Shown here: positions 1 to 64,000 of the stretch, one piece after another
Layout of the letters: each line of letters opens with the position of its first letter
Position numbering within the stretch: position 1 is the stretch's first letter
NCBI RefSeq assembly: GCF_003129605.1
Contig: NZ_QBDX01000004.1
Span: 372,001 to 436,000, forward strand
Reading direction: 5' to 3'
From: Hyphobacterium indicum
GTDB taxonomy: Bacteria; Pseudomonadota; Alphaproteobacteria; Caulobacterales; Maricaulaceae
DNA: 64,000 bases
Program-made: the position numbers and the translations under genes
The notes under the pieces: model-generated
What the model saw: only the letters and a program-made list of their open reading frames with translations
Database searches by the model: none
What the model was told of the DNA's origin: nothing

Positions 1-2022
1 CCAGGCGTCCAGATTGCGGACGACGCCATTGGTGCGGTATTGCGAAGGGCTGTGCGGATCGGTGACCAGACGCTGACGCAGATTGTCCTCGCGATAGAGG
101 CGGCGCCAGACCTGGGCCCAGGCCAGGAAGAAGCGCTGATCGCCGGTCAGGCCGTCAATCACCGGCGCTTCCCCGCCACAGCAGGAGTCGAGATAGCGCT
201 GATAGGCGGAATAGGCCATCTGAACGCCGCCCAGATCGCCGATATTCTCGCCCATGGTGAAGGTGCCATTCACGAACTCGCCCTCGATCGGCGAATAGCC
301 GTCATACTGGGCTCCGAGGCGCTCTGCCCGTTCCGTGAAGGCGGTATTGGTTTCTTCCGTCCACCAGTTGCGGATCCGCCCGGCCTCGTCGAACTCGCGG
401 CCCTGATCATCGAAACCGTGACCGATTTCATGTCCGATGACTGCGCCGATGGCACCGTAATTGATCGCCGGGTCGGCATTGGGATCAAAGAAGGGCGGTT
501 GCAGAATACCGGCCGGGAAAGTGATCTGGTTCATCAGCGGATTGTAGGACGCATTCACGGTTTGCGGCGGGTACGGCCACTGACCGCGGTCCACCGGCCC
601 GGCGAGGTCTTCGACCTGCTGGTTCCAGTTGAACTCACTGATACGCTGGAGATTCCCGAACAGGTCGTCGGTATCGATGACCAGCGTCGAATAATCTGTC
701 CACTCATCCGGATAACCGATACGCGGTTCAAAGGTGGAGAGCTTGAGCAGGGCCTGCTCGCGGGTTTCATCATCCATCCAGGAAAGGTTTTCCAGGCGCT
801 CTTCAAAAGCGGCCGTCAGGTTGGCCACCAGATCTTCCATCTGGTCCTTGGATTCCGGCGGGAAATGACGGTCGACATAGACCTGGCCCACGGCTTCACC
901 CATGGAGCCGCCCACCAGATTCACGCCGCGGCGGTCGCGCGGGCGCTGCTCTTCGGTCCCGTTCAGAGTCCGTCCGAAGAATTCAAAGCTCGCAGCATCA
1001 AACGCCAGCGGCAGCGCATTGGTGTTCGAATTCAGCAGATGGAATGTCATGTAATCGCGCATCAGGTCGACCGGCGTCTCGGCAAAAATGGTCGCCGTGC
1101 TTTCGATCGCACTGGGTTGGGCCACCAGATAGGATTCCACTCCGTCAATCCCGAGCGCGGCCATGCCGGCTTCGAAATTGAATTGCGGGGCCAGCGTGGC
1201 AAGCTGATCCAGCGGCATCGGATTGTAGATGGCCTGGATGTTCCGGCTCTGCTCCTGTGTCCAGTGGACATCGGCGATACGGGTTTCCAGGGCCAGAATG
1301 GCCTCGGCTTTTTCAGCCCCGCCTTCAATGCCCGCCAGATCGAAAATTTGCGTGATATAAGCCTGATAGGCGGCGCGGTATTCGTCATAGCGCTCGCCTT
1401 CATTCAGATAGAAATCGCGGTCCGGCATGCCCAGCCCGCCCTGGCCGACAAAAACCGTATAACGGGTCGTATCCGCCGGATCGGGAATGATGCCGACCCC
1501 GTAAAGGGCCTGATGATCCAGGGTCGCGAACAGCGCCGCAAAATCCTCATGGGTTTCAGCCGCAGCGATCTCCGCCATCAGCGGTTCGACCGCTTCAAGG
1601 CCGCGCGCATCCAGCGCGTCCGTATTCATCCAGCTGGCATAGAGGTCGCCGACCTGCTGTTCGATCGAGCCGGCTTCACCGCCGGTTTCGGCCAGCTCGA
1701 GAATGATGTCCTGAACCTGCTGTTCGGCTTCCAGTGCCAGCTCGGTGAACATGCCGTAATTGGAGAGATCGGCCGGGATTTCGGTCGTATCCAGCCATTC
1801 GCCATTGGCGTAGCGGAAAAAGTCATTCCCGGGATCGACACTGGTATCCATACCGTCGAGATCAAAGCCCCACTCGCCGATTTCGGCAGAGGCGGTAACG
1901 GTCTCATGGCTTTCGGCCGATGTGCCATCGGTCTGTTCAACGATCGTGGTGTCAGGCGTTTGCGGCTCGCTGCACGCGGCCAGCAGGGCCAGGCAGGCGC
2001 TGCCCAATAGCAGTTTCTTCAT
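1..2022 (-). CDS. M13 family zinc metallopeptidase (PepO/neprilysin-like) lipoprotein, C-terminus cut by window edge
   Basis: Predicted envelope endopeptidase of the M13 family, which cleaves oligopeptides. The start at 2022 gives a lipoprotein signal (MKKLLLGSACLALLAACS, lipobox Cys at about residue 17), and AAGGG lies just upstream. The zinc motif HEIGH is encoded at 418-432 (His531), within VIGHEIGHGFDDQG, and the second motif ENIGDLGG with the third zinc ligand follows about 60 residues later. The frame is open for 674 codons down to base 1 without a stop, so about 20-30 C-terminal residues, including the usual Cys-x-x-Trp end, lie outside the window. It follows the RND pump gene on the same strand after 115 bases and may be read with it, but a functional link is not evident. 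Confidence 0.93.
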   Translation of the reverse strand, partial: MKKLLLGSACLALLAACSEPQTPDTTIVEQTDGTSAESHETVTASAEIGEWGFDLDGMDTSVDPGNDFFRYANGEWLDTTEIPADLSNYGMFTELALEAEQQVQDIILELAETGGEAGSIEQQVGDLYASWMNTDALDARGLEAVEPLMAEIAAAETHEDFAALFATLDHQALYGVGIIPDPADTTRYTVFVGQGGLGMPDRDFYLNEGERYDEYRAAYQAYITQIFDLAGIEGGAEKAEAILALETRIADVHWTQEQSRNIQAIYNPMPLDQLATLAPQFNFEAGMAALGIDGVESYLVAQPSAIESTATIFAETPVDLMRDYMTFHLLNSNTNALPLAFDAASFEFFGRTLNGTEEQRPRDRRGVNLVGGSMGEAVGQVYVDRHFPPESKDQMEDLVANLTAAFEERLENLSWMDDETREQALLKLSTFEPRIGYPDEWTDYSTLVIDTDDLFGNLQRISEFNWNQQVEDLAGPVDRGQWPYPPQTVNASYNPLMNQITFPAGILQPPFFDPNADPAINYGAIGAVIGHEIGHGFDDQGREFDEAGRIRNWWTEETNTAFTERAERLGAQYDGYSPIEGEFVNGTFTMGENIGDLGGVQMAYSAYQRYLDSCCGGEAPVIDGLTGDQRFFLAWAQVWRRLYREDNLRQRLVTDPHSPSQYRTNGVVRNLDAW

Positions 2023-2137
2023 TTTCAATGTCCCTTCTGAAGCCGGTTCCCCACCGGCGGATGGTGATTGCAGTCATCTTAGGCGATGTACGCGGCGCTG
2101 ACCAATCCGCAATGCGGAGCGGCCAGCGCCGGATGCA

Positions 2138-5100
2138 TCATTCGGCAGGCTGGATGGTACCGACATCGGTCTCCGGCTTGCCACCTTCGGTCTCGTGATA
2201 GGTCGACCCGATCCCCGGCAGTTTCTGACCGGTCCACATGCCGACCACGCCGCGCTTGATATCGACGCCGATGGCGTAGAGCGCGGGGACCAGCAGCAGG
2301 GTCAGGAACAGGGCGAAAACCACGGCAAAGCCCAGCGATACGACCATCGGCTTCAGGAATTGCGCCTGTGTCGAGGTCTCCGCCATCATCGGCAGGATGC
2401 CGAGGAAGGTGGTCACCGAGGTCAGGATGATCGGCCGGAAACGCTGCACGCCGGCATCGACCAGTGCCTGGAAGGCCCCGACGCCATTCGCCCGCAGACG
2501 GTTCACGAAATCGACCAATACCAGATTGTCATTGATCACCACACCTGCCGCGGCACCGACCCCGAAGAAGGAGAACAATGCGAACGGCATGCCGAACAGC
2601 AAGTGGCCGAACACGGCACCGGCATAGGCAAACGGGATGGCGATCATGATCAGCGCCGGCTGGGCATAGGAGCGGAAGGCGATGGCGAGCAGGATATAGA
2701 TGCCGCCCAGCACGAGGATCACCAGATTGGCGAGCTCGGCCATGAATTCGGCCTCCCCCTCCGCCTGGCCGAATTCCTCCCGGCTGACATTGGGGTGACG
2801 CTCCTGCCAGGCCGGCCAGAAATCGGAGGCCATGCTGTCCATGACCTCACCGCGTGCCGTCGGATCCGTCAGTTCAGCAGCCACGGTAATGGTCCGCATG
2901 CGGTCGCGACGGTTGATCCGGTTCAGGCCCGGAGCAAATTCGACATCGGCCACCGCCGACAGCGGCACTTCACGTCCATCCGTTGTGCGAATGCGGAAAT
3001 TACGCAGCGTATCCAGCGAGCGGCGGGCTTCCTCGGGCAGGCGCAGCATGACGCGTACATCCTGTCCATTGCGGGGCAGGCGCACGACTTCCTCGCCATA
3101 GAAGGCCTGGCGCACCTGGCGGGTGACATCCGCCAGCGTGATACCGAGCGCTTGCGCATCCGGCCGCAGGGTGAACTGCAATTCTTCCGCCGACGACTGC
3201 ATGTTGTCGACCACATCATAGAGCGTGTCATAGGAACGCAATTGCTCCTTCAGCTCGTCTGCGGCCAGCCGCAATTCATCCAGATCCTGTCCGGAAATGG
3301 CAAACCGCAAACCGCTGCCGCCATTATTCAGCGTCGTGTCGAGGCGCACTTCTTCCGCGTCCGGAATGGGACCGAGGAAATCGCGCAATTGCTGGGCGAC
3401 TTCACGCGTGGTCAGGCCGCCGGGCCGGACTTCCGGTTCGGCCAGCGTGATCCATGCCCGCACCCGGCCATCCGTGGCCAGTGTCGAGCGGCTTTCGATC
3501 ATGTCGCCCTCGCCCGGATAAACCTCGCGGTAATGCTCCAGCGTCAGCTCCTCGGCCCGCTCCAATTGCTGGCGCACCTGTTCGGTCCGCGACCAGGGCG
3601 TGCCCTCGGCGAGCTGGATGCTGGCCTGGATGGTCTCATTCTCGATCTCCGGCATGAAGACGCTGCCGACCCGGTTGGTCGCCTGCAGCGCAATCGCCAC
3701 CATGAACAGGCCGGTGAAGAAGATCAGCGTCGAATAGCGCCGCTGGACCGCAAAGACGACGGCATGGCGGTACACATGACGGGCAAACCAGATCATCGTG
3801 TCGGCAATGGCGCGCTGCAGTTTCAGCAGCGGCCCGAAAAAGCCGTCCATTTTCTCCGGCTTCAGATGCGCCAGGTGGGCCGGCAGGATGAACAGTGACT
3901 CGATCAGCGAGAAGGTCAGCGCCGCGATCACGACCAGCGATATCTGGCGGGTGAACTGAACCTCCGGCCCGGACAGCATCATCCACGGCGCGAACATCAG
4001 AATGGTGGTGATAACGGCGAAGATCACCGGCTTCGCCACCATCTGCGTGCCGACCACCGCGGCGGTCAGCCCGGTCTCCCCTCGCTCCACCCTGTCGTGG
4101 ATATTCTCCCCGACAATAATGGCGTCATCGACCACAATCCCGATCACGATCAGGAAGGCGAAAAGCGACAGCATGTTCAGCGTCACACCCAGCAGCGGCA
4201 GGACCAGGAAAGCGCCGAGGAAAGCCACGCCGATTCCGACCGTCACCCAGAGGGCCACGACGGGGCGCAGGAACAGGACCAGCGCGATCAGCACGAACAG
4301 CATGCCCCAGGTCGCACTGCCCATCACCGTGTCGACACGGGCCTCGTACATTTCGGCATTATTCCACCACAGCGACATGGAAACGCCTTCCGGTAGGGTC
4401 GCCTGGCGCCGCTCGATATAGGCCTGGACCCCGTCCGAGACCTCGACCACATCCATGTTCGGGCTGGAGACGATCACCACCAGCGCCATCGGTTCACTGT
4501 TATAGGTGCCGACAAGATTGGCATCGACAAAACCGTCCGTGACGCTGGCAATATCGCTGATCCGGATGGTGCCGCCATCAGAGGTCTGCCGGACCACGAT
4601 ACGCTCGAAATCATCCGCGCTGTCACCCAGCTGGCGGGCGGTCAGGGAGACATCACCGATGTCCGTCCGCACCTGTCCGGCCGAGGCATTCAGCGAGGAG
4701 TTGCGCAGCGCCCGGGCGACTTCGTCAAAGGTCAGATTATAGCGGCGCAGATCATTTTCATTGACCTCGATCGAGACTTCCTCGTTCAGCGTGGCCCAGA
4801 TCTGGACCAGTGAAACGCCCGGAACATCGGCCGAGACTTCATCGCGGATTTCGCGCGCAATCCGCTGCAGATCGCGGCGCGGGACGTGGCCGTGAACCGC
4901 AAAGCCCACGACCTGGTCCTCATTCCGCCACTGATTGACGATGGGCCGGTAAGCCGAAGGCGGCAGATTGTTGACGGAATTGACCTGTTGCTCGATCTCA
5001 TTGATGAAGGTGCGCATATCGACCGAGCGAGAGCCCTCGATATTGATGAAGGCGCTGCCTTCGCGGGCCGTCGAGGTCATGTTCTCGATGCCGTCCACCG

Positions 5101-5347
5101 AGGAGACGGCCTCCTCGATCCGGACCACGATCTGCTCTTCCATCTCCTGCGGCGACGCGCCCGGCCAGGCAACGGAAACCGTGGCTCCGGCAAAGCTCGC
5201 CGTCGGGAAAACCTCGCGGTTCATGGTCGCAAGGCCGAGAATACCGCCCACAATGGCGACCAGCATGAGCAGGTTGGCGGCGACGCCATTACTCGCCCAC
5301 CAGGCAATTATACCCTTGAATTCAGTATCCTGTTTCGGGTCCGTCAT
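2138..5347 (-). CDS. RND efflux pump permease (HAE1/AcrB superfamily)
   Basis: Inner-membrane proton-driven drug/solute pump of about the family's usual length (1069 residues). The N-terminal transmembrane helix lies near residues 20-40 and is followed by a large periplasmic porter domain. Helix 4 carries the proton-relay pair Asp407-Asp408 in GIVVDDAIIVGEN, the same positions as in AcrB. A second hydrophobic block and porter half follow. It is the last gene of a minus-strand operon: outer-membrane factor, adaptor (24-base gap), then this pump. The N-terminal part (MNREVFPTASFAGATV) resembles the divergent HAE1 branch common in marine proteobacteria rather than AcrB itself, so the substrate cannot be named. 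Confidence 0.95.
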   Translation of the reverse strand: MTDPKQDTEFKGIIAWWASNGVAANLLMLVAIVGGILGLATMNREVFPTASFAGATVSVAWPGASPQEMEEQIVVRIEEAVSSVDGIENMTSTAREGSAFINIEGSRSVDMRTFINEIEQQVNSVNNLPPSAYRPIVNQWRNEDQVVGFAVHGHVPRRDLQRIAREIRDEVSADVPGVSLVQIWATLNEEVSIEVNENDLRRYNLTFDEVARALRNSSLNASAGQVRTDIGDVSLTARQLGDSADDFERIVVRQTSDGGTIRISDIASVTDGFVDANLVGTYNSEPMALVVIVSSPNMDVVEVSDGVQAYIERRQATLPEGVSMSLWWNNAEMYEARVDTVMGSATWGMLFVLIALVLFLRPVVALWVTVGIGVAFLGAFLVLPLLGVTLNMLSLFAFLIVIGIVVDDAIIVGENIHDRVERGETGLTAAVVGTQMVAKPVIFAVITTILMFAPWMMLSGPEVQFTRQISLVVIAALTFSLIESLFILPAHLAHLKPEKMDGFFGPLLKLQRAIADTMIWFARHVYRHAVVFAVQRRYSTLIFFTGLFMVAIALQATNRVGSVFMPEIENETIQASIQLAEGTPWSRTEQVRQQLERAEELTLEHYREVYPGEGDMIESRSTLATDGRVRAWITLAEPEVRPGGLTTREVAQQLRDFLGPIPDAEEVRLDTTLNNGGSGLRFAISGQDLDELRLAADELKEQLRSYDTLYDVVDNMQSSAEELQFTLRPDAQALGITLADVTRQVRQAFYGEEVVRLPRNGQDVRVMLRLPEEARRSLDTLRNFRIRTTDGREVPLSAVADVEFAPGLNRINRRDRMRTITVAAELTDPTARGEVMDSMASDFWPAWQERHPNVSREEFGQAEGEAEFMAELANLVILVLGGIYILLAIAFRSYAQPALIMIAIPFAYAGAVFGHLLFGMPFALFSFFGVGAAAGVVINDNLVLVDFVNRLRANGVGAFQALVDAGVQRFRPIILTSVTTFLGILPMMAETSTQAQFLKPMVVSLGFAVVFALFLTLLLVPALYAIGVDIKRGVVGMWTGQKLPGIGSTYHETEGGKPETDVGTIQPAE

Positions 5348-5371
5348 GACCGTCTCCCTGGTCTCGTCAGC

Positions 5372-6670
5372 CTAGTCATTTGCACTCGCAACCTGTGCGG
5401 TGTCATCGCCTTCGCCATTGGGCTCGGCAGCCTCTTCGTCTTCATCTGCGTCGTCATTTCCGCTCTCGATCACTGCAGACCGCTCCGCGATCAGCTCGCC
5501 GGCCTGGTCAAAGGTCCGGATGCGCATGCCATCGCTGGCCGCCCGGATCGGGCTGGTGACCACCAGATCATCCGCCGTCACGCCGCTGGAAATTACCAGA
5601 CGGTCGGGATCAGACGTAATCACACTCACGTTACGAATACCGAGCGTGCCACCGACCTGGGCAACATAGACCGAGTCCGAGCCGCGCAAGGCGGACCGCG
5701 GCAACACATAGGCGCCGGTCACTTCGCGGCCCTGGATTTCGGCATCAACGAACAGGCCGACCGGCAGTGGCGAGCCGCCCTCTTCTGCCGCAACGCCATA
5801 GGGATCATCGATCTGGGCAATGGCGTACAACACACGCGTCTGGGTATCGATGGAACTGTCAGTGCGCACCAGCTCGGCATGCCATTCGCGATGTTGACCG
5901 GCCAGCACGGCCGAGATCCGGACCAAAGGCCCCGGATTGGCCTCGGTGGCCTGGAACGCCACCGGAATATTGAGCATCGACAACTGGTCATCGGTCAGCG
6001 GCAGGCGGACCTGGACCGCATCTGTTCCGAACACTTCACCCAGTGGCGTGCCCGGCGACACGAATTGTCCGACATCCGCGCTTTTCGTGCGGACGCGGCC
6101 ATCGAACGGAGCGGAAATCCGTGTCCGCTCCAGCCCCAGACGTGCCTCCTGCAGCTGCGCTTCGGCAGCGGCCAGCGAGGCCCGCGCCTGGGCCAGTTGC
6201 GGTTCACGCAGCGTCAGGGCCGAGGCTTCGCCCTCGCCCAGCTCTGCCCATTCGCTCGCTGCCAGATCGGCTTCGGCCTGTTCCCGCACCAGCGCCTGAC
6301 GCGCCTGGGCCACCTGGGCCTGGGCCCGGGTCACGGCGAGACGGTAATCTGCCTCGTCAATCTGGATCAGCGTTTCGCCGGCTTCAAAAAAACCGCCCTC
6401 GATGAAGTTCGGGTTCACATAGACGATGCGGCCGGACACCTGGGGCACCAGATTGATGCTGACAAGCGGCCGGACCTCGCCCTGCGTGGTTACGGTGAGG
6501 GTGACATTGGTGTTTTCAACCGGTGCCGCAAACACGGCGACCGGGCGGGGCTCTGAATTGGCCCGTTCGGGCTGCGGTGCGAACATGAACATCGCCACAA
6601 GAGCAAGAACAAACGCCGCAATGAGAAACACCGGCAATAACAGGAGCAAACGGCCTAAAGATTTCGTCAT
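5372..6670 (-). CDS. RND efflux periplasmic adaptor (membrane fusion protein, HlyD/AcrA type)
   Basis: Bridges the RND pump to the outer-membrane channel. Residues 5-31 form one membrane anchor. A split lipoyl/barrel-sandwich domain follows (about residues 75-105 and 185-215, with the typical ISAPFDGRV signature), with an Ala/Gln/Glu-rich alpha-helical hairpin between the halves (about 105-180), then beta-barrel and membrane-proximal domains. The C-terminal 30 residues are extremely acidic with almost no basic residue, which is not part of the family fold. The gene starts 10 bases after the outer-membrane factor stop, so it is clearly co-transcribed. Confidence 0.94.
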   Translation of the reverse strand: MTKSLGRLLLLLPVFLIAAFVLALVAMFMFAPQPERANSEPRPVAVFAAPVENTNVTLTVTTQGEVRPLVSINLVPQVSGRIVYVNPNFIEGGFFEAGETLIQIDEADYRLAVTRAQAQVAQARQALVREQAEADLAASEWAELGEGEASALTLREPQLAQARASLAAAEAQLQEARLGLERTRISAPFDGRVRTKSADVGQFVSPGTPLGEVFGTDAVQVRLPLTDDQLSMLNIPVAFQATEANPGPLVRISAVLAGQHREWHAELVRTDSSIDTQTRVLYAIAQIDDPYGVAAEEGGSPLPVGLFVDAEIQGREVTGAYVLPRSALRGSDSVYVAQVGGTLGIRNVSVITSDPDRLVISSGVTADDLVVTSPIRAASDGMRIRTFDQAGELIAERSAVIESGNDDADEDEEAAEPNGEGDDTAQVASAND

Positions 6671-6679
6671 GACGCTTTC

Positions 6680-8068
6680 CTAACCCTCCAGATCACGCAG
6701 ATCGGGAGCGTCAAAGCTTCCGCCGATTGCGAGATAGATATCGATACGATTGGTGGCCCGCTCCCGGCGGGCGCTGATATACTGGCCTTCAGAGGCAATT
6801 CTACGACTCTGGGCGTCCAGCAGTTCAAAAACAGTCGCAAGTCCGGACCCGTATTGGCGGATCACCAGCTCTTCGGCTTCGGCCGCCTGTTCATAGGCAT
6901 TGCGGAGCGCCTCGACCCGCTGCGCGAGAATGCCGTCTGCATAAATGGCGTCCTCGGCCTCCCGCCACGCGGCCAGCACGGTGCTGGCATAGGCGGCAAG
7001 CTGGGCTTCGGCAGCCGCTTCGGCCCGGTCACGTTCGGCACGCAGCGCACCACCCTGGAAGATCGGCGCGGTCAGTCCGCCAATGGCCTGCGCAATATAG
7101 GTGTCGAGGTCGAAAATATCCGCCGGGTCCGCGCCGCCCGTATCCAGCGTTCCGCGCAGGGTGAGGCTGGGCAGGAGCGCATCGCGGGCGATCTCGGCCT
7201 GAAGGCCGGCCGCCTGCAGGCGCGCTTCCGCCGCCCGCAAATCGGGACGCCGCGACAGCAATTCGCCCGGCGCGCCGATTCCCGACAGCGCCGTGAATTC
7301 CGGCAGGTCGGCCTCATGTTCGATATTGCCGGCCGGATAGCGGCCCAGCAGGATTTCAAGGCTGCGCGCAGCAGAGGCCTGCGCGCGCTGACGCGAGGCC
7401 AGCACCGCTTCACTGGACGCCAGCGCAGACCGGAAGGTCCGCACATCGGATGACCGCGACACACCGGCCCCGAACCGCCGCTCGATCAGGCCGAGCGAGC
7501 GCCGCTTGGTTTCCACATCGCGCGCGGCCAGATCGGTCTGCAGCCGGGCTTCAATCAGCAGGAACCAGGCCCGCGCCACCTGTCCGGCAACCGAAAGCCG
7601 GGCACCGGCATAGTCGGCATCGGTCGCTTCGTATTCCAGGACACCGGCCTGCGCCCGCGCGGCGAGCCGGCCCCAGAGATCAGCTTCCCAGGACACGCCC
7701 AGCCCGGCACCATAACTGGTTGATCCTCCGGCATCGGTTTCGCGCTGGGTGACACCCAGATCGGCACTGACACCGGGAAGGCGTCCGGCATTGGCCGCCC
7801 GGGCACTGGCCCGGGCCGCACGGATACGCGCTTCTGCCGACAGAATGCCGGGATTTTCGGTCACCGCTTCATCTATCAGTTGCGACAGCCGGGCGTCATT
7901 GAACGTCGCGATCCAGTTCTCGATTCGGGCCGGATCGGTATCGGTGCCGGACGCCCACACAGCGGGCGAGGACGGCAGGGCGTCCGCACCACGCATCGCC
8001 GGTCCTGTGGATGCACAGGAGGCCAGCGCAATGGCGGTGACGGAGAGGAGGAGGGTGCGTTTTATCAT
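6680..8068 (-). CDS. RND efflux outer-membrane factor lipoprotein (NodT/OprM-TolC family)
   Basis: Outer-membrane channel of the tripartite pump. The start was set at ATG 8068, not at the longer open frame beginning at 8227, because MIKRTLLLSVTAIALASC is a clean lipoprotein signal with lipobox ALASC and AAGAG lies 6 bases upstream. The upstream extension is AT-rich, lacks homology-like sequence and would bury the signal. The 462-residue product has two OEP repeats with long Ala-rich helices (about residues 60-240 and 260-450), as expected for TolC-type trimers. It is the first gene of the efflux operon. Confidence 0.93.
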   Translation of the reverse strand: MIKRTLLLSVTAIALASCASTGPAMRGADALPSSPAVWASGTDTDPARIENWIATFNDARLSQLIDEAVTENPGILSAEARIRAARASARAANAGRLPGVSADLGVTQRETDAGGSTSYGAGLGVSWEADLWGRLAARAQAGVLEYEATDADYAGARLSVAGQVARAWFLLIEARLQTDLAARDVETKRRSLGLIERRFGAGVSRSSDVRTFRSALASSEAVLASRQRAQASAARSLEILLGRYPAGNIEHEADLPEFTALSGIGAPGELLSRRPDLRAAEARLQAAGLQAEIARDALLPSLTLRGTLDTGGADPADIFDLDTYIAQAIGGLTAPIFQGGALRAERDRAEAAAEAQLAAYASTVLAAWREAEDAIYADGILAQRVEALRNAYEQAAEAEELVIRQYGSGLATVFELLDAQSRRIASEGQYISARRERATNRIDIYLAIGGSFDAPDLRDLEG

Positions 8069-8106
8069 ACGGAACTCTTGATGCCGGGGAGGGCGGATTT
8101 GGATGC

Positions 8107-8151
8107 ACCCTAAAATCAGCTTTTCGAATGTCAACAAATTTTTATCGAAAA
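8107..8151 (-). promoter_or_regulatory. Predicted promoter and operator of the efflux operon
   Basis: On the minus strand a -35 TTGACA (8129-8134) is followed after 16 bases by TAGGGT (8107-8112). The -35 sits in the 17-base gap between a perfect 7-bp inverted repeat, TTTTCGA at 8121-8127 and TCGAAAA at 8145-8151, in an AT-rich stretch unlike the surroundings. This geometry fits a repressor operator covering the promoter. No regulator gene is adjacent, so the binding protein is unknown. Confidence 0.5.
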
Positions 8152-8314
8152 ACAATAATTCTTTAGCGATGAACATGAAAACCCTCTCGAATATCACTAT
8201 GCCTACGGAACAATTCACGGCGGTCACACGCAGTGTTCGCCACCACAGAGGCAGTTGATTACCTTCGGAATTGCGGCCCTTATGAGCCTTGAAGATTCAG
8301 GAAGCGAGTGAATT

Positions 8315-9703
8315 TTGAGCAAGGATTCCCGGTCCGAGCCGGATGGCCATCGCCTCAGGCGGCGTGACACGGTCGCGCTCACCGCGATCGCCGTGGCGGT
8401 TCTGCTGGTGCTGGCTATCACTGGTGCGGTTTCGCTGTGGGTGGCGCTTTCGGCAGCCAGCGCAATCGCGGCCCTGTCATTTATCTATTTCCTCCTGATT
8501 TCCACCGTCGTTGCGCCCCGCCCCGCCTCGCCGGCCCTCGCGCCGGGAAACAGATCCACGGACACGCTCTCGCCGGCCCGGGAAATCCTCGATCATCTCC
8601 CCTTTCCCGTCATGCTGGTGGGACCCGGCGGCCGCATCGAGCGCGCCAATCCGGCCGCGCATGAATTTCTCGGTCTGGGAGCGGAATCCGGCCTGCTATC
8701 GGCCTCACTGCGCCAGCCCAAAGTGCTCGAGGCGGTCAGCGCCGTCCTCAAGGGCGAGAAGGCGCGAATTGTCGAATATTCCACCGTGGCGCCGATCGAA
8801 AGTCATGTCCGGGTCCATGTCATTCCGCTGAAGGCCGAGGAGCCGGGCGCCTTTCCCTGGCGGGCTCTATTGGTCCTCGCCGACGAAACGTCGAGCAAGC
8901 GGGCCGAGCGCATGCGCGCCGACTTCCTCGCCAATGCCAGCCATGAATTGCGCACACCGCTGGCGTCGCTGGCCGGCTTCATCGAAACCCTGCGCGGTCA
9001 TGCCCGGGATGACATCGCCGCGCGCGACAGATTCCTGTCCATCATGCAGGACCAGACCGAGCGCATGCGGCGCCTGATCAACGATCTGCTGTCGCTCAGC
9101 CGCGTCGAGATGGACGAGCATGTTCCGCCCAGCGGCGAAGCGGATCTGGCCGCCATGGCACTGGACACGATCGATTCTGTCGGACCTCTGGCCAAACCCA
9201 GGGACATCCGGATCGACTTCGAGGGCGACCGCAGTGCCAAAGTCGTCGGCGAGCGCGACCAGCTCTTCGAGATCGCCCAGAATCTGATCGAGAATGCGAT
9301 CAAGTATTCCGAGCCCGGCGCGCGTATCATTTGTGACATTCACGCCGATATCGGCCGCGAGGATATCGAACGCCTGACCAGCTGTCTGGGGCCGGAGGCC
9401 GGACGCCTGACCATTGCCGCGCCGGCCCGTTCCGCCGGCACCCGATTCGCCCTGTTGCGCGTGCGGGACGCAGGCAAGGGTATCGAAAGACGGCATTTGC
9501 CGCGCCTGTCAGAACGGTTTTACCGCGTTGATGGCCAGAAAAGCGGTCCCAAGGAGGGGACGGGGCTGGGGCTGGCCATCGTCAAACACATTGTCAGCCG
9601 TCATCGCGGCGGATTCTTTGTGGAAAGCCTGCCCGGCGAAGGATCGGTGTTTTCTGTCATCATCCCGCGGCACATAGCAGAAACCCCGCCTGCAGAGGGC
9701 TGA
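8315..9703 (+). CDS. phoR: Phosphate regulon sensor histidine kinase PhoR
   Basis: Membrane sensor kinase that phosphorylates PhoB when phosphate is scarce. Two hydrophobic segments lie near residues 24-65, followed by a PAS-like domain (about 95-190) and a HisKA domain with the phospho-acceptor His210 in FLANASHELRTPLASL. The ATP-binding domain has the N-box NLIENAIKYS, G1 DAGKGI and G2 GTGLGLAIV. The start is a TTG at 8315, chosen because AGGAAG stands 10 bases upstream and no in-frame ATG precedes the membrane segment. An ATG at 8282 belongs to a 9-codon frame that ends just before. It heads the pst-pho operon, although the Pho box lies after it. Confidence 0.93.
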   Translation: MSKDSRSEPDGHRLRRRDTVALTAIAVAVLLVLAITGAVSLWVALSAASAIAALSFIYFLLISTVVAPRPASPALAPGNRSTDTLSPAREILDHLPFPVMLVGPGGRIERANPAAHEFLGLGAESGLLSASLRQPKVLEAVSAVLKGEKARIVEYSTVAPIESHVRVHVIPLKAEEPGAFPWRALLVLADETSSKRAERMRADFLANASHELRTPLASLAGFIETLRGHARDDIAARDRFLSIMQDQTERMRRLINDLLSLSRVEMDEHVPPSGEADLAAMALDTIDSVGPLAKPRDIRIDFEGDRSAKVVGERDQLFEIAQNLIENAIKYSEPGARIICDIHADIGREDIERLTSCLGPEAGRLTIAAPARSAGTRFALLRVRDAGKGIERRHLPRLSERFYRVDGQKSGPKEGTGLGLAIVKHIVSRHRGGFFVESLPGEGSVFSVIIPRHIAETPPAEG

Positions 9704-9756
9704 TACAGAAGCTGCACCTTTTTCCGGAACGCCGATCCCGGCCCTCCGGACCGCCG

Positions 9757-9785
9757 CCGTCATCAAACTGTTATGAAAATGACAT
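9757..9785 (+). promoter_or_regulatory. Pho box with three 7-bp repeats upstream of pstC
   Basis: Three direct 7-mers on an 11-bp period: CCGTCAT (9757-9763), CTGTTAT (9768-9774) and ATGACAT (9779-9785), each separated by 4 A-rich bases. The first two match the PhoB consensus CTGTCAT closely. The third matches at 5 of 7 positions and overlaps the likely -10 area. PhoB bound here would activate pstC-pstA-pstB-phoU-phoB independently of phoR. pstC starts 88 bases downstream. Confidence 0.8.
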
Positions 9786-9873
9786 AAGCGCGCCGTGATC
9801 CGGCTGCTAGGGGACGCGGATGTGAGAATCCGGCGGTCTGCGCCGTGCCGATAAAGCTGCTGACTGGGAAGAC

Positions 9874-11475
9874 ATGCCAATCAACGCCCTTATTTTGTTG
9901 ATGATGCTCGTGCTGATCTCTGCCGCCTTCTATGTCGGCAGGAGCCGCGCCTTGCGCGCGTCCGGGCGGGGCTCCATCAGCCTTCACTCCCTGCCCAATT
10001 ATCACGGATATTTCGTCGCCCTCTGGACCGGTGTGCCCGCCCTTCTCCTGATGGCGGCAATGGCCGTATTCGGATCCTCCATTTCCGAGTCCGTCATCGA
10101 AATGCGCCTCAATCAGGCGGCTGCGCCACTGGCCGCCGACCTTGAGGCACAGCTGGCGGAAGATTCGCTCATCCAGTCGGCCCGGCGCACGCTGGACGCG
10201 TCTGCGGATGTCAATGCCGCCACCCAGGCGCGGGCAGCCATTCAAAGCCGCAGGACCGCGATTGCGGACAGCATCGCTGACACAGCCCGGGAATCCGGGG
10301 CATCCGGCCTCGCGCTTGCCGGTTTTGAATATGCCAATCTGCCGCCCGAACGGCGCGGCCTGTTCACCAATGATGCACGCGCACTGGCCTTCAACGGACA
10401 GCCCAGTGAAATCACGCCCGCCATCGAAGCCACGGCGTCCGCTTTCCGCCCGGTGGACCGGATTGTGCGTTACGGCGGGGCGGTCCTCGCCATCCTGCTG
10501 GCCATGGCCGGGCTGGCCTGGTCACGCTCACGCGTGAAGGCCGGGTTCCGCGCCCGCAACCGCGTCGAAGCCGCCTTTATGGGCTTTTTGATGTTCTGCT
10601 CCGGCATCGCCATTCTGACCACGATCGGCATTGTGGCGTCACTCCTGTTTGAATCGCTGCGTTTCTTCGAGGCGATCAACTGGCGTCTGGACCAGTTCCT
10701 GTTCGGCACCCAATGGAGCCCGCAGACCGCCATCCGCGCCGAACAGGTGGGGCAGACCGGCGCGTTCGGAGCCGTGCCGCTGTTTGCCGGCACCTTCATG
10801 ATCACCATTATCGCCATTCTGGTCGCCGGGCCGATCGGCCTGTTTGCGGCGATCTACCTGTCGGAATATGCCGGCAAGCGGACCCGCAAGATCGTCAAGC
10901 CGGTCATGGAAATCCTGGCCGGCATTCCGACCGTGGTCTACGGCTTCTTCGCCCTGTTGACCGTCGGGCCGGCGATCCGGGCCGCCGCCCAGTTTGTCGG
11001 TTTTGAAAGCGCCGTCACCCAGTCGGCATTGTCGGCCGGCCTCGTCATGGGTGTGATGATCATTCCTTTCGTCTCTTCCCTGTCCGATGATGTGATCAAC
11101 GCCGTTCCCCAGACGCTGCGCGACGGCGCCTATGCGATGGGCGCCACCAAGTCGGAAACCGTCAAACAGGTGATCCTGCCCGCCGCCCTGCCCGGTATTG
11201 TCGGGGCCTTCCTTCTGGCCGTCAGCCGCGCCGTCGGCGAAACCATGATTGTGGTCATGGCGGCCGGTCAGGGGGCCAATCTGACCGCCAATCCGCTGGA
11301 ATCGGTCACCACCATCACCGTGCAGATCGTCATGCTGCTCACCGGCGACCAGGAGTTTGACAGCGCCAAGACGCTCTCGGCTTTCGCCCTCGGTCTCGTC
11401 CTGTTCATTTTCACGCTCGCGCTGAACGTCATCGCCCTGCGCGTTGTGCAGAGATATCGGGAAAAATATGATTAA
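9874..11475 (+). CDS. pstC: Phosphate ABC transporter permease PstC
   Basis: One of the two inner-membrane permeases of the high-affinity phosphate importer. The 533-residue protein is longer than the E. coli form. It has two N-terminal membrane segments (about 4-20 and 48-70) and a periplasmic, Ala/Arg-rich loop (about 75-195) before the core BPD-type permease domain (about 300-530). The EAA-type loop is visible at GAYAMGATKSETVKQVILPAALPGI. The long N-terminal form is usual in alphaproteobacteria. It overlaps pstA by 8 bases. No pstS (the periplasmic phosphate-binding protein) is present in the window. Confidence 0.95.
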   Translation: MPINALILLMMLVLISAAFYVGRSRALRASGRGSISLHSLPNYHGYFVALWTGVPALLLMAAMAVFGSSISESVIEMRLNQAAAPLAADLEAQLAEDSLIQSARRTLDASADVNAATQARAAIQSRRTAIADSIADTARESGASGLALAGFEYANLPPERRGLFTNDARALAFNGQPSEITPAIEATASAFRPVDRIVRYGGAVLAILLAMAGLAWSRSRVKAGFRARNRVEAAFMGFLMFCSGIAILTTIGIVASLLFESLRFFEAINWRLDQFLFGTQWSPQTAIRAEQVGQTGAFGAVPLFAGTFMITIIAILVAGPIGLFAAIYLSEYAGKRTRKIVKPVMEILAGIPTVVYGFFALLTVGPAIRAAAQFVGFESAVTQSALSAGLVMGVMIIPFVSSLSDDVINAVPQTLRDGAYAMGATKSETVKQVILPAALPGIVGAFLLAVSRAVGETMIVVMAAGQGANLTANPLESVTTITVQIVMLLTGDQEFDSAKTLSAFALGLVLFIFTLALNVIALRVVQRYREKYD

Positions 11476-13204
11476 CCGCACCGATATACAGGCCGCCGTT
11501 GAAGCCCGCCTCGCCAAGCGATACCGCGCGGAAGGCCGCTTCCGCATGTTCGGCATTCTCGCAATCATGGCGGCGATTTCGGTGCTGATCCTGCTCATCG
11601 GCTCCATTGCCAGCCAGTCCATTCCCGCCTTCCGGGTCAACGAGCTGACCTTGCCGGTGACGCTCGAAACCGCGCGCGTCGATCCCGCCGGAGATGGCAG
11701 CGAGGCCTCTCTGCGCCGCGGCGCCTATAACAGCCTGTTGCAGGAAGCCCTGCGGGACGAGTTTCCGGAAATCGAGGACCGGGGCCAGCTGCGGGAGCTC
11801 TTTGGCCTCTACACACCGCTGAATTCCGCACGCCTACAGAACCAGGTTCTCGCCAATCCGGGCCTTGTCGGTCGGACCATCGACTTCACCTTCCCGATTT
11901 CCGACGATGCCGACCTCTATCTCCAGGGGCTCACAACGACGTCCGGCGAAGTGGCGCCGGGCCTCATGGCGACCCCTTCCGGCACCAGTGGCGAAGTGCG
12001 GATCTTTGCCAATTCCAATGTTTTTTCTCCCATCGTCTCCGACATTCGCGAGCGCTTGGCCACCCAGGCCGAAGAGCTCGAGGACCGCGCCGAACGCTAT
12101 GAAACCCGCGCCGCCAATGCGGCCGGCGAGGACGCCCGCGTCAGCCTGACCCGCGAGGCCGAGCAGGCCCGCACCCGGGCCGCGAGCCTGCGCGCGCTCG
12201 CCGAACCCGGCAGCCCGTCCGTCGACATGTCGCCGGAATTGCCCAGCCGCCTGATCCGGATGAATGGCGGCATTGTTCATATTGACCGCATCACCGATAG
12301 CGGCCGCACCGCAGAGGGCCGTGTCCTGGTGGCGCTCGAATCCACCACCCCCGGCGATGACTGGACCATCTGGACGCTGGACACGCCCCAGGCCGAACGC
12401 CGCATCACCGATGCCCAGATTGCCTGGGCTGAAACCCTGCGCGAACGCGGGCGTCTGGAGACCGGCTTCAACACCTATCTCTTCACCAATGCTGACAGCC
12501 GCGAACCGGAACTGGCCGGCGTCCTTGGCGCCGTCATCGGCTCGGCGCTGACCATGCTGGTCACCATGTTCCTGGCCGTCCCGATCGGCGTGGCGACTGC
12601 CGTCTATCTGGAAGAATTCGCTCCGAAGAACCGCCTGACCGGCTTCATCGAGGTCAATATCAACAATCTCGCCGCCGTGCCGTCCATCGTTTTCGGTCTG
12701 CTCGGCCTCGCCGTCTTTATCAGCCTGTTCGGCCTACCGCGCTCGGCCCCGCTTGTGGGCGGTATGGTGCTGGCCCTGATGACGCTGCCAACCGTGATCA
12801 TATCCTCGCGCGCCGCCCTGAAAGCCGTTCCGCCCTCCATCCGCGAAGCCGCGCTCGGCGTCGGCGCATCGCGCCTGCAGACGGTCGTGCACCACGTCCT
12901 GCCGCTGGCCGCGCCGGGCATTCTGACCGGCTCCATCATCGGCCTCGCCCAGGCCATGGGCGAAACCGCGCCGCTCCTGATGATCGGCATGGTCGCCTTT
13001 GTTGCCGACGCGCCCAGCCTGTCTGTCGGCGGGCTGACGGAGCCGGCGACCGTCATGCCGGTACAGATTTTCCTCTGGTCCGATGGCGCCGAGCGCGCCT
13101 TCGAACCCCGCACGGCCGCCGCCATTCTGGTGCTGCTGGCCCTGATGATTGTGTTTAATGCCGTAGCGGTCTTCCTGCGCCGCCGGTTCGAGCGGAGATG
13201 GTAG
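11468..13204 (+). CDS. pstA: Phosphate ABC transporter permease PstA (with DUF3333-type N-terminal region)
   Basis: Second permease of the phosphate importer. The start at ATG 11468, inside the end of pstC (ATGATTAA overlap), replaces a longer frame starting at 11444. One N-terminal helix (about 25-45) is followed by a large periplasmic region of about 300 residues that contains a coiled-coil-like stretch rich in Glu, Arg and Ala (about 190-245). The permease core (about 350-575) has the EAA loop near [23 protein letters not shown]. The extended periplasmic part is a known feature of the proteobacterial DUF3333 form. It overlaps pstB by 7 bases. Confidence 0.94.
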
Positions 13205-14019
13205 GTATGGCGGATTCCGGAACCCGGTCCTCGACGGTTTATCACGACGCGGCGAAGACCCTCCAGGGCAAGATCACGCTGGACGGTGTGAATGTCTTCT
13301 ATGGCCCCAAACAGGCCATTCATGACGTCTCCATGGTGATTCCCGACCGCTCGGTGACCGCTTTCATCGGCCCGTCCGGCTGTGGCAAATCCACCATATT
13401 GCGGACCATCAACCGCATGAACGAGACCATCGACATTGCCCGCACCGAAGGGTCGATCCGGATTGATGGCGACGAGGTCAATTCCAAGGCCGTGGATCCG
13501 GTCATCCTGCGCGCCCGCGTCGGCATGGTCTTCCAGAAGCCAAACCCCTTCCCCAAATCCATCTACGACAATGTCGCCTATGGCCCGCGCATTCACGGCC
13601 TCGCTTCTGGCAAGCGCGATCTCGATGCCATTGTCGAGACCAGCCTGAAAAAGGCCGGTCTGTGGGACGAGGTCGCCGACCGCCTCGACCAGCCCGGCAC
13701 CGGCTTGTCCGGCGGCCAGCAGCAACGCCTCGTCATCGCCCGCGCCATTGCCGTCAGCCCGGAAGTTATCCTGATGGACGAGCCCTGCTCGGCGCTGGAT
13801 CCGATCGCCACCGCCAAGATCGAGGAGCTGATCGACGAATTGCGCGAGAATTACTGCATCGTCATCGTCACCCACTCCATGGCGCAGGCCGCGCGCGTTT
13901 CGCAGATGACCGCCTTCTTCCACATGGGCGATCTGGTCGAATACGGCCCCACGGAAGACATTTTCACCAATCCACACGAGCCCCGGACACAGGACTATAT
14001 CACCGGACGCTTCGGTTAG
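13198..14019 (+). CDS. pstB: Phosphate ABC transporter ATP-binding protein PstB
   Basis: ATPase that drives the PstCA phosphate importer. Walker [10 protein letters not shown] is at residues 58-66, the signature LSGGQQQR near 171, and Walker [13 protein letters not shown] just after. The C-terminal GRFG end is typical of PstB. The start could be ATG 13198, overlapping the pstA stop, or ATG 13207 (MADSG...), which has GGAG 10 bases upstream. Both fit, and the difference is three residues. Confidence 0.97.
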
Positions 14020-14053
14020 GGTCCTGACCCTGGGCCGCTGAAAGAGCAAAGCC

Positions 14054-14755
14054 ATGAATAACCAACTCCACGCCCACACGGTTCGCGCCTATTCCGACGA
14101 ACTCAATGCGCTGTCTGATGAAATCGCGCGCATGGGCGGCCTCTGCGAGAGCCAGGTCTCCGACTGTATTGCCGCCGTCATGCGCCGCGATCCGGCACTG
14201 GCCGATCAGGTGGTCGAGGGCGATCACCAGGTCGATGCGCTGGAAAGCGCGACGGAAAAGCGGGTGATCCGCATGCTCGCCCTGCGCCAGCCCATGGCGT
14301 CAGACCTGCGCGCCACCATCGCCGCCTACCGGATATCCGGCGATCTCGAACGCATCGGCGATCTCGCCAAGAATATTGCCCGGCGGACGCATGAGCTGAA
14401 CAAGTCCGAACCGCTGGAGCTGACCCGCAGCGTCGAGCGCATGGGCAAGCTGGTGGTCGCCAACCTGCACCGCGTTCTGGATGCCTTCTCCGCCGGTTCC
14501 GCCGAGGAAGCCATTGCCGTCTGCCGCTCCGACGAGGAAGTCGACGAGCATTACAACAGCCTGTTCCGCGAACTCCTCTCCTTCATGATCGAGGATCCGC
14601 GCACCATCACCGCCAGCGCACACCTTCTGTTCGTCGCCAAGAATCTCGAACGCATCGGCGACCACACCACAAATATCGCCGAGATGATCCACTATCTCGT
14701 CACGGGTAACGAGCTGCACCGTGAGATCCGCCGCGATCCTGGCGACGTGGCCTGA
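14054..14755 (+). CDS. phoU: Phosphate signalling protein PhoU
   Basis: Negative regulator linking PstB transport state to PhoR activity. The 233-residue protein consists of two PhoU three-helix repeats. Each has the metal-binding motif form ERIGDLAKNIA (about residues 99-109) and ERIGDHTTNIAEM (about 197-209). It follows pstB after 34 bases and precedes phoB by 13, in the standard order. Confidence 0.96.
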   Translation: MNNQLHAHTVRAYSDELNALSDEIARMGGLCESQVSDCIAAVMRRDPALADQVVEGDHQVDALESATEKRVIRMLALRQPMASDLRATIAAYRISGDLERIGDLAKNIARRTHELNKSEPLELTRSVERMGKLVVANLHRVLDAFSAGSAEEAIAVCRSDEEVDEHYNSLFRELLSFMIEDPRTITASAHLLFVAKNLERIGDHTTNIAEMIHYLVTGNELHREIRRDPGDVA

Positions 14756-14768
14756 ACCGGAGATCAAG

Positions 14769-15458
14769 ATGGACCCGCATATTCTGGTTGTTGAAGACGA
14801 GGACGCCCTCTCCACCCTGCTTCAGTACAATCTGGAAAAGGAAGGCTATCAGGTCTCGGTCGCCGGCGATGGCGAGGAGGCGCTGATGCTGGCCGATGAA
14901 GCCACGCCCGACCTGGTCCTGGTCGACTGGATGCTGCCCAAACTCTCCGGCATCGAGGTCTGCCGCCGCCTGCGCAACCGGCCCGAGACCCGCAATGTCC
15001 CGATCATCATGCTGACCGCGCGCGGCGAGGAAGCCGATCGTATCCGCGGCCTCGACACCGGGGCTGACGATTATGTCGTCAAGCCCTTCTCGATGACCGA
15101 GCTATTCGCCCGCATCCGCGCCGTCATGCGGCGCATCCGCCCCGGCCTCGCCGATGACAAGGTCACACATGGCGATATCGTCATCGACCGCGTCGCCCAC
15201 CGGGTCCGCCGCGGCGACCAGGAAGTGCATCTCGGGCCGACCGAATTCCGCCTGCTGGACTATCTCATCCAGCATCCGGGCCGGGTCTTCTCGCGCGAAC
15301 AATTGCTCGATGCTGTCTGGGGCTCCGACGTCTATGTCGAGGTCCGTACCGTGGACGTGCATATCGGACGGTTGCGCAAAGCCCTGAATATCAGCGGCAA
15401 CCAGACCGATCCGATCCGCACCGTGCGCTCGGCCGGATATTCGCTGGATGCGAAATAG
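14769..15458 (+). CDS. phoB: Phosphate regulon response regulator PhoB
   Basis: OmpR-family transcription factor of the phosphate regulon, which binds Pho boxes such as the one at 9757. The receiver domain has the acidic pair Glu9-Asp10, phospho-acceptor Asp53 in LVDWMLPKLSG and Lys105 in VKPFS. The winged-helix DNA-binding domain spans about 135-228 and ends VRSAGYSLDAK. The start at ATG 14769 (MDPHILVVEDE) is preceded by GGAG at 6 bases. A longer frame from 14721 overlaps phoU and is not used. Confidence 0.96.
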   Translation: MDPHILVVEDEDALSTLLQYNLEKEGYQVSVAGDGEEALMLADEATPDLVLVDWMLPKLSGIEVCRRLRNRPETRNVPIIMLTARGEEADRIRGLDTGADDYVVKPFSMTELFARIRAVMRRIRPGLADDKVTHGDIVIDRVAHRVRRGDQEVHLGPTEFRLLDYLIQHPGRVFSREQLLDAVWGSDVYVEVRTVDVHIGRLRKALNISGNQTDPIRTVRSAGYSLDAK

Positions 15459-15461
15459 CGC

Positions 15462-15977
15462 CTAGAAATTCACCCGTCTTGTGGATTGCAGCGCATCCAG
15501 CGCAGCCTGCGCGTCGGAGACTTTGCGCTTGCGCTTCTGCTGCGGCTGATAGGCGATCTGGGCGTGAGCCTCGCAATAGGCATCCCCGGCCTTGGAGCGG
15601 TGGCCGCAGAAGCGGAAATCACCGCTGGCGGGATCGCCGATGGGCCATTTGCACATCGAGTCCTTCAGCGTCAGAACGGTGGCGAATTCGCCATTCGGCA
15701 GACGTTCCGGCGCGGGTGCCTCGATCGCGCGTTCAGCCGCCTTGCGCGGCGCGGGCACCTTGGCCTTGACCGGAGCGGCCACCCGCGGCTTGGGCGCGCG
15801 GGCCGGACGGCTGGACGGACGGGAAGGCGCTGCGCGGCCGGACAGGCCGAGGCGGTGCACCTTGCCGATCACGGCATTGCGGGTGACGCCGCCGATTTTC
15901 TTGGCAATCTGACTGGCAGAATGGCCCTCGGCCCACAACTTCTTCAACTCTTCCACGCGCTCATCGGTCCAGGCCAT
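15462..15977 (-). CDS. gcrA: Cell-cycle regulator GcrA
   Basis: Sigma70-associated cell-cycle activator found in Caulobacterales and relatives, acting at promoters with CcrM-methylated GANTC sites. The 171-residue product has the family N-terminus MAWTDERVEELKKLWAEG, then the helix-turn-helix-like SASQIAKKIGGVTRNAVIGKVHRLGLSGR. A low-complexity Pro/Ala/Arg/Lys linker follows (about 55-100), then a conserved C-terminal domain (CKWPIGDPASGDFRFCGH). The start at 15977 has GGAG 7 bases upstream, whereas an open frame extends to 16148 without a plausible site. It converges on phoB with a 3-base gap. Confidence 0.95.
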   Translation of the reverse strand: MAWTDERVEELKKLWAEGHSASQIAKKIGGVTRNAVIGKVHRLGLSGRAAPSRPSSRPARAPKPRVAAPVKAKVPAPRKAAERAIEAPAPERLPNGEFATVLTLKDSMCKWPIGDPASGDFRFCGHRSKAGDAYCEAHAQIAYQPQQKRKRKVSDAQAALDALQSTRRVNF

Positions 15978-15997
15978 TCTCTCGCTCCACCAATTCT

Positions 15998-16025
15998 GCG
16001 GTGATACAATGGGCGGTATCACCGC
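15998..16025. promoter_or_regulatory. Perfect 10-bp inverted repeat in the gcrA leader
   Basis: GCGGTGATAC at 15998-16007 is mirrored by GTATCACCGC at 16016-16025 around an 8-base loop, 21 bases upstream of the gcrA start. It could be an operator or an RNA hairpin in the 5' leader. There is no T-run, so a terminator is unlikely. It shares the half-site GATAC/GTATC with the palindrome at 16060. Confidence 0.5.
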
Positions 16026-16059
16026 CTCCCTCATCCGCAATATGTTGTGTCTTGTACGA

Positions 16060-16070
16060 GATACAGTATC
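16060..16070. promoter_or_regulatory. GATAC-A-GTATC palindrome upstream of gcrA
   Basis: Perfect 5-bp arms around a single base, 83 bases upstream of the gcrA start. It carries the same half-site as the inverted repeat at 15998-16025. Recurrence of the half-site in one short intergenic region suggests a dimeric regulator, but no binding protein can be named. Confidence 0.4.
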
Positions 16071-16189
16071 CAGAACGCGTCCTGCCACAAGATGCGCGTA
16101 CTGATTCGCCTGTGGAAAGCTGATTCGGATGCAGCTGGCCACCATCATCCGGCTCGCCCGGCGGCCCTGTGCGTGCTAGTTGGCTGCCC

Positions 16190-17005
16190 ATGACAGAGAC
16201 TCACACCGCCCGCCCCGCCCCTGTGCCCCGCCGTTTCGGAGCGTTGAATGCGCTTGGCCTGTGGACGCTCTACCGCAAGGAAGTGCACCGCTTCTGGAAA
16301 GTCATGTTCCAGACCGTGTTTGCGCCGGTGGTGACCACACTGCTCTTCTTCGCCGTGATCAATCTCGCCTTCGGCGAACGCCGCGGTGACATTGCCGGCG
16401 TGCCCTTTGCCGACTTTCTCGCCCCCGGCCTCATCCTGATGGGCCTGTTGCAGAACGCCTTCGCCAATTCCTCCTCTTCCATCCTGGTGTCCAAGGTGCA
16501 GGGCAATTCGGTCGATTTCCTGATGCCGCCGCTTTCCGCGCTGGAATTGATGATCGCATTCATCGCCGGGGCAGTGACACGCGGCATCGTGGTGGCCGTG
16601 GCCACCGGCGCCGTCATGGCCTTCTTTGTCGATCTGACCCCGGCCCATGTCTGGGCCATCGTCTTCTATGCCATCACGGGCGCCTCGCTGCTGGGCATGA
16701 TCGGCCTGATCGGCGGCGTCTGGGCGGAGAAGTTCGACCATATCGCCGTCATTACCAATTTCATCATCACGCCGCTGACCTTCCTCTCCGGCACCTTCTA
16801 TTCCATCGAGGTACTGCCCGAGCCCTTCTACACGCTCAGCCATATCAACCCTTTCTTCTACATGATTGACGGCTTCCGCTATGGCTTCACCGGCCATGCC
16901 GATGGCAGCATTCTGGCCGGTATTCTCGTCATTCTGGCGCTGAATGCCGTTCTGATGACGATCTCCTATCTGGTATTGCGCTCCGGCTGGCGCTTGAAGA
17001 GTTGA
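16190..17005 (+). CDS. ABC-2 type transporter permease (no ATPase partner nearby)
   Basis: Six-helix ABC-2 membrane protein of 271 residues, related to the polysaccharide/drug exporter permeases (YadH/NodJ-like). The hydrophilic N-terminal RKEVHRFWK is followed by helices at about 42-62, 80-100, 125-150, 160-185, 190-210 and 240-262, and the ABC-2 signature around SHINPFFYMIDGFRYGF lies near the end. The start at ATG 16190 was preferred over an upstream GTG frame, although no strong ribosome site is visible. Such permeases normally pair with an adjacent ATP-binding gene. Here the neighbours are gcrA (divergent) and argD, so the ATPase must be encoded elsewhere. Confidence 0.88.
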   Translation: MTETHTARPAPVPRRFGALNALGLWTLYRKEVHRFWKVMFQTVFAPVVTTLLFFAVINLAFGERRGDIAGVPFADFLAPGLILMGLLQNAFANSSSSILVSKVQGNSVDFLMPPLSALELMIAFIAGAVTRGIVVAVATGAVMAFFVDLTPAHVWAIVFYAITGASLLGMIGLIGGVWAEKFDHIAVITNFIITPLTFLSGTFYSIEVLPEPFYTLSHINPFFYMIDGFRYGFTGHADGSILAGILVILALNAVLMTISYLVLRSGWRLKS

Positions 17006-17062
17006 GCGGACAGGCCTAGACGGCTTTTTGAATACCATCACACATTCGAGGGAGATCGCTTC

Positions 17063-18250
17063 ATGCCCGCACCGCTTATGGACACCTATGCACCGCCGGA
17101 TCTTGTCTTCGAGCGGGGCGAAGGCGTCCGCCTCTACACGGCTGAAGGCAAATCCTGGCTCGACTTCATTTCCGGTATCGCGGTCAACGCGCTGGGCCAT
17201 CACCACCCGAAAGCCGTCGCCGCCCTGAAAGACCAGGCCGACAAGCTCTGGCATTTGTCCAACATGTTCCAGGTGCCGGGCCAGATCGAGCTGGCGAAGA
17301 AATACACGGACGCCACCTTTGCCGACCGCGTCTTCTTCACCAATTCCGGTGCCGAGGCGGTGGAATGCTCCCTCAAGGCCGCGCGCCGCTATTTCTTCGA
17401 CAAGGGCGAGCCGCACCGCTACCGCATCATCACCTTCACCGGCGCATTCCATGGCCGAACCTATGGCGCCATCAATGCCGGTGGAAACCCGGCCTATCTC
17501 AAGGGCTTCGGCCCGCGCATGGAGGGCTTCGACCAGGTCGAATTCGGGGATCACGATGCGCTGAAAGCGGCCATCACCGAGGAAACCGCTGCCATCCTGA
17601 TCGAGCCGGTCCAGGGCGAAGGCGGCGTGCGCGCCGTACCGGAGCAATGCCTGCGCGGCCTGCGCCAGCTGTGCGACGAGCATGGCCTTCTGCTGATGTA
17701 TGATGAAGTCCAGTGCGGCGCCGGCCGGACCGGTAAGCTGTTCGCGCATGAATGGGCCGGCGAGGCCCGTCCCGACATCATGGCTGTGGCCAAGGGCGTC
17801 GGCGGCGGCTTCCCCATGGGCGCCTGCCTGACCACCGAAGAGGTCGGCAAGGGCATGGTCGTAGGCACGCACGGTTCGACCTTCGGCGGCAATCCGCTGG
17901 CCATGGCGGTCGGCAATGTGGTTTTTGACGAGCTCACCGCGCCCGGCTTCCTCGACAATGTGAACAAGGTCGCCAATTTCATGCAGCAACAGCTGACCGG
18001 CCTGGCCGACCGCCATTCCGGCATTGTCACCGAAGTCCGCGGCAAGGGCCTCCTGATGGGGCTCAAACTGGTCGACAATGTGGTGGCAAAGGAATTTGCC
18101 GGCAAGGTGCGGGATCGCGGTCTCCTGATCGGCGCGGCGGGCGATAATGTCGCCCGCATGGCGCCGCCGCTGGTGATCGACGAAGCCGATGCCAGCGAAG
18201 CCATCGGTATTCTCGACGACACGCTGGGCGATTACGCGAAGCAGGCCTGA
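17063..18250 (+). CDS. argD: Acetylornithine aminotransferase (class III, PLP)
   Basis: Converts N-acetylglutamate-5-semialdehyde to N-acetylornithine in arginine synthesis, and may double as the succinyl-diaminopimelate aminotransferase needed by the dapD/dapE pathway seen later in the window. The PLP lysine is Lys244 in MAVAKGVGGGFPMGA. TNSGAEAVE (about 94-102) binds the cofactor phosphate, and DEVQCGAGRTG is also seen. Its stop overlaps the hslO start (TGATG). argF, often found between these two genes in relatives, is absent here. Confidence 0.94.
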   Translation: MPAPLMDTYAPPDLVFERGEGVRLYTAEGKSWLDFISGIAVNALGHHHPKAVAALKDQADKLWHLSNMFQVPGQIELAKKYTDATFADRVFFTNSGAEAVECSLKAARRYFFDKGEPHRYRIITFTGAFHGRTYGAINAGGNPAYLKGFGPRMEGFDQVEFGDHDALKAAITEETAAILIEPVQGEGGVRAVPEQCLRGLRQLCDEHGLLLMYDEVQCGAGRTGKLFAHEWAGEARPDIMAVAKGVGGGFPMGACLTTEEVGKGMVVGTHGSTFGGNPLAMAVGNVVFDELTAPGFLDNVNKVANFMQQQLTGLADRHSGIVTEVRGKGLLMGLKLVDNVVAKEFAGKVRDRGLLIGAAGDNVARMAPPLVIDEADASEAIGILDDTLGDYAKQA

Positions 18251-19149
18251 TGACCGACCCTCTGGGCGAAGACGACGATCTGGTCGCGGCCTTCCAGGTC
18301 GATGGCCATGCAGCGCGCGGCCGCCTGGTGCGCATGGGCAGTGTGCTGGATGACATTGTCTCCGCCCATGATCATCCGCCCGCCGTCCGCCGCCTGGTCG
18401 GCGAAGCGGTGTTGCTGGCGGCGCTGGTCGGCGACTCGCTGAAATTCGAGGGCCGCCTTATCATCCAGGCCAGCGGCAACGGGCCGGTCCAGTTCGTGGT
18501 TGCGGAGTGGAATTCCGGCGGTGCCGTGCGCGGCATGGCGCAATATTCCGGCGCACCGGTCAGCGCGGATGCCGGCATTTCCGCCCTGCTCGGCACCGGA
18601 TCCTTTGCCATGACGATTGATCCCGGCGAAGGCATGGAACGCTATCAGGGTGTGGTCGCGCTGGAAGGCGAGCGGCTGGGCCAGTGCGCCGAACGCTATT
18701 TCGAACAATCCGAGCAGACCCCGACCCGCATTAGGCTGGCCGTTGGCGAAAACGTGCAGACCGGCGGACAATCCATCTGGCGCGGCGGCGGGGCCATATT
18801 GCAGCAGATCGCCGGCGACGCGGCCCGCGGTGATGCATCCGAAGACTGGGATCATTGCCGGGCCCTGTTTGAAACCATCGCCGATGACGAGCTGATCGAC
18901 CCCGACATTTCCGCCGCCACCCTCGTCTATCGCCTTTACCATGAAGACGGCGCACGCCTGTTCGAGCCGAGACGCCTGACCAAGCACTGCCCCTGCAACC
19001 GGGAAAGGCTGGCGGAAATTCTCGCGCGCTTTTCTGCTGAAGATCAGGCGGAAATGGAAAAGGATGGCCGGATCGGCATGACCTGCGAATACTGCAACCG
19101 CCTGTTCGAATTCAGCCCCGGAGAGATCGGCACCGCCGCCGGCTCATGA
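18250..19149 (+). CDS. hslO: Redox-activated chaperone Hsp33
   Basis: Cytosolic holdase activated by oxidation and unfolding. The 299-residue protein has the Hsp33 N-terminal core and the zinc-binding redox switch near the C-terminus: Cys247 and Cys249 (HCPCNRERL) with Cys279 and Cys282 (TCEYCNRLF), the canonical CxC plus CxxC. It is coupled to argD by a one-base overlap and converges on trkH with a 6-base overlap. Confidence 0.96.
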   Translation: MTDPLGEDDDLVAAFQVDGHAARGRLVRMGSVLDDIVSAHDHPPAVRRLVGEAVLLAALVGDSLKFEGRLIIQASGNGPVQFVVAEWNSGGAVRGMAQYSGAPVSADAGISALLGTGSFAMTIDPGEGMERYQGVVALEGERLGQCAERYFEQSEQTPTRIRLAVGENVQTGGQSIWRGGGAILQQIAGDAARGDASEDWDHCRALFETIADDELIDPDISAATLVYRLYHEDGARLFEPRRLTKHCPCNRERLAEILARFSAEDQAEMEKDGRIGMTCEYCNRLFEFSPGEIGTAAGS

Positions 19150-20601
19150 TTGCCAGAAACGCGGCGTGAACAGGATCAGCACGGTCAGCACTTCCAGCCG
19201 TCCGATCAGCATGTTTGCCGACATCACCCATTTGGCGGCATCCGGCAGCGGTTGATACGTCCCCGCCGGCCCGATGATCTCGCCGAGCCCCGGCCCGACA
19301 TTGGCCAGGGTCGAGGCCGCACCGGACAGGGCAGTCGTCGTGTCCAGCCCTATCGCCGCCAGCACGGCCGCCGACACAGTGAAAACGGCAATGAAGGCAA
19401 ACAGGAATCCCAGCACCGAATAGACCAGCTCCGGCGAGACCGGCCGCCCGCCATAGCGCAATGGGGTGATGGCGCGCGGATGGGCCAGCGAGACAATATG
19501 CTGGCGCATGGCCAGAAGCGCGATCTGGTAGCGGAAAATCTTGACCGAGCAGGTCGTGGAACCGGCGCAGCCGCCGGCGAACATCAGCACGAAGAAGCCG
19601 GCCGTGGCCGGGGCACCCCAGATGCCGAAATCCGCCGTCGCATAGCCGGTGCCGGTGATCACGGAAATGGTGTTGAAGGCGGCCGTGCGAATGCCCGCCC
19701 CGGGCGCATAGAGATCGGCCGCAATGACAAAGGCCGACATGGCCGCAATCGCCGCGGCAATCACGGTGAAGAATCCCCGCACCTGCGGATCGCGCCAGAA
19801 GGCGGATGGATGCCCCCTTACCAGCATCAGATAGGCCACGAAAGGCAGCGACGCCAGAAGCATGAAGACCATGGCGACATAATCGGATCCGCCTTCCGTG
19901 AATGCTCCCATGGAGGCATCGCGTGTAGAAAATCCCGCCGTGGCCACAGTCGTCATGGCATGGGCGATGGCATCGAACGCCCCCATGCCGGTGACGCCAT
20001 ACGCCATGGCGCAAGCCGCCGTCAGCGACAGATAGATGAGCGAGACGGCGGCGGCGATCTCTGCGGCGCGCGGCAGGACTTTTTCCGAGGAATTGTCCGA
20101 GGATTCGAGCTTGAAAAGCTGCATGCCTCCGACACCCAGGAGCGGCCAGATCGCCATCGCCGTCACGATAATCCCGATCCCGCCAATCCATTGCAGGATG
20201 GCGCGCCACATCAGGAAGCCCGGCGGCCGCCCGTCCAGTCCCGACACTACAGTCGCGCCGGTCGTGGTCAGACCCGAGATCACCTCGAACATCGAATCGG
20301 TCCAGCCCAGCTCATGACCGCCAAACCGCAGCGGCAGGGCGGCAAAGAAGGCCATCACCACCCAGGAGCCGGCCGTCACCAGAAACGCCGACCGCGTGGT
20401 CAGGTTGCGGTCATCCGGCCGGACCGCCAGCGCCACGGCCAGGCCGAAAAACACGCCAAATCCGGCCGACCAGAAAAACGCCGCGGCACTTTCGGTGGCG
20501 CCGGCATTGAGGTCCATGAAAGCGGGAATCAGTTTCGCTGCCGACAGGCTGGCAACCAGAATGCCCAGCACGAACAGCACGGTGCGGACCGACGAACTCA
20601 T
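19144..20601 (-). CDS. Potassium uptake protein of the TrkH family
   Basis: Membrane K+ translocating subunit of 485 residues with about ten hydrophobic segments arranged as four M-P-M repeats. Pore-loop filters are visible as TTTGATV (about 116), ATAGFST (about 222), ITGTGYAT (about 316) and a degenerate one near TLANVGPG (about 434). No TrkA or KtrA partner is in the window. The gene is followed on the opposite strand by hslO with overlapping ends. Confidence 0.92.
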   Translation of the reverse strand: MSSSVRTVLFVLGILVASLSAAKLIPAFMDLNAGATESAAAFFWSAGFGVFFGLAVALAVRPDDRNLTTRSAFLVTAGSWVVMAFFAALPLRFGGHELGWTDSMFEVISGLTTTGATVVSGLDGRPPGFLMWRAILQWIGGIGIIVTAMAIWPLLGVGGMQLFKLESSDNSSEKVLPRAAEIAAAVSLIYLSLTAACAMAYGVTGMGAFDAIAHAMTTVATAGFSTRDASMGAFTEGGSDYVAMVFMLLASLPFVAYLMLVRGHPSAFWRDPQVRGFFTVIAAAIAAMSAFVIAADLYAPGAGIRTAAFNTISVITGTGYATADFGIWGAPATAGFFVLMFAGGCAGSTTCSVKIFRYQIALLAMRQHIVSLAHPRAITPLRYGGRPVSPELVYSVLGFLFAFIAVFTVSAAVLAAIGLDTTTALSGAASTLANVGPGLGEIIGPAGTYQPLPDAAKWVMSANMLIGRLEVLTVLILFTPRFWQS

Positions 20602-20619
20602 CAGAGGGGCTCCGGCCGT

Positions 20620-21036
20620 TTAATGGATCACCGTCCGCTCATACGGGCTGTCGAGCGAGAAGGCCGGAACGATCGCATCAAACTGCCCACCCCCCGAACA
20701 GGCCATCCCGAAACTGCCGCGCATGAATCCCGAAGGCGTTTTCAGCGGCGCACCGGACGTGTAGGAAAACTTCTGACCCGGCTCCAGCACCGGCTGCTCG
20801 CCGACCACGCCGGGTCCCCGCACGGTTTCCACCCGGCCGGAGGCATCGGTGATCAGCCAGTGCCGCGAGATCAGCTGCACCGTCTCCTCGCCGCGATTCT
20901 CGATTTCGATCGTATAGGACCAGAGATAGCGTCCGGCATCCGGATCGGATTGCGCCTGCAGGAATTCCGGCTCGACCCGCACGACGACGCCGCGGGTTTC
21001 GCATTCATACCGGCTGATTTCATGCGTTCTGGTCAT
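20620..21036 (-). CDS. apaG: ApaG family protein
   Basis: Single fibronectin-III-like beta-sandwich domain of 138 residues. The family hallmarks are EFLQAQSDPDAGRYLWSYTI near residues 24-43, RHWLITDASG and the G-rich stretch GEQPVLEPGQKFSYTSG. ApaG is associated with Co2+/Mg2+ tolerance and diadenosine-polyphosphate metabolism in enterobacteria, and its molecular role is not settled. It precedes trkH by 18 bases on the same strand. Confidence 0.94.
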   Translation of the reverse strand: MTRTHEISRYECETRGVVVRVEPEFLQAQSDPDAGRYLWSYTIEIENRGEETVQLISRHWLITDASGRVETVRGPGVVGEQPVLEPGQKFSYTSGAPLKTPSGFMRGSFGMACSGGGQFDAIVPAFSLDSPYERTVIH

Positions 21037-21148
21037 GCCGCAATGATCTCCCCGAATGCCGCCGGGCTCAAGCCCCGCATTCCGCTCTTTCTCGCAATCG
21101 CATTATCCCCTAACCAGTAGATATCGTCCTGCGCAGATGGATAGTTTG

Positions 21149-22162
21149 ATGAGCATAGCCGGTATTCTGCCCGATACGGAAATTTCCGCCCTCGCCGGAC
21201 AGGGCGGCATTGCTGCGCCCGCACCCTTCGTGGAAAATCAGGTTCAGCCCGCCAGCCTTGATCTGCGGCTGGGCCGGACCGCCTACCGCCTGCGCGCCAG
21301 CTTCCTGCCGGGACAATCGCGCACCGTTGCCGACGTGCTCGACAGCGGCCTGGTCATGCACACGCTCGACCTGTCCGCCGGGGCGGTGCTGGAAACCGGC
21401 TGTGTCTATCTCGTGCCGCTGATGGAGAGCCTGGATCTGCCGCCAGAGATCAGCGCCGCCATGAATCCCAAGAGCTCCACCGGGCGGATTGACGTTTTCA
21501 CCCGCGTCATCGCGGATCACGCGACCGCCTTTGACTCCGCGCCCGCCGGCTATGCCGGCCCGCTCTATGTCGAGATCTCGCCGCGCACCTTTTCCATTCT
21601 CGCCCGGCCCGGAGACCGCCTGGTCCAGGCCCGCTTCCGCCGCGGCCTGCGGCAGGCGACGCGCGAAATCACCGTCTCGGTCGATCTGGAAGGGATTGGC
21701 GGCCGCATCGGATATCGTGCCCGCCGTCATTCCGGCCTCATCGATCTGGCGAAAATCGGCGGGCATGATCCGCGCGATTTCTGGGAAGAGATCGATGTCC
21801 GTCAGGGGCGGATGATCCTCGATCCCGGCGAATTCTATATCCTTGCCTCGCGCGAACCCGTCATCATCCCGCTCGATGAGGCCGCCGAAATGGCCCCCAT
21901 CGCCCCGGAGATCGGCGAGTTCCGTGCCCATTATGCCGGCTTTTTCGATCCCGGTTTCGGCGTCGCCGAGGCCGGAGGAACCGGCGGGCGCGCCGTGCTG
22001 GAAGTGCGCGGCCGCGACGTGCCCTTCTTCCTCGAACATGGCCAGGCCGCCGCCCGCCTCGTCTATGAACCGATGACCGCCCGCCCGGCCCGGCCCTACG
22101 GCATGCAGGGGTCCAACTACCAGGCACAGAAACTCAAGCTGGCGAAATATTTTTCGGGCTAG
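21149..22162 (+). CDS. dcd: Long-form 2'-deoxycytidine 5'-triphosphate deaminase
   Basis: Deaminates dCTP to dUTP for thymidylate synthesis. This is the roughly 340-residue alphaproteobacterial form, a tandem of two dUTPase-like folds. The first half carries MNPKSSTGRIDVFTRV and YVEISPRTFSI, the substrate and catalytic segments. The second half has FFDPGFG and AVLEVRGRDVPFFLEHGQ. ATG 21149 (MSIAGILPDTEI) fits the family start best. ATG 21137 would add four residues. Neither has a strong ribosome site. Confidence 0.87.
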   Translation: MSIAGILPDTEISALAGQGGIAAPAPFVENQVQPASLDLRLGRTAYRLRASFLPGQSRTVADVLDSGLVMHTLDLSAGAVLETGCVYLVPLMESLDLPPEISAAMNPKSSTGRIDVFTRVIADHATAFDSAPAGYAGPLYVEISPRTFSILARPGDRLVQARFRRGLRQATREITVSVDLEGIGGRIGYRARRHSGLIDLAKIGGHDPRDFWEEIDVRQGRMILDPGEFYILASREPVIIPLDEAAEMAPIAPEIGEFRAHYAGFFDPGFGVAEAGGTGGRAVLEVRGRDVPFFLEHGQAAARLVYEPMTARPARPYGMQGSNYQAQKLKLAKYFSG

Positions 22163-22191
22163 CCGCCAGCCTGCAACAGCGCGCATGCCGC

Positions 22192-22219
22192 TTGCCCTCC
22201 CCATCCGCCGGGATAGAAT
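22192..22219 (+). promoter_or_regulatory. Predicted promoter of tRNA-Gly
   Basis: TTGCCC (22192-22197) and TAGAAT (22214-22219) are separated by 16 bases, and the tRNA begins 12 bases after the -10. Confidence 0.6.
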
Positions 22220-22230
22220 TGGCGCGGCGC

Positions 22231-22304
22231 GCGGGTGTAGCTCAATGGTAGAGCAGAAGCTTCCCAAGCTTACGACGAGGGTTCGATTCCCTTCACCCGC
22301 TCCA
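22231..22304 (+). tRNA. tRNA-Gly (anticodon CCC)
   Basis: A full cloverleaf can be drawn: acceptor GCGGGTG/CACCCGC, D-arm GCTC/GAGC, anticodon loop TTCCCAA giving CCC, T-arm GAGGG/CCCTT with loop TTCGATT, discriminator T and an encoded CCA. The outermost anticodon-stem pair is a G-A mismatch. The last 45 bases are the left attachment site of the mini-island that follows. Confidence 0.95.
22260..22304 (+). repeat. Left direct repeat (attL) inside tRNA-Gly
   Basis: 45 bases from the anticodon stem to the CCA end, repeated at 23415-23459 with one mismatch. This is the crossover zone typical of tyrosine-integrase insertion into tRNA 3' ends. Confidence 0.85.
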
Positions 22305-22622
22305 ACACGTCTCCCTGTGTGGGTGAAGGATCCGGTTTTCCCGCACGAGGCGGGACGGGAAGAACGCATGTTGGCAATCACCGGAAACCGCAATCCGCAT
22401 GTGCATGGCGGGGTGATGATGCGGGGTCAGATAACCGGGAGAAATGGAAGCATTGAGCGCCAGCATTTCCACGGTTCTCGCCATCCTTGATACCATGGTC
22501 TATGAAAGGCCCAGCCCCATTCTACCATCGGCAGAACCAAAAGGCCGGTGTCAATTTGGCCTGCGCGCCGGGATTCAATGACAATGCCCACCCCCCCATG
22601 ATGGGCCACCAGGGAGAAAATC
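22305..22622. other. Left part of the mini-island, no recognised gene
   Basis: 318 bases between the tRNA and the island gene. Short open frames exist on both strands but none has a ribosome site or recognisable sequence. A GGGAGAAAATC sequence immediately before 22623 is the ribosome site of the island gene. Confidence 0.5.
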
Positions 22623-23363
22623 ATGCTGCCCAGCCGCCTTCGGGAACATGTCAGGAGACAGAACTGGGCTGCGGTTGTACTCGATTTTATAATTGTGTTG
22701 GTCGGCGTGTTGCTCGCGTTCCAGATAAATTCATGGAGCCAGCAGAGGATGGAAAAAGCAGAGCAACGGGCTGCCCTTGAGCGCTTACTCTCGGAATCCG
22801 AAGAATCGATCAGGTATCTTCGTAGATCGATAGACCGGTTTCAGGAGGGAAATCTGAGCCGAGTGGAATTGCTCACGCGATTGCGCGAGGACAATTGGGA
22901 AAATTTCATCAATGATGAAATGGCGCTCGGAGTGATCACGATAGGTAGAGCGCCCCCCGCAGCTCCCCCTCGGTCTGCATATGACGAAGTCATCGCCTCT
23001 GGTCGTTTTGCTGATATGGGAGACGCCGAACTACGCACCGCGGTGACCGAATACTATTCGTCGATCGATTATCTGAACGGGATGTCAGGCTACATACAAA
23101 GACTATCGATAAGGGAGCCGTATTGGGTTTCCCAAAGCACAACAGACGTATTCGCGCCAGATTACCCCTACCAAATTCGCACCCTGATCAATGTCGATGA
23201 AATACGAGCAGACCCCGAGTTCGCGGAGATGCTCGTACGGGGTCATCGTGTTCAGTTGGCACTTACCGAATGGTGGCAGAACGCGCTGATTGACGCTGAG
23301 GCCATGTGCGCGGCGCTGGCCCATATTTCTGAAGGCGAATGCTCGGAAGTTGATACGCCTTGA
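22623..23363 (+). CDS. Island cargo: membrane-anchored protein resembling the DUF6090-type family
   Basis: Product of 246 residues of unknown function. The N-terminus follows a pattern seen in many Maricaulales/Sphingomonadales proteins: a basic start (LREHVRRQNWAAVVLDF), one transmembrane helix at about 18-36 (IIVLVGVLLAFQINSW), then an acidic, helix-rich domain (about 37-85 probably coiled coil) and a soluble C-terminal domain with several Trp and Tyr residues. The topology suggests an inner-membrane anchor with the bulk in the periplasm. GGGAGAAAATC places a good ribosome site before the ATG. It is the only clear gene between the attachment repeats, so it is the probable cargo. The family name is from memory and should be checked. 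Confidence 0.78.
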   Translation: MLPSRLREHVRRQNWAAVVLDFIIVLVGVLLAFQINSWSQQRMEKAEQRAALERLLSESEESIRYLRRSIDRFQEGNLSRVELLTRLREDNWENFINDEMALGVITIGRAPPAAPPRSAYDEVIASGRFADMGDAELRTAVTEYYSSIDYLNGMSGYIQRLSIREPYWVSQSTTDVFAPDYPYQIRTLINVDEIRADPEFAEMLVRGHRVQLALTEWWQNALIDAEAMCAALAHISEGECSEVDTP

Positions 23364-23414
23364 TAATCTGGCGCGAACAGAGCAGGCCGCCGCCCAAAAT
23401 GAGAGGCTTTCAAA

Positions 23415-23459
23415 CTTCCCAAGCTTACGACGAGGGTGCGATTCCCTTCACCCGCTCCA
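23415..23459 (+). repeat. Right direct repeat (attR), displaced tRNA-Gly 3' end
   Basis: Matches 22260-22304 at 44 of 45 bases. The single difference is T to G in the T-loop (TTC to TGC), which would damage a working tRNA but is harmless in a displaced fragment. Read on the minus strand it encodes the last ten residues and stop codon of the response regulator at 23425-23805. Confidence 0.85.
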
Positions 23460-23805
23460 GTGCCCCCAGCACCTCCCGGACCAGATCGGCCGCGGCGAAG
23501 GGTTTCTCGATCAGCCCGGTAAAGCCGGCCGCCTTATAGCGCGCATCCCGCTCGACACTTCCGTCTGCGGTCAGGGCAATGACCGGCCCGTCAAAGCCGG
23601 ACGCGCGCAGCGCTTCACACGCCGCAATCCCGTCAATCCCGGGCATTTTGATATCCAGAAGGATCAGGTCGAAGGCCTGCGATTGCGCCGCCGCAAGGGC
23701 CGCCTGACCATCGGCCACAGCCGTCACCGCACCATACGGGCTCAAAAGCCGCGACAGCGTGGCGCGCATCAGATCATTGTCATCGGCTATCAGGATATGG
23801 CGCAT
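23425..23805 (-). CDS. Single-domain response regulator (CheY-like) ending inside the att repeat
   Basis: 126-residue receiver domain without an output domain. The acidic pocket is Asp8-Asp9, the phospho-acceptor Asp51 (LLDIKMPG), the switch Thr79 (ALTAD) and Lys101 (EKPF). The receiver fold is complete by about residue 115. The tail from Glu117 to Ser126 and the TAA stop are encoded by the displaced tRNA fragment. If the fragment was once the real tRNA 3' end, the two genes overlapped antisense before the island arrived. No kinase is adjacent. Confidence 0.88.
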   Translation of the reverse strand: MRHILIADDNDLMRATLSRLLSPYGAVTAVADGQAALAAAQSQAFDLILLDIKMPGIDGIAACEALRASGFDGPVIALTADGSVERDARYKAAGFTGLIEKPFAAADLVREVLGALERVKGIAPSS

Positions 23806-23814
23806 TGCGGGCCT

Positions 23815-23865
23815 TCTAGAGCATTTTCAGCGAAAGAGGGAACCGGTTTCACGGTGCGGAAATGC
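23815..23865. repeat. Probable dispersed palindromic intergenic repeat
   Basis: Starts TCTAGAGCATTTTC and can fold: GCATTTTC (23821-23828) pairs with GGAAATGC (23858-23865) allowing one G-T pair, with the near-palindrome GGAACCGGTTTC inside. The wording resembles the GAGCATTTTC...CCGGTTT repeats scattered through many alphaproteobacterial genomes. That family assignment is from memory. No second copy was seen in this window. Confidence 0.45.
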
Positions 23866-24068
23866 GGCAAGGCGGGCCAGGAGGCTTTTTGCGGATCATG
23901 AAATCAGGAAAACCCCCTGACCTGCGCCCCCGGTCTTCTTTTATTCTGAAAGCTTGTGGCTTTCACAGTCCACGGTTTCAAGGATGGCGCGCGTGCCGGA
24001 AACGGATCACGTCCGGACTCATCAATGCTTCGGCCGGGAATGGCGACAGATGCCGACGGGCAGAACGG

Positions 24069-24758
24069 TCATGACCTGTTGTCCGGACGATTCGCTTTCA
24101 CTGTCGCCATGACCAGCCCGGCCCCGGCATTCAGCTGGAACGCGGCCCACAAGGCGATGCCCATGAATTTGAACGCGTCTTCCAGAATGGCAATTGCCGG
24201 CGTCTGGATCCCGATAAAGACATCGATGGCCAGGCTGGCCCCAACGGCCATGCCGGCGGCCCCGGGAAGCAGGGGGTCGGTTCGCAGGATGAGCCGCCGG
24301 AACACCACCGCGTATACAAGGCCAAGAAAGCCATAGAGGGCCAGCACGAGATTCTGGGGAATTCCAAACCCGGGCAAAATGCTTTCGTGAAGGAGGAAGG
24401 CATCATCCATGGCCAGACCGGCACTCAGCAATCCGCCATACAGCATGAATCCGGCCAGACCTCGACCGGCACCCAGCAAATGGAGGATCAGGGCAGCGAA
24501 CAGAGCGAAGGAGGCCGCTGATATCCAGAGAAACAATCCGATCTGGGATACGAAACCGAATGTGGCATGACAACAGGTCTCCGCCTGCCGGGCCGCGGTC
24601 AGCACGTCCATGAACATCCATTCCGGCTCGAACCAGGGCTGCAACACGGTCGCAAGAAGCAACGCCACCGGCCCGATGACCGCGGCGCCGATAATGGCGG
24701 CACGCCAGACGCCCTGCAGGCGATATGTTTTGTCGCGGAACATTTCCATCAGGCTCAC
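24069..24758 (-). CDS. Polytopic membrane protein of unknown function with conserved-looking acidic/His motif
   Basis: 229 residues with about six hydrophobic segments (about 20-42, 65-90, 95-118, 130-152, 165-190, 195-215). Acidic residues lie inside or next to membrane segments in LAMDDAFLLHESILPG (about 115-130) and AILEDAFKFMGIALW (about 188-202), spaced as in membrane-embedded metal or hydrolase sites. I do not recognise the family. It is not obviously an alkaline ceramidase, whose motif set differs. It stands alone between the response regulator and tRNA-Arg. Confidence 0.7.
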   Translation of the reverse strand: MSLMEMFRDKTYRLQGVWRAAIIGAAVIGPVALLLATVLQPWFEPEWMFMDVLTAARQAETCCHATFGFVSQIGLFLWISAASFALFAALILHLLGAGRGLAGFMLYGGLLSAGLAMDDAFLLHESILPGFGIPQNLVLALYGFLGLVYAVVFRRLILRTDPLLPGAAGMAVGASLAIDVFIGIQTPAIAILEDAFKFMGIALWAAFQLNAGAGLVMATVKANRPDNRS

Positions 24759-24965
24759 GGCCTAATCCCGTTCACGCTAGCGAATGATTAACGCCGCTCA
24801 GAGGCGCCAATCCCTTATGCCCATGGCCATCGCGCTATGGATACGGGATTTGAAGCTGCGCCAGCGCCCCGAACCCGGCAGGGTTCGCAAGCGCGCCCGC
24901 GCGCCAGCCGGTCAGGCTGCCCCATCGGAGGCATGAGCGAAGCGAATTGCCGCGAGATAAATAGA

Positions 24966-25042
24966 TGGCGCACCGGGGAAGATTCGAACTCCCGACCCCC
25001 AGATTCGTAGTCTGGTGCTCTATCCAACTGAGCTACCGGTGC
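24966..25042 (-). tRNA. tRNA-Arg (anticodon ACG)
   Basis: Minus-strand cloverleaf: acceptor GCACCGG/CCGGTGC, D-arm GCTC/GAGC, anticodon stem CCAGA/TCTGG with loop CTACGAA giving ACG, T-arm GGGAG/CTTCC with TTCGAAT loop, discriminator G, CCA encoded. The length with CCA is 77 bases. Confidence 0.95.
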
Positions 25043-25082
25043 AGACCGCCCGGGACCGGCATCCAGCCCCGGGAAGGCGCGG

Positions 25083-25111
25083 AAACTAGCCGCGCGATTT
25101 GGCAATAGCAA
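25083..25111 (-). promoter_or_regulatory. Predicted promoter of tRNA-Arg
   Basis: On the minus strand, -35 TTGCTA (25106-25111) and -10 TAGTTT (25083-25088) are separated by 17 bases. The tRNA gene begins about 40 bases downstream, and the site lies just past the end of the ABC transporter gene. Confidence 0.4.
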
Positions 25112-25117
25112 GAGGCC

Positions 25118-26977
25118 TTACCGGTCTTTTTCAGGCGCTGTTGCGGGCGTCTGGCCGCCGTAGAATTCGGCCTGTTCCCGGAACAGATCGCGATACGGAC
25201 CCGGTGATCCGGCCAGCGCCTCCGGCGTGCCGGACTGGACGATCCGGCCCTTTTCCAGCACCACGATCCGGTCGCACCAGCGCAAGGTCGACAGGCGGTG
25301 GCTGATGACGACCAGCGTGCCGGGCCGGCCGCGCAGACCGCGCACGAAATCGGCCTCTGCGGCCGGGTCGAGCGCCGCAGTCGGCTCATCCAGAATGAGA
25401 ATGTCCGCGCTCTCGCGCAGCATCGCCCGGGCCAGCGCCAGCCTTTGCCATTGTCCGCCGGACAACTCCCGTCCGTCGAGGAATTGCCGCGACAGCTTCG
25501 TGTCGAGCCCCTCCGGCAGATCGGCAATCACCGGCCCCGCCAGCCCGGCCTCAACGGCGCGTTCCAGACGCGCCTGGTCCGCCACCCGCAAGCCCTCGCC
25601 CATGGCGATATTCTCGCCGGCCGTCAGGCTGTAGCGCTGCGAGGGCTGGAACACGGCCGCCGTGCGCGCGAACAATGTGGCAGGATCCCAGTCCTTCGTG
25701 TCCAACCCGTCCAGCATCACTTGGCCCGATTGCGGCAGGTAGAGCCCGGTCAAAAGCTTGACGAGCGTCGATTTTCCCGAGCCATTGGCCCCCACAATAC
25801 CGAGCTTCTCCCCGGCGGGAATGGCCAGCGAGACCGCGGTCAGGGCGGGCCGTTTGCCGTTGGGATAGGCAAAGTGGACATCGTCCAGCACATAGCCCTG
25901 CCCCGGCGCCGGCCCGGCCTGCGCCCCGCCCCGTTCCTGTCCGCTTTCCCGGCCCAGAAGCGCGTAGAGATTGGAGACATAGAGCAGGTCTTCATACCCG
26001 CCGCTGAGCGTTGCCAACAGGGTGGTGACCGTGTTCTGCCCCTGTTTCAGGATGGCCGCATACATCGTCATCTGGCCCAGCGTCAGCGCCCCCATGACGG
26101 TCGCCCACACCACCCAGGCCTTGCCGCCGAGAAAGAAGGCCGAACTGACCATCAGCAGCAGCACGCCGAATGTTGTACGCCTTGTCTGCAGCGCCTGGTC
26201 CTCGCCGAACAGCCAGCGGAACAGGCCGGTATAGCGGGTACGGATCGCCGGGCTGGACACCGCGTGCAGGCGCTCGATGGCGGCGCTGTCACTGGTCATC
26301 AGGCCTTCCAGATAATTGCGCCGCCGCATTTCCGGTGTACGGCCGGTATAGAAGCGGAAGGCCGAGCCGGCAAAGCCCAGCTCGCTCAGGAACAGGGGCA
26401 CACCGCCCGCGATGATGATCGCCACGGCCAGCGGCGAGAAGGTCCACAGTACAATCGCCAGCGAGACGAGGGTCAGACCGTGCTGGCCGCTTTCAATGAT
26501 CCGGTTGGCCAGATTATAGGGCCGCGCACTGGCATGTTGGCGCGCCAGCAGGATCTGCTGTTGCACGTCCGGACGCTCGATGGTCTCCAGATCAAACCGG
26601 CTGGTCTTGTCAAAGATTTTCGTGCTGACCGCAAAACCCAGCTCGGCATGCAGCAGGCGTTTGAGGTGAACCAGAATCCGCCGCAACGCCATGGCCACGC
26701 CCAGCACGCCGGCCTCGGCCGCCACCCAGATCAGGGCCATCTGCCGGTCGGCCGCGGCCTGCGTCTCGATGGCCGCCAGTACGGTGTCAACGATCAGCTT
26801 GGCCAGATAGGCCGCCAGTGCCGGCACCAGCGCCACCAGCGCCGTTGTCACCGCAATGATCAGGGTCAGGCGCGGTGCGGTGGCCCAGACCAGGGCCAGC
26901 GTCCGGCCGGCAAAGCCCAGCGACTGACGGAGACCGGGTGGCTCGATGTCACTGAAAGGCGTATCCGTCTGGGCCAT
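25118..26977 (-). CDS. ABC exporter, fused permease and ATPase, third gene of the sulfotransferase operon
   Basis: Half-size exporter (619 residues) of the ABCB/MsbA architecture. A six-helix membrane domain spans about 30-340. The nucleotide-binding domain spans about 360-600, with Walker A GANGSGKST at 396-404, the signature LSGGQWQR near 515 and Walker B ILILDEPTAALDP, followed by the switch histidine in VVISHRLST. It probably works as a homodimer moving a lipid, glycoconjugate or peptide out of the cytoplasm. It lies 12 bases after the glycosyltransferase-sulfotransferase fusion, so the likely cargo is the product of the two upstream enzymes. That is inference from position only. Confidence 0.92.
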   Translation of the reverse strand: MAQTDTPFSDIEPPGLRQSLGFAGRTLALVWATAPRLTLIIAVTTALVALVPALAAYLAKLIVDTVLAAIETQAAADRQMALIWVAAEAGVLGVAMALRRILVHLKRLLHAELGFAVSTKIFDKTSRFDLETIERPDVQQQILLARQHASARPYNLANRIIESGQHGLTLVSLAIVLWTFSPLAVAIIIAGGVPLFLSELGFAGSAFRFYTGRTPEMRRRNYLEGLMTSDSAAIERLHAVSSPAIRTRYTGLFRWLFGEDQALQTRRTTFGVLLLMVSSAFFLGGKAWVVWATVMGALTLGQMTMYAAILKQGQNTVTTLLATLSGGYEDLLYVSNLYALLGRESGQERGGAQAGPAPGQGYVLDDVHFAYPNGKRPALTAVSLAIPAGEKLGIVGANGSGKSTLVKLLTGLYLPQSGQVMLDGLDTKDWDPATLFARTAAVFQPSQRYSLTAGENIAMGEGLRVADQARLERAVEAGLAGPVIADLPEGLDTKLSRQFLDGRELSGGQWQRLALARAMLRESADILILDEPTAALDPAAEADFVRGLRGRPGTLVVISHRLSTLRWCDRIVVLEKGRIVQSGTPEALAGSPGPYRDLFREQAEFYGGQTPATAPEKDR

Positions 26978-26989
26978 GACCGGCGGCCT

Positions 26990-28417
26990 CTACTCCGCCA
27001 CTTTCGCGGCAATCCGGGCCGCTTCCACACGCTGTGACATGATATTGCCCTTGTGCGGGAAAGGCTCGGCCGGTTTGGGCACGCCCATGAAGGGCGCCAG
27101 CTTGTCGAAGCCTTCGCCCTCGCACACATTCAGGATCAGCAGATCGTCCGGCCGGTCCCTGAAATAGGCCTTCACTTCGGCCACATGCTTTTCATAGACC
27201 CAGACAAATCGCTCCGGCTGGAAATTGTAGCAGCCATAGACCGCCGCCCGCAGAAGCTGGCGCATCAGGAGATGGGTCTCCTCGTCCGGGTCTTCCGTGT
27301 GCTTGAAGGCCGGGCGGTTGAACCAGTGATTCTGGCACGAGCGCAGCCAGCTTTCCCGGTCCCGCACGGTGAGGATGAATTTCGATCCCGGATATTGCTC
27401 GTCCAGCTGCTGGTAATAGGGCACCGTCGTGATGTCGGTCAGCCCGTCATGATATTTCAGCAGGGTCAGGTCATACTGGCCATAGGCGAGTTCGGTATAG
27501 GTATCCTCGTCGATCGGATAGTGCGATGTGTCCCATCCGAGCATCTGCAGGCCGGCCGTCAGCGACCGCGTCCCGGTGCGCGACAGGCCCAGACCGAAGA
27601 CTTTCGGCTTCTCGGCGGCCGATCCGTAGACATGGCGCTGGTCATTCTTCTCCAGCCAGGCTTCCAGATCCGCCAGGGTGAAGGGGTCCTTCTCCTCAAT
27701 CCCCAGCCGCGCCAGCTCGCGCTCGGCATGCTGGGGCAGGTTTTCGATGAAGGCATGGGTTTCTGCGGCGCCGGCATCTTTGGAGACATGTTCGCGCGCA
27801 TAGCGCACGGCATGCTGGGCGATAACAAAATCATCGACCGGGCCGGACACGTCCGGCCAGTGCTTCATCGCCGAGGACAGGCGCTTGAACTGGACCTTTG
27901 TCCGGCTGCGCAATTCGCGCAGCGCATATTTCATGAAGACGTGGCGGTAATACTGGAAATAGTCGTGCAGGATATCGAAATTGCGGAATTGCTTGCTCAT
28001 CCGCAACGGCTTCATCGCCAGATTACGCAAGCGCGATTCCGGCCGCAGCACATATTTCAGATCATCCAGCGGCGGTTCGATAGCGGCCATGGCGCGAACG
28101 AGATCGATCCGCGTGATATGCACGCCGCAATGCAGGCGGCCGCGGAAGCGGTCCGTGACATAGGCATCGACATAGGCGGCATCGGTCTGCTCGATGAATT
28201 CGCGCATCTCCTCGAGGATCAGGCAGTCCGCATCCAGATAGACGACGTAATCGCAGTCATGATCAATGCGCAGCATCTGATTCACGCATTCGGTGAAAGG
28301 CCGCACATCATCAATGATATGCACGGCATCCGGCCGGATATGCTTTTTCGCCAGCGCCAGCGAGACATCCCGCGTGCGTTCGTCAATCTGCCGGAAAACC
28401 AGATCAATCTTGGTCAT
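26990..28417 (-). CDS. Two-domain enzyme: glycosyltransferase-like N-terminus fused to a sulfotransferase
   Basis: 475 residues. The N-terminal part (about 1-235) reads as a GT-A-like domain with the nucleotide-sugar/metal motif YVVYLDADCLIL (Asp62-Ala-Asp64). The C-terminal part (about 271-465) is a sulfotransferase of the Sulfotransfer_4-like group: the PAPS 5'-phosphosulfate loop GLGLSRTGTRSL at about 275-286 and the 3'-phosphate motif VRDRESWLRS at 351-360. The fusion suggests one polypeptide that adds a sugar and a sulfate, or modifies the same acceptor twice. It is translationally coupled to the upstream sulfotransferase (ATGA overlap) and followed by an ABC exporter. No frameshift or stop separates the domains. 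Confidence 0.82.
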   Translation of the reverse strand: MTKIDLVFRQIDERTRDVSLALAKKHIRPDAVHIIDDVRPFTECVNQMLRIDHDCDYVVYLDADCLILEEMREFIEQTDAAYVDAYVTDRFRGRLHCGVHITRIDLVRAMAAIEPPLDDLKYVLRPESRLRNLAMKPLRMSKQFRNFDILHDYFQYYRHVFMKYALRELRSRTKVQFKRLSSAMKHWPDVSGPVDDFVIAQHAVRYAREHVSKDAGAAETHAFIENLPQHAERELARLGIEEKDPFTLADLEAWLEKNDQRHVYGSAAEKPKVFGLGLSRTGTRSLTAGLQMLGWDTSHYPIDEDTYTELAYGQYDLTLLKYHDGLTDITTVPYYQQLDEQYPGSKFILTVRDRESWLRSCQNHWFNRPAFKHTEDPDEETHLLMRQLLRAAVYGCYNFQPERFVWVYEKHVAEVKAYFRDRPDDLLILNVCEGEGFDKLAPFMGVPKPAEPFPHKGNIMSQRVEAARIAAKVAE

Positions 28418-29265
28418 TTAGTCTCTTCTCCCCAGGCCATGTCGGCATTGAAGTCTCCGGCCATGTCATTGAACAACGCCAGATGCGGCGCGGACATTTC
28501 GGTTTTCCAGCGAAGGTCCAGCTTTATGCCGCCGGAATGCTTCGCATAATAATCATGTGTGCGCGGTGTCAGCTTGAGTATGGCGTCCGGGTCATGCGCG
28601 ACCTTGCCGCGCGCCGCCACGAACTGGGTGCCGGTATTGCCGCCCAGCGGATGCGACTCGCCGTCATTGAAGGCCAGCATCTCTGCCCGGAAAGGCAGGC
28701 CCGCCACCTCGCAGATCTGCCGGACCACGGCCTCGGGCCGGGTCGCCAGCTCTTCATAGCGCACCACGATTTTCGGGCCGTCATAGGCCGAAAACACCGC
28801 CCGGCTGTCGATGATCTGATCCATCCAGGACCGGATCTGCCCGGCGGCATCGCGCTCGGGATATTTGCGGAAACGTGAATTGAGAACCGCGCGGCCATCA
28901 CGCTGCAGGAAAATCAGTGCGCCGCGATCACCGGCCGCCGTCAGCTCATCCGAACGCGCCCGGATCCAGGCGGCATTCTTGGTTGAGTCGACAATGATGC
29001 GGGTACCGGTATGGGCGGCCACCTGCCGGTAAAGCGGTCTGTCCCGGTCCCAGTGAAAGTCGGACCACACCGGGCAGGCCTCACCACAGACCTTGCAGGC
29101 GCGTTTGCGCAGCGGCTTGTTCAGATCGTGGAGATAGCGGATTTTCGCGCCTTCTCCGACATAGAAGGCTCCGTCCGCCCGACCGAGGATCAAGCCCAGC
29201 AGGGTAGAGCCGGAATGACCGGCCCCGCAAATCATCACGCCCGTTATGGGCGAGCTATGTGTCAT
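28414..29265 (-). CDS. PAPS-dependent sulfotransferase
   Basis: Cytosolic enzyme expected to transfer sulfate from PAPS to an unknown acceptor. The 5'-phosphosulfate-binding loop is in CGAGHSGSTLLGLILG (about 15-30 counted from the upstream TTG) and the 3'-phosphate motif in FLQRDGRAVLNSRFR (about 121-135). A CxxCxxxC cluster (CKVCGEACPVW, about 59-69) resembles the small cysteine knuckle in several bacterial sulfotransferases. ATG 29265 is used. A TTG at 29271 would add two residues. It is the first gene of the operon, and its stop overlaps the next start. Confidence 0.88.
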   Translation of the reverse strand: MTHSSPITGVMICGAGHSGSTLLGLILGRADGAFYVGEGAKIRYLHDLNKPLRKRACKVCGEACPVWSDFHWDRDRPLYRQVAAHTGTRIIVDSTKNAAWIRARSDELTAAGDRGALIFLQRDGRAVLNSRFRKYPERDAAGQIRSWMDQIIDSRAVFSAYDGPKIVVRYEELATRPEAVVRQICEVAGLPFRAEMLAFNDGESHPLGGNTGTQFVAARGKVAHDPDAILKLTPRTHDYYAKHSGGIKLDLRWKTEMSAPHLALFNDMAGDFNADMAWGEETK

Positions 29266-29376
29266 ATTCAAAAAGCCTGTCCCGGCGGAGTGTTCCGGGC
29301 GTCTGAAGCCCGCACGGAATACTCATCCCCTCGCAATGGTCTTAATGCCGCCAATGCGGGGTCGGATGCAAGCAAA

Positions 29377-29400
29377 TAGCGCGGCATTTCTGCCGCGCTA
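29377..29400 (-). terminator. Hairpin terminator after the metzincin gene
   Basis: Perfect 10-bp stem TAGCGCGGCA/TGCCGCGCTA around a 4-base loop, 36 bases past the stop of the gene ending at 29436. On the minus strand it is followed by TTTGCTT, so it is a weak-to-moderate intrinsic terminator that also separates this gene from the sulfotransferase operon. Confidence 0.6.
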
Positions 29401-29435
29401 CTGCGTGTGCGGACCGGCGCCGTGCCTGGCGCGAA

Positions 29436-31565
29436 TTACTGCGTCCGGACCGCCACACTTGTTGCGCCGCGGGCATTCGCGCCTTCATTGAAGCGGACGA
29501 AAACGCGGTTCTGGGCCGGGTCATTGGCAATGGCCTGACCATTTCCGCGAACGAAGACGCCGAATGTGGCCGTGCCATTGGCGCCGACATTCAACTGTGC
29601 CGTGGCGGCCCGCGGCGACGTGCATACGCCGGTAGCGGGGTTCGTCGGGCAGACCTCGATATTCTGGATCGCCAGCGCCCGCCCACCTGTATCGCCGGAG
29701 GCCGTAATCGTGCCCGCGGCTCCGACATTGGAAATCGCCACGGCAAACACGCCGACGAAATTTCCGGTCGTCGGCACATTCACCCGCCCCGGATCACCCG
29801 AGGTCGCAAGGGCAACGATATCCGGCACCGGCGTCGGAGAGGAGCTGAAGATCAGCGAATTCAGGCCCAGCGTATACTCACCGGAGCGGCGATTGCTGCA
29901 GAAGGCCTCGACGAACAGATGTGTTTCGTTATTTGTCGAGGCTTGGGGAAGGCCCTGATTGTCGGCAAAATCCGTCGCACTGGTAACCGAGAACACAAAG
30001 TTCTGGGCACCACCGGCGGCGATATCCGCAGGTGTGTTGGCCGTGCCCGACAAGGCGTTGGCCGGTGTGGTGGTTTGATAGGAAAACTGCGCCGGCGTCG
30101 TCCCGGCCAGCCGCAAACCGCAGCCTGTCGCCGTGGAACCGGTTGCCGCCGGATTGATGATCGTGGCGAAGGCCGTGGCGACCGTTCCGTTCTGGACCGA
30201 ACGTGTAATCGGCAGAACCGAAGAAACAACGCGCGGCGCTTCGGCACGGAAATTCACGACATTCCGGCTCTCCTCACGCGCGGCGCGCGCAACGTCAGCC
30301 GGATCAGCATCGTTAAACGGACGTCCGCAAGCGCCAGTTCCGTTTGGCGGACAACGCATCAGCTCCGGATTGGAGAAGAAAAACGCCGTTGTTTCGCCGC
30401 CAATGCCATTTGGCGATCCTGCCGGGCAGGCCTGTATTTGCGCGTTGGTAGACGGATAAGACATGATCGTGTTGAAATTACAGTCAACCCGGTGACCGTG
30501 CGCAAAAGTCCGCACACCGCCGCCAACCTGACCTGTCTCCTCGACGTTATGAACAAAGCCCATATTGTGCCCGATTTCATGCGCAAAAGTCGCGGGGTCA
30601 CAAAGAGATGACTGATCTGGTGTCAGCCAGTCGGCTGAAACCGAATACCCAAAGGGCAGATTTGAAGCGTCCATCGTTCCATTGGTGCCGTTGGTCCACG
30701 CAATGCCACAAGACGTCTGACCGGGCAGAGCACGCTGGATAATTCCAACGAGGTCAGCACCGTAAGTGACGCCAGCTGCCCGCAGAGCGCTCAGATCCTG
30801 AGTGATCTGTGCATTGCCATTTGGATTGCCTGACAGGTTTTCCAGCGTGACGCCCTGATCCGCATTGTCGGTCGTCAGATTGACGGAATCCAGATGCACG
30901 AGCCGCGCCCGCAATCCCGTATCACTGTCAACAAGCGCCTGATCGAGAACCGCCATCAGATACTGAATGCGTCCGCCAGTCGCCAGACCCCAATGGGCGG
31001 TCATGCTCTGGGAATAGAATACCGCAATATCAATGATGCCGTTCGACCCGACCGGCACGGCTTCTGCTATCTCACCGGAAAATTCCAATTCACCGGCCTC
31101 GGCCAACCGCGCCAGCACCAGCGGATCGGGAATCATCATGTCATTGGCACTCATACGTGGCCGAGCACTTGCCGGCATCTGCATGATGCGATGGCCATTT
31201 CCCTCCGGGATGATGTGCCAGATGCCGTCCTCGGTCACGATCCGGCCGAAAGCGTGCCCGTTGGTTTCCGTGATCAAAATCCGATCCAGAAGACTTCCGC
31301 CTTCAAGCCGGCCGACCCAGACTTGCGCCCCCATGGACTGGGTCGCCATGCGGTCCAGCTCGGCCACATAACCCGGCCCGAAATTGAGTGCGACCGTATC
31401 GCCTGGAGACATCCGCATGACGTCAGGTGACAGCCCGTCGAACCGGATGATGTCCGGGCCGCCGTCTGCGGCGGAAATGGACTCTACGTTTGTGAACATG
31501 TCCTGGCCGAAAGCCGAAACGGACACGGCAACAGACACGGCTAGGCCGGCAAGAATTCTGTGCAT
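29436..31565 (-). CDS. Secreted zinc metalloprotease of the metzincin clan (reprolysin-like M12)
   Basis: Predicted exported protease of 709 residues. The start at ATG 31565 gives a signal peptide (MHRILAGLAVSVAVSVSAFG). The catalytic motif HEIGHNMGFVH begins at His329, with zinc ligands His329, His333 and His339 and catalytic Glu330. The Met-turn is in NTIMSYPSTN about 40 residues later. An N-terminal propeptide-like region occupies about 20-170. After the catalytic domain come Ig-like beta-rich repeats (about 455-705) with the low-complexity, Thr/Ala/Gly-rich look of surface or secreted anchor domains. A terminator follows it. Confidence 0.88.
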   Translation of the reverse strand: MHRILAGLAVSVAVSVSAFGQDMFTNVESISAADGGPDIIRFDGLSPDVMRMSPGDTVALNFGPGYVAELDRMATQSMGAQVWVGRLEGGSLLDRILITETNGHAFGRIVTEDGIWHIIPEGNGHRIMQMPASARPRMSANDMMIPDPLVLARLAEAGELEFSGEIAEAVPVGSNGIIDIAVFYSQSMTAHWGLATGGRIQYLMAVLDQALVDSDTGLRARLVHLDSVNLTTDNADQGVTLENLSGNPNGNAQITQDLSALRAAGVTYGADLVGIIQRALPGQTSCGIAWTNGTNGTMDASNLPFGYSVSADWLTPDQSSLCDPATFAHEIGHNMGFVHNVEETGQVGGGVRTFAHGHRVDCNFNTIMSYPSTNAQIQACPAGSPNGIGGETTAFFFSNPELMRCPPNGTGACGRPFNDADPADVARAAREESRNVVNFRAEAPRVVSSVLPITRSVQNGTVATAFATIINPAATGSTATGCGLRLAGTTPAQFSYQTTTPANALSGTANTPADIAAGGAQNFVFSVTSATDFADNQGLPQASTNNETHLFVEAFCSNRRSGEYTLGLNSLIFSSSPTPVPDIVALATSGDPGRVNVPTTGNFVGVFAVAISNVGAAGTITASGDTGGRALAIQNIEVCPTNPATGVCTSPRAATAQLNVGANGTATFGVFVRGNGQAIANDPAQNRVFVRFNEGANARGATSVAVRTQ

Positions 31566-31643
31566 GGATATCCCCCGAAAGGCACCGCAGACCGGCGCTG
31601 AAAAACCGACGCTAGCCGGAGCGGAATGCGAAAGCCACAAAAA

Positions 31644-32627
31644 TCAGTCCCTTGCAGCCATAAAAACGCCCCGTGCAATTGCCCGTGTCAGACAGTCCGC
31701 CGCCAGCGAGCCCAAGCGCGACAGGGTGAAAGCCTCCGGATCGGCCAGGGCGCGTTGTCCCGTCGACAGGGCAAACACCACATCGCCGTCAAACGGCGTG
31801 AAGACCGGGCGTATGGCACGGGCAAACCCGGCCGAAGCCATCTGCGCCAGGCGTTTGGCGTCAGCGGATGACAACACGGCATCCGTCGCCACCACGGCAA
31901 TCGTCGTATTCGTGCCGGGGGCCGGGTTGAATTTGGCAACGCCCCAGTCTTCTGCATCGAAATCCACGCTGGCCGGGAAAGGCACACCGCCGAATTCACC
32001 GCCGAATTCGAACGGGGCGGCCCAGAAGGCGTCCGTCCCCGGCACCTTGACCGAACCAAAACAATTGACCGCCACAATCGCCCCGATTGTATAGCCGTCA
32101 TCCGTCACCACGCTCGCCGACCCGGTCCCGCCCGGCAGGCGTCCGGCGCTGGCACCATAACCGGCCCCGGCGCGTCCCAGCGTGAAGTCCCGGGCCGCAG
32201 CCTGAACAGCCGTCCGCCCCAGCGCCGCATAGGGCGGAAGCTCGCCCCAATGCTTGTCCCCGCCATTGGCGAGATCATAGAGGATCGCCGCCGGAACGAC
32301 CGGCGAGACCGGCACGGCCGGATCGGGCATCAATTCAAATCCGCGCCGCCGGGCCCCCAGCACTCCCGCCACACCATCGGCGGCCGCCAGACCGTAGGAC
32401 GAACCGCCCGACAGCACGACCGCATCGACGGCCTCGACCAGCGTATGCGGCTGCAACGCATCGGTTTCCCGCGTCCCCGGACCGCCGCCGCGCACATCCA
32501 CGCCGCAGACCGCCCGTTCATCCGGCAGGATTACCGTCACCCCGGTCCGCACAGCCTCATCCTGCGCCTGCCCGACTTTCAGGCCGGGCACATCGGTCAT
32601 CGTGTTCATCGCGCCGGGTTTTGCCAT
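31644..32627 (-). CDS. P1 family (DmpA/NylC-type) self-processing N-terminal nucleophile peptidase
   Basis: 327-residue member of the S58/P1 family, which comprises D-aminopeptidases, beta-peptidyl aminopeptidases and oligoamide hydrolases. The fold signature is in VRGGGPGTRETDAL (about 45-58) and VDAVVLSGGSSYGLAAADGV (about 67-86). The autocleavage junction is Asn240-Thr241 in APGTNTTIAVVATDA, so the nucleophile is Thr, as in the nylon-oligomer hydrolase NylC, rather than Ser as in DmpA. No signal peptide is evident. It is divergent from the gamma-glutamyltransferase gene with about 60 bases between starts. Confidence 0.86.
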   Translation of the reverse strand: MAKPGAMNTMTDVPGLKVGQAQDEAVRTGVTVILPDERAVCGVDVRGGGPGTRETDALQPHTLVEAVDAVVLSGGSSYGLAAADGVAGVLGARRRGFELMPDPAVPVSPVVPAAILYDLANGGDKHWGELPPYAALGRTAVQAAARDFTLGRAGAGYGASAGRLPGGTGSASVVTDDGYTIGAIVAVNCFGSVKVPGTDAFWAAPFEFGGEFGGVPFPASVDFDAEDWGVAKFNPAPGTNTTIAVVATDAVLSSADAKRLAQMASAGFARAIRPVFTPFDGDVVFALSTGQRALADPEAFTLSRLGSLAADCLTRAIARGVFMAARD

Positions 32628-32689
32628 CTTCAGGTCTTCCGCTGCTTCCGCTTCGCGTTATGGTGCCACCGACTGGACCGGGAGCAAGT

Positions 32690-34348
32690 GTGTTGATCCG
32701 TATATTAAGCCTGACTCTGTTTGGCCTCGCCACCGCTGCCTGTTCTGCGCAGGAAACCGAGCCCGGCCCGGCCATGGTCGCCGCAGCCAATCCGCATGCG
32801 GTCGAGGCCGGCCTCGAAGCCCTGCGCGACGGTGGCAACGCGATTGATGCCGCCATCGCCATCCAGACCACGCTTTCGCTGGTCGAGCCGCAATCGAGCG
32901 GCATCGGCGGCGGCGCCTTCATAGTCTATTATGATGCCGCCACAGGCGAAACCATTGTCTATGATGGCCGCGAAACGGCCCCGGCGGCGACAACACCGGA
33001 ACACTGGCTCGACGAGACGGGTACGCCCCTGCCCTTCCTCACCGCCTGGACCAGTGGCCGCGCCGTGGGCGTACCCGGCGTTATCGCCATGCTGGCAACG
33101 GCGCATGAAGATCATGGCGCGCTGGACTGGGCAGAGAATTTCACCTTTGCCGCCGGGCTGGCAGAAGACGGCTTCGAAATCAGCCCGCGGCTCCATTCCC
33201 TCATTCTGCGGACGGCCCAGATCCGCGATGTCTCGGCGTCGCCGGCCATGCGCAACTATCTCTTCGACGAGGTCGGGGAGGCGCTTCCCGCGGGTCATGT
33301 CCTGACCAATGCCGGCTATGCCGCCAGCCTGCGCCTCATCGCCGAAGACTGGCGCAATTTCTATGAAGGACCTCTGGCACAGGACATCGTCGAGGCCGTC
33401 ACCGCCGGACCCATCCCCGGCCAGATGACGCTTGAGGATCTGGCCACCTACACGCCCGAAGTCCTCGCGCCGGTTTGCCGCGAATATCGCGCCTGGAATA
33501 TCTGTTCGGCCCCGCCGCCCTCATCCGGCGGCGTGACGGTCAACCAGATCATGGGCATGCTGGAGCCCTTTGACATGGCGGCCTCCGGCCCGGACACGGC
33601 CGAAGGCTGGCGCCGCTTCATCGAGGCCAGCCGCCTCGCCTATGCCGACCGCGATGCGTTTATCGCAGATACCGCCTTTGTGGACGTTCCGGTCGAGGCG
33701 CTTTTGTCTGATAACTACATCGCCGCGCGCTCGGCCCTGATCGACCGCGACACGGCCATTCCCAGCGTACCCGCCGGGACACCGGATGTGCCCGGCACCA
33801 GCCATTTCGTGGTCGTCGATGCGGACGGCAATGTCGTCTCGATGACCGCCAGCGTCGAATTCCTGTTCGGGTCCAACCGCATGGCCGGCGGGTTTTTCCT
33901 CAACAATCAGCTGACCGATTTCACCTTCAATCCGCTGAACGCCGATGGCAGTCCGGCCGCCAATGCGCCCGCAGGCGGCAAGCGCCCGCGCTCCTCCATG
34001 TCGCCAACGATTGTGTTCAATGCGGACGGCGCGTTCGAGCTCGCCACGGGCTCGCCCGGCGGCACCTCCATCATTGCCTATGTCTCGAAAACCCTTGTCG
34101 GCATGCTCGACTGGGGTCTGACACCGCAGCAGGCCATTGAATTGCCGAATGTCGTCGCGCGCGGCGATGTCGTCCGGGTCGAGGAAACCTTCCCGGCAGA
34201 GCTCGCCGATGAATTGCGCGCCATGGGCTTCACCCTGGATGCCAACCGGACGGAAAACTCCGGCCTGCACATCATCAGGCGTCTGGAAGATGGCACGCTG
34301 ACCGGCGGTGCCGACCCGCGCCGCGAAGGCGTGGTGGGAGAGCCTTAA
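32690..34348 (+). CDS. ggt: Gamma-glutamyltransferase (probable lipoprotein)
   Basis: N-terminal-nucleophile enzyme that cleaves and transfers the gamma-glutamyl group of glutathione, acting in the envelope. The start at GTG 32690 has GGAG 5 bases upstream and yields a lipoprotein signal (lipobox ATAAC). TTG 32693 is a near-equal alternative. The catalytic Thr370, exposed by autoprocessing, is in GTSHFVVVDADGN. The second residue is Ser where many relatives have Thr. Substrate-binding Gly/Ser loops are seen at SSGIGGGAF (about 65) and KRPRSSMSPT (about 435). It overlaps the convergent kinase gene by 4 bases. Confidence 0.9.
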   Translation: MLIRILSLTLFGLATAACSAQETEPGPAMVAAANPHAVEAGLEALRDGGNAIDAAIAIQTTLSLVEPQSSGIGGGAFIVYYDAATGETIVYDGRETAPAATTPEHWLDETGTPLPFLTAWTSGRAVGVPGVIAMLATAHEDHGALDWAENFTFAAGLAEDGFEISPRLHSLILRTAQIRDVSASPAMRNYLFDEVGEALPAGHVLTNAGYAASLRLIAEDWRNFYEGPLAQDIVEAVTAGPIPGQMTLEDLATYTPEVLAPVCREYRAWNICSAPPPSSGGVTVNQIMGMLEPFDMAASGPDTAEGWRRFIEASRLAYADRDAFIADTAFVDVPVEALLSDNYIAARSALIDRDTAIPSVPAGTPDVPGTSHFVVVDADGNVVSMTASVEFLFGSNRMAGGFFLNNQLTDFTFNPLNADGSPAANAPAGGKRPRSSMSPTIVFNADGAFELATGSPGGTSIIAYVSKTLVGMLDWGLTPQQAIELPNVVARGDVVRVEETFPAELADELRAMGFTLDANRTENSGLHIIRRLEDGTLTGGADPRREGVVGEP

Positions 34349-35793
34349 TCTGCTGCCGGCAGCGTAACCGCGAACACCGTCCCGTCCTCGCCCGTCCGCA
34401 CCAGCACGATATCCCCGCCATGGGCGCGGGCGAGTTCGCGGGCCGTGGTCAGACCCAGCCCGGTGCCTTCCCGGCGCGTCGAGGAGGTGAAGGGCTCGAA
34501 CAGGTTTTCGCGCGCCTTTGGCGGCAGGCCCGGCCCGGCATCGGCAATCTCGATCCGCATGTAACCGTCCTCCGCCCCGGCGCTCACCGACAGGCGGATT
34601 TTGCCGCCGGTCAGGGTCATGGCCTGCAGAGCATTGCGGAACAGGTTCAGGAAAATCCGGTGCACATGATCGGGATCCGCCGTGATCGCCGTGCCATCGG
34701 CAATCGCATTGACCCATTCGCCTTCACCTTCGGTCGCCATGGCATCCGCCGCGGCTTCATCCAGGGCGAGTTTCAGATTGAGCCGCATCATCTGCGGCGG
34801 GCTTTCCTCGGCCTTGCCATATTGCAGCGTCGCTTCCGTCAGGCGGATGCCGCGGCCCACGGCCCGCACCATGCGCGCGCCCATCTTGCGCACCCGCTCA
34901 TCCTCGAACGACACCAGCCGGTCGGAGACCAGTTGCGCCGACGCCAGCACATTGCGCAGATCATGATTGATCTTGGCCATGGCCGCGCCCAGCGCCGCCA
35001 GCCGCTCGCGTTGTTTCAGAGCCGCCCGCACATCTTCCTGCATCGCCGCCAGCGCCCTTTGCGCCTGGCCGATTTCGTCCTTGCGCGTATCCGGCACGAT
35101 GGCGCGCCTGGGATCCATCGGGTCTTTCTGGAAACGCGCCATCGCCGCCGCCAGCTGCCGCATCGGGCGCACAAAGGCATAGAGCAATGTCACATAGAGC
35201 AGGATCCCGGTGACCACGGCGATGAACAGGGAAAGCTGCAACAGGCCCACCGAATACTCCAGCAAGGCCGCTTTCAGCGGCGCTTCCGGCACGATGACGT
35301 CAATGATGTCATCGGGCCGCGCCTGCGGATTGGCGATGATGCGGATATAGCGTTCGTCGGTTACGGTGAAGGTGCGGGCGGCGCTGCTGATCCGCATCGA
35401 CCAGCTTTCGCGCCGCAGATCCGCTTCAATGAGAGGGGCATCAATCGGCCCGCCATAAAGGACCAGCTCGTTCCGGCCCTCGGTCACACGGGCCACGGCC
35501 ACGGCATCGGAGGCTTCCAGCAATTCGCTCACCTCCATATCGCCCAGCGTCCCGCCCCGGGCGACATCGGCGGCCAGCGCGGCGATGAAGGCGGTCTCGG
35601 CCTGATCCGACAGCCAGTTGGTGCGGAATTGCGCCGCCAGCGGCAGAAAGATCAGCATCTGCGCCAGCATGACAAAGCCCAGCGTGAACAGCAGAAGACG
35701 GCCGGGCAGGCTTTCAACGGTTGCCCGGCAGACACCGATCACGACATTCCGGAATCGTTGCGCGGCACGGAGGGGAGGTGAGAGCTTTGTCAT
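34345..35793 (-). CDS. Membrane sensor histidine kinase without adjacent response regulator
   Basis: 482 residues: a transmembrane helix at about 30-52, a periplasmic sensor region (about 53-180), a second helix (about 185-207), a HAMP domain (about 208-262), and a HisKA domain with His277 in AKINHDLRNVLASAQL. The ATPase domain has the N-box FLNLFRNALQAM, DAGPGLPP and GTGLGLTTAREL. No response regulator gene flanks it, so its partner is unknown. The receiver at 23425 is a candidate, but that is speculative. Confidence 0.9.
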   Translation of the reverse strand: MTKLSPPLRAAQRFRNVVIGVCRATVESLPGRLLLFTLGFVMLAQMLIFLPLAAQFRTNWLSDQAETAFIAALAADVARGGTLGDMEVSELLEASDAVAVARVTEGRNELVLYGGPIDAPLIEADLRRESWSMRISSAARTFTVTDERYIRIIANPQARPDDIIDVIVPEAPLKAALLEYSVGLLQLSLFIAVVTGILLYVTLLYAFVRPMRQLAAAMARFQKDPMDPRRAIVPDTRKDEIGQAQRALAAMQEDVRAALKQRERLAALGAAMAKINHDLRNVLASAQLVSDRLVSFEDERVRKMGARMVRAVGRGIRLTEATLQYGKAEESPPQMMRLNLKLALDEAAADAMATEGEGEWVNAIADGTAITADPDHVHRIFLNLFRNALQAMTLTGGKIRLSVSAGAEDGYMRIEIADAGPGLPPKARENLFEPFTSSTRREGTGLGLTTARELARAHGGDIVLVRTGEDGTVFAVTLPAAD

Positions 35794-35854
35794 ATCATTC
35801 GCCGTACAAGCCGATAGCCCACACCGGGCCGCTGAACAAGCAAGGCTTACGCTC

Positions 35855-35883
35855 TTGACGGCCCCGGATCGCTCGCGTATTCA
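35855..35883 (+). promoter_or_regulatory. Predicted promoter of rpmH-rnpA
   Basis: TTGACG (35855-35860) and TATTCA (35878-35883) are separated by 17 bases, giving a leader of roughly 30 bases before the rpmH GTG. Confidence 0.6.
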
Positions 35884-35923
35884 CCGCGCCTCTTGAGATT
35901 TGCCCATGTAATGGAGCGCGCCC

Positions 35924-36058
35924 GTGAAACGTACCTTCCAACCGTCCCAGCTCGTCCGCAGCCGCCGGCACGGATTCCGCGCGCGTATGGCCACCAAAGC
36001 CGGCCGTCAGGTTCTGGCCCGCCGCCGCGCCAAAGGCCGCAAGCGGCTGTCGGCCTGA
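35924..36058 (+). CDS. rpmH: 50S ribosomal protein L34
   Basis: A 44-residue, highly basic ribosomal protein starting [20 protein letters not shown] and ending KGRKRLSA, an unmistakable L34. The start codon is GTG, with GGAG 7 bases upstream. It is followed by rnpA after 20 bases, the order conserved in nearly all bacteria. Confidence 0.97.
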
Positions 36059-36078
36059 TCGCCACACGCGATACGGAA

Positions 36079-36435
36079 ATGAAGATATCCCGCCTGCGCG
36101 TCAGGCGGGATTTTCTGTATGTGGCGCAAGGCCGCAAGGCGGTCCGGTCCAGCGTCGTCATCCAGGCCCGCGAGGGACGCTGTCCGCCCGGCGAAATCCG
36201 GGCCGGATTCACCGCCACACGCAAGATCGGCAATGCCGTGGTCCGCAACCGCGCCAAGCGCCGCCTGAAAGAAGCGGCAAGGCTGCTATTGCCCCTCCAC
36301 GGAGAGGCTGGAAACGACTATGTGTTCATCGCCCGTGTGACGACCTCAACCCGGGCATGGCCGCGCCTGCTTGACGATGTGCAATCTGCGCTGCAAACCC
36401 TCGCCCGCCCGGCCTCGGGCGACACAGACGACTAA
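36079..36435 (+). CDS. rnpA: Ribonuclease P protein component
   Basis: Protein subunit of RNase P, which binds the 5' leader of pre-tRNA. The 118-residue product starts MKISRLRVRRDFLYV and contains the RNR motif as KIGNAVVRNRAKRRLKEAAR (about 54-73). The ATG at 36079 was chosen over a longer frame opening at 35893, which runs through rpmH in another frame. Confidence 0.95.
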   Translation: MKISRLRVRRDFLYVAQGRKAVRSSVVIQAREGRCPPGEIRAGFTATRKIGNAVVRNRAKRRLKEAARLLLPLHGEAGNDYVFIARVTTSTRAWPRLLDDVQSALQTLARPASGDTDD

Positions 36436-36456
36436 AGCGGATCGGGACACCCTCTC

Positions 36457-38226
36457 ATGGGCGACAATCGCAATATCATCCTCGCCATCGTGATTTCGGC
36501 GGCCATTCTGATTCCCTATCAGATATTCGTCCTCGGTCCGATGAATGAGCGTCAGCAGGCTGCGCGCCTCGCCGAACAATCCACGGCCGTGCAGACGGAA
36601 ATGACGGACCTTGCAGCGAGTTCGAACGCTGCGGCAGCGGATGCCGCCGCCCCCGCCGAGGAACAGCGGATCGCGATTGTCAGCGAAGCCGTCACCGGCT
36701 CTCTGTCCCTGACCGGCACCCGGATCGATGAGCTGCGCCTGCAACGCTATGATACCGAAGTCGACGATGAGTCACCGGTCGAGTTCCTGCACCGCCGCGA
36801 TGGCCCGAACGCCTTCTATGCTCAGGATGGCTGGCAGGCGCTGGGCGCGGGGCCGACCGATGCGCCAGGCTTCAATGCCAGCTGGACGCTGGTCTCCGGT
36901 AATCAGCTGACACCGGAAACCCCGGTCGTGCTGGAATACCGGGGCAATGACGGCCTCGTTTTCCGCCGTACGATCTCGCTGGACGACGACTATATGTTCA
37001 CCTTCGCCGACGAGATCGAGAACACGTCGGGCCAGACCGCCAGCCTGTCGCGTTTCGCGCGCGTGCGCCGCGACGGAGAGCCGCCGGCGCCCTGGTCCCC
37101 CTTCTTCATTCTGCATGAAGGCCCGATCGGCGTGGTGGGCACCAATATTCTCGACGAGAAATACCGCTCCATGAATCCCGGCGACGAAACCGCCCGCTCC
37201 GGAACGGGCGGCTGGATGGGCATTACCGACAAATACTGGATGGCCGCCGTCATTCCCGATCAGTCCATGGAATTCGAAGGCTCGATGCGCCTGATCGCAC
37301 GCCAGGGCGATGACACCTTCCAGTCCGGCTATGTCACCCAGCCGGTCGAGCTCGCACCGGGCGCCACACTGAGCACCACGGCGCGCATCTTCGCCGGCGC
37401 CAAGCGCGTCGATCTCTTGCAGGCCTATGAGGAAAATCTGGGCATTTCCCGCTTCGACATGGCCGTCGACTGGGGCATGTTCTGGTTCCTGACCCGCCCC
37501 TATTTCTGGCTGCTGCACACCCTGTCCGGCTTCCTCGGCGGCATCGGCTTCGCCATTCTGGCGGTGACGGTTCTGGTCAAGATCCTGTTCTTCCCGCTCG
37601 CCAACCGGGCCTATGTGTCGATGGCGAAGATGAAAAACCTGCAGCCGAAAATGCAGGAAATCCGCGAGAAATACGCGGATGACAAACAGAAACAGCAACA
37701 GGAAACCATCGCGCTCTATCAACGCGAGAAGGTCAATCCGCTGGCCGGCTGTCTGCCCATATTGTTCCAGATCCCGGTTTTCTATGCGCTCTACAAGACC
37801 CTGTTCGTGACCCTGGAAATGCGCCATGAGCCGTTTCCGGGCTGGGTTCAGGATCTGGCCGCGCCGGACCCGACAAATGTCTGGAACCTGTTCGGCCTCC
37901 TGCCTTACGATCCGTCCGGCGTGTGGCTCATCGGCGGCGCGCTCGCCATTGGTGCCTGGCCGATCCTGATGGGCATCACCATGTGGGCGCAGCAATCCCT
38001 GAACCCGCCGCCGCCGGACAAGATGCAGGCGCGCATCTTCGCCTTCCTGCCGATCGTCTTCACCTTCGTGCTTGCGCAATTTGCGGTCGGCCTGGTGATC
38101 TACTGGGCTTGGAACAACTTCCTGTCCGTCGTCCAGCAATACGTCATCATGCGGCGTCAGGGCGTGGAAACCCAGCTCGACAAGCTGATCAAGTCCCTGC
38201 GCAATCGCGGCGGAGAAGCAAGCTGA
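36457..38226 (+). CDS. yidC: Membrane protein insertase YidC
   Basis: Inserts and folds inner-membrane proteins alone or with SecYEG. The 589-residue Gram-negative form has an N-terminal helix (about 6-25), a large periplasmic beta-domain (about 60-340) and the conserved five-helix insertase core (about 365-575), with the positively charged groove segment around [21 protein letters not shown] and the Pro-rich loop [10 protein letters not shown]. Its TGA stop overlaps the proposed CTG start of engB. Confidence 0.97.
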
Positions 38227-38870
38227 CCGCCGAGCCCGGCAGCTCCGGCTCCGGGCGCGGACGTGCGCTCTTCGCCCGCCCCTGCGAGTTTATCAAGGGC
38301 GCGGTGGACCTCGCCGGCCTGCCGCCCGCCGATACGCCCGAAATCGCCTTCTGGGGCCGCTCGAATGTCGGCAAGTCCAGCCTGATCAACGCGCTGACCA
38401 ACCGCAAACAGCTGGCGCGCTCCTCCGGCGAACCGGGCCGCACGCGCGAGCTCAACTTCTTTGATCTGGGCGGCGCCATCCGCATGGTCGACCTGCCGGG
38501 CTACGGGTTTGCCAAGGCTCCCAAGAAAACGGCGCAGGTCTGGACGAAACTGACAGAAGCCTTTCTCAGGGGCCGCCCCAATCTCAAGCGCGTCTATCTT
38601 CTGATCGATGCCCGCCACGGCCTGAAGCCCGCCGACGAAACCATGATGGACGGGCTGGACGAAGCGGCGGTGAGCTACCAGATCATCCTCACCAAGGCGG
38701 ACAAGCTGAAACCCGCGGAGTTGACCGCCATGGAGGAGGCCACGTTGAAACGGATTGTCAAACGACCCGCCGCCTTCCCGGAAATCATCCGGACGTCGTC
38801 GACAAAAAAATCCGGCCTGGATGATCTTCGCGATGCGATTGCCGCGTTTACGCCGGAATTTTCCGGATAA
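38223..38870 (+). CDS. engB: Ribosome biogenesis GTP-binding protein EngB (YsxC/YihA), probable CTG start
   Basis: GTPase for large-subunit assembly: G1 GRSNVGKSS (45-53), G3 DLPGYG, G4 TKAD, G5 SSTKKSG. No ATG, GTG or TTG lies in frame before the conserved segment [14 protein letters not shown]. The next in-frame GTG, at 38304, would remove it. A CTG at 38223 has GGAG 7 bases upstream and overlaps the yidC stop as CTGA, mimicking the ATGA couplings elsewhere. This gives 215 residues. An annotation pipeline would probably truncate it. Confidence 0.88.
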
Positions 38871-38879
38871 GGTAGAGCG

Positions 38880-39893
38880 ATGATGTTTCGCGCCCTTCTC
38901 TTTCTGGCCTTGCTGTTCCCCGCTGTGCCCGCGCAGGCGGCGGATATCTGCAATGAGACCAGCTTCATTGTCGAAGCCGCCCTCGGCTGGGCGACGCCGC
39001 AACGCGACATCGCGGTGGAGGGCTGGACCCGCATCCGCCCCGGCGAATGTGTGGAAGCCGGCCCGTCGATTGACCCGGAAAGCGAGGATCCGCTGTTATT
39101 CTATGCGCGCTCGACGGCGGCCTATCTGGGCGGCGTCCGTGAATGGGGCGGACAGCTCGACCTCTGTGTCGGCGCGTCCGATTTTGCCGTTGAAGCGGTC
39201 AGCGATTGCGACGCGCTGGGTCTCGACCGCCGTGGGTTTGATGTCCTGCGCGGCGAACACCGCTTCCGCACCGTGCTGGTCGAGCCCGCCGATTTTGGCG
39301 AGGACGCTCAGGAAGCCGGAATCCAGCGGCTCCTGCGCGATGCCGGCTATGATATCCGCCTCATTGATGGTCTGGATGGCCGCCGCACGACCCGCGCGAT
39401 TGCCGCTTTTGTCCAGGCCGAAGGCCTGCCCCGGACGCCGCCGCGGCCGGAACTGATCGACGCTCTGGAAGCCGCTGCAATCCGCCGTAATGCCGAGGCC
39501 GGCCTGGTCGTCTGCAACGAGACCGAAGGACGGATTGCGGTCGCACTGGGCCGTCAGCGCGAATCCGTATGGGAAGCTCGCGGCTGGTGGCGGCTGGACG
39601 CCGGAGGCTGCGCCCGCCTGATCGCCGACCATCTGTCCACGGCCAATGCCTGGTTCTATGCCGAACGCACGGGTGGAACCGGCGGCCGGCTCCAGGGCGG
39701 CACCGAAAACTTCTGTTATTCGCCCTCCCGTTTTGTGGCCGAAGGCCGCACCGAATGTGCCGGCCGCGGCTACTCCACGGCCCCCTTCCGGCAGATCCCG
39801 GACCCTGTGGATGGCACCAGCCGCGTCGAGCTGACGATTGCCGATTTCAGGGTGCCGGCGCAGCAGCCCGCTCCGGAGGACCCCGGACAATGA
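38880..39893 (+). CDS. Secreted protein with two DUF1036 domains
   Basis: 337 residues with a signal peptide (MMFRALLFLALLFPAVPAQA). The two DUF1036-like domains start CNETSFIVEAALGW (about 24) and CNETEGRIAVALGR (about 213). Each carries paired cysteines, a GWTRI/GWWRL turn and a C-terminal FC or LC motif. A peptidoglycan-binding-like helical stretch lies between them (about 139-200, LLRDAGYDIRLIDGLDGRRT). The function of DUF1036 is unknown, and the layout suggests a periplasmic envelope protein. It overlaps the next gene by ATGA. Confidence 0.85.
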   Translation: MMFRALLFLALLFPAVPAQAADICNETSFIVEAALGWATPQRDIAVEGWTRIRPGECVEAGPSIDPESEDPLLFYARSTAAYLGGVREWGGQLDLCVGASDFAVEAVSDCDALGLDRRGFDVLRGEHRFRTVLVEPADFGEDAQEAGIQRLLRDAGYDIRLIDGLDGRRTTRAIAAFVQAEGLPRTPPRPELIDALEAAAIRRNAEAGLVVCNETEGRIAVALGRQRESVWEARGWWRLDAGGCARLIADHLSTANAWFYAERTGGTGGRLQGGTENFCYSPSRFVAEGRTECAGRGYSTAPFRQIPDPVDGTSRVELTIADFRVPAQQPAPEDPGQ

Positions 39894-40588
39894 GCCCGCC
39901 CGACCTTTCACACGTATCGACCTGGGTCTTTGATCTGGACAATACGCTCTACCCGTCCGACGCCGACGTCATGTCACAGGTCGATCGCCGGATGACAGAA
40001 TTTGTCGCCCGCGAACTCAACCTGTCACATGAAGATGCCCGCAAGGTGCAGAAGGATTACTGGCGCGAATACGGCACCACGCTGAACGGGCTGATGGCGA
40101 ATGGCCAGGTGCGCAATGGCCGCGACTTTCTCGACTTCGTTCATGACATCGATCACAGCGTAATCACCCCCGATCCGCAGCTGGCCGCGCATATCCGCGC
40201 CCTGCCGGGACGGCGCTATGTCTATACCAATGGCTCCATGAAACATGCCGAGGATATCTGCCATCATCTCGGCCTGTCGGACTGTTTCGATGACATGTTC
40301 GATGTCGAGGCGGCGGACTTCCAGCCCAAGCCGCATCGGTCCGGCTTCGACCTTTTCACGTCGCGCTTTGACGTGAAAGCACCGGAGAGCGCGTTTTTCG
40401 AGGACTCGATCCGCAACCTCAAGACCGCGTACGAGCTGGGCTGGACCACGATTCTGGTGCGGGCCAGGCCGGGTCCGCGCGACGAGGAAAGTGCCGGACC
40501 GGAGGATCACCCGGACCATGTCCATTTTGCCGTGGATTGCCTGAAAACCTTCCTCTCCACCGCAAAAACGAAAGACGAAGCCGCATGA
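39890..40588 (+). CDS. HAD-family hydrolase, pyrimidine 5'-nucleotidase type
   Basis: Cytosolic phosphatase, 232 residues. Motif I is [11 protein letters not shown] (about 14-24), with nucleophile and acid Asp15 and Asp17. Motif II is YTNGS (about 110), followed by Lys in FQPKPH and motif [11 protein letters not shown]. It resembles the SDT1/PHM8-like pyrimidine nucleotidases. It is coupled to the DUF1036 gene before it and to dapD after it by ATGA overlaps. Confidence 0.9.
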
Positions 40589-41412
40589 CCGATCTTGCCG
40601 CCCTCGAAACCGTCATCAATACCGCCTGGGACAGACGCGACGATCCCGCCGCCCTGACGAACGGGGTCCGCGATGCCGTGGCACAGGCCATCGGTCTGCT
40701 GGATGCCGGCAAGGCAAGGGTGGGGGAAAATTCCGGCGGCGAATGGGTTGTCAATCAATGGCTGAAAAAGGCCGTCCTCCTCTCCTTCCGGCTCAATCCG
40801 ATGGGGGTGATCGGGGGCGGCATTGGCGGCGCAAAATGGTGGGACAAGGTTCCGTCCAAATTCGAAGGCTGGGGTGAGGCCGAGTTCAGGGCCGCCGGTT
40901 TCCGCGCCGTCCCGCCCTGTGCCGTGCGCCGGGGCGCCTTCATCGCGCCCGGAGCCGTGCTGATGCCCTCCTATGTCAATATCGGCGCTTATGTCGGGGA
41001 AGGTGCCATGGTGGATACCTGGGCCAGTATCGGATCTTGCGCCCAGATCGGAAAGAATGTGCATGTCTCCGCCGGCGCGGGCATTGGCGGCGTGCTGGAG
41101 CCCTTGCAGGCCAATCCGACCATCATCGAGGACGGCGCCTTTATCGGCGCGCGCTCGGAAGTGGTGGAAGGCGTCATTGTCCGTGAAGGCGCGGTGCTGG
41201 CCATGGGCGTTTTCATTTCCGGCTCGACCAAGATCGTCGATCGCGCCACCGGTAAAGTCACTTATGGCGAAGTCCCGCCCTATGCGGTGGTGGCCCCCGG
41301 CACCCTGCCAGATCCCAAGGGCGGCCCCTCCCTCGCCTGCGCCGTCATCGTCAAGACCGTGGACGAGCGCACCCGCGCCAAGACCGCTATCAACGAGCTC
41401 CTGAGGGACTAG
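40585..41412 (+). CDS. dapD: Tetrahydrodipicolinate N-succinyltransferase
   Basis: Adds succinyl to tetrahydrodipicolinate in the succinylase route to diaminopimelate and lysine. The 275-residue product has the left-handed beta-helix hexapeptide repeats (about 105-220, for example [20 protein letters not shown]) and the conserved [10 protein letters not shown] and GVIGGGIGG segments. It starts at ATG 40585, overlapping the preceding stop. dapE follows after the small opposite-strand gene at 41409. Confidence 0.96.
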
Positions 41413-41867
41413 AAACGCATTCCTTCACAAGAAGGAGAATCAAACGGCGGCAAGGCCGCAAGCTGCGTGTTGATATTGAAATGACCAACGATCCAAGTGT
41501 CGCCTGACCGCAAGAAGTCGAACTTTAGAAACAGGGGCTGCATTGGCTCCCACAGCGTGTAAACGAATATCTGGCGGAAACCATCGCCGCAGGCTGAATA
41601 ACTCACCACATGATTTTCGAGCAGGCCATCAGGGCTAATCGCGACAGCAATCTGAGCCGACTGCGCCCGCATCTGCATCTCCGGCATTCCAAGGCTGACT
41701 CCCAATGTGACGAATTGGTCCGCCCCATTCTCATTCATCGCCAAGACATAGGCCTCGACCCAGGCAAGCGGATCAGAAATATCCAAACCGCTGTCGGCAT
41801 CTTGTGCGTACGCGCTGCCAGTCGCCAAGCTCATGATTGCCATCAGTATCAATAAGTTGCGTTTCAT
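41409..41867 (-). CDS. Small secreted protein of unknown function between dapD and dapE
   Basis: 152 residues with a clear signal peptide ([22 protein letters not shown]) and a mature domain rich in aromatic residues that has two Cys (about 92 and 148). I do not recognise it. It is on the strand opposite to dapD/dapE, overlaps the dapD end by 4 bases and looks less GC-rich than its neighbours, so it may be a later insertion. Confidence 0.75.
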
Positions 41868-41993
41868 TAGCTCGTCTCCAAGTTCGACATGAACACAATC
41901 ATAGAACGATGCCGGGCATGCTCAATGAATTTCAGTGAGGCAAAAACCTCTATCCCGCTTGGCAGGGCGGCGGGGCAAGGCTACCTCTTTCAT

Positions 41994-43142
41994 ATGTCCT
42001 CTGCCGATCCCCTCCCGCTCGCCCAGGCGCTGATCCGCGCGCCCTCCGTCACCCCGAAAGACGAAGGCGTGATGGACGTGCTGCAGGGCGCGCTGGAGGC
42101 GGTCGGCTTTGCGGCAACGCGCTATCCGTTTGACGAGGTCGACAATCTCTATGCCCGGCTGGGCACGCAAGGCCCGGTGCTCGGTTTTGCCGGCCATGTC
42201 GACGTAGTGCCGCCCGGCGACGCGGCGAGCTGGACCAATGGCCCGTTCGAGGCCCGCATCGAGGAGGGCGTCCTCTGGGGCCGCGGCGCCGCCGACATGA
42301 AGGGCGCACTCGCCGCCATGGTGGCCGCTGTGGCGCAGGTGAAGGCCGCGCACGACATTCCCGGCTCCATCGTCTTCCTCATCACCGGCGATGAAGAGGG
42401 TCCGGCCGTCAACGGCACCAAACGCCTGATGGAGGCCCTGCATGAGGAGGGCGAGCGCTTCGATCATGTCCTCGTCGGCGAACCGACCAATCCGCACCGG
42501 CTGGGCGAGACCATCAAGGTCGGCCGCCGCGGCAGCCTGAATGGCGTGATCCGCGTCATCGGCCGCCAGGGCCATGTCGCCTATCCGGAACTGGCCGACA
42601 ATCCGGTGCCCAAACTCCTGGAATTGCTGAACGATCTGACCGATCGGGTGCTGGATGAGGGCGCGCCGCATTTCCAGAAAAGCAATCTGGAAGTCACCTC
42701 GATTGATGTCGGCAATGAACCGCACAATGTCATTCCCGGCGAAGCCCGCGCCAAGTTCAATATCCGCTTCAACACGGCGCATACAGGCGATGAGCTCAAA
42801 CGCTGGATCGAGTCCGAGGCCAAGGCGGCCAGCGTCGGCTTTGAAGGCCGGATCGAGCTGGACCTGACGGTCACCGGCGAAGCCTTTCTGTCCACGCCGG
42901 ATCATTTCACCAGCGCCCTGAAAGCCGCGATCGAGGCCGAGACCGGCCTGACACCGGCCCTGACCACCGGCGGCGGAACCTCCGATGCGCGCTTTATCCG
43001 CCACTACACACAGGTCGCCGAATTCGGCCTGGTCGGTGCCACCATGCACCAGGTGGATGAGCGCGTGGACACAAGCGACATCGAAACCCTGACCCGTATC
43101 TATGCCCGGCTGATCAGAACCTATTTCGGGCTGGCCGCATGA
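41994..43142 (+). CDS. dapE: Succinyl-diaminopimelate desuccinylase
   Basis: M20 zinc hydrolase that removes succinate to give L,L-diaminopimelate. The 382-residue protein shows the metal and catalytic motifs GHVDVVPPGD (about 65-74), GRGAADMKGALAAM (about 95), TGDEEGPAVNGT (about 125) and a C-terminal GGTSDARF. ATG 41994 (MSSADPLPLAQALI) is used. An open frame extends to 41889 but that part is poor coding sequence. It overlaps the next gene by ATGA. Confidence 0.95.
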   Translation: MSSADPLPLAQALIRAPSVTPKDEGVMDVLQGALEAVGFAATRYPFDEVDNLYARLGTQGPVLGFAGHVDVVPPGDAASWTNGPFEARIEEGVLWGRGAADMKGALAAMVAAVAQVKAAHDIPGSIVFLITGDEEGPAVNGTKRLMEALHEEGERFDHVLVGEPTNPHRLGETIKVGRRGSLNGVIRVIGRQGHVAYPELADNPVPKLLELLNDLTDRVLDEGAPHFQKSNLEVTSIDVGNEPHNVIPGEARAKFNIRFNTAHTGDELKRWIESEAKAASVGFEGRIELDLTVTGEAFLSTPDHFTSALKAAIEAETGLTPALTTGGGTSDARFIRHYTQVAEFGLVGATMHQVDERVDTSDIETLTRIYARLIRTYFGLAA

Positions 43143-43711
43143 TCCGCCTGATATATGAGGCCTATTCGGGATTGAAGGCTGTCCTTCACGCCATGGCCTT
43201 TCGCGATGACTGGGAGCGTCATCTGAATCTGAGTGCCGGCGGATTTGTCCGCAGCTTCAGTGCCGCGCTGTTCGTTCTGCCGGTCTTCTGGTTCATCCTG
43301 CAAGGCACGACACGGCTCTTTACCGAGCTGTCACCCGGATTCCAGAACAGCTATACGGGCGGCGATTTCCTCATCGATCTGGTGCGGATCTGGCTGGTTT
43401 TCCCGATCCTGGCCGCGCTGCTGACGCGCATTGCCGGGGTGAAGCACCGCTTTGTGCAATGGGTAATCCTGCACAACTGGGCGGTGCTCTTCCTCTTCCT
43501 GCTACAAGGCCTGATCTTCCTGTTCTATCTGGCCGGGCTTTCCAGCGCGCCGGTATCCTACAGCCTGCTGACCAGCGTCTATCTGATCTTCCGCTTCTTT
43601 CTGCACGCCCGGATCGCGGTCGCCGCGCTGGGCCTCCCGGCCGGGCTCGGCATCGTCATGGGGCTCATCCCCGTCATCGTCGATTTCGCCCTCATCGAGC
43701 TGATGCGCTAA
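43139..43711 (+). CDS. Integral membrane protein of unknown function, coupled to dapE
   Basis: 190 residues, about five hydrophobic helices (about 42-60, 78-100, 108-130, 137-155, 160-185). It has no recognisable catalytic motif. The N-terminal [25 protein letters not shown] is amphipathic. It is coupled to dapE by ATGA and converges on truA with a 4-base overlap. Confidence 0.8.
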
Positions 43712-44445
43712 TAGTCTACCCGCTCCAGATAAAGACCATCGGCGGGAGCGACCGGCCCGCAGGCCGCCCGGTCGCGGGCTTTCAGCGCCTGGACCAGATC
43801 GGTCCCTGTCCATTTGCCGCGCCCGATCTCGACCAGTGACCCGGTGATCGAGCGCACCTGGCGATGCAGGAAGGACAGCGCCGAACAGGTCAGCTCCACC
43901 TCGTCCGCCACCCGGCGCACCGAAATCTGGTCGAGTGTCTTTACCGGTGACTTTGCCTGGCACTGCACATCGCGGAAGGTGGAAAAATCGTGCTCCCCCA
44001 CGAGGCACTGCGCCGCGGCGTGCATGGCGTCGGCATCCAGCTTCACCGGCACCCGCCAGACCTTGCCCCGGTCCAGCGTCAGCGGCGGCCGGCGGTCGAT
44101 GATGCGATAGATGTAATGCCGCCGTGCGGCCGAAAACCGGGCGTGGAAATCCGTGTCCACTTCCACGCAGTCCAGCACCGCAACCGGGTCGGGACGCAGA
44201 TGCTGGTTGATGGCATCACGGACCGTGTCCGGGCGCAAATCCTTCACCAGATCCAGATGCGCCACCTGTCCCAGCGCGTGGACGCCGCTGTCTGTCCGGC
44301 CGGCCCCGATGACCTCGACGGGCGCGCCATTCAGCTTCGCCGCCGCACGCTGCAGACTGCCCTGCACGCTGGGGCCGTGATCCTGCCACTGCCAGCCCAT
44401 GAAGGGCCCGCCATCATATTCCAGGGTCAGCTTGTAGCGGGGCAT
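43708..44445 (-). CDS. truA: tRNA pseudouridine(38-40) synthase
   Basis: Isomerises uridines 38-40 of the tRNA anticodon arm. The 245-residue product has catalytic Asp52 in [14 protein letters not shown], plus the YEYDGG-like start ([12 protein letters not shown]) and the RHYIYRI and [10 protein letters not shown] motifs. Its start overlaps the fmt stop by one base. Confidence 0.96.
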
Positions 44446-45377
44446 CAGCTCAGCACGGTGCCGGCCGGCAGGGCACGCCCGCGCAGGAAATCATCCGCGT
44501 CCATGGCCGCCCGGCCCTCGCGCTGCAGGCGGGTCAGGCGCACCGCCCCCTCACCGCAGGCGATCAACAGCCCGTCATCCAGCACCAGGCCCGGTTGGCC
44601 TTCACCATCTTCGGCCTTCGCCATATGCGCCTTTACGCGGACCGCGCCCTTGTCCGCGGGCCATTCAAACCAGGCCCCGGGAAAGGGCGACAGGCCGCGG
44701 ATCTGGTTGGCAACCGTCTCTGCCGGCTGGCGCCAGTCGATGCGCGCCTCCTCATTGCTGATTTTCTTCGCATAGGTCGCGCCGTCGTCCGCCTGCGGCA
44801 CCGCTTCCAGCGAACCCCGCTCCAGCGCCGCCAGCGCCCGGGGCCACATCTGGGCGCCCGTGGCCATCAGCCGGTCATGCAGGCTGCCCGCCGTATCAAA
44901 CGGGAAGATGCGTACCGTTTCCGACAGCAGGATCGGCCCGGTATCGAGCCCCGCTTCCATCTGCATGATCTGCACGCCGGTGAGCTCGTCCCCGGCCATG
45001 ATCGCCCGCTGTATCGGCGCAGCACCGCGCCAGCGTGGCAATAGCGAGGCATGGAGGTTGAGGCAGCCCAGGCGCGGCACATCCAGGGCCGCCTGCGGCA
45101 GGATTTGTCCATAGGCCACGACGGCCGCCAGATCAGGATCCAGCGCGGCAAAATCCGCCAGCACGTCCGGATCGCGGAAGCTTTCCGGCGTGTGCACATC
45201 CAGCCCCAGCGTTTCCGCCAGCGCGTGCACCGGCGTTTTCTGCTCCGCCTTGCCCCGCCCCTTGCGGCGTGGCGGCTGGGTATAGACCCGCACCACCTCA
45301 TGCCCCGCCGCGGCGATCTCGGCCAGCGAGGCAGCAGCGAAGTCCGGTGTTCCCATGAAGGCAAGGCGCAAGGTCAT
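44445..45377 (-). CDS. fmt: Methionyl-tRNA formyltransferase
   Basis: Formylates initiator Met-tRNA. 310 residues: an N-terminal formyl-folate domain starting [15 protein letters not shown], the catalytic segment [17 protein letters not shown] (about 106-122), the Asp in [12 protein letters not shown], and a C-terminal OB-fold for tRNA binding. It is coupled to truA. def is nearby (46732), as in many genomes. Confidence 0.96.
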
Positions 45378-45425
45378 GGCCGCGTTTCAGCCAATCGCGC
45401 CGCCAAGATCAAGGACTATCCGCTG

Positions 45426-46058
45426 TCAGTCTTCAAATCCCCAGGGCGCCGGCGGGGCCTCGACCGGCGTGGACAGGTCGAACACGGCGCGGAATGTCCG
45501 CCCCGGACGGTCGAGCCCGTAGGTGAAACTCCCGCCTTCGATTTCCATCATCCAGGTATTCTGCGCGGAATCCGGAATGCCCTCGCGGACAAAGAGGTCG
45601 CGGCTGAATTCATCGGCCGGAAATTCGATGCGCGACGCGGTCACAACAGAGGAGTCGCCGCCATATTGCGTCAGCACGTCTTCCGACCCGTCCTCATGCC
45701 GGTGATCATGTTTCAGGCGGTAGCCATCCTCTGTGCGCGTCACCACCCAGGTCCGCGAGCGATCCTCGCCCACATGCAGGGGAATCCGGATCTCATCGTC
45801 CGAGCATTCGCGCACATGCATGACAAGGGTCTGCCCCACCCAATCCGCATCGCGCGGATCCTCACTGTCGACCCGGCCTGCAAACGCTTGCCCGCAATAG
45901 GCCGTGAGCGCCTCGAACAGATCGGCCGGCGCTGCGGCCTCCGGCTCCTGTCCGCCGCCCATGGAACAGGCTGCAAGGACCGTGCTCGTGGCCACCGCAA
46001 TGCCTGCCAGCGTCAGTTTTCCGGATACGCCACTCATCTTTCCTGATGTGCCACTCAT
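45426..46058 (-). CDS. Lipoprotein of unknown function
   Basis: About 210 residues with lipobox TVLAAC preceding CSMGGGQEPE. The start at ATG 46058 was chosen because GGGAG lies 8 bases upstream. ATGs at 46064 and 46037 are alternatives. The N-terminus before the hydrophobic core is a tandem 7-residue copy, MSGTSGK then MSGVSGK. The mature part is acidic with mixed alpha/beta character and one pair of Cys. No family recognised. Confidence 0.72.
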   Translation of the reverse strand: MSGTSGKMSGVSGKLTLAGIAVATSTVLAACSMGGGQEPEAAAPADLFEALTAYCGQAFAGRVDSEDPRDADWVGQTLVMHVRECSDDEIRIPLHVGEDRSRTWVVTRTEDGYRLKHDHRHEDGSEDVLTQYGGDSSVVTASRIEFPADEFSRDLFVREGIPDSAQNTWMMEIEGGSFTYGLDRPGRTFRAVFDLSTPVEAPPAPWGFED

Positions 46059-46216
46059 AGTCATGTCTCCCAATCCCGCCCTGGTGACGAGGCCCGCCTC
46101 TATGTTTCTACGTATTGGCTCAATGCCCATTATGAAATCAGTGGCAGGAGACAGGATACGCGCGCGAATGTCGAGCCGTATGCGTGTGGGATTGCTGGTG
46201 CCGCTCCGGTTTTCGT

Positions 46217-46735
46217 TCAGAACTGCCAGACCGCACGGGGCAATTCCATCACCAGACAGTCATCCTCGCCAAACCGGCGTTCACCGACATCCACAAAACC
46301 TAGCCGCCGGTAAAAACGGATCGCAGCGGTGTTGATGATCAGGGGATCGATCAGGATGGTCGTGACCGCGGGGTCGGCAAAACAGCGATCAATCGCCTGC
46401 TGCATCATCTTCGTGCCATGCCCCTTGCCCAGATCACTTTCTTCACCGATCCAGATATCGATCGCGCGCTGATGCGGCGCACAATCTCCCCAGTAATGGC
46501 TTTCTTCCAGATGCGGGTCGATGATCTGGACAACGCCGATGGCGCGGCCCTCCACCTCACCGATCAGGATATCCAGCCAGTCAACATCGCGCGCAATCTG
46601 ACCAGCCCAGTCCTCGCGCTCGACGTCAGGCAGGGGCTGGTCCGGGTCAAGACCGGTACACCATTTGACATGAGGTTTCTCGTCCCAACGGGCCAGCAGG
46701 GCGGCATCACCCGGCACCGCCGGCCGCAGGATCAA
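46217..46735 (-). CDS. GNAT N-acetyltransferase (AAC(6')-like)
   Basis: 172 residues with the acetyl-CoA loop in [14 protein letters not shown] (about 103-116) and the [19 protein letters not shown] end shared with AAC(6')-I aminoglycoside acetyltransferases and related chromosomal GNAT proteins. Sequence alone does not prove aminoglycoside activity. Its start overlaps the def stop (ATGA), so the two are co-translated. Confidence 0.8.
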
Positions 46736-47259
46736 GCCGCGTCGTCCTGATCGCGGAGCTTGGCCAGTTTCTTCACCTTCTGCACGGCGCGCTGGCGTTT
46801 CAGGCGCGAGAGATGGTCGATGAACAGCACGCCTTCGAGGTGATCCATTTCGTGCTGGATGCAGACCGCGAACATGCCCTCGGCAATCTCGGTCTGCGGC
46901 TTGCCGTCATAATCGAGATAATCGATGCGCACACGGTCCGGGCGTTCCACCTCGTCATAATAGGTCGGCACCGACAGGCAGCCCTCTTCATAGGGCAGCT
47001 TGTTGTCGGACGGGTCGGACAGGACCGGATTGACGAAATAGCGCGGATTGCGCTCCCCCCTTCCCCAGTCGAGATCCATGACGATGACACGCTTGGGCAC
47101 ACCCACCTGGATGGCGGCAAGGCCGATCCCGTCAGCAGCGTACATGGAATCCAGCATGTCATCCATCAGCGAGCGAAGCTCCTCATCGACGGTGTCGACG
47201 GGCTTCGAAACCTCCTTGAGGATCGGATTCGGGACGGTGAGTATTTCGCGTACGGCCAT
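46732..47259 (-). CDS. def: Peptide deformylase
   Basis: Removes the formyl group from nascent proteins. The three motifs are present: GIGLAA (44-49), EGCLS (92-96, metal ligand Cys94) and HEMDH (136-140). The 175-residue length is typical. It is functionally paired with fmt about 1.4 kb away on the same strand. Confidence 0.97.
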
Positions 47260-47291
47260 GAGGGATTAAGTATGCGAGCCAGTGTGTTTCT

Positions 47292-48653
47292 TCAAGTCTC
47301 GTCTGTGTCCGGAGCGTCCAGCGCGGGCAAGGCCTCGTCGTTATCCGCCGCATCAAGATAAGACGCCGGCAGCGATTTCTTGGTCTGGGCCCCGAGGGAT
47401 TTCAGCATTTCGGTCTGGCGGATGACATTGCCGCGCCCGGACGACAGCCGGTTCTTTGCCGTCGACCAGGCGTCATGCGCCTGATCCAGCCTCTGTCCCA
47501 CCGTGTCCAGCTCCTCCACAAAGCCCACCAGCTTGTCATAGAGCTGACCGGCCCGGTCGGCGATCTCGCGGGCATTCTGGTTCTGCCGGTCGATCGTCCA
47601 CAGATTCTGTACCGTCCGCATTGCCATCATCAGATTCGTGGGGGTGGCGATCATGATATCGCGCTCCCAGGCAAAGCCGGCCAGATCCGGATCGCTCTGG
47701 AACGCGAGGCTGGCCGCCCCTTCCAGCGGAATGAACATCAGCGTGAAACTGACCCCTTCATAGAGCCGGGGATAGTTTTTCTCGTGCAGACTCTTGATAT
47801 GGGCGCGGATCGAGGCGAGGTGCTGTTTCAGCGCGGCGTCACGGTCATCATCGCTTTCCGCATTCACGCACATCTCGAAGGCTTTCAGGCTGACCTTGGA
47901 ATCGATCACGAGGCGCTGGCTGCCCGGCATGTCGACCACCACGTCGGGCCGCAAACGCGCGCCCTCCCCGTCAGTCTCCGTCTGCTGGGTGTGAAATTCC
48001 TGGCCCTCGCGCAATCCCGCCTTTTCCAGAATGCTGGTCAGGATCAGCTCACCCCAATCCCCCTGCATCTTGGACGAGGACCGCAGCGCATTGGCGAGAT
48101 TCGCGGCGTCCTCGGACATCTGTTGCGCGTCCTTGCGGAGGATCTGGACCATGCGGTCGAGGGCGGAGGTCTGTTCCACGCGCTTGTGCGAGTCGGTTTC
48201 CACCTTTTCGCGGAATTCCTTCAATTGATCGCGCAGCGGGTTGAGCATCTTGTCGAGCGATTCCTTGCTCGACTTGCTCAATTCCTCGCCGCTGGACTTC
48301 AGGATTTCGCTGGCCGTGACCTTGAACGTCTCCTTCAGCTGCTCGCGCGCCTTTTCCAGATCGGCGAGTTTCTCGGCATGATGCCGCTCGGCCGACTGCA
48401 GCTCGCTTTCCAGCCGCGCAAACCGCGTTTCAGCCTTTTCCCGCGCCTCATTAGCATGCCGGAGCGCGGTTTCCGCTTCCGCCAGATCCTGCTCCAGCCG
48501 GTCCGCAATCGCCGCCTTGTTCCGGACCTCCGTCAGCTCCCGCTCCAGACGCGATTTTGCCGTGTTGGTTGTCATCCACAGCACCAGCAGCCCCAGCGTC
48601 ACGACCGGGGCGGAAACAATCAGAATGGTCTCAAGGGTCAGCGCATCGAACAT
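47292..48653 (-). CDS. rmuC: DNA recombination protein RmuC
   Basis: Membrane-anchored nuclease-fold protein that limits inversions between short repeats. 453 residues: one N-terminal helix (about 9-28), a long coiled coil (about 30-170, heptads rich in Glu, Lys and Ala), then the restriction-nuclease-like RmuC core with MQGDWGELILTSILEKAGL (about 197-215) and DVVVDMPGSQRLVIDSKVS. It lies upstream of def with a 32-base gap. Confidence 0.93.
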   Translation of the reverse strand: MFDALTLETILIVSAPVVTLGLLVLWMTTNTAKSRLERELTEVRNKAAIADRLEQDLAEAETALRHANEAREKAETRFARLESELQSAERHHAEKLADLEKAREQLKETFKVTASEILKSSGEELSKSSKESLDKMLNPLRDQLKEFREKVETDSHKRVEQTSALDRMVQILRKDAQQMSEDAANLANALRSSSKMQGDWGELILTSILEKAGLREGQEFHTQQTETDGEGARLRPDVVVDMPGSQRLVIDSKVSLKAFEMCVNAESDDDRDAALKQHLASIRAHIKSLHEKNYPRLYEGVSFTLMFIPLEGAASLAFQSDPDLAGFAWERDIMIATPTNLMMAMRTVQNLWTIDRQNQNAREIADRAGQLYDKLVGFVEELDTVGQRLDQAHDAWSTAKNRLSSGRGNVIRQTEMLKSLGAQTKKSLPASYLDAADNDEALPALDAPDTDET

Positions 48654-48758
48654 CGAATCATCCCGTCATATGAGGGACCAGCCTAATCCTTTGCCTGCCA
48701 TGCCGAAACCGGCACTCTTCTTGCTTTTCTCCTCTCAAGAGAAAGAGGAGCGGGCCGA

Positions 48759-49892
48759 ATGCGCGTGAAAAGCGTTTCGATACGGGACTTGAGCGAAGCC
48801 GAACTCGGCCAGTGGCGGAGCTGGGCGTATCAGGACGGGCATCTGGTCAGCCCCTACCTGCTGCCTGAATTTGCGCAGGCTGTTGATCGTGTCCGCTCCG
48901 ATGTCCGCATTGCGGTGATCGGGCAGGATGCGGAAACGATCGGCTATTTCGCCTATCACGCCCCGCGGCACTTTGCGCTGCGCCCGGTCGGCGCGCCCAT
49001 GTCCGACTATCAGGGCATCATCGTAAAGCCCGGCGTGTCCATCTGCCCGAAGGACTTCCTGACCCGGCTCGGCGCCGGCTTCATGGCGTATGACAACTGG
49101 TGGAGTAGCGCAGCCTGCAAGCCCGGTATCGCCCGCGAGCGCGATGGCTCCGTCGTGGTGGACCTGTCTGACGGGCCGGACGCCTATTTCGCCGGCCGCA
49201 GGGCGGCGCACAAATCCCAGTTCAAGAAAATCGGCCGCCGCCTGCGCAATGCAGAGCGCGACTTCGGACCGGCAAGGCTGGTCGTCGGGGATGCTGGCGG
49301 CGCCCATTTCAATACGCTCGCCCGTTGGAAATCCGAGCAGTATGATGCCACCGGCAAGCTCGACATCTTCAATATCGGCTGGGCGCGTCAGCTTCTGGCC
49401 AATCTGAACACCTCAACGGACACCGGCTTTCAGGGCCTGACATTCGCCCTTTATTTCGGCGACGAACTGGCCGCCGTCGAATTCGGCCTGCGCGCCGGTG
49501 ATGTCTATCATTCCTGGTTCCCGGCCTATGACGAGCGCTTTGCAAAAGTCTCGCCCGGCCTGCTCCTGCTGCATGAAATCTTCAAGGCCGCACCGGAGCT
49601 GGGCCTGTCGCGGGTCGATCTCGGCAAGGGCGGGGCCCACTACAAGACCTATTATGCCTCCTATGAAGTGCCGCTGGAGTCCGGCCGTCTCATCGCCCCC
49701 GGTTTTGCCGCGCTCGGCCTGCACTCCTGGGATGCCGCAGAACAATGCGCCAAATTCCTGCCCGGAAAGCTCGGTGACTTGCCGGCACGGGCCCGCCGCC
49801 GCTGGGCGCAGGTCAGTGCTTTCGAGCCCGATCTGGGGCCAAGACTGAAGACATTCGCGCGCGGATTCCGGGCGCAGATTTCAGCCGCCTGA
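48759..49892 (+). CDS. FemAB/CelD-like GNAT-fold acyltransferase
   Basis: 377 residues. The acetyltransferase-6 (PF13480-type) core is around KSQFKKIGRRLRNAERDFG (about 150-168) through ELAAVEFGLRAGDVYHSWFPAYDERF (about 231-256), with an SRVDLGKGGAHYK motif near 284-296. Relatives occur in cellulose (CelD/BcsL), exopolysaccharide and Caulobacter holdfast (HfsK) clusters. No polysaccharide cluster surrounds it here. It is divergent from rmuC and converges on recR. Confidence 0.82.
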   Translation: MRVKSVSIRDLSEAELGQWRSWAYQDGHLVSPYLLPEFAQAVDRVRSDVRIAVIGQDAETIGYFAYHAPRHFALRPVGAPMSDYQGIIVKPGVSICPKDFLTRLGAGFMAYDNWWSSAACKPGIARERDGSVVVDLSDGPDAYFAGRRAAHKSQFKKIGRRLRNAERDFGPARLVVGDAGGAHFNTLARWKSEQYDATGKLDIFNIGWARQLLANLNTSTDTGFQGLTFALYFGDELAAVEFGLRAGDVYHSWFPAYDERFAKVSPGLLLLHEIFKAAPELGLSRVDLGKGGAHYKTYYASYEVPLESGRLIAPGFAALGLHSWDAAEQCAKFLPGKLGDLPARARRRWAQVSAFEPDLGPRLKTFARGFRAQISAA

Positions 49893-49906
49893 CCGGAAGC
49901 CGGGGC

Positions 49907-50512
49907 TCAGGCCGGCCGGCGGGATTTGAACGCCGCTGTCAGCGTGCCGTCATCGAGATAATCGAGCTCGCCCCCCACCGGGACGCCGCGGGCAAGGCTG
50001 GTAATCTCCACGGCAAGGCCATCCAGCCGGTCGGCCAGATAGTGCGCCGTGGTCTGGCCATCGACCGTCGCATTCAGCGCCAGCACGATTTCGGTCACCA
50101 CCGGATCACCCGCCCGGTCCAGCAGCTTGCCGATATTGAGGTCATCCGGACGGACGCCATCAAGCGGTGACAACACGCCGCCAAGCACGTGATAGCGCCC
50201 CTTGAAAGCGGCGGCACGCTCCAGCGCCCATATATCCCCGACTGTTTCGACCACGCAGATCACCGCCGGATCACGCCCCGGCGCCGCGCAAATGGCACAG
50301 GGATCGGAGACATCCAGATTTCCGCAGGTGGAACACGCGGTGATCTTGTCAGCGGCATCCGCCAGCGCATCGGCCAGAGGCCCCATCAGAGCCTCCCGCT
50401 TTTTCAGAAGATGCAGCGCCACACGCCGCGCCGAGCGGGGCCCCAGCCCCGGCAGCTTGGCCAGCAGCGCGATCAGGCGTTCGATTTCAGGTCCGGCGGA
50501 ATGGGTGGTCAT
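49907..50512 (-). CDS. recR: Recombination mediator RecR
   Basis: Works with RecO/RecF in loading RecA at gaps. 201 residues with an N-terminal helix-hairpin-helix ([18 protein letters not shown]), zinc-finger Cys60, Cys63, Cys72 and Cys75, and a Toprim domain ([17 protein letters not shown]). The start overlaps the stop of the small gene 50509-50784. Confidence 0.96.
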
Positions 50513-50784
50513 GCAAAGTCCTGTCTATTCAACGCCGGCCCTTCGAAGAACGACTCGAAAAACATCTCCAATTCCCCAGCATGAGGGCTTGTGAGCGGGT
50601 TCATGCCCTCCGCCACAACAATCAGCGCTGCGAGATCGAGAGCAGATATTTCCGGTTTCATCCCGATTTCCTGTTTCAAACCGATTGCCACGCTACAAAA
50701 CCCAAATTTTGTACAGGCGTATCCGAACGCTGCATCGATAGCATTCTCAAAGGAGTCGAACTCTTTTGCGGTTCGCCGCGCCAC
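50509..50784 (-). CDS. Small protein of unknown function between ybaB and recR
   Basis: 91 residues, GTG start directly after the ybaB stop and an ATGA overlap with recR, so it is tightly embedded in the operon. It has no signal peptide or clear motif, one Cys pair in [11 protein letters not shown], and is less GC-rich than the flanking genes. ybaB and recR are normally adjacent, so this gene looks inserted. The start is uncertain because no ribosome site is evident. Confidence 0.55.
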
Positions 50785-50787
50785 CTA

Positions 50788-51111
50788 TCACCCCGGAAAG
50801 GAGAAGCCGGGTGGCAGCGGCAATCCGCCCGCCGCCTCTTTCATCACCCGCGCCTGGACTGCTTCGATCTTGCCACGGGCATCCGCGAACGCCGCCTTGA
50901 TCAGGTCCTCGACCACTTCCTTTTCACTGGCCACCAGGATTGAGGGGTCCAGCGCGATATCCCGGATATCGCCCTTTCCGGACAGTGTGATGCGGACAAG
51001 GCCGGCCCCGGATTCGCCGGTCACGCTTTCCGCGTCCAGCTTCTCCTGCGCCTCCTTCATGCGGCCCTGCAATTCCTGCGCCTGCTTCATCAATCCCATC
51101 AGGTCTTTCAT
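50788..51111 (-). CDS. ybaB: YbaB/EbfC nucleoid-associated protein
   Basis: Small DNA-binding tweezers-shaped dimer, 107 residues. It starts MKDLMGLMKQAQELQGRMKEAQ and ends GGLPLPPGFSFPG, the family C-terminus. Its start overlaps the dnaX stop (ATGA). Confidence 0.96.
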   Translation of the reverse strand: MKDLMGLMKQAQELQGRMKEAQEKLDAESVTGESGAGLVRITLSGKGDIRDIALDPSILVASEKEVVEDLIKAAFADARGKIEAVQARVMKEAAGGLPLPPGFSFPG

Positions 51112-52892
51112 GACTGGCTCTTTGCGTTGCTTTCAGCGGCATCGTCCTCGATCCCGGCCGGACGTCTGACGTCCACGATCTCTGCGCCGGGGAAAATCCG
51201 CAGAACCTGTTGCACCGCCGGATCCCGGGAAACGCGTTCCAGATGTTCGCGCTCTTCGCGCTTCTGACGTTCGCGAATCGTCTCCCCGCCCCGGGAATCA
51301 TGCGTCGGCAGAACGGCCCAGGTCACGCCGGTCCAGTCCTGCAGCCGCTTGGCCAGCCGCTGTGCGAGATCGGGCGGCGCATGCTCGGCCGGTTCAAACA
51401 CAATCCGGCCCGGCTTGAACGACACCGGGCGAACAAAGCGGATGAGATCCGACCGCAGGGCCGCATCGGTGCGATCCGTCATCGCTTCGACCATGTCGTC
51501 GAGCGAGGCCGGGGCATCCTTGATCTCAAGGAGAGGCGCGGCCTCATCTGAAGGGTCTTCAAAAACCGTCTTTGGCGGGTCGGCCGCATCCTGCGCCACA
51601 GGTTCGGCAGCTGGCTTATCCGCCGGCGCAGCCGGCTCAGGCTTTGGGGCGGAGGGCGCGGCCCCCTCTTCGCCGCGCAGAAGTTTCGCCGCATCTTCCG
51701 GCGATGGCAGGGAGGCGGCAGAGCCCAGCCGCAAAAGCGTCATTTCCGCAGCGGTCAGCGGATCGGGGGCCCGCCGCACATCGTCCAGCCCGACCAGCAG
51801 GATTTTCCACAAGCGCGTCAGCTGCGCAATCGAGAGCGTTTCGGCGATCATTACGAGGCGCTGAACGGTCTCCTTCGCTTCGGCGAGATCAGCATCCGGT
51901 CCCGCGGCTTTCACCCGGGTCAGGGCATGCACATAGTCAAGGCAATCGCGGGTAATAATGGCGGGATCGCCGCCGGAATCATAAAGCGAGGCAATCTCGG
52001 CCAGGGCTTTGGCGTGATCGCCGGCAAGCGCCGCTTCGAGCAAATCTAGCACCCGGGCCCGGTCGGCGAGCCCCAGCATGTCGCGGATCTGCACGGCGGT
52101 GACCGGTCCGTCCGAGCCTTCGCCCTGGACGATTGCCTGATCGAGCAGGGACAGCGCATCGCGAACCGAGCCCTCGGCCGCGCGAGCAATCAGGGCCAGC
52201 CCGTCAGCCTCCACCGATGCGCCTTCTTTTTCACAGATACCCGACAGGTGCCCGGCGAGGACATCACGGTCGACGCGTTTCAGGTCAAAGCGCTGGCACC
52301 GCGACAGGACGGTCACCGGCACTTTGCGGATTTCCGTAGTGGCAAAAATGAATTTGACGTGGGGCGGCGGCTCTTCCAGCGTCTTCAGAAGCGCATTGAA
52401 GGCCGAGTTCGACAGCATGTGCACTTCGTCGATCACATAGACCTTGTAGCGCGCCGAGACCGGCGCATAGCGGACACCTTCAAGGATTTCGCGGATATCG
52501 CCGACACCCGTGCGCGAGGCAGCATCCATTTCCATCACATCGACATGGCCGCCCTTCTGGATGGCATCGCAATGCACACCGGGCGGATCGAGCGTGATGG
52601 ACGGGCCATCCACATCGTCGGTGAGATAATTCAGCGCCCGGGCAATCAGGCGCGCCGTGGTGGTTTTGCCAACGCCTCTGACCCCGGTCAGCATATAGGC
52701 ATGGGCGATACGGCCGGATTTGAACGCATTCGTCAGCGTCCGCACCATGGCTTCCTGGCCGATCAGATCTTCAAAGCGGAGCGGGCGGTATTTGCGCGCC
52801 AGCACCTGATAGCCGGCATCATGCTCCGGAAGCCCGAGCCCCGGAGACGGCCCCGGATCGGTGTCCGTCTTTGGTTCGGGAGCGTCGTCCAT
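51108..52892 (-). CDS. dnaX: DNA polymerase III subunit tau (DnaX)
   Basis: Clamp-loader ATPase. ATG 52892 gives 594 residues: Walker A GVRGVGKTT (70-77), Walker B VYVIDEVHML, the SRC motif in VLSRCQRFDL, a Pro/Ala-rich linker (about 425-470) and a C-terminal tau domain (about 480-580). The zinc-knuckle region keeps only one Cys (GVHCDAIQKG). No A-rich slippery heptamer was noticed, so a gamma product by frameshift is not supported. It follows the SRP RNA gene. Confidence 0.95.
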   Translation of the reverse strand: MDDAPEPKTDTDPGPSPGLGLPEHDAGYQVLARKYRPLRFEDLIGQEAMVRTLTNAFKSGRIAHAYMLTGVRGVGKTTTARLIARALNYLTDDVDGPSITLDPPGVHCDAIQKGGHVDVMEMDAASRTGVGDIREILEGVRYAPVSARYKVYVIDEVHMLSNSAFNALLKTLEEPPPHVKFIFATTEIRKVPVTVLSRCQRFDLKRVDRDVLAGHLSGICEKEGASVEADGLALIARAAEGSVRDALSLLDQAIVQGEGSDGPVTAVQIRDMLGLADRARVLDLLEAALAGDHAKALAEIASLYDSGGDPAIITRDCLDYVHALTRVKAAGPDADLAEAKETVQRLVMIAETLSIAQLTRLWKILLVGLDDVRRAPDPLTAAEMTLLRLGSAASLPSPEDAAKLLRGEEGAAPSAPKPEPAAPADKPAAEPVAQDAADPPKTVFEDPSDEAAPLLEIKDAPASLDDMVEAMTDRTDAALRSDLIRFVRPVSFKPGRIVFEPAEHAPPDLAQRLAKRLQDWTGVTWAVLPTHDSRGGETIRERQKREEREHLERVSRDPAVQQVLRIFPGAEIVDVRRPAGIEDDAAESNAKSQS

Positions 52893-52922
52893 GGCCACTT
52901 TCTGGGCTGATTCCGGAGATAG

Positions 52923-53021
52923 GTGGAAGACCGGACAGCGACCCGGAGCGAAACTCGTTACGGCTGCTTCCTTCCGGACCTGACCGGGTTGGCGAGGCGT
53001 CCGTCCGCGCCGATCTTCCAC
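52923..53021 (-). ncRNA. ffs: Signal recognition particle RNA (4.5S)
   Basis: Minus strand, about 99 bases. The apical domain GGTCAGGTCCGGAAGGAAGC is the invariant SRP sequence with the GGAA-type tetraloop and Ffh-binding asymmetric loop. The ends GTGGAAGA and TCTTCCAC pair to close the hairpin. Its position immediately upstream of dnaX is the usual one. Confidence 0.95.
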
Positions 53022-53026
53022 TGACC

Positions 53027-53055
53027 AATATCGGATGTCGGGCACCGCATGACAA
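53027..53055 (-). promoter_or_regulatory. Predicted ffs promoter
   Basis: -35 TTGTCA (53050-53055) and -10 GATATT (53027-53032) on the minus strand, spacing 17 bases. The RNA 5' end would be about six bases downstream, matching the folded end at 53021. Confidence 0.72.
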
Positions 53056-53065
53056 GGTATGCGAC

Positions 53066-54634
53066 TCAGCCCGGATTCACACTGATTTCATAACGGCTGT
53101 GGCGCGATGCCAGACGCGGTTCCTGGGTTGAGATTTCCACGATGAACGGCGCGGCCGCCTCGACCGTAAATTCATGGTGGCCGGGCTCCGGGCGTTCGCG
53201 CTGTATGCGGCGTCCCGTTTCTGCGTCGTACACAATGATACCGTAACGCATGTCATCGCTTTCGAATGAAACGGTCATCGCGACACTGCCGGTTGCGTCG
53301 ATGCGCCAGAGATCGGTCAGATCATCATGCCCGACCAGGCCGGTGCCGGTCTCACCCGCGGCAAGTGACGGATAATCCCCCTCGCGCCCGGAATCGGCAT
53401 CGCCGCCACCTGTATCCGAGGCATCCTCGATGGTAATTTCAAACAGGCTCAAGGGCGTCACGGTTTCATAATTATCGCCAACGCCGATGATGAAACCCTC
53501 GCCCGTCGTGTCGACATAATAGCCGATCAGGCTCTCTCCCGGCAGGTTGCGTTCGCGCGGGAAACCGGACCCGGCCCGCTCACCGTCCGGATTGAGCATC
53601 TGGATTGTCATCGCGCCCAGAGCAGCTTGCGTTTCTACCGCTGCCTCACCCTCGCCCGTATAAGCGTAACTTTGCAGGAGGCCCCGCACGACGCCCATCT
53701 CGCCTTCATCGGTTTCCACCCGGTAATAGCGATACTCACCTTCCGGAACGAGTTCGCCGATCGTGTAGATGCCGGGTTCCAGAAGCACCGCGTCATCCGG
53801 AGTCAGACCGCCCTGCACCGGGTTTTCACAGCGGATCAATTCGCGTGAGGACCGGCTGACGGTCATCCCAGCCACTTCCCGCATCGCTGCGGCCAGGGCT
53901 TCGCCATCAGGCGCGGGAATATACCGGCCGCCCGCGGCTTCGGCGACGGCGCGCATTTGCGCTTCCTGTTCGGGGTCCAGATCAAAGCCGACCACATAGG
54001 CTGAGACATTGATGTTCTCCGCCCGCAAGGCCGCAGCCGCCGCGACCGGATCGCCATGGCAGGTCTCCTCCCCGTCAGAGAGCAGCACGATCAACCGTTC
54101 ACGCGCCGCGACGGCTTCAAGATCGGCAGCAGCCGCCTCCAGACTCGCGGCAATCGGCGTATATCCGTAGGGCGACAAACGGCCTGCAGCGGCGCGCAGC
54201 TCACCGAGTTCACCGGATAGAAAATCTGTCAGGCGCTCGGTATTCGGGCAGGAGGCTTCCGCTGTATGATCCACACTGGCGTCAAAGCCATAAGCGCGGA
54301 GAGAGGCGGTAATATTGGCTTCCTCGATCACCTCCAGCGCATGGATGAAAGCCGTGCGGGCCACGTCCATTTTGGAAGGGCCACCGGCATCGCCGGCCAT
54401 CGATCCCGATGCATCCAGAATAAACTGAACCGCGACAGGTCCCTCGCCTTCCGGCGCGACATCTTCGCTGCCTTCAAAGGACACACCGCGAACGACTTCC
54501 AGAAGGCGCTGCTGAATCAAATCGAAGGCCGGGCAGGCTTCGACGTCATTATCAACTTGTGAGACAGATGTTTGCGCCCCCGCCGCACTGGCACTCATGA
54601 CGGCGGCAAGCATGGCCGAACGGATCAGATTCAT
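53066..54634 (-). CDS. Secreted von Willebrand factor A domain protein
   Basis: 522 residues with a signal peptide (MNLIRSAMLAAVMSASAAGA). The VWA domain spans about 66-255, with the MIDAS metal site starting Asp74 in LDASGSMAG, Thr in YGYTPIAAS and Asp in LLSDGEE. The rest is beta-rich and acidic (about 270-520) and may contain pre-peptidase-like domains, with DLWRIDATGSVAMTV near 440. It is probably a periplasmic or surface calcium-dependent binding protein. It ends just before the ffs promoter. Confidence 0.85.
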   Translation of the reverse strand: MNLIRSAMLAAVMSASAAGAQTSVSQVDNDVEACPAFDLIQQRLLEVVRGVSFEGSEDVAPEGEGPVAVQFILDASGSMAGDAGGPSKMDVARTAFIHALEVIEEANITASLRAYGFDASVDHTAEASCPNTERLTDFLSGELGELRAAAGRLSPYGYTPIAASLEAAAADLEAVAARERLIVLLSDGEETCHGDPVAAAAALRAENINVSAYVVGFDLDPEQEAQMRAVAEAAGGRYIPAPDGEALAAAMREVAGMTVSRSSRELIRCENPVQGGLTPDDAVLLEPGIYTIGELVPEGEYRYYRVETDEGEMGVVRGLLQSYAYTGEGEAAVETQAALGAMTIQMLNPDGERAGSGFPRERNLPGESLIGYYVDTTGEGFIIGVGDNYETVTPLSLFEITIEDASDTGGGDADSGREGDYPSLAAGETGTGLVGHDDLTDLWRIDATGSVAMTVSFESDDMRYGIIVYDAETGRRIQRERPEPGHHEFTVEAAAPFIVEISTQEPRLASRHSRYEISVNPG

Positions 54635-54702
54635 TGAGGACTCCCCGGTTGGACGGAAAGCCTAACACAATCGAGCCAAAGACCCTACGGATTGAAAGGA
54701 GA

Positions 54703-54915
54703 TCAACCCACCGCAGATGCGCGCAAAAAGCGCTCATGCGCATCCAGCGCTTCAATGAGGTCGAGATCGCCATTGCGGTCGACCAGAAGGTCGCGCCAGT
54801 AGCTGGCAATACGCGCCTGCGTCTCCAGCCAGTCCCTGACGGCGATCTCTGTTGCGGCCCGCGCGCCGACATCTGACGACGGAGCCACACAATGTAAACG
54901 CGATGCAGCCGGCAT
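54703..54915 (-). CDS. Small protein with an EF-hand-like loop
   Basis: 70 residues. The ATG has a strong GGGAGG ribosome site 5-6 bases upstream, the best argument that the gene is real. The C-terminal half contains DRNGDLDLIEAL, which matches the first nine positions of a calcium EF-hand loop but lacks the final acidic residue. There is no signal peptide. It sits between the M15 peptidase and the VWA protein on the same strand. Confidence 0.55.
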   Translation of the reverse strand: MPAASRLHCVAPSSDVGARAATEIAVRDWLETQARIASYWRDLLVDRNGDLDLIEALDAHERFLRASAVG

Positions 54916-54993
54916 GTTTCCTCCCGGAGTGATTCATCTGATCCGGAAGCAGACTGCCTCAGTTGCGAATGATTCGCAACTGTTTTTACAAAA

Positions 54994-55980
54994 TCAGGAC
55001 CGGCCCCAGCGCGCATTCCAGCCGCGCTCGTCCACGTGGACAAAGGGACCATGGGCGGATGTCGAGCCGTATTCGCCGAGACCACCATGGAAATCGGTCC
55101 AGTCCGGCCGTTCCAGGATACGGTCGATAAAGTCGTAGAGGGCGGCGGCATCCCGGCGGTCGAGCACACCATCCCCGTTGAGATCATCCATGATCCCGTC
55201 ATTGTCCTCGTCGATATAGATATCGGCAGCCCCGCCATAGACATGGCGGGAATAGCGGCCATTGCCGATGCCGGCATTATAGACCGGCGTGCGATATCCG
55301 CTCATTACGACAAAGCCGTCCGTACGCCAGCCATGCGCATTCACTTCTTCCAGCAAGCGTTCCAGCTTCAGCAGCAACCGCTCGCGCACAATGGCATAGC
55401 GCACCGGCCCGCCTTCCTGCTTGCACAGGAACTGGCCGAGGGTGAAATGTGGGGAAACCGGCAGGTCGCGCAATTCGGGCGGTACTTCGATGAAGCCCTC
55501 CGGCGGCAGATAGGCGTCCTGTCCGCGATAGGGCTCCTGCGGGTATTGTCCGATGGCATAGCCTTGGAGCACACCCGCCTCGATCTCCGAGGCCGGCCGC
55601 AGGACAAAGGCATTCAGGCGGATCAGATTTCCGGCCATATCCCGGATTTCGATGACATGGTGACCCGGCGTGTCCGGGGCCTGCCAGACCGCATCGGTCG
55701 ATGACAGCGTTTGCAGCCCGGCCTCAGCGGAGTAGCGCACAGCCGTGCTGGCCGAGAGCGGCACCTGTTCGCCCGGCATGACCAGCGTCGCGAAGGTCCG
55801 GTAATCGGCTTCGATGGCCTCGTTGATCAGCACGGAGAACCCGGCGCGTCCGGCATCATAACCGCTGACGGCGCGTGTCGCCGGATCAGGCGGGGCAAGC
55901 TCCGACATGTCCGCCGCCCGCGCCGGAAGCGAGAGCGCGGTCAGGGCGAGTCCGAGTGTTGCGAGTTGGATCATCTTCAT
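54994..55980 (-). CDS. Secreted M15-type D,D-carboxypeptidase-like protein with inserted calcium loops
   Basis: 328 residues from ATG 55980, which opens a good signal peptide (MKMIQLATLGLALTALSLPARA). ATG 55974 is an alternative. The zinc-peptidase signature SRHVYGGAADI and the final ligand in FVHVDERG fit the YcbK-like M15 family of murein-associated enzymes. Between the zinc-binding Asp and the last His are two dockerin/EF-hand-like loops, DEDNDGIMDD and DLNGDGVLDRRD. The N-terminal half (about 25-200) is a beta-rich domain of unknown role. Its 5' end lies inside the L,D-transpeptidase frame. Confidence 0.85.
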   Translation of the reverse strand: MKMIQLATLGLALTALSLPARAADMSELAPPDPATRAVSGYDAGRAGFSVLINEAIEADYRTFATLVMPGEQVPLSASTAVRYSAEAGLQTLSSTDAVWQAPDTPGHHVIEIRDMAGNLIRLNAFVLRPASEIEAGVLQGYAIGQYPQEPYRGQDAYLPPEGFIEVPPELRDLPVSPHFTLGQFLCKQEGGPVRYAIVRERLLLKLERLLEEVNAHGWRTDGFVVMSGYRTPVYNAGIGNGRYSRHVYGGAADIYIDEDNDGIMDDLNGDGVLDRRDAAALYDFIDRILERPDWTDFHGGLGEYGSTSAHGPFVHVDERGWNARWGRS

Positions 55981-57475
55981 AGGACCGGTCCATAGCCTCA
56001 ATGATTGAAGGGTCTTTTCCATATAGGTCGTGCACCATGCGGACGGAAGTATCCGCATCGACAAAAGCGGTAAGATACAGGAAATGCACACGTATTTCTT
56101 CGGCAATATCGATTCGGGTCTCCCGCCGGCTCTCGACAAGCGCGCCAATATCAACCGCCTCCGCCGCGCCCGCATCCACCGCCCATTGTGCCAGCGCATC
56201 CGCATCCCGCACCCGCACGCAGCCCGAAGACAGGGCGCGGGGCAATTCATTGAATCGCTCCCGTCCCGGCGTATCGTGCAGGAAAGTGCTGTGCGGATTG
56301 GGAAAGATCAGCTTCACAACGCCGAGCGCATTCAGCGGTCCTGGCGCCTGCCGCAACCGGTAGGGAAAGGCCGCCGCACTGACGGTGGTCCAGTCAATCG
56401 CCGAGGCATCCACGACATTGCCCGCCCGGTCCAGCACCTGGAAACCGAGCCGCGCTACAGCGCCGGGATCCCGCCGGAACAGCGGCAATTCGTCATTCAC
56501 GGCGAGACTGTGCGGCGTTTCCCACCACGGATTGACGATCACGTATTCCAGCTGCGCCGACAACACCGGCGAGGGACGCGACACCCGCCCGGTGATCACA
56601 TCATGGCGGCGGACGGTGACGCCATTTTCAACTACCTGAAGCGTGAAGTCTGGCACATTGACGGCGATATGCCGGTCTCCCAATTCGTCCGGCATCCAGC
56701 GCAAACGCTCCAGATTGGCGCGCAGCGTATCGGCGCGCTGCCGCGGCGTGCGATTGAGCCAGTCCAGGGTCGCGGGCCCGGCTATGCCGTCCGGCCGCAA
56801 CCGCGCCAGACGCTGCACATTCCGCACAGCGGTCTCGACCTCGATACCGTAATCCGGCGGCATCGTGGCCGGCATGAAATCAAAGACGATGGAATCAACG
56901 GGAACGGCCGGCGAAAACGGCCGCAATCGCCCCAGCTGTACCAGACGTGCGCGCAGGGCGCGGACATCCGGACCGCTATCGCCCGGCTCCATGTGATCGC
57001 GCCGCGTGGTCAGCGGTGGCCAGGCCTCTTCCGGCTGCTTCAACCAGAACTGCCGCGCCCGGATCAATGCCTGATAGGCGGGTGTTTGCGGTTCAAAGCC
57101 CGCCAGCTCCCCGGCGGCATCGCCGCTTTCCAGCGCCCGCAACAGCGCGGCATCAATATCGCCGCTCCGGGGCGCAAACGGCCAGTTCCGCTCCACCGAG
57201 AGCGGCGCGATCCGGCCGGTCAGCAAATCTGCCGCCATATTCCGGAAAGCGGATTCCGCGAGGCGGTCAATATCCGCCGACGCAATCGTCGGGTCCGCAC
57301 CGGCCAGGGTTTCGAAGTGATAGTCCTCGGGCCGCAGACCATGACGGTCTGCATCAGCAATCATATTGACGAGGCTTTCCAGCGCCCCGGACCGGTCCGG
57401 GCCGGTAAAACCCGGCGATTGTGCCAGTGCCGTGACCGGCAACAGCAGAAGAAGGAACAGGAAAATCAGCCTCAT
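55886..57475 (-). CDS. L,D-transpeptidase (YcbB/LdtD-like)
   Basis: Periplasmic cell-wall cross-linking enzyme. 529 residues: a signal peptide (MRLIFLFLLLLLPVTALAQ), an N-terminal YcbB-type helical region, a peptidoglycan-binding-like stretch (about 165-245), and the YkuD catalytic domain with HDTPGRERFN and the nucleophile Cys419 in ALSSGCVRVRDA. The frame continues 95 bases into the M15 gene. The last 32 residues are Arg/Gly/Ala-rich and do not look like part of the fold. Confidence 0.9.
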   Translation of the reverse strand: MRLIFLFLLLLLPVTALAQSPGFTGPDRSGALESLVNMIADADRHGLRPEDYHFETLAGADPTIASADIDRLAESAFRNMAADLLTGRIAPLSVERNWPFAPRSGDIDAALLRALESGDAAGELAGFEPQTPAYQALIRARQFWLKQPEEAWPPLTTRRDHMEPGDSGPDVRALRARLVQLGRLRPFSPAVPVDSIVFDFMPATMPPDYGIEVETAVRNVQRLARLRPDGIAGPATLDWLNRTPRQRADTLRANLERLRWMPDELGDRHIAVNVPDFTLQVVENGVTVRRHDVITGRVSRPSPVLSAQLEYVIVNPWWETPHSLAVNDELPLFRRDPGAVARLGFQVLDRAGNVVDASAIDWTTVSAAAFPYRLRQAPGPLNALGVVKLIFPNPHSTFLHDTPGRERFNELPRALSSGCVRVRDADALAQWAVDAGAAEAVDIGALVESRRETRIDIAEEIRVHFLYLTAFVDADTSVRMVHDLYGKDPSIIEAMDRSYEDDPTRNTRTRPDRALASGAGGGHVGACPA

Positions 57476-57537
57476 TGGATAACCTTACGCCAGATCAGGC
57501 CTTTCCGGCTATGGGCATCTTGCCGCGGCTGACAGCG

Positions 57538-58326
57538 TTATTGCCGGTCCAGCCGGGTCTCCCCGGTCTGCTCGAACCGCTTGCCGCCATCATGATCAAC
57601 GGCGTCGAAACGGTGCAGGTCAAAATGCGTGTCTGATATGTCTATCAGATTGAATCCGGCCGCCTCCTCCCGCGTACGCGAGGAAAAGGCGGTCGACACA
57701 CCGACAAACCAGCTTGTCCGTGCGCCGGTGTCTACCGGGCAGGCAAAATGCTGATGCAGATGGCCGGTAAGAACGAGATCTGCCGTTTCAGCGATTTGTT
57801 GCGCGAAGCGCGGGGCGCGGCGGGTGCGGGCCCGGCCCCGGTTTTCCAGCGGTGACAGGATGGGGTGGTGGGCGGTGAGAATCCGGGTTCCGGCCGGGCT
57901 CTCGGACAGCGCCTTGATCGGCGCCGCCAGCTTGCGGCGGGAGATGACGCCCAGCGACCAGTCAAGCCGGAATTGCGCGCCGCGGGCCGAGTTGAAGCTC
58001 TCGATATGAATATCGTCATCAGCAAAACGCGGCGCGGCATGGGCGGCCATCGCTGTTTGCAGCCGCCGCCACGGACGGGTCAGGCGCGATGCAATATCCA
58101 GCAGCGGTGTATCGTGATTACCGGGTGTCAGCACGACGGGCGGGTCAATCGCGGCGAGGAAGTCTGCGGCCAGCGCGAATTCCCGGCGCGAGCCGGTCTG
58201 GGTCAGATCACCGGCAACCACGACCACATCCACACCCGCCTCCGGCAGGCGGGTCAGGAAATCGGTCACAAGAGACGGATCTTCATCGCCGAAATGCAGG
58301 TCTGCAATGTGGGCCAGCCGGGTCAT
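57538..58326 (-). CDS. Calcineurin-like metallophosphoesterase
   Basis: 262 residues with the full metal-binding set: HIADLHFGD (about 6-14), VVAGDLTQTG (about 36), PGNHDTP (about 69), TAHHPILSP and TGHLHQHF. The substrate is not predictable. Related proteins act on cyclic nucleotides or phospholipids. The start overlaps the stop of the lipid-kinase-like gene (ATGA), so the two are co-translated. Confidence 0.93.
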   Translation of the reverse strand: MTRLAHIADLHFGDEDPSLVTDFLTRLPEAGVDVVVVAGDLTQTGSRREFALAADFLAAIDPPVVLTPGNHDTPLLDIASRLTRPWRRLQTAMAAHAAPRFADDDIHIESFNSARGAQFRLDWSLGVISRRKLAAPIKALSESPAGTRILTAHHPILSPLENRGRARTRRAPRFAQQIAETADLVLTGHLHQHFACPVDTGARTSWFVGVSTAFSSRTREEAAGFNLIDISDTHFDLHRFDAVDHDGGKRFEQTGETRLDRQ

Positions 58327-59180
58327 GTGATGATGACTTCAACACACTTCCGGCCGAATTCAAGGGTCAGCGGACTTTCCAGCGTGAGCGGCTCGCCATC
58401 CAGAATGACCGGAAGCGGCCGCATGGAGCGGATTTGCAGCTGCCGCGTCTCGACCGTCCAGTTCCGCCCGGATTCATCCACACCCGGCAACGCCGCCATG
58501 GCCAGCCCGCTCAGGAGGTCCGCGACATTTTTCATCCGCCCGCCGAACACCAGAAACTGGCCTTCAGACACGGGGGAATCGGGGCAGGTGACGTAAATCG
58601 CAGTCGCCCGGCGCGGCGCGGCCTCGCCTTCAGCCCGGACCAGAAAGGGCTGCCGGAACATGGACCGCCAGCCGACCCGCAGGGAGGCCAGCGACCGCCG
58701 GGCGCGGCCCCAGAAACCCAGCTTCCTGATGTCTTCGCGGAATTTCACCAGCGCCGGCGACACGCCCACAGCAGCGGCGACGGCAAACACATGCCCGTTG
58801 GCTTCGCCCAGCAGCAATGGCCGGGCTGTTGCGGACGCCGAGCGTTCGATAATCATGTCGAGATCAATGGAGGCGTGGACATGCCGCGCCAGTAGATTGG
58901 CGGTCCCGCAGGGCAGGATCAATGCGGGCGGCGCCCCCTCCTGCCCGGCCAGGGCATTCAGGACCGCCTTGATCGATCCGTCTCCGCCTGCAATGGCAAG
59001 CGCATCCGCAGACCCCGCCAGAGCGGCGGGATCGGGCTGATCGTCCAGCGCCAGAGCGGTTTCGCCGGCCATCTCCCAGCCAGCCGCTTCCAGCTTTCCG
59101 CGAAGCACATCCAGTTCCAGTCCACGCATGAATGCGCCGGACGATTCATTATGGATCAGATGGAGACGCTGGCCTGCCAT
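58323..59180 (-). CDS. Diacylglycerol kinase catalytic-domain protein
   Basis: 285-residue lipid-kinase-like protein (DAGK_cat/YegS-like): the nucleotide loop AIAGGDGSIKAVLNAL (about 62-77) and LILPCGTANLLARHV (about 87-101). The start at ATG 59180 (MAGQRLHLIHNESSG) has AAGGA 8 bases upstream. A GTG at 59201 is less likely. It is coupled to a metallophosphoesterase, so the pair may act on a lipid head group. This is inference from position. Confidence 0.9.
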   Translation of the reverse strand: MAGQRLHLIHNESSGAFMRGLELDVLRGKLEAAGWEMAGETALALDDQPDPAALAGSADALAIAGGDGSIKAVLNALAGQEGAPPALILPCGTANLLARHVHASIDLDMIIERSASATARPLLLGEANGHVFAVAAAVGVSPALVKFREDIRKLGFWGRARRSLASLRVGWRSMFRQPFLVRAEGEAAPRRATAIYVTCPDSPVSEGQFLVFGGRMKNVADLLSGLAMAALPGVDESGRNWTVETRQLQIRSMRPLPVILDGEPLTLESPLTLEFGRKCVEVIIT

Positions 59181-59275
59181 ACCGTATGTCCTTTGCTGCA
59201 CCGGATACGGTTCAACGGTTTACCCGGCCTCTGCTCTGCCACATACAGGCGGCGTTCGCGAACGGGAAGTCATCC

Positions 59276-60172
59276 ATGAACCCACTGCCGCCACTGGCCT
59301 TCTGCCTGACGCCGCTGGATCGCGCCGAGGACATCCGCCGCGACGAGCAGGCGCTCGCCGCTCTGGAGAAACATAACGGCGCACACGCCCTCTTGTTCCT
59401 GAATGGCGATCCGGCACTTGATGGCCGCGCCCTGCTGCGCCGGCCCTTCTCCGAAACCGCCAACATGGCCCGGATCAATGCGCCTGTCCTGTTGGGACTT
59501 GAGGACGGCAATCCGCTTTATGCGGTGGAACTCGATCCGGAGGCGGCCCTTCCCGGCGGCGTCGAAATCACCGACACACGCTCGGCGGCGATGCAGCTGG
59601 CCATCGAGGAGACGGGCATTCTGGCACAGGCGCGCTCGCTGATCGAATGGCGCCGCCGCCACCGCTTCTGTGCCAATTGCGGCACGCCGACGCTGGAGCT
59701 CGAAGCGGGCCGCAAGCGCGCCTGCCCGTCCTGCGCCACCGAGCATTTTCCGCGCGTCGATCCCGTTGTCATCATGCTGGTGGTCAAGGATGACTGGTGT
59801 CTGCTGGGCCGCCAGCAGCCCTGGCCGCCGCGCATGTGGTCAGCGCTCGCCGGTTTCATGGAGCCGGGCGAGACCATCGCCGCGGCCTGCGCACGCGAGA
59901 TCTGGGAGGAGGCCGGAATCCGGACCGATCCCGATTCCACACGGGTGGTCGCCGATCAGCCCTGGCCCTTTGCCTCGTCACTCATGATCGGCCTGATCAT
60001 CGAAGCCGTGTCGGTGGGCATCACCATTGACCGCCATGAGCTGGAAGAGGCGCGCTGGTTTTCGCGGGACGAGGTCCGCAGCATGCTGGCCGGAGATCAT
60101 CCCGACGTCGATCTGCCGCCGAAAATCGCGATTGCGCGCCGCCTGCTTGAAGTCTGGGCGACGACCGGTTGA
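59276..60172 (+). CDS. nudC: NADH pyrophosphatase / NAD-decapping hydrolase NudC
   Basis: 298 residues: an N-terminal domain, a four-Cys zinc ribbon CANCGTPTLELEAGRKRACPSC shortened here to its ends (CANCG ... CPSC, about 137-158), the Nudix box GFMEPGETIAAACAREIWEEAG and the NudC signature DQPWPFASSLM. The start at ATG 59276 has GGGAAG about 7 bases upstream. A strong hairpin follows. Confidence 0.94.
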   Translation: MNPLPPLAFCLTPLDRAEDIRRDEQALAALEKHNGAHALLFLNGDPALDGRALLRRPFSETANMARINAPVLLGLEDGNPLYAVELDPEAALPGGVEITDTRSAAMQLAIEETGILAQARSLIEWRRRHRFCANCGTPTLELEAGRKRACPSCATEHFPRVDPVVIMLVVKDDWCLLGRQQPWPPRMWSALAGFMEPGETIAAACAREIWEEAGIRTDPDSTRVVADQPWPFASSLMIGLIIEAVSVGITIDRHELEEARWFSRDEVRSMLAGDHPDVDLPPKIAIARRLLEVWATTG

Positions 60173-60182
60173 GCAAGGAAAA

Positions 60183-60210
60183 ACGGCCGCGCTGGAACCA
60201 GCGCGGCCGT
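60183..60210. terminator. Bidirectional hairpin terminator between nudC and the OMP gene
   Basis: Perfect 13-bp stem (ACGGCCGCGCTGG and its complement) with an AA tip. On the minus strand it is followed by TTTTTCC, so it best terminates the 60245 gene. On the plus strand it follows the nudC stop by 10 bases but has a poor T-run. Confidence 0.8.
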
Positions 60211-60244
60211 CATTATTACCCACTATTCCGAAAAAAGGGCCGGA

Positions 60245-60784
60245 TTAGCGGCCGCCACCAAAGCGGCGGACATAGGAAAGGCTCCACACATCGGCATCCG
60301 AAGAATCGAAGTCGTGGTGTGTGTAACCGGCGCGGAAACCATTGCGCTGGTCAAAGAAGACCTCGCCACCCACGCCATAGGCCCAGCCATCCGTATCGCT
60401 GGTCACCGAAACGCCCGGAATGGAGGCTTCGACGTCAGCGGCCGTATAGCCAGCGCGAACGAAAAGGCTGGCATTCTCGGAAACCGGAGCCCGCGCAATG
60501 CCGAACAGGCTGGCGGCATAGTTCAGCTCGACATCCACCGGCGTCGCGGCAATGATGATGCTGTCATCGCTGACACCGACATCAAGCTGGCCTTCAAAAC
60601 CGAAATGGCGGGTGAATTCATAGCCGCCGCGGAAGGTGACCGCGCCGACATCAACGGACTGTCCGCCATCGCTGATTTCGATAGCCGAATATCCGGCACT
60701 CCATGTGAAGTCGCCATCATCGGCGAAGGAGACCGAAGCCGCGGCAAGCGCTATGGCAGAGGCAGAAACAAGTGTGCGCAACAT
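60245..60784 (-). CDS. Small outer-membrane beta-barrel protein
   Basis: 179 residues with signal peptide MLRTLVSASAIALAAASVSFA and alternating beta strands of the OmpA-like/OprF-type 8-strand barrel (for example SAGYSAIEISD, FRGGYEFTRHFGFEGQ, LFVRAGYTAADV). The C-terminus is RRFGGGR. The last residue is Arg rather than the aromatic residue usual for barrels, although a Phe lies four residues earlier. Confidence 0.85.
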   Translation of the reverse strand: MLRTLVSASAIALAAASVSFADDGDFTWSAGYSAIEISDGGQSVDVGAVTFRGGYEFTRHFGFEGQLDVGVSDDSIIIAATPVDVELNYAASLFGIARAPVSENASLFVRAGYTAADVEASIPGVSVTSDTDGWAYGVGGEVFFDQRNGFRAGYTHHDFDSSDADVWSLSYVRRFGGGR

Positions 60785-61095
60785 TTTTGAGTCCTTTCGT
60801 GGGAAGACATCTGTCTTTCAATACAATCGACCACCGATCATTGGCAATGAGGTGTGCCCGCAAATTCTGTTTCGCAAGGGCCATCCCTCAATTTTTGCAG
60901 ATATTATTCTGGCGATGAATATTGACTGAATAATGGCACCGGTCCGGCCAGCCTGCGCCTCCTGCAGCCCGCGACGATGCGCCACTGGACGAAGCTGCCC
61001 CCGCCCGGTAAGTGACTGACAACATCAACTGGTTGATTGCCCGCAGGACGCATGGCAAACACCGCGAAATTATTCAGACTTCTCTGGGGACCAGC
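60785..61095. other. Divergent intergenic region, OMP gene / cytochrome c gene
   Basis: 311 bases, AT-richer near 60880-60930. It must hold the promoters of both divergent genes, but no pair of boxes convinced me. Open frames reach into it (from 61012 on the plus strand) but lack ribosome sites. Confidence 0.5.
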
Positions 61096-61842
61096 ATGGG
61101 CGATCTTTTCTGGAACAAAGTAGCCGCTGTCATCATCGGCCTTGTATTGATGGTGATGGTGATCGGTGTGGTCGGGGATATCGTTTTCCCTGAGGAGCAT
61201 GGCGGCGACGAAGAGGCCGCCCTGGCCTATCCGATTGACCTTGCAGCCGTTATGGGCGGCACCGGCGGAGCCGGACCGGTCGAGGAAGACGTCGTGGACC
61301 TGGGCACGCTACTGGCCAGCGCCGATGCTTCCGCGGGCGAACGCACCTTCCGCCGCTGTGTCTCCTGCCACAATGCCGCGCCGGGCGCCGGCAACCTCCA
61401 GGGGCCGAATCTCTGGGACATTGTTGACCGTGATATCGGCTCCTATGACGGATTTTCATACTCCGCGGCCATGGCCGGCCTCGAAGGTGACTGGACATAT
61501 GAAAACCTCGATCATTTCATTGCCAATCCGCGCGGCTGGCTCGACGGCACCGCGATGGCTTTTGCCGGCATCCGCAATGACGAGGATCGCGCCGACCTCC
61601 TCGCCTATCTCCAGACCCTGTCGGATAACCCGGTGGCATTCCCGGCCCCTGCTCCGGCCGAAGACGAGACCGGCACCACCGGCGGCGATGAGATGGACGC
61701 CGCTGATGACGGGATGACGGAAACCGCTGCGGATGTTGACGACCAGATCGAAGCGCTGGAAGACGCCGGCGAGGCCGTGATCGAGGATCAGGCGGGCGAA
61801 GGTCAACTGCCGGACGAAACCGCTGATGAGGGCGGAAACTAG
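61096..61842 (+). CDS. Membrane-anchored class I cytochrome c
   Basis: 248 residues. One N-terminal helix (about 8-30) anchors a periplasmic heme domain with Cys88-x-x-Cys91-His92 (RRCVSCHNA) and an axial Met in the GTAMAFAG segment. This is the CycM/cytochrome c552 layout, which passes electrons to a terminal oxidase. The final 70 or so residues are a very acidic Ala/Asp/Glu tail without a single Lys or Arg. The start at ATG 61096 (MGDLFWNKV) matches the family. It overlaps the convergent next gene by 4 bases. Confidence 0.9.
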   Translation: MGDLFWNKVAAVIIGLVLMVMVIGVVGDIVFPEEHGGDEEAALAYPIDLAAVMGGTGGAGPVEEDVVDLGTLLASADASAGERTFRRCVSCHNAAPGAGNLQGPNLWDIVDRDIGSYDGFSYSAAMAGLEGDWTYENLDHFIANPRGWLDGTAMAFAGIRNDEDRADLLAYLQTLSDNPVAFPAPAPAEDETGTTGGDEMDAADDGMTETAADVDDQIEALEDAGEAVIEDQAGEGQLPDETADEGGN

Positions 61843-62687
61843 GCCGTCAGCCGGAAAACCGATGTGACAGGCGAGTCGTTGCTGACGGCTCGCCTTTCCG
61901 TTTCTGACACCGGCTCGATCACCGTCTGCAGGTAATGCGCATTGGCATGAAGGATGCGGGTTTCATCCACCATGATCCCGACATGACCGGACCAGAAGAC
62001 AATATCACCGCGCTGACGCGGCGCATCGGCCGCGATCGTGGAAAATCGTGCCGCCAGCTCGCTTTCCTGCATATCGGTATCGCGCAATATGCTGATACCG
62101 GCCGCTTCCAGTGAGGTCTGCACCAGGCCGGAACAATCCAGCCCCAGGCTTTCCTTGCCGCCCCACAGATAGGGCGTGCCCGCAAATCGTTCCGCCACGG
62201 TCACATAATCCGGTTCTGCATGGTCTAGGGAAACCAGATGACCTTCAAATACCCAGCCTGACCCGCCCGCATCGACAAAGCGGCCCCGTTTTTCCCCCGC
62301 ATTGATCTTGGCATTCATCGACAACAGGCAATGCGGCGCCGATTTCAGATCGGGCCCGGAGAACAGATAGGTGCGCAGCGCCGAAACCCGGTGCGTCACC
62401 GGGCGGACGGGCGCGGACAGCGCCGCCATGTCGATATAGCCGACATAGCCGTCATGGCGCGAAAAACCCCACGCCCAGCCATCCTTTTCCTCCAGCACGG
62501 CGAAGACCTCGCCAAACAGTGCCTGCGTATCCATCGGCCCGTCATCGCGGGGCGTGCGGCGGATGGCGGCCACACCGGCCGTGACCTGCATGTCCACCGG
62601 CTCGACATAGCGCCCGGCCTCGATCTGTCCTTTCAGGTGGGCGGCCGCCACATCGCCGCGGGCCGCAAGCAGTCTCGGATGCGTCAT
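61839..62687 (-). CDS. NlpC/P60 (C40) peptidoglycan endopeptidase with SH3-like domains
   Basis: 282 residues. Two bacterial SH3-like segments (about 30-90 and 100-155) precede the C40 domain. The catalytic Cys185 is in LDCSGLVQTSLEAAG, His in SGHVGIMVD and the third polar residue in HANAHY. It resembles gamma-D-glutamyl-L-diamino acid endopeptidases of alphaproteobacteria. No signal peptide is visible. It follows the M17 aminopeptidase by one base, so the two likely cooperate in breaking down recovered wall peptides. Confidence 0.9.
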   Translation of the reverse strand: MTHPRLLAARGDVAAAHLKGQIEAGRYVEPVDMQVTAGVAAIRRTPRDDGPMDTQALFGEVFAVLEEKDGWAWGFSRHDGYVGYIDMAALSAPVRPVTHRVSALRTYLFSGPDLKSAPHCLLSMNAKINAGEKRGRFVDAGGSGWVFEGHLVSLDHAEPDYVTVAERFAGTPYLWGGKESLGLDCSGLVQTSLEAAGISILRDTDMQESELAARFSTIAADAPRQRGDIVFWSGHVGIMVDETRILHANAHYLQTVIEPVSETERRAVSNDSPVTSVFRLTA

Positions 62688-62688
62688 C

Positions 62689-64000
62689 CTATTTCCCGTA
62701 CAGTGCTTTCAGGGCCTCCCAGGCCGCCCGTGACCCCAGCATTTCACCGCCCGTGGGACGGCCGGGCCGGTCCTTGGGATTCCAGGCGAAAATGTCGAAA
62801 TGGCACCAGCGGCGGCCGCCGGTAAACCGGCGCAGGAAAAGCGCCGCCGTGATCGATCCGGCAAAACCGCTATCGCCCATGTTTTTCAGATCGGAAATCG
62901 TGCCGTCGAGCTGGCTGTCATAGCCATCCCACAAGGGCATGCGCCAGACCGGGTCGGCGACTTTCGCCGCGCCCGCGCACAACGCCTCACCGAAGGCCGT
63001 ATCATCGGTATAGAAGGGCGCCAGGTCCGGGCCCAGCGCCACACGCGCCGCACCGGTCAGCGTGGCAAAATCGAGGATCAGATCCGGTTCGTCCTCGACC
63101 GCCCGCGTCAGCGCATCCCCCAGCACCAGCCGCCCCTCGGCATCGGTATTGTCGATTTCAACCGTCAGACCGAGTCGCGAGGTAAGAATATCGCCCGGCC
63201 GGAACGCCCCGGCACTGATCGCATTCTCCGCCGCCGCCACCAGCAGGTGCAGGCGCACGGGCAGCTTGCCATCCATGATCAGGCGGGCCAGCGCCAGCGC
63301 ATTGGCCGCCCCGCCCATATCCTTCTTCATCAGCCGCATGCCGGCCGACGCCTTGATGTCCAGCCCGCCGGAATCGAAGGTGATTCCCTTGCCGACAATG
63401 GCAAGGCGCGGATGGTCCGGATCCCCCCATTCCAGCTCGATCAGGCGCGGCGCACTGTGCGCGGCCCGTCCGACGGCATGCAACATGCCATAGCCTTGCT
63501 TCAGCAATTCGTCGCCGGTCGTGGTGCGGATGTCGGCCTTGAACTCCCGCGCCAGGGCTTCCGCCGCCGCCTGCAGGGCATCCGGGTCCATATCACCGGC
63601 TGGGGTGTTGACGAGATCGCGCGCCAGCCAGATCGACCGCACGACCCGCTCCGCTTCCGCCGCATCCGCCCCGGCAATCGGTGTCAGCCGGGCAGGCGCC
63701 CGGCCAGGCTTCTTGTATCGGGAGAACTGATAGGCACCGGCCCCGAAGGCCACCATCGCCAGCGTCGGATCGATTTCACCCAGATCGCCTTCCAGCGACC
63801 AGTCGCCTTCCGGAAGCTGTTTGGCGGCATCGCCCAGCGCAAAGGCGTCGGTTGCATTGCCCAGCCCGATAAGGGCGTCAACGCCGGCAGTCTCCGGCAT
63901 CACAACGATCTGTCCGGCCTCGCCCTTGAAGCTGTTGGCTCTGGCAATGGCCCGTCCCGTTTCGTTCAGCGGCGCGGGCAAATCCCCGGCCAGGCTGGCG
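62689..64000 (-). CDS. M17 leucyl aminopeptidase family protein, N-terminus beyond window
   Basis: Two-metal cytosolic aminopeptidase. The active-site segments are GKGITFDSGGLDIKASAGM (metal-binding Lys and Asp), KKDMGGAA and the family signature NTDAEGRLVLGD. The frame stays open to base 64000 (a segment ASLAGDLPAPLNETG precedes the first possible TTG at 63981), so the true start lies upstream of the window. About 437 codons are visible and roughly 20-30 are missing. It forms an operon with the C40 endopeptidase. Confidence 0.93.
   Translation of the reverse strand, partial: ASLAGDLPAPLNETGRAIARANSFKGEAGQIVVMPETAGVDALIGLGNATDAFALGDAAKQLPEGDWSLEGDLGEIDPTLAMVAFGAGAYQFSRYKKPGRAPARLTPIAGADAAEAERVVRSIWLARDLVNTPAGDMDPDALQAAAEALAREFKADIRTTTGDELLKQGYGMLHAVGRAAHSAPRLIELEWGDPDHPRLAIVGKGITFDSGGLDIKASAGMRLMKKDMGGAANALALARLIMDGKLPVRLHLLVAAAENAISAGAFRPGDILTSRLGLTVEIDNTDAEGRLVLGDALTRAVEDEPDLILDFATLTGAARVALGPDLAPFYTDDTAFGEALCAGAAKVADPVWRMPLWDGYDSQLDGTISDLKNMGDSGFAGSITAALFLRRFTGGRRWCHFDIFAWNPKDRPGRPTGGEMLGSRAAWEALKALYGK

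Follow-up and report, generated by a model that had tools for sequence, protein, structure and literature searches.

Three adjoining genes in a stretch of the Hyphobacterium indicum genome make up a genuine cassette that is inherited together, and their products are of kinds that fit glycosylation, sulfation and export. The genes lie in a window of 64,000 nucleotides (contig NZ_QBDX01000004.1, positions 372,001 to 436,000), by which we mean the whole stretch of DNA analysed, and all coordinates given without a prefix are positions within it. The balance tips slightly in favour of a self-contained cassette that makes and exports a sulfated glycoconjugate. If this is correct, a glycosyltransferase-sulfotransferase fusion with its own exporter would be a compact route, amenable to testing, to a new sulfated compound that is either secreted or displayed at the surface. 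To our knowledge, dedicated sulfation systems have seldom been described in free-living marine bacteria.

Organisation of the locus

The three complete genes, here called A, B and C, span positions 25118-29265 of the minus strand. Gene A (28414-29265, minus strand) encodes a PAPS-type sulfotransferase of the Sulfotransfer_3 family (PF13469) of 283 aa when read from its ATG start, with an alternative TTG start two codons upstream at 29271. Gene B (26990-28417, minus strand, 475 aa) encodes a fusion protein in which a GT-A-fold glycosyltransferase-like domain (residues 1-265, 27623-28417, minus strand, assigned from predicted structure and the DxD motif D62-A-D64) is followed by a Sulfotransfer_4 domain (PF17784; residues 266-475, 26990-27622, minus strand, assigned by Pfam). 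Gene C (25118-26977, minus strand, 619 aa) encodes an ABC exporter in which the membrane domain and the nucleotide-binding domain are fused. The stop codon of A and the start codon of B overlap by four bases in the sequence ATGA, and 12 bases separate the TAG stop codon of B from the ATG of C. Both the composition and the operon-like coupling had been described in a first-pass annotation of this DNA and are borne out here. The frames are not chance occurrences, since relatives preserve all three in this arrangement, mostly with identities of about 45-97%. Between 24700 and 29700, a consensus scan gave a single terminator-like site, located within C (shuffle mean 3.0), and no sigma-70-like promoter (shuffle mean 1.1).

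The same annotation had noted that no polysaccharide genes surround the trio, and none were found among 13 flanking proteins between 17063 and 38226 that were scanned with Pfam. These comprise an aminotransferase, Hsp33, TrkH, ApaG, dCTP deaminase, a DUF6090 protein, a response regulator, an M12 protease, an S58 peptidase, gamma-glutamyltranspeptidase, a histidine kinase, YidC and a 229-aa protein without a match. Neither a polymerase nor an initiating transferase occurs among the scanned flanks or as a shared neighbour of the trio at other loci. An M12B-type metalloprotease gene (29436-31640) lies on the trio strand, 170 bases upstream of A. Its product bears a weak similarity to Mep72, a biofilm protease (107.8 bits, where the cut-off is 645), and among 15 relatives with full-length B an M12-type metalloprotease adjoins the trio only in G004, G005 and G007.

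The two sulfotransferase domains

The product of A matches Sulfotransfer_3 with E 5.7e-9 (37 bits against a Pfam cut-off of 27), and among PDB structures a profile built from 20 homologues matched protein-tyrosine sulfotransferases as well as the CurM sulfotransferase, with a best E of 3e-6. The motifs GxGHSGSTLLG and RDGRAVxNSRxRKYP are invariant across the 20 aligned rows. Also invariant in these rows is a histidine (H17) in the 5' loop, at the place of RaxST Arg-11, which PMC6637879 describes as an essential, positively charged residue. On account of this replacement A could be altered or use a different residue, which counts against its assumed role in the cassette.

The second domain of B matches Sulfotransfer_4 over residues 272-456 (E 1.5e-32, 113.7 bits against a cut-off of 22.8). 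Residues R280, R352, W357 and S360 are invariant in 15 homologues, with Arg and Ser retained at the places expected of PAPS motifs. Its solved relatives include 9kf1 (E 1.4e-11) and SgdX2 (8y9p, E 5.8e-11).

The closest solved relatives of A and of this domain thus include two natural-product enzymes, CurM and SgdX2, which favours an alternative in which the trio makes and exports a sulfated secondary metabolite, or detoxifies one by sulfation and efflux. No PKS, NRPS or precursor gene was found among the scanned flanks of the window or as a shared neighbour elsewhere, however, and we regard this explanation as unlikely.

A predicted glycosyltransferase-like domain in B

The first half of B had been called glycosyltransferase-like from its sequence, and structure prediction agrees: it is modelled with a GT-A topology carrying a DxD metal motif. 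The AlphaFold2 model has a mean pLDDT of 85.6 and a pTM of 0.85, and in a Foldseek search (best E 1.3e-5) its top match was a GT-A mannosyltransferase. Profile methods return far less. Residues 1-265 have no Pfam match in the H. indicum protein, and among 15 members no Pfam family of note was matched (best E 0.0051, in a single member) and no named Pfam glycosyltransferase family was listed for any. A profile of the domain gave weak matches only in the PDB, for example to the DxD region of Skp1 galactosyltransferase (E 0.74). The D62-A-D64 motif, part of a conserved DADC, is invariant in the 15 B rows.

The best Foldseek matches consist of GT-A glycosyltransferases together with related nucleotidyltransferases, with query-normalised TM-scores of 0.29-0.42 for the best 50 of 1065, and none exceeded 0.50 among the matches listed. 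This weighs against the preferred reading of a glycoconjugate cassette to the extent that the proposal of glycosyl transfer must then be founded on the DxD motif and on the fusion to a sulfotransferase.

The exporter

C matches ABC_tran (E 1.4e-28, 100.7 bits), and its other Pfam matches are to P-loop or AAA-type models only, with none to the C39 peptidase. It retains a Walker A motif (GANGSGKST), a signature (LSGGQ), a Walker B motif (LILDEPTAALD) and an H-loop (SHRLS). C is a full-size exporter, related by sequence to MsbA. It has no named orthologue, at least among the best 25 of the 197 NCBIfam families matched (MsbA, NHLM and HlyB exporters among them): no cut-off was reached, the best score being 226.3 bits against a cut-off of 853.3.

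The relationship to MsbA raises the alternative that the cargo is a sulfated membrane glycolipid, with B glycosylating and sulfating a lipid, A adding a second sulfate and C serving as an MsbA-like flippase. The lack of polymer or peptide genes beside the trio and its patchy distribution, which fits a dispensable surface lipid, are consistent with this. Yet C scores 198 bits against the NCBIfam cut-off of 602 for MsbA and so is not an orthologue by that measure, no tie of A or B to lipids emerged, and lipid data for these bacteria were not found in the literature searched. We consider a glycolipid product somewhat unlikely.

Co-inheritance of the three genes

The first-pass annotation had staked its proposal on the three genes keeping company in relatives, and they do. 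We searched 99 related genomes with limits of E 1e-8 for A, E 1e-10 for B and E 1e-80 for C, scoring 13 candidates per genome for the last. B was detected in 32 genomes, as a full-length protein in 16 and as the sulfotransferase domain only in the other 16. A occurs in exactly the 16 genomes with full-length B, and C in 15 of these, the sixteenth (G031) having a run of N after C residue 177; A alone or C alone was found in none of the 99 at these limits. These counts come mainly from one family and ignore kinship, which tempers the support that they give to a glycoconjugate cassette.

In a wider sample of the order, the N-terminal domain of B was present in 28 of 398 genomes, 26 belonging to the same family (Maricaulaceae) and two to another, and among 385 genomes drawn from the class only the H. 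indicum genome itself carried it. The genome_contigs collection yielded 32 loci, many of them labelled Maricaulis, Oceanicaulis, Glycocaulis or Hyphobacterium and including Maricaulis maris DSM 4734 (L077). The remainder include Magnetospirillum sulfuroxidans and MAGs labelled Acidobacteriota, Gemmatimonadota, Rhodospirillaceae, Brevundimonas and Henriciella; the Acidobacteriota and Gemmatimonadota carriers are MAGs in which binning errors are possible. The scan of this collection requires conserved peptides and would therefore miss distant relatives.

A adjoins B in 31 of the 32 loci, the exception (L073) being a contig that begins 44 bases before B. C is likewise present in 31 and is missing in M. 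sulfuroxidans (L086); it runs off the contig in L065 and L071, and L090 and L091 contain broken frames. Wherever the contig allows, the order A-B-C is kept, except in M. sulfuroxidans. With L090 and L091 set aside, and with starts chosen by script, the spacing ranges from -4 to +7 bases between A and B and from -29 to +42 bases between B and C. The distance matrices of A, B and C at 29 loci are correlated with r of 0.86-0.89, a value reached in 0 of 2000 permutations, and B is the best conserved of the three (mean distance 0.29; A 0.43, C 0.46). The shared presence in the same relatives, the conserved order and the correlated distances all argue for a single cassette. Speaking against it, M. 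sulfuroxidans has A and B without C, its best C-like match being 38% identical over residues 295-602 only, and A-B may for this reason be the core of the set.

As regards the supply of PAPS, APS kinase (E < 1e-60) is present in all 16 carriers, though also in most of the 99 relatives. We rejected it as a discriminator: at E 0.001 it is found in 93 of the 99, a few weakly.

Neighbouring genes at other loci

No fourth gene is common to most trio loci. Shared neighbours fall into small groups. Some of these reflect synteny among Maricaulis loci, others are a family of signalling-type proteins in varied places at five loci and a methyltransferase (PF01035) in L071, L076 and L091. Two alphaproteobacterial MAGs carry a sulfate permease gene that reads in the same direction as A and lies about 1.1 kb upstream of it (L071:6665-8095 and L091:6611-8041, Pfam having been run on the L091 protein), and in L089 another lies 5.5 kb downstream on the other strand. 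Such permeases fit the need for sulfate, but they are few. In the Gemmatimonadota MAG, C is followed after 10 bases by a gene for an NAD-dependent sugar epimerase/dehydratase (L074:13306-14394), and this, like the permeases near A, is in keeping with the synthesis of a sulfated glycoconjugate. A conserved precursor peptide was sought beside the trio, but none of the small open reading frames within 800 bases is shared more widely than among near relatives. In the Acidobacteriota MAG (L069), a 738-aa protein encoded upstream, which resembles a penicillin acylase, ends at the start assigned to A.

Comparison with known sulfation systems

A PAPS sulfotransferase linked to an ABC exporter is also found in the RaxX-RaxST-RaxA-RaxB system of Xanthomonas oryzae, in which a tyrosine-sulfated peptide leaves by type I secretion. 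The likeness extends to the protein-tyrosine sulfotransferases matched by the A profile, among them TPST2 (3ap1), which is the template for the RaxST model in PMC6637879. When the features of RaxX-RaxSTAB were sought in the trio, a sulfotransferase with PAPS-binding motifs was present, with His replacing Arg in the 5' loop, but neither a linked double-glycine precursor (none within 800 bases is shared beyond near relatives) nor a C39 exporter was found. Its shared neighbours include no precursor or adaptor gene, and the trio also differs in possessing the glycosyltransferase-sulfotransferase fusion. It therefore resembles the RaxST-RaxB pairing but fails the defining tests of that family, namely the precursor and the peptidase.

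NodH acts with other nod genes on Nod factors, whereas no nod genes were seen among the trio flanks scanned. Together with other glycolipid sulfotransferases (PMC11625862) it belongs to the same Pfam family as A (Sulfotransfer_3), and it sulfates a glycoconjugate. The closest gene-named solved relative of the second domain of B, SgdX2 (PDB 8y9p, Sulfotransfer_4), is a chain of 256 aa that stands alone, whereas the trio domain is fused to a GT-A domain. Clusters for sulfated exopolysaccharides are larger and contain polymerisation genes, in contrast to the three genes of the trio, which have no polymer genes among the flanks scanned. What the synechan cluster of Synechocystis shares with the trio is the pairing of sulfotransferases with glycosyltransferases (PMC8205485). 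We class the trio as a variant of sulfated-conjugate systems. A gene set of this composition was not found in the literature searched, which was mostly open-access, in line with the initial impression that no named bacterial system matches it.

A proposed route to a sulfated glycoconjugate

From these components we infer the following activities and order of steps. Within the cytoplasm, the GT-A domain at the N terminus of B would glycosylate an acceptor with a nucleotide sugar as donor. Sulfate from PAPS would then be added, probably at two positions, by the Sulfotransfer_4 domain of the same protein and by the stand-alone sulfotransferase A. C, acting as a homodimeric ABC exporter, would then take the product across the inner membrane, with the outward direction of transport presumed. 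The acceptor is probably an amphiphilic lipid or small peptide that the cell produces elsewhere, since no gene for a polymerase, an initiating transferase or a precursor turned up alongside the trio.

A JmjC hydroxylase and Tat-signal repeat proteins

In M. sulfuroxidans (L086), a JmjC_2 gene, a gene for a short Tat-signal peptide, A and B lie in a row, A being about 170 bases from the Tat peptide, such that a JmjC/Tat arm and an A-B arm share one gene cluster. The solved relatives of the JmjC protein are the NO66 and MINA hydroxylases. H. indicum encodes a JmjC protein on another contig (G000:C1:286649-287833). A search of 60 relatives with the M. sulfuroxidans JmjC query gave 24 matches at E 1e-15, of which 19 reached E 1e-55, the latter limit having been picked after the list was seen.

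Of 16 stretches with the JmjC gene, 15 have genes for Tat-signal repeat proteins next to it, and a later search showed the same arrangement at 29 of 30 loci; the two exceptions have the JmjC gene at the end of a contig. One to three such genes stand beside it (including loci L102-L149), with the repeat consensus TDSD[ST]GxYADPxGxGRG; no Pfam or NCBIfam model over the repeats passed its cut-off in five of the Tat proteins. Across the order the JmjC gene turned up in 75 of 398 genomes (14 of 59 genera), and together with its repeat proteins it looks like an enzyme-substrate pair in its own right.

These observations suggest another possible target, in which the trio acts on the Tat-signal repeat proteins that the adjoining-encoded JmjC hydroxylase also modifies. 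Besides the gene row in M. sulfuroxidans, the enrichment of JmjC in trio carriers supports this: it is present in 25 of 28 carriers and 50 of 370 non-carriers of the order, the two samples being taken as the same 398 genomes (the listed genomes agree), and in 25 of the 26 carriers of the H. indicum family in that sample. Within 36 genomes of the family the figures are 13 of 14 carriers and 5 of 22 non-carriers (Fisher p 8e-5, kinship ignored), and by genus 5 of 6 and 3 of 13 (p 0.04, kinship ignored). The match of the A profile to tyrosine sulfotransferases points the same way, as do the many repeats with Tyr near acidic residues.

Against this, JmjC occurs without the trio in 50 genomes, and it is absent from six of eight tested carriers (L069, L074, L076, L071, L089 and L062, the last inside the family, with L089 and L062 corresponding to genomes G314 and G027) and from a further carrier, G136. 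The Tat repeats were found in none of eight carriers, seven of which lack the JmjC gene, the eighth being G794. A repeat profile matched 7 of 40 genomes, of which G085 and G101 are independent, G033 is weak (E 8e-4), and G786, G790, G021 and G016 match partly by construction, their own proteins being in the profile. Enrichment of Tyr in the repeats of carriers was sought and rejected, with 232 of 294 units containing it against 63 of 78 in non-carriers of the family, and the repeat-like part of the M. sulfuroxidans Tat peptide has no Tyr. The post hoc E 1e-55 limit and statistics that ignore kinship weaken the case further, and we judge it improbable that these proteins are the substrate. In a fuller version, the NO66/MINA-like JmjC enzyme would hydroxylate Tat-exported repeat proteins, A and B would next add sugar and sulfate to them, and C would export either a helper conjugate or a fragment that carries the modifications. 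This would amount to an undescribed bacterial protein-modification pathway, and we think it quite improbable. Given the carriers without JmjC, the absence of Tat repeats there and the equal Tyr content, we keep the link between the trio and JmjC as a lead and retain the sulfated glycoconjugate cassette as the main reading.

Mobile elements and distant relatives

A tRNA-Arg gene (24966-25042) lies downstream of C. At one end of the trio or the other, no more than about 300 bases away, tRNA genes were seen for Arg (the window, L060 and L061), Leu (L064 and L067) and Ser (L080), too few loci to argue for insertion of the trio at tRNA genes. A viral origin was likewise set aside: 53 stretches of the viral_contigs collection matched the pattern of the B N-terminal domain and none was confirmed, and two records of one phage gave a weak match (E 0.3). 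Plasmids were discounted as well, 16 of the 17 records that match B doing so only from query position 248 on, that is, in the sulfotransferase part. Plasmid p1 of Streptomyces sp. BHT-5-2 (L093:6001-6173) carries two neighbouring fragments, each in its own frame, that align with 55% and 64% identity to parts of residues 63-120 of the B N-terminal domain. They are likely a gene remnant, which suggests that relatives of this domain exist in actinobacteria.
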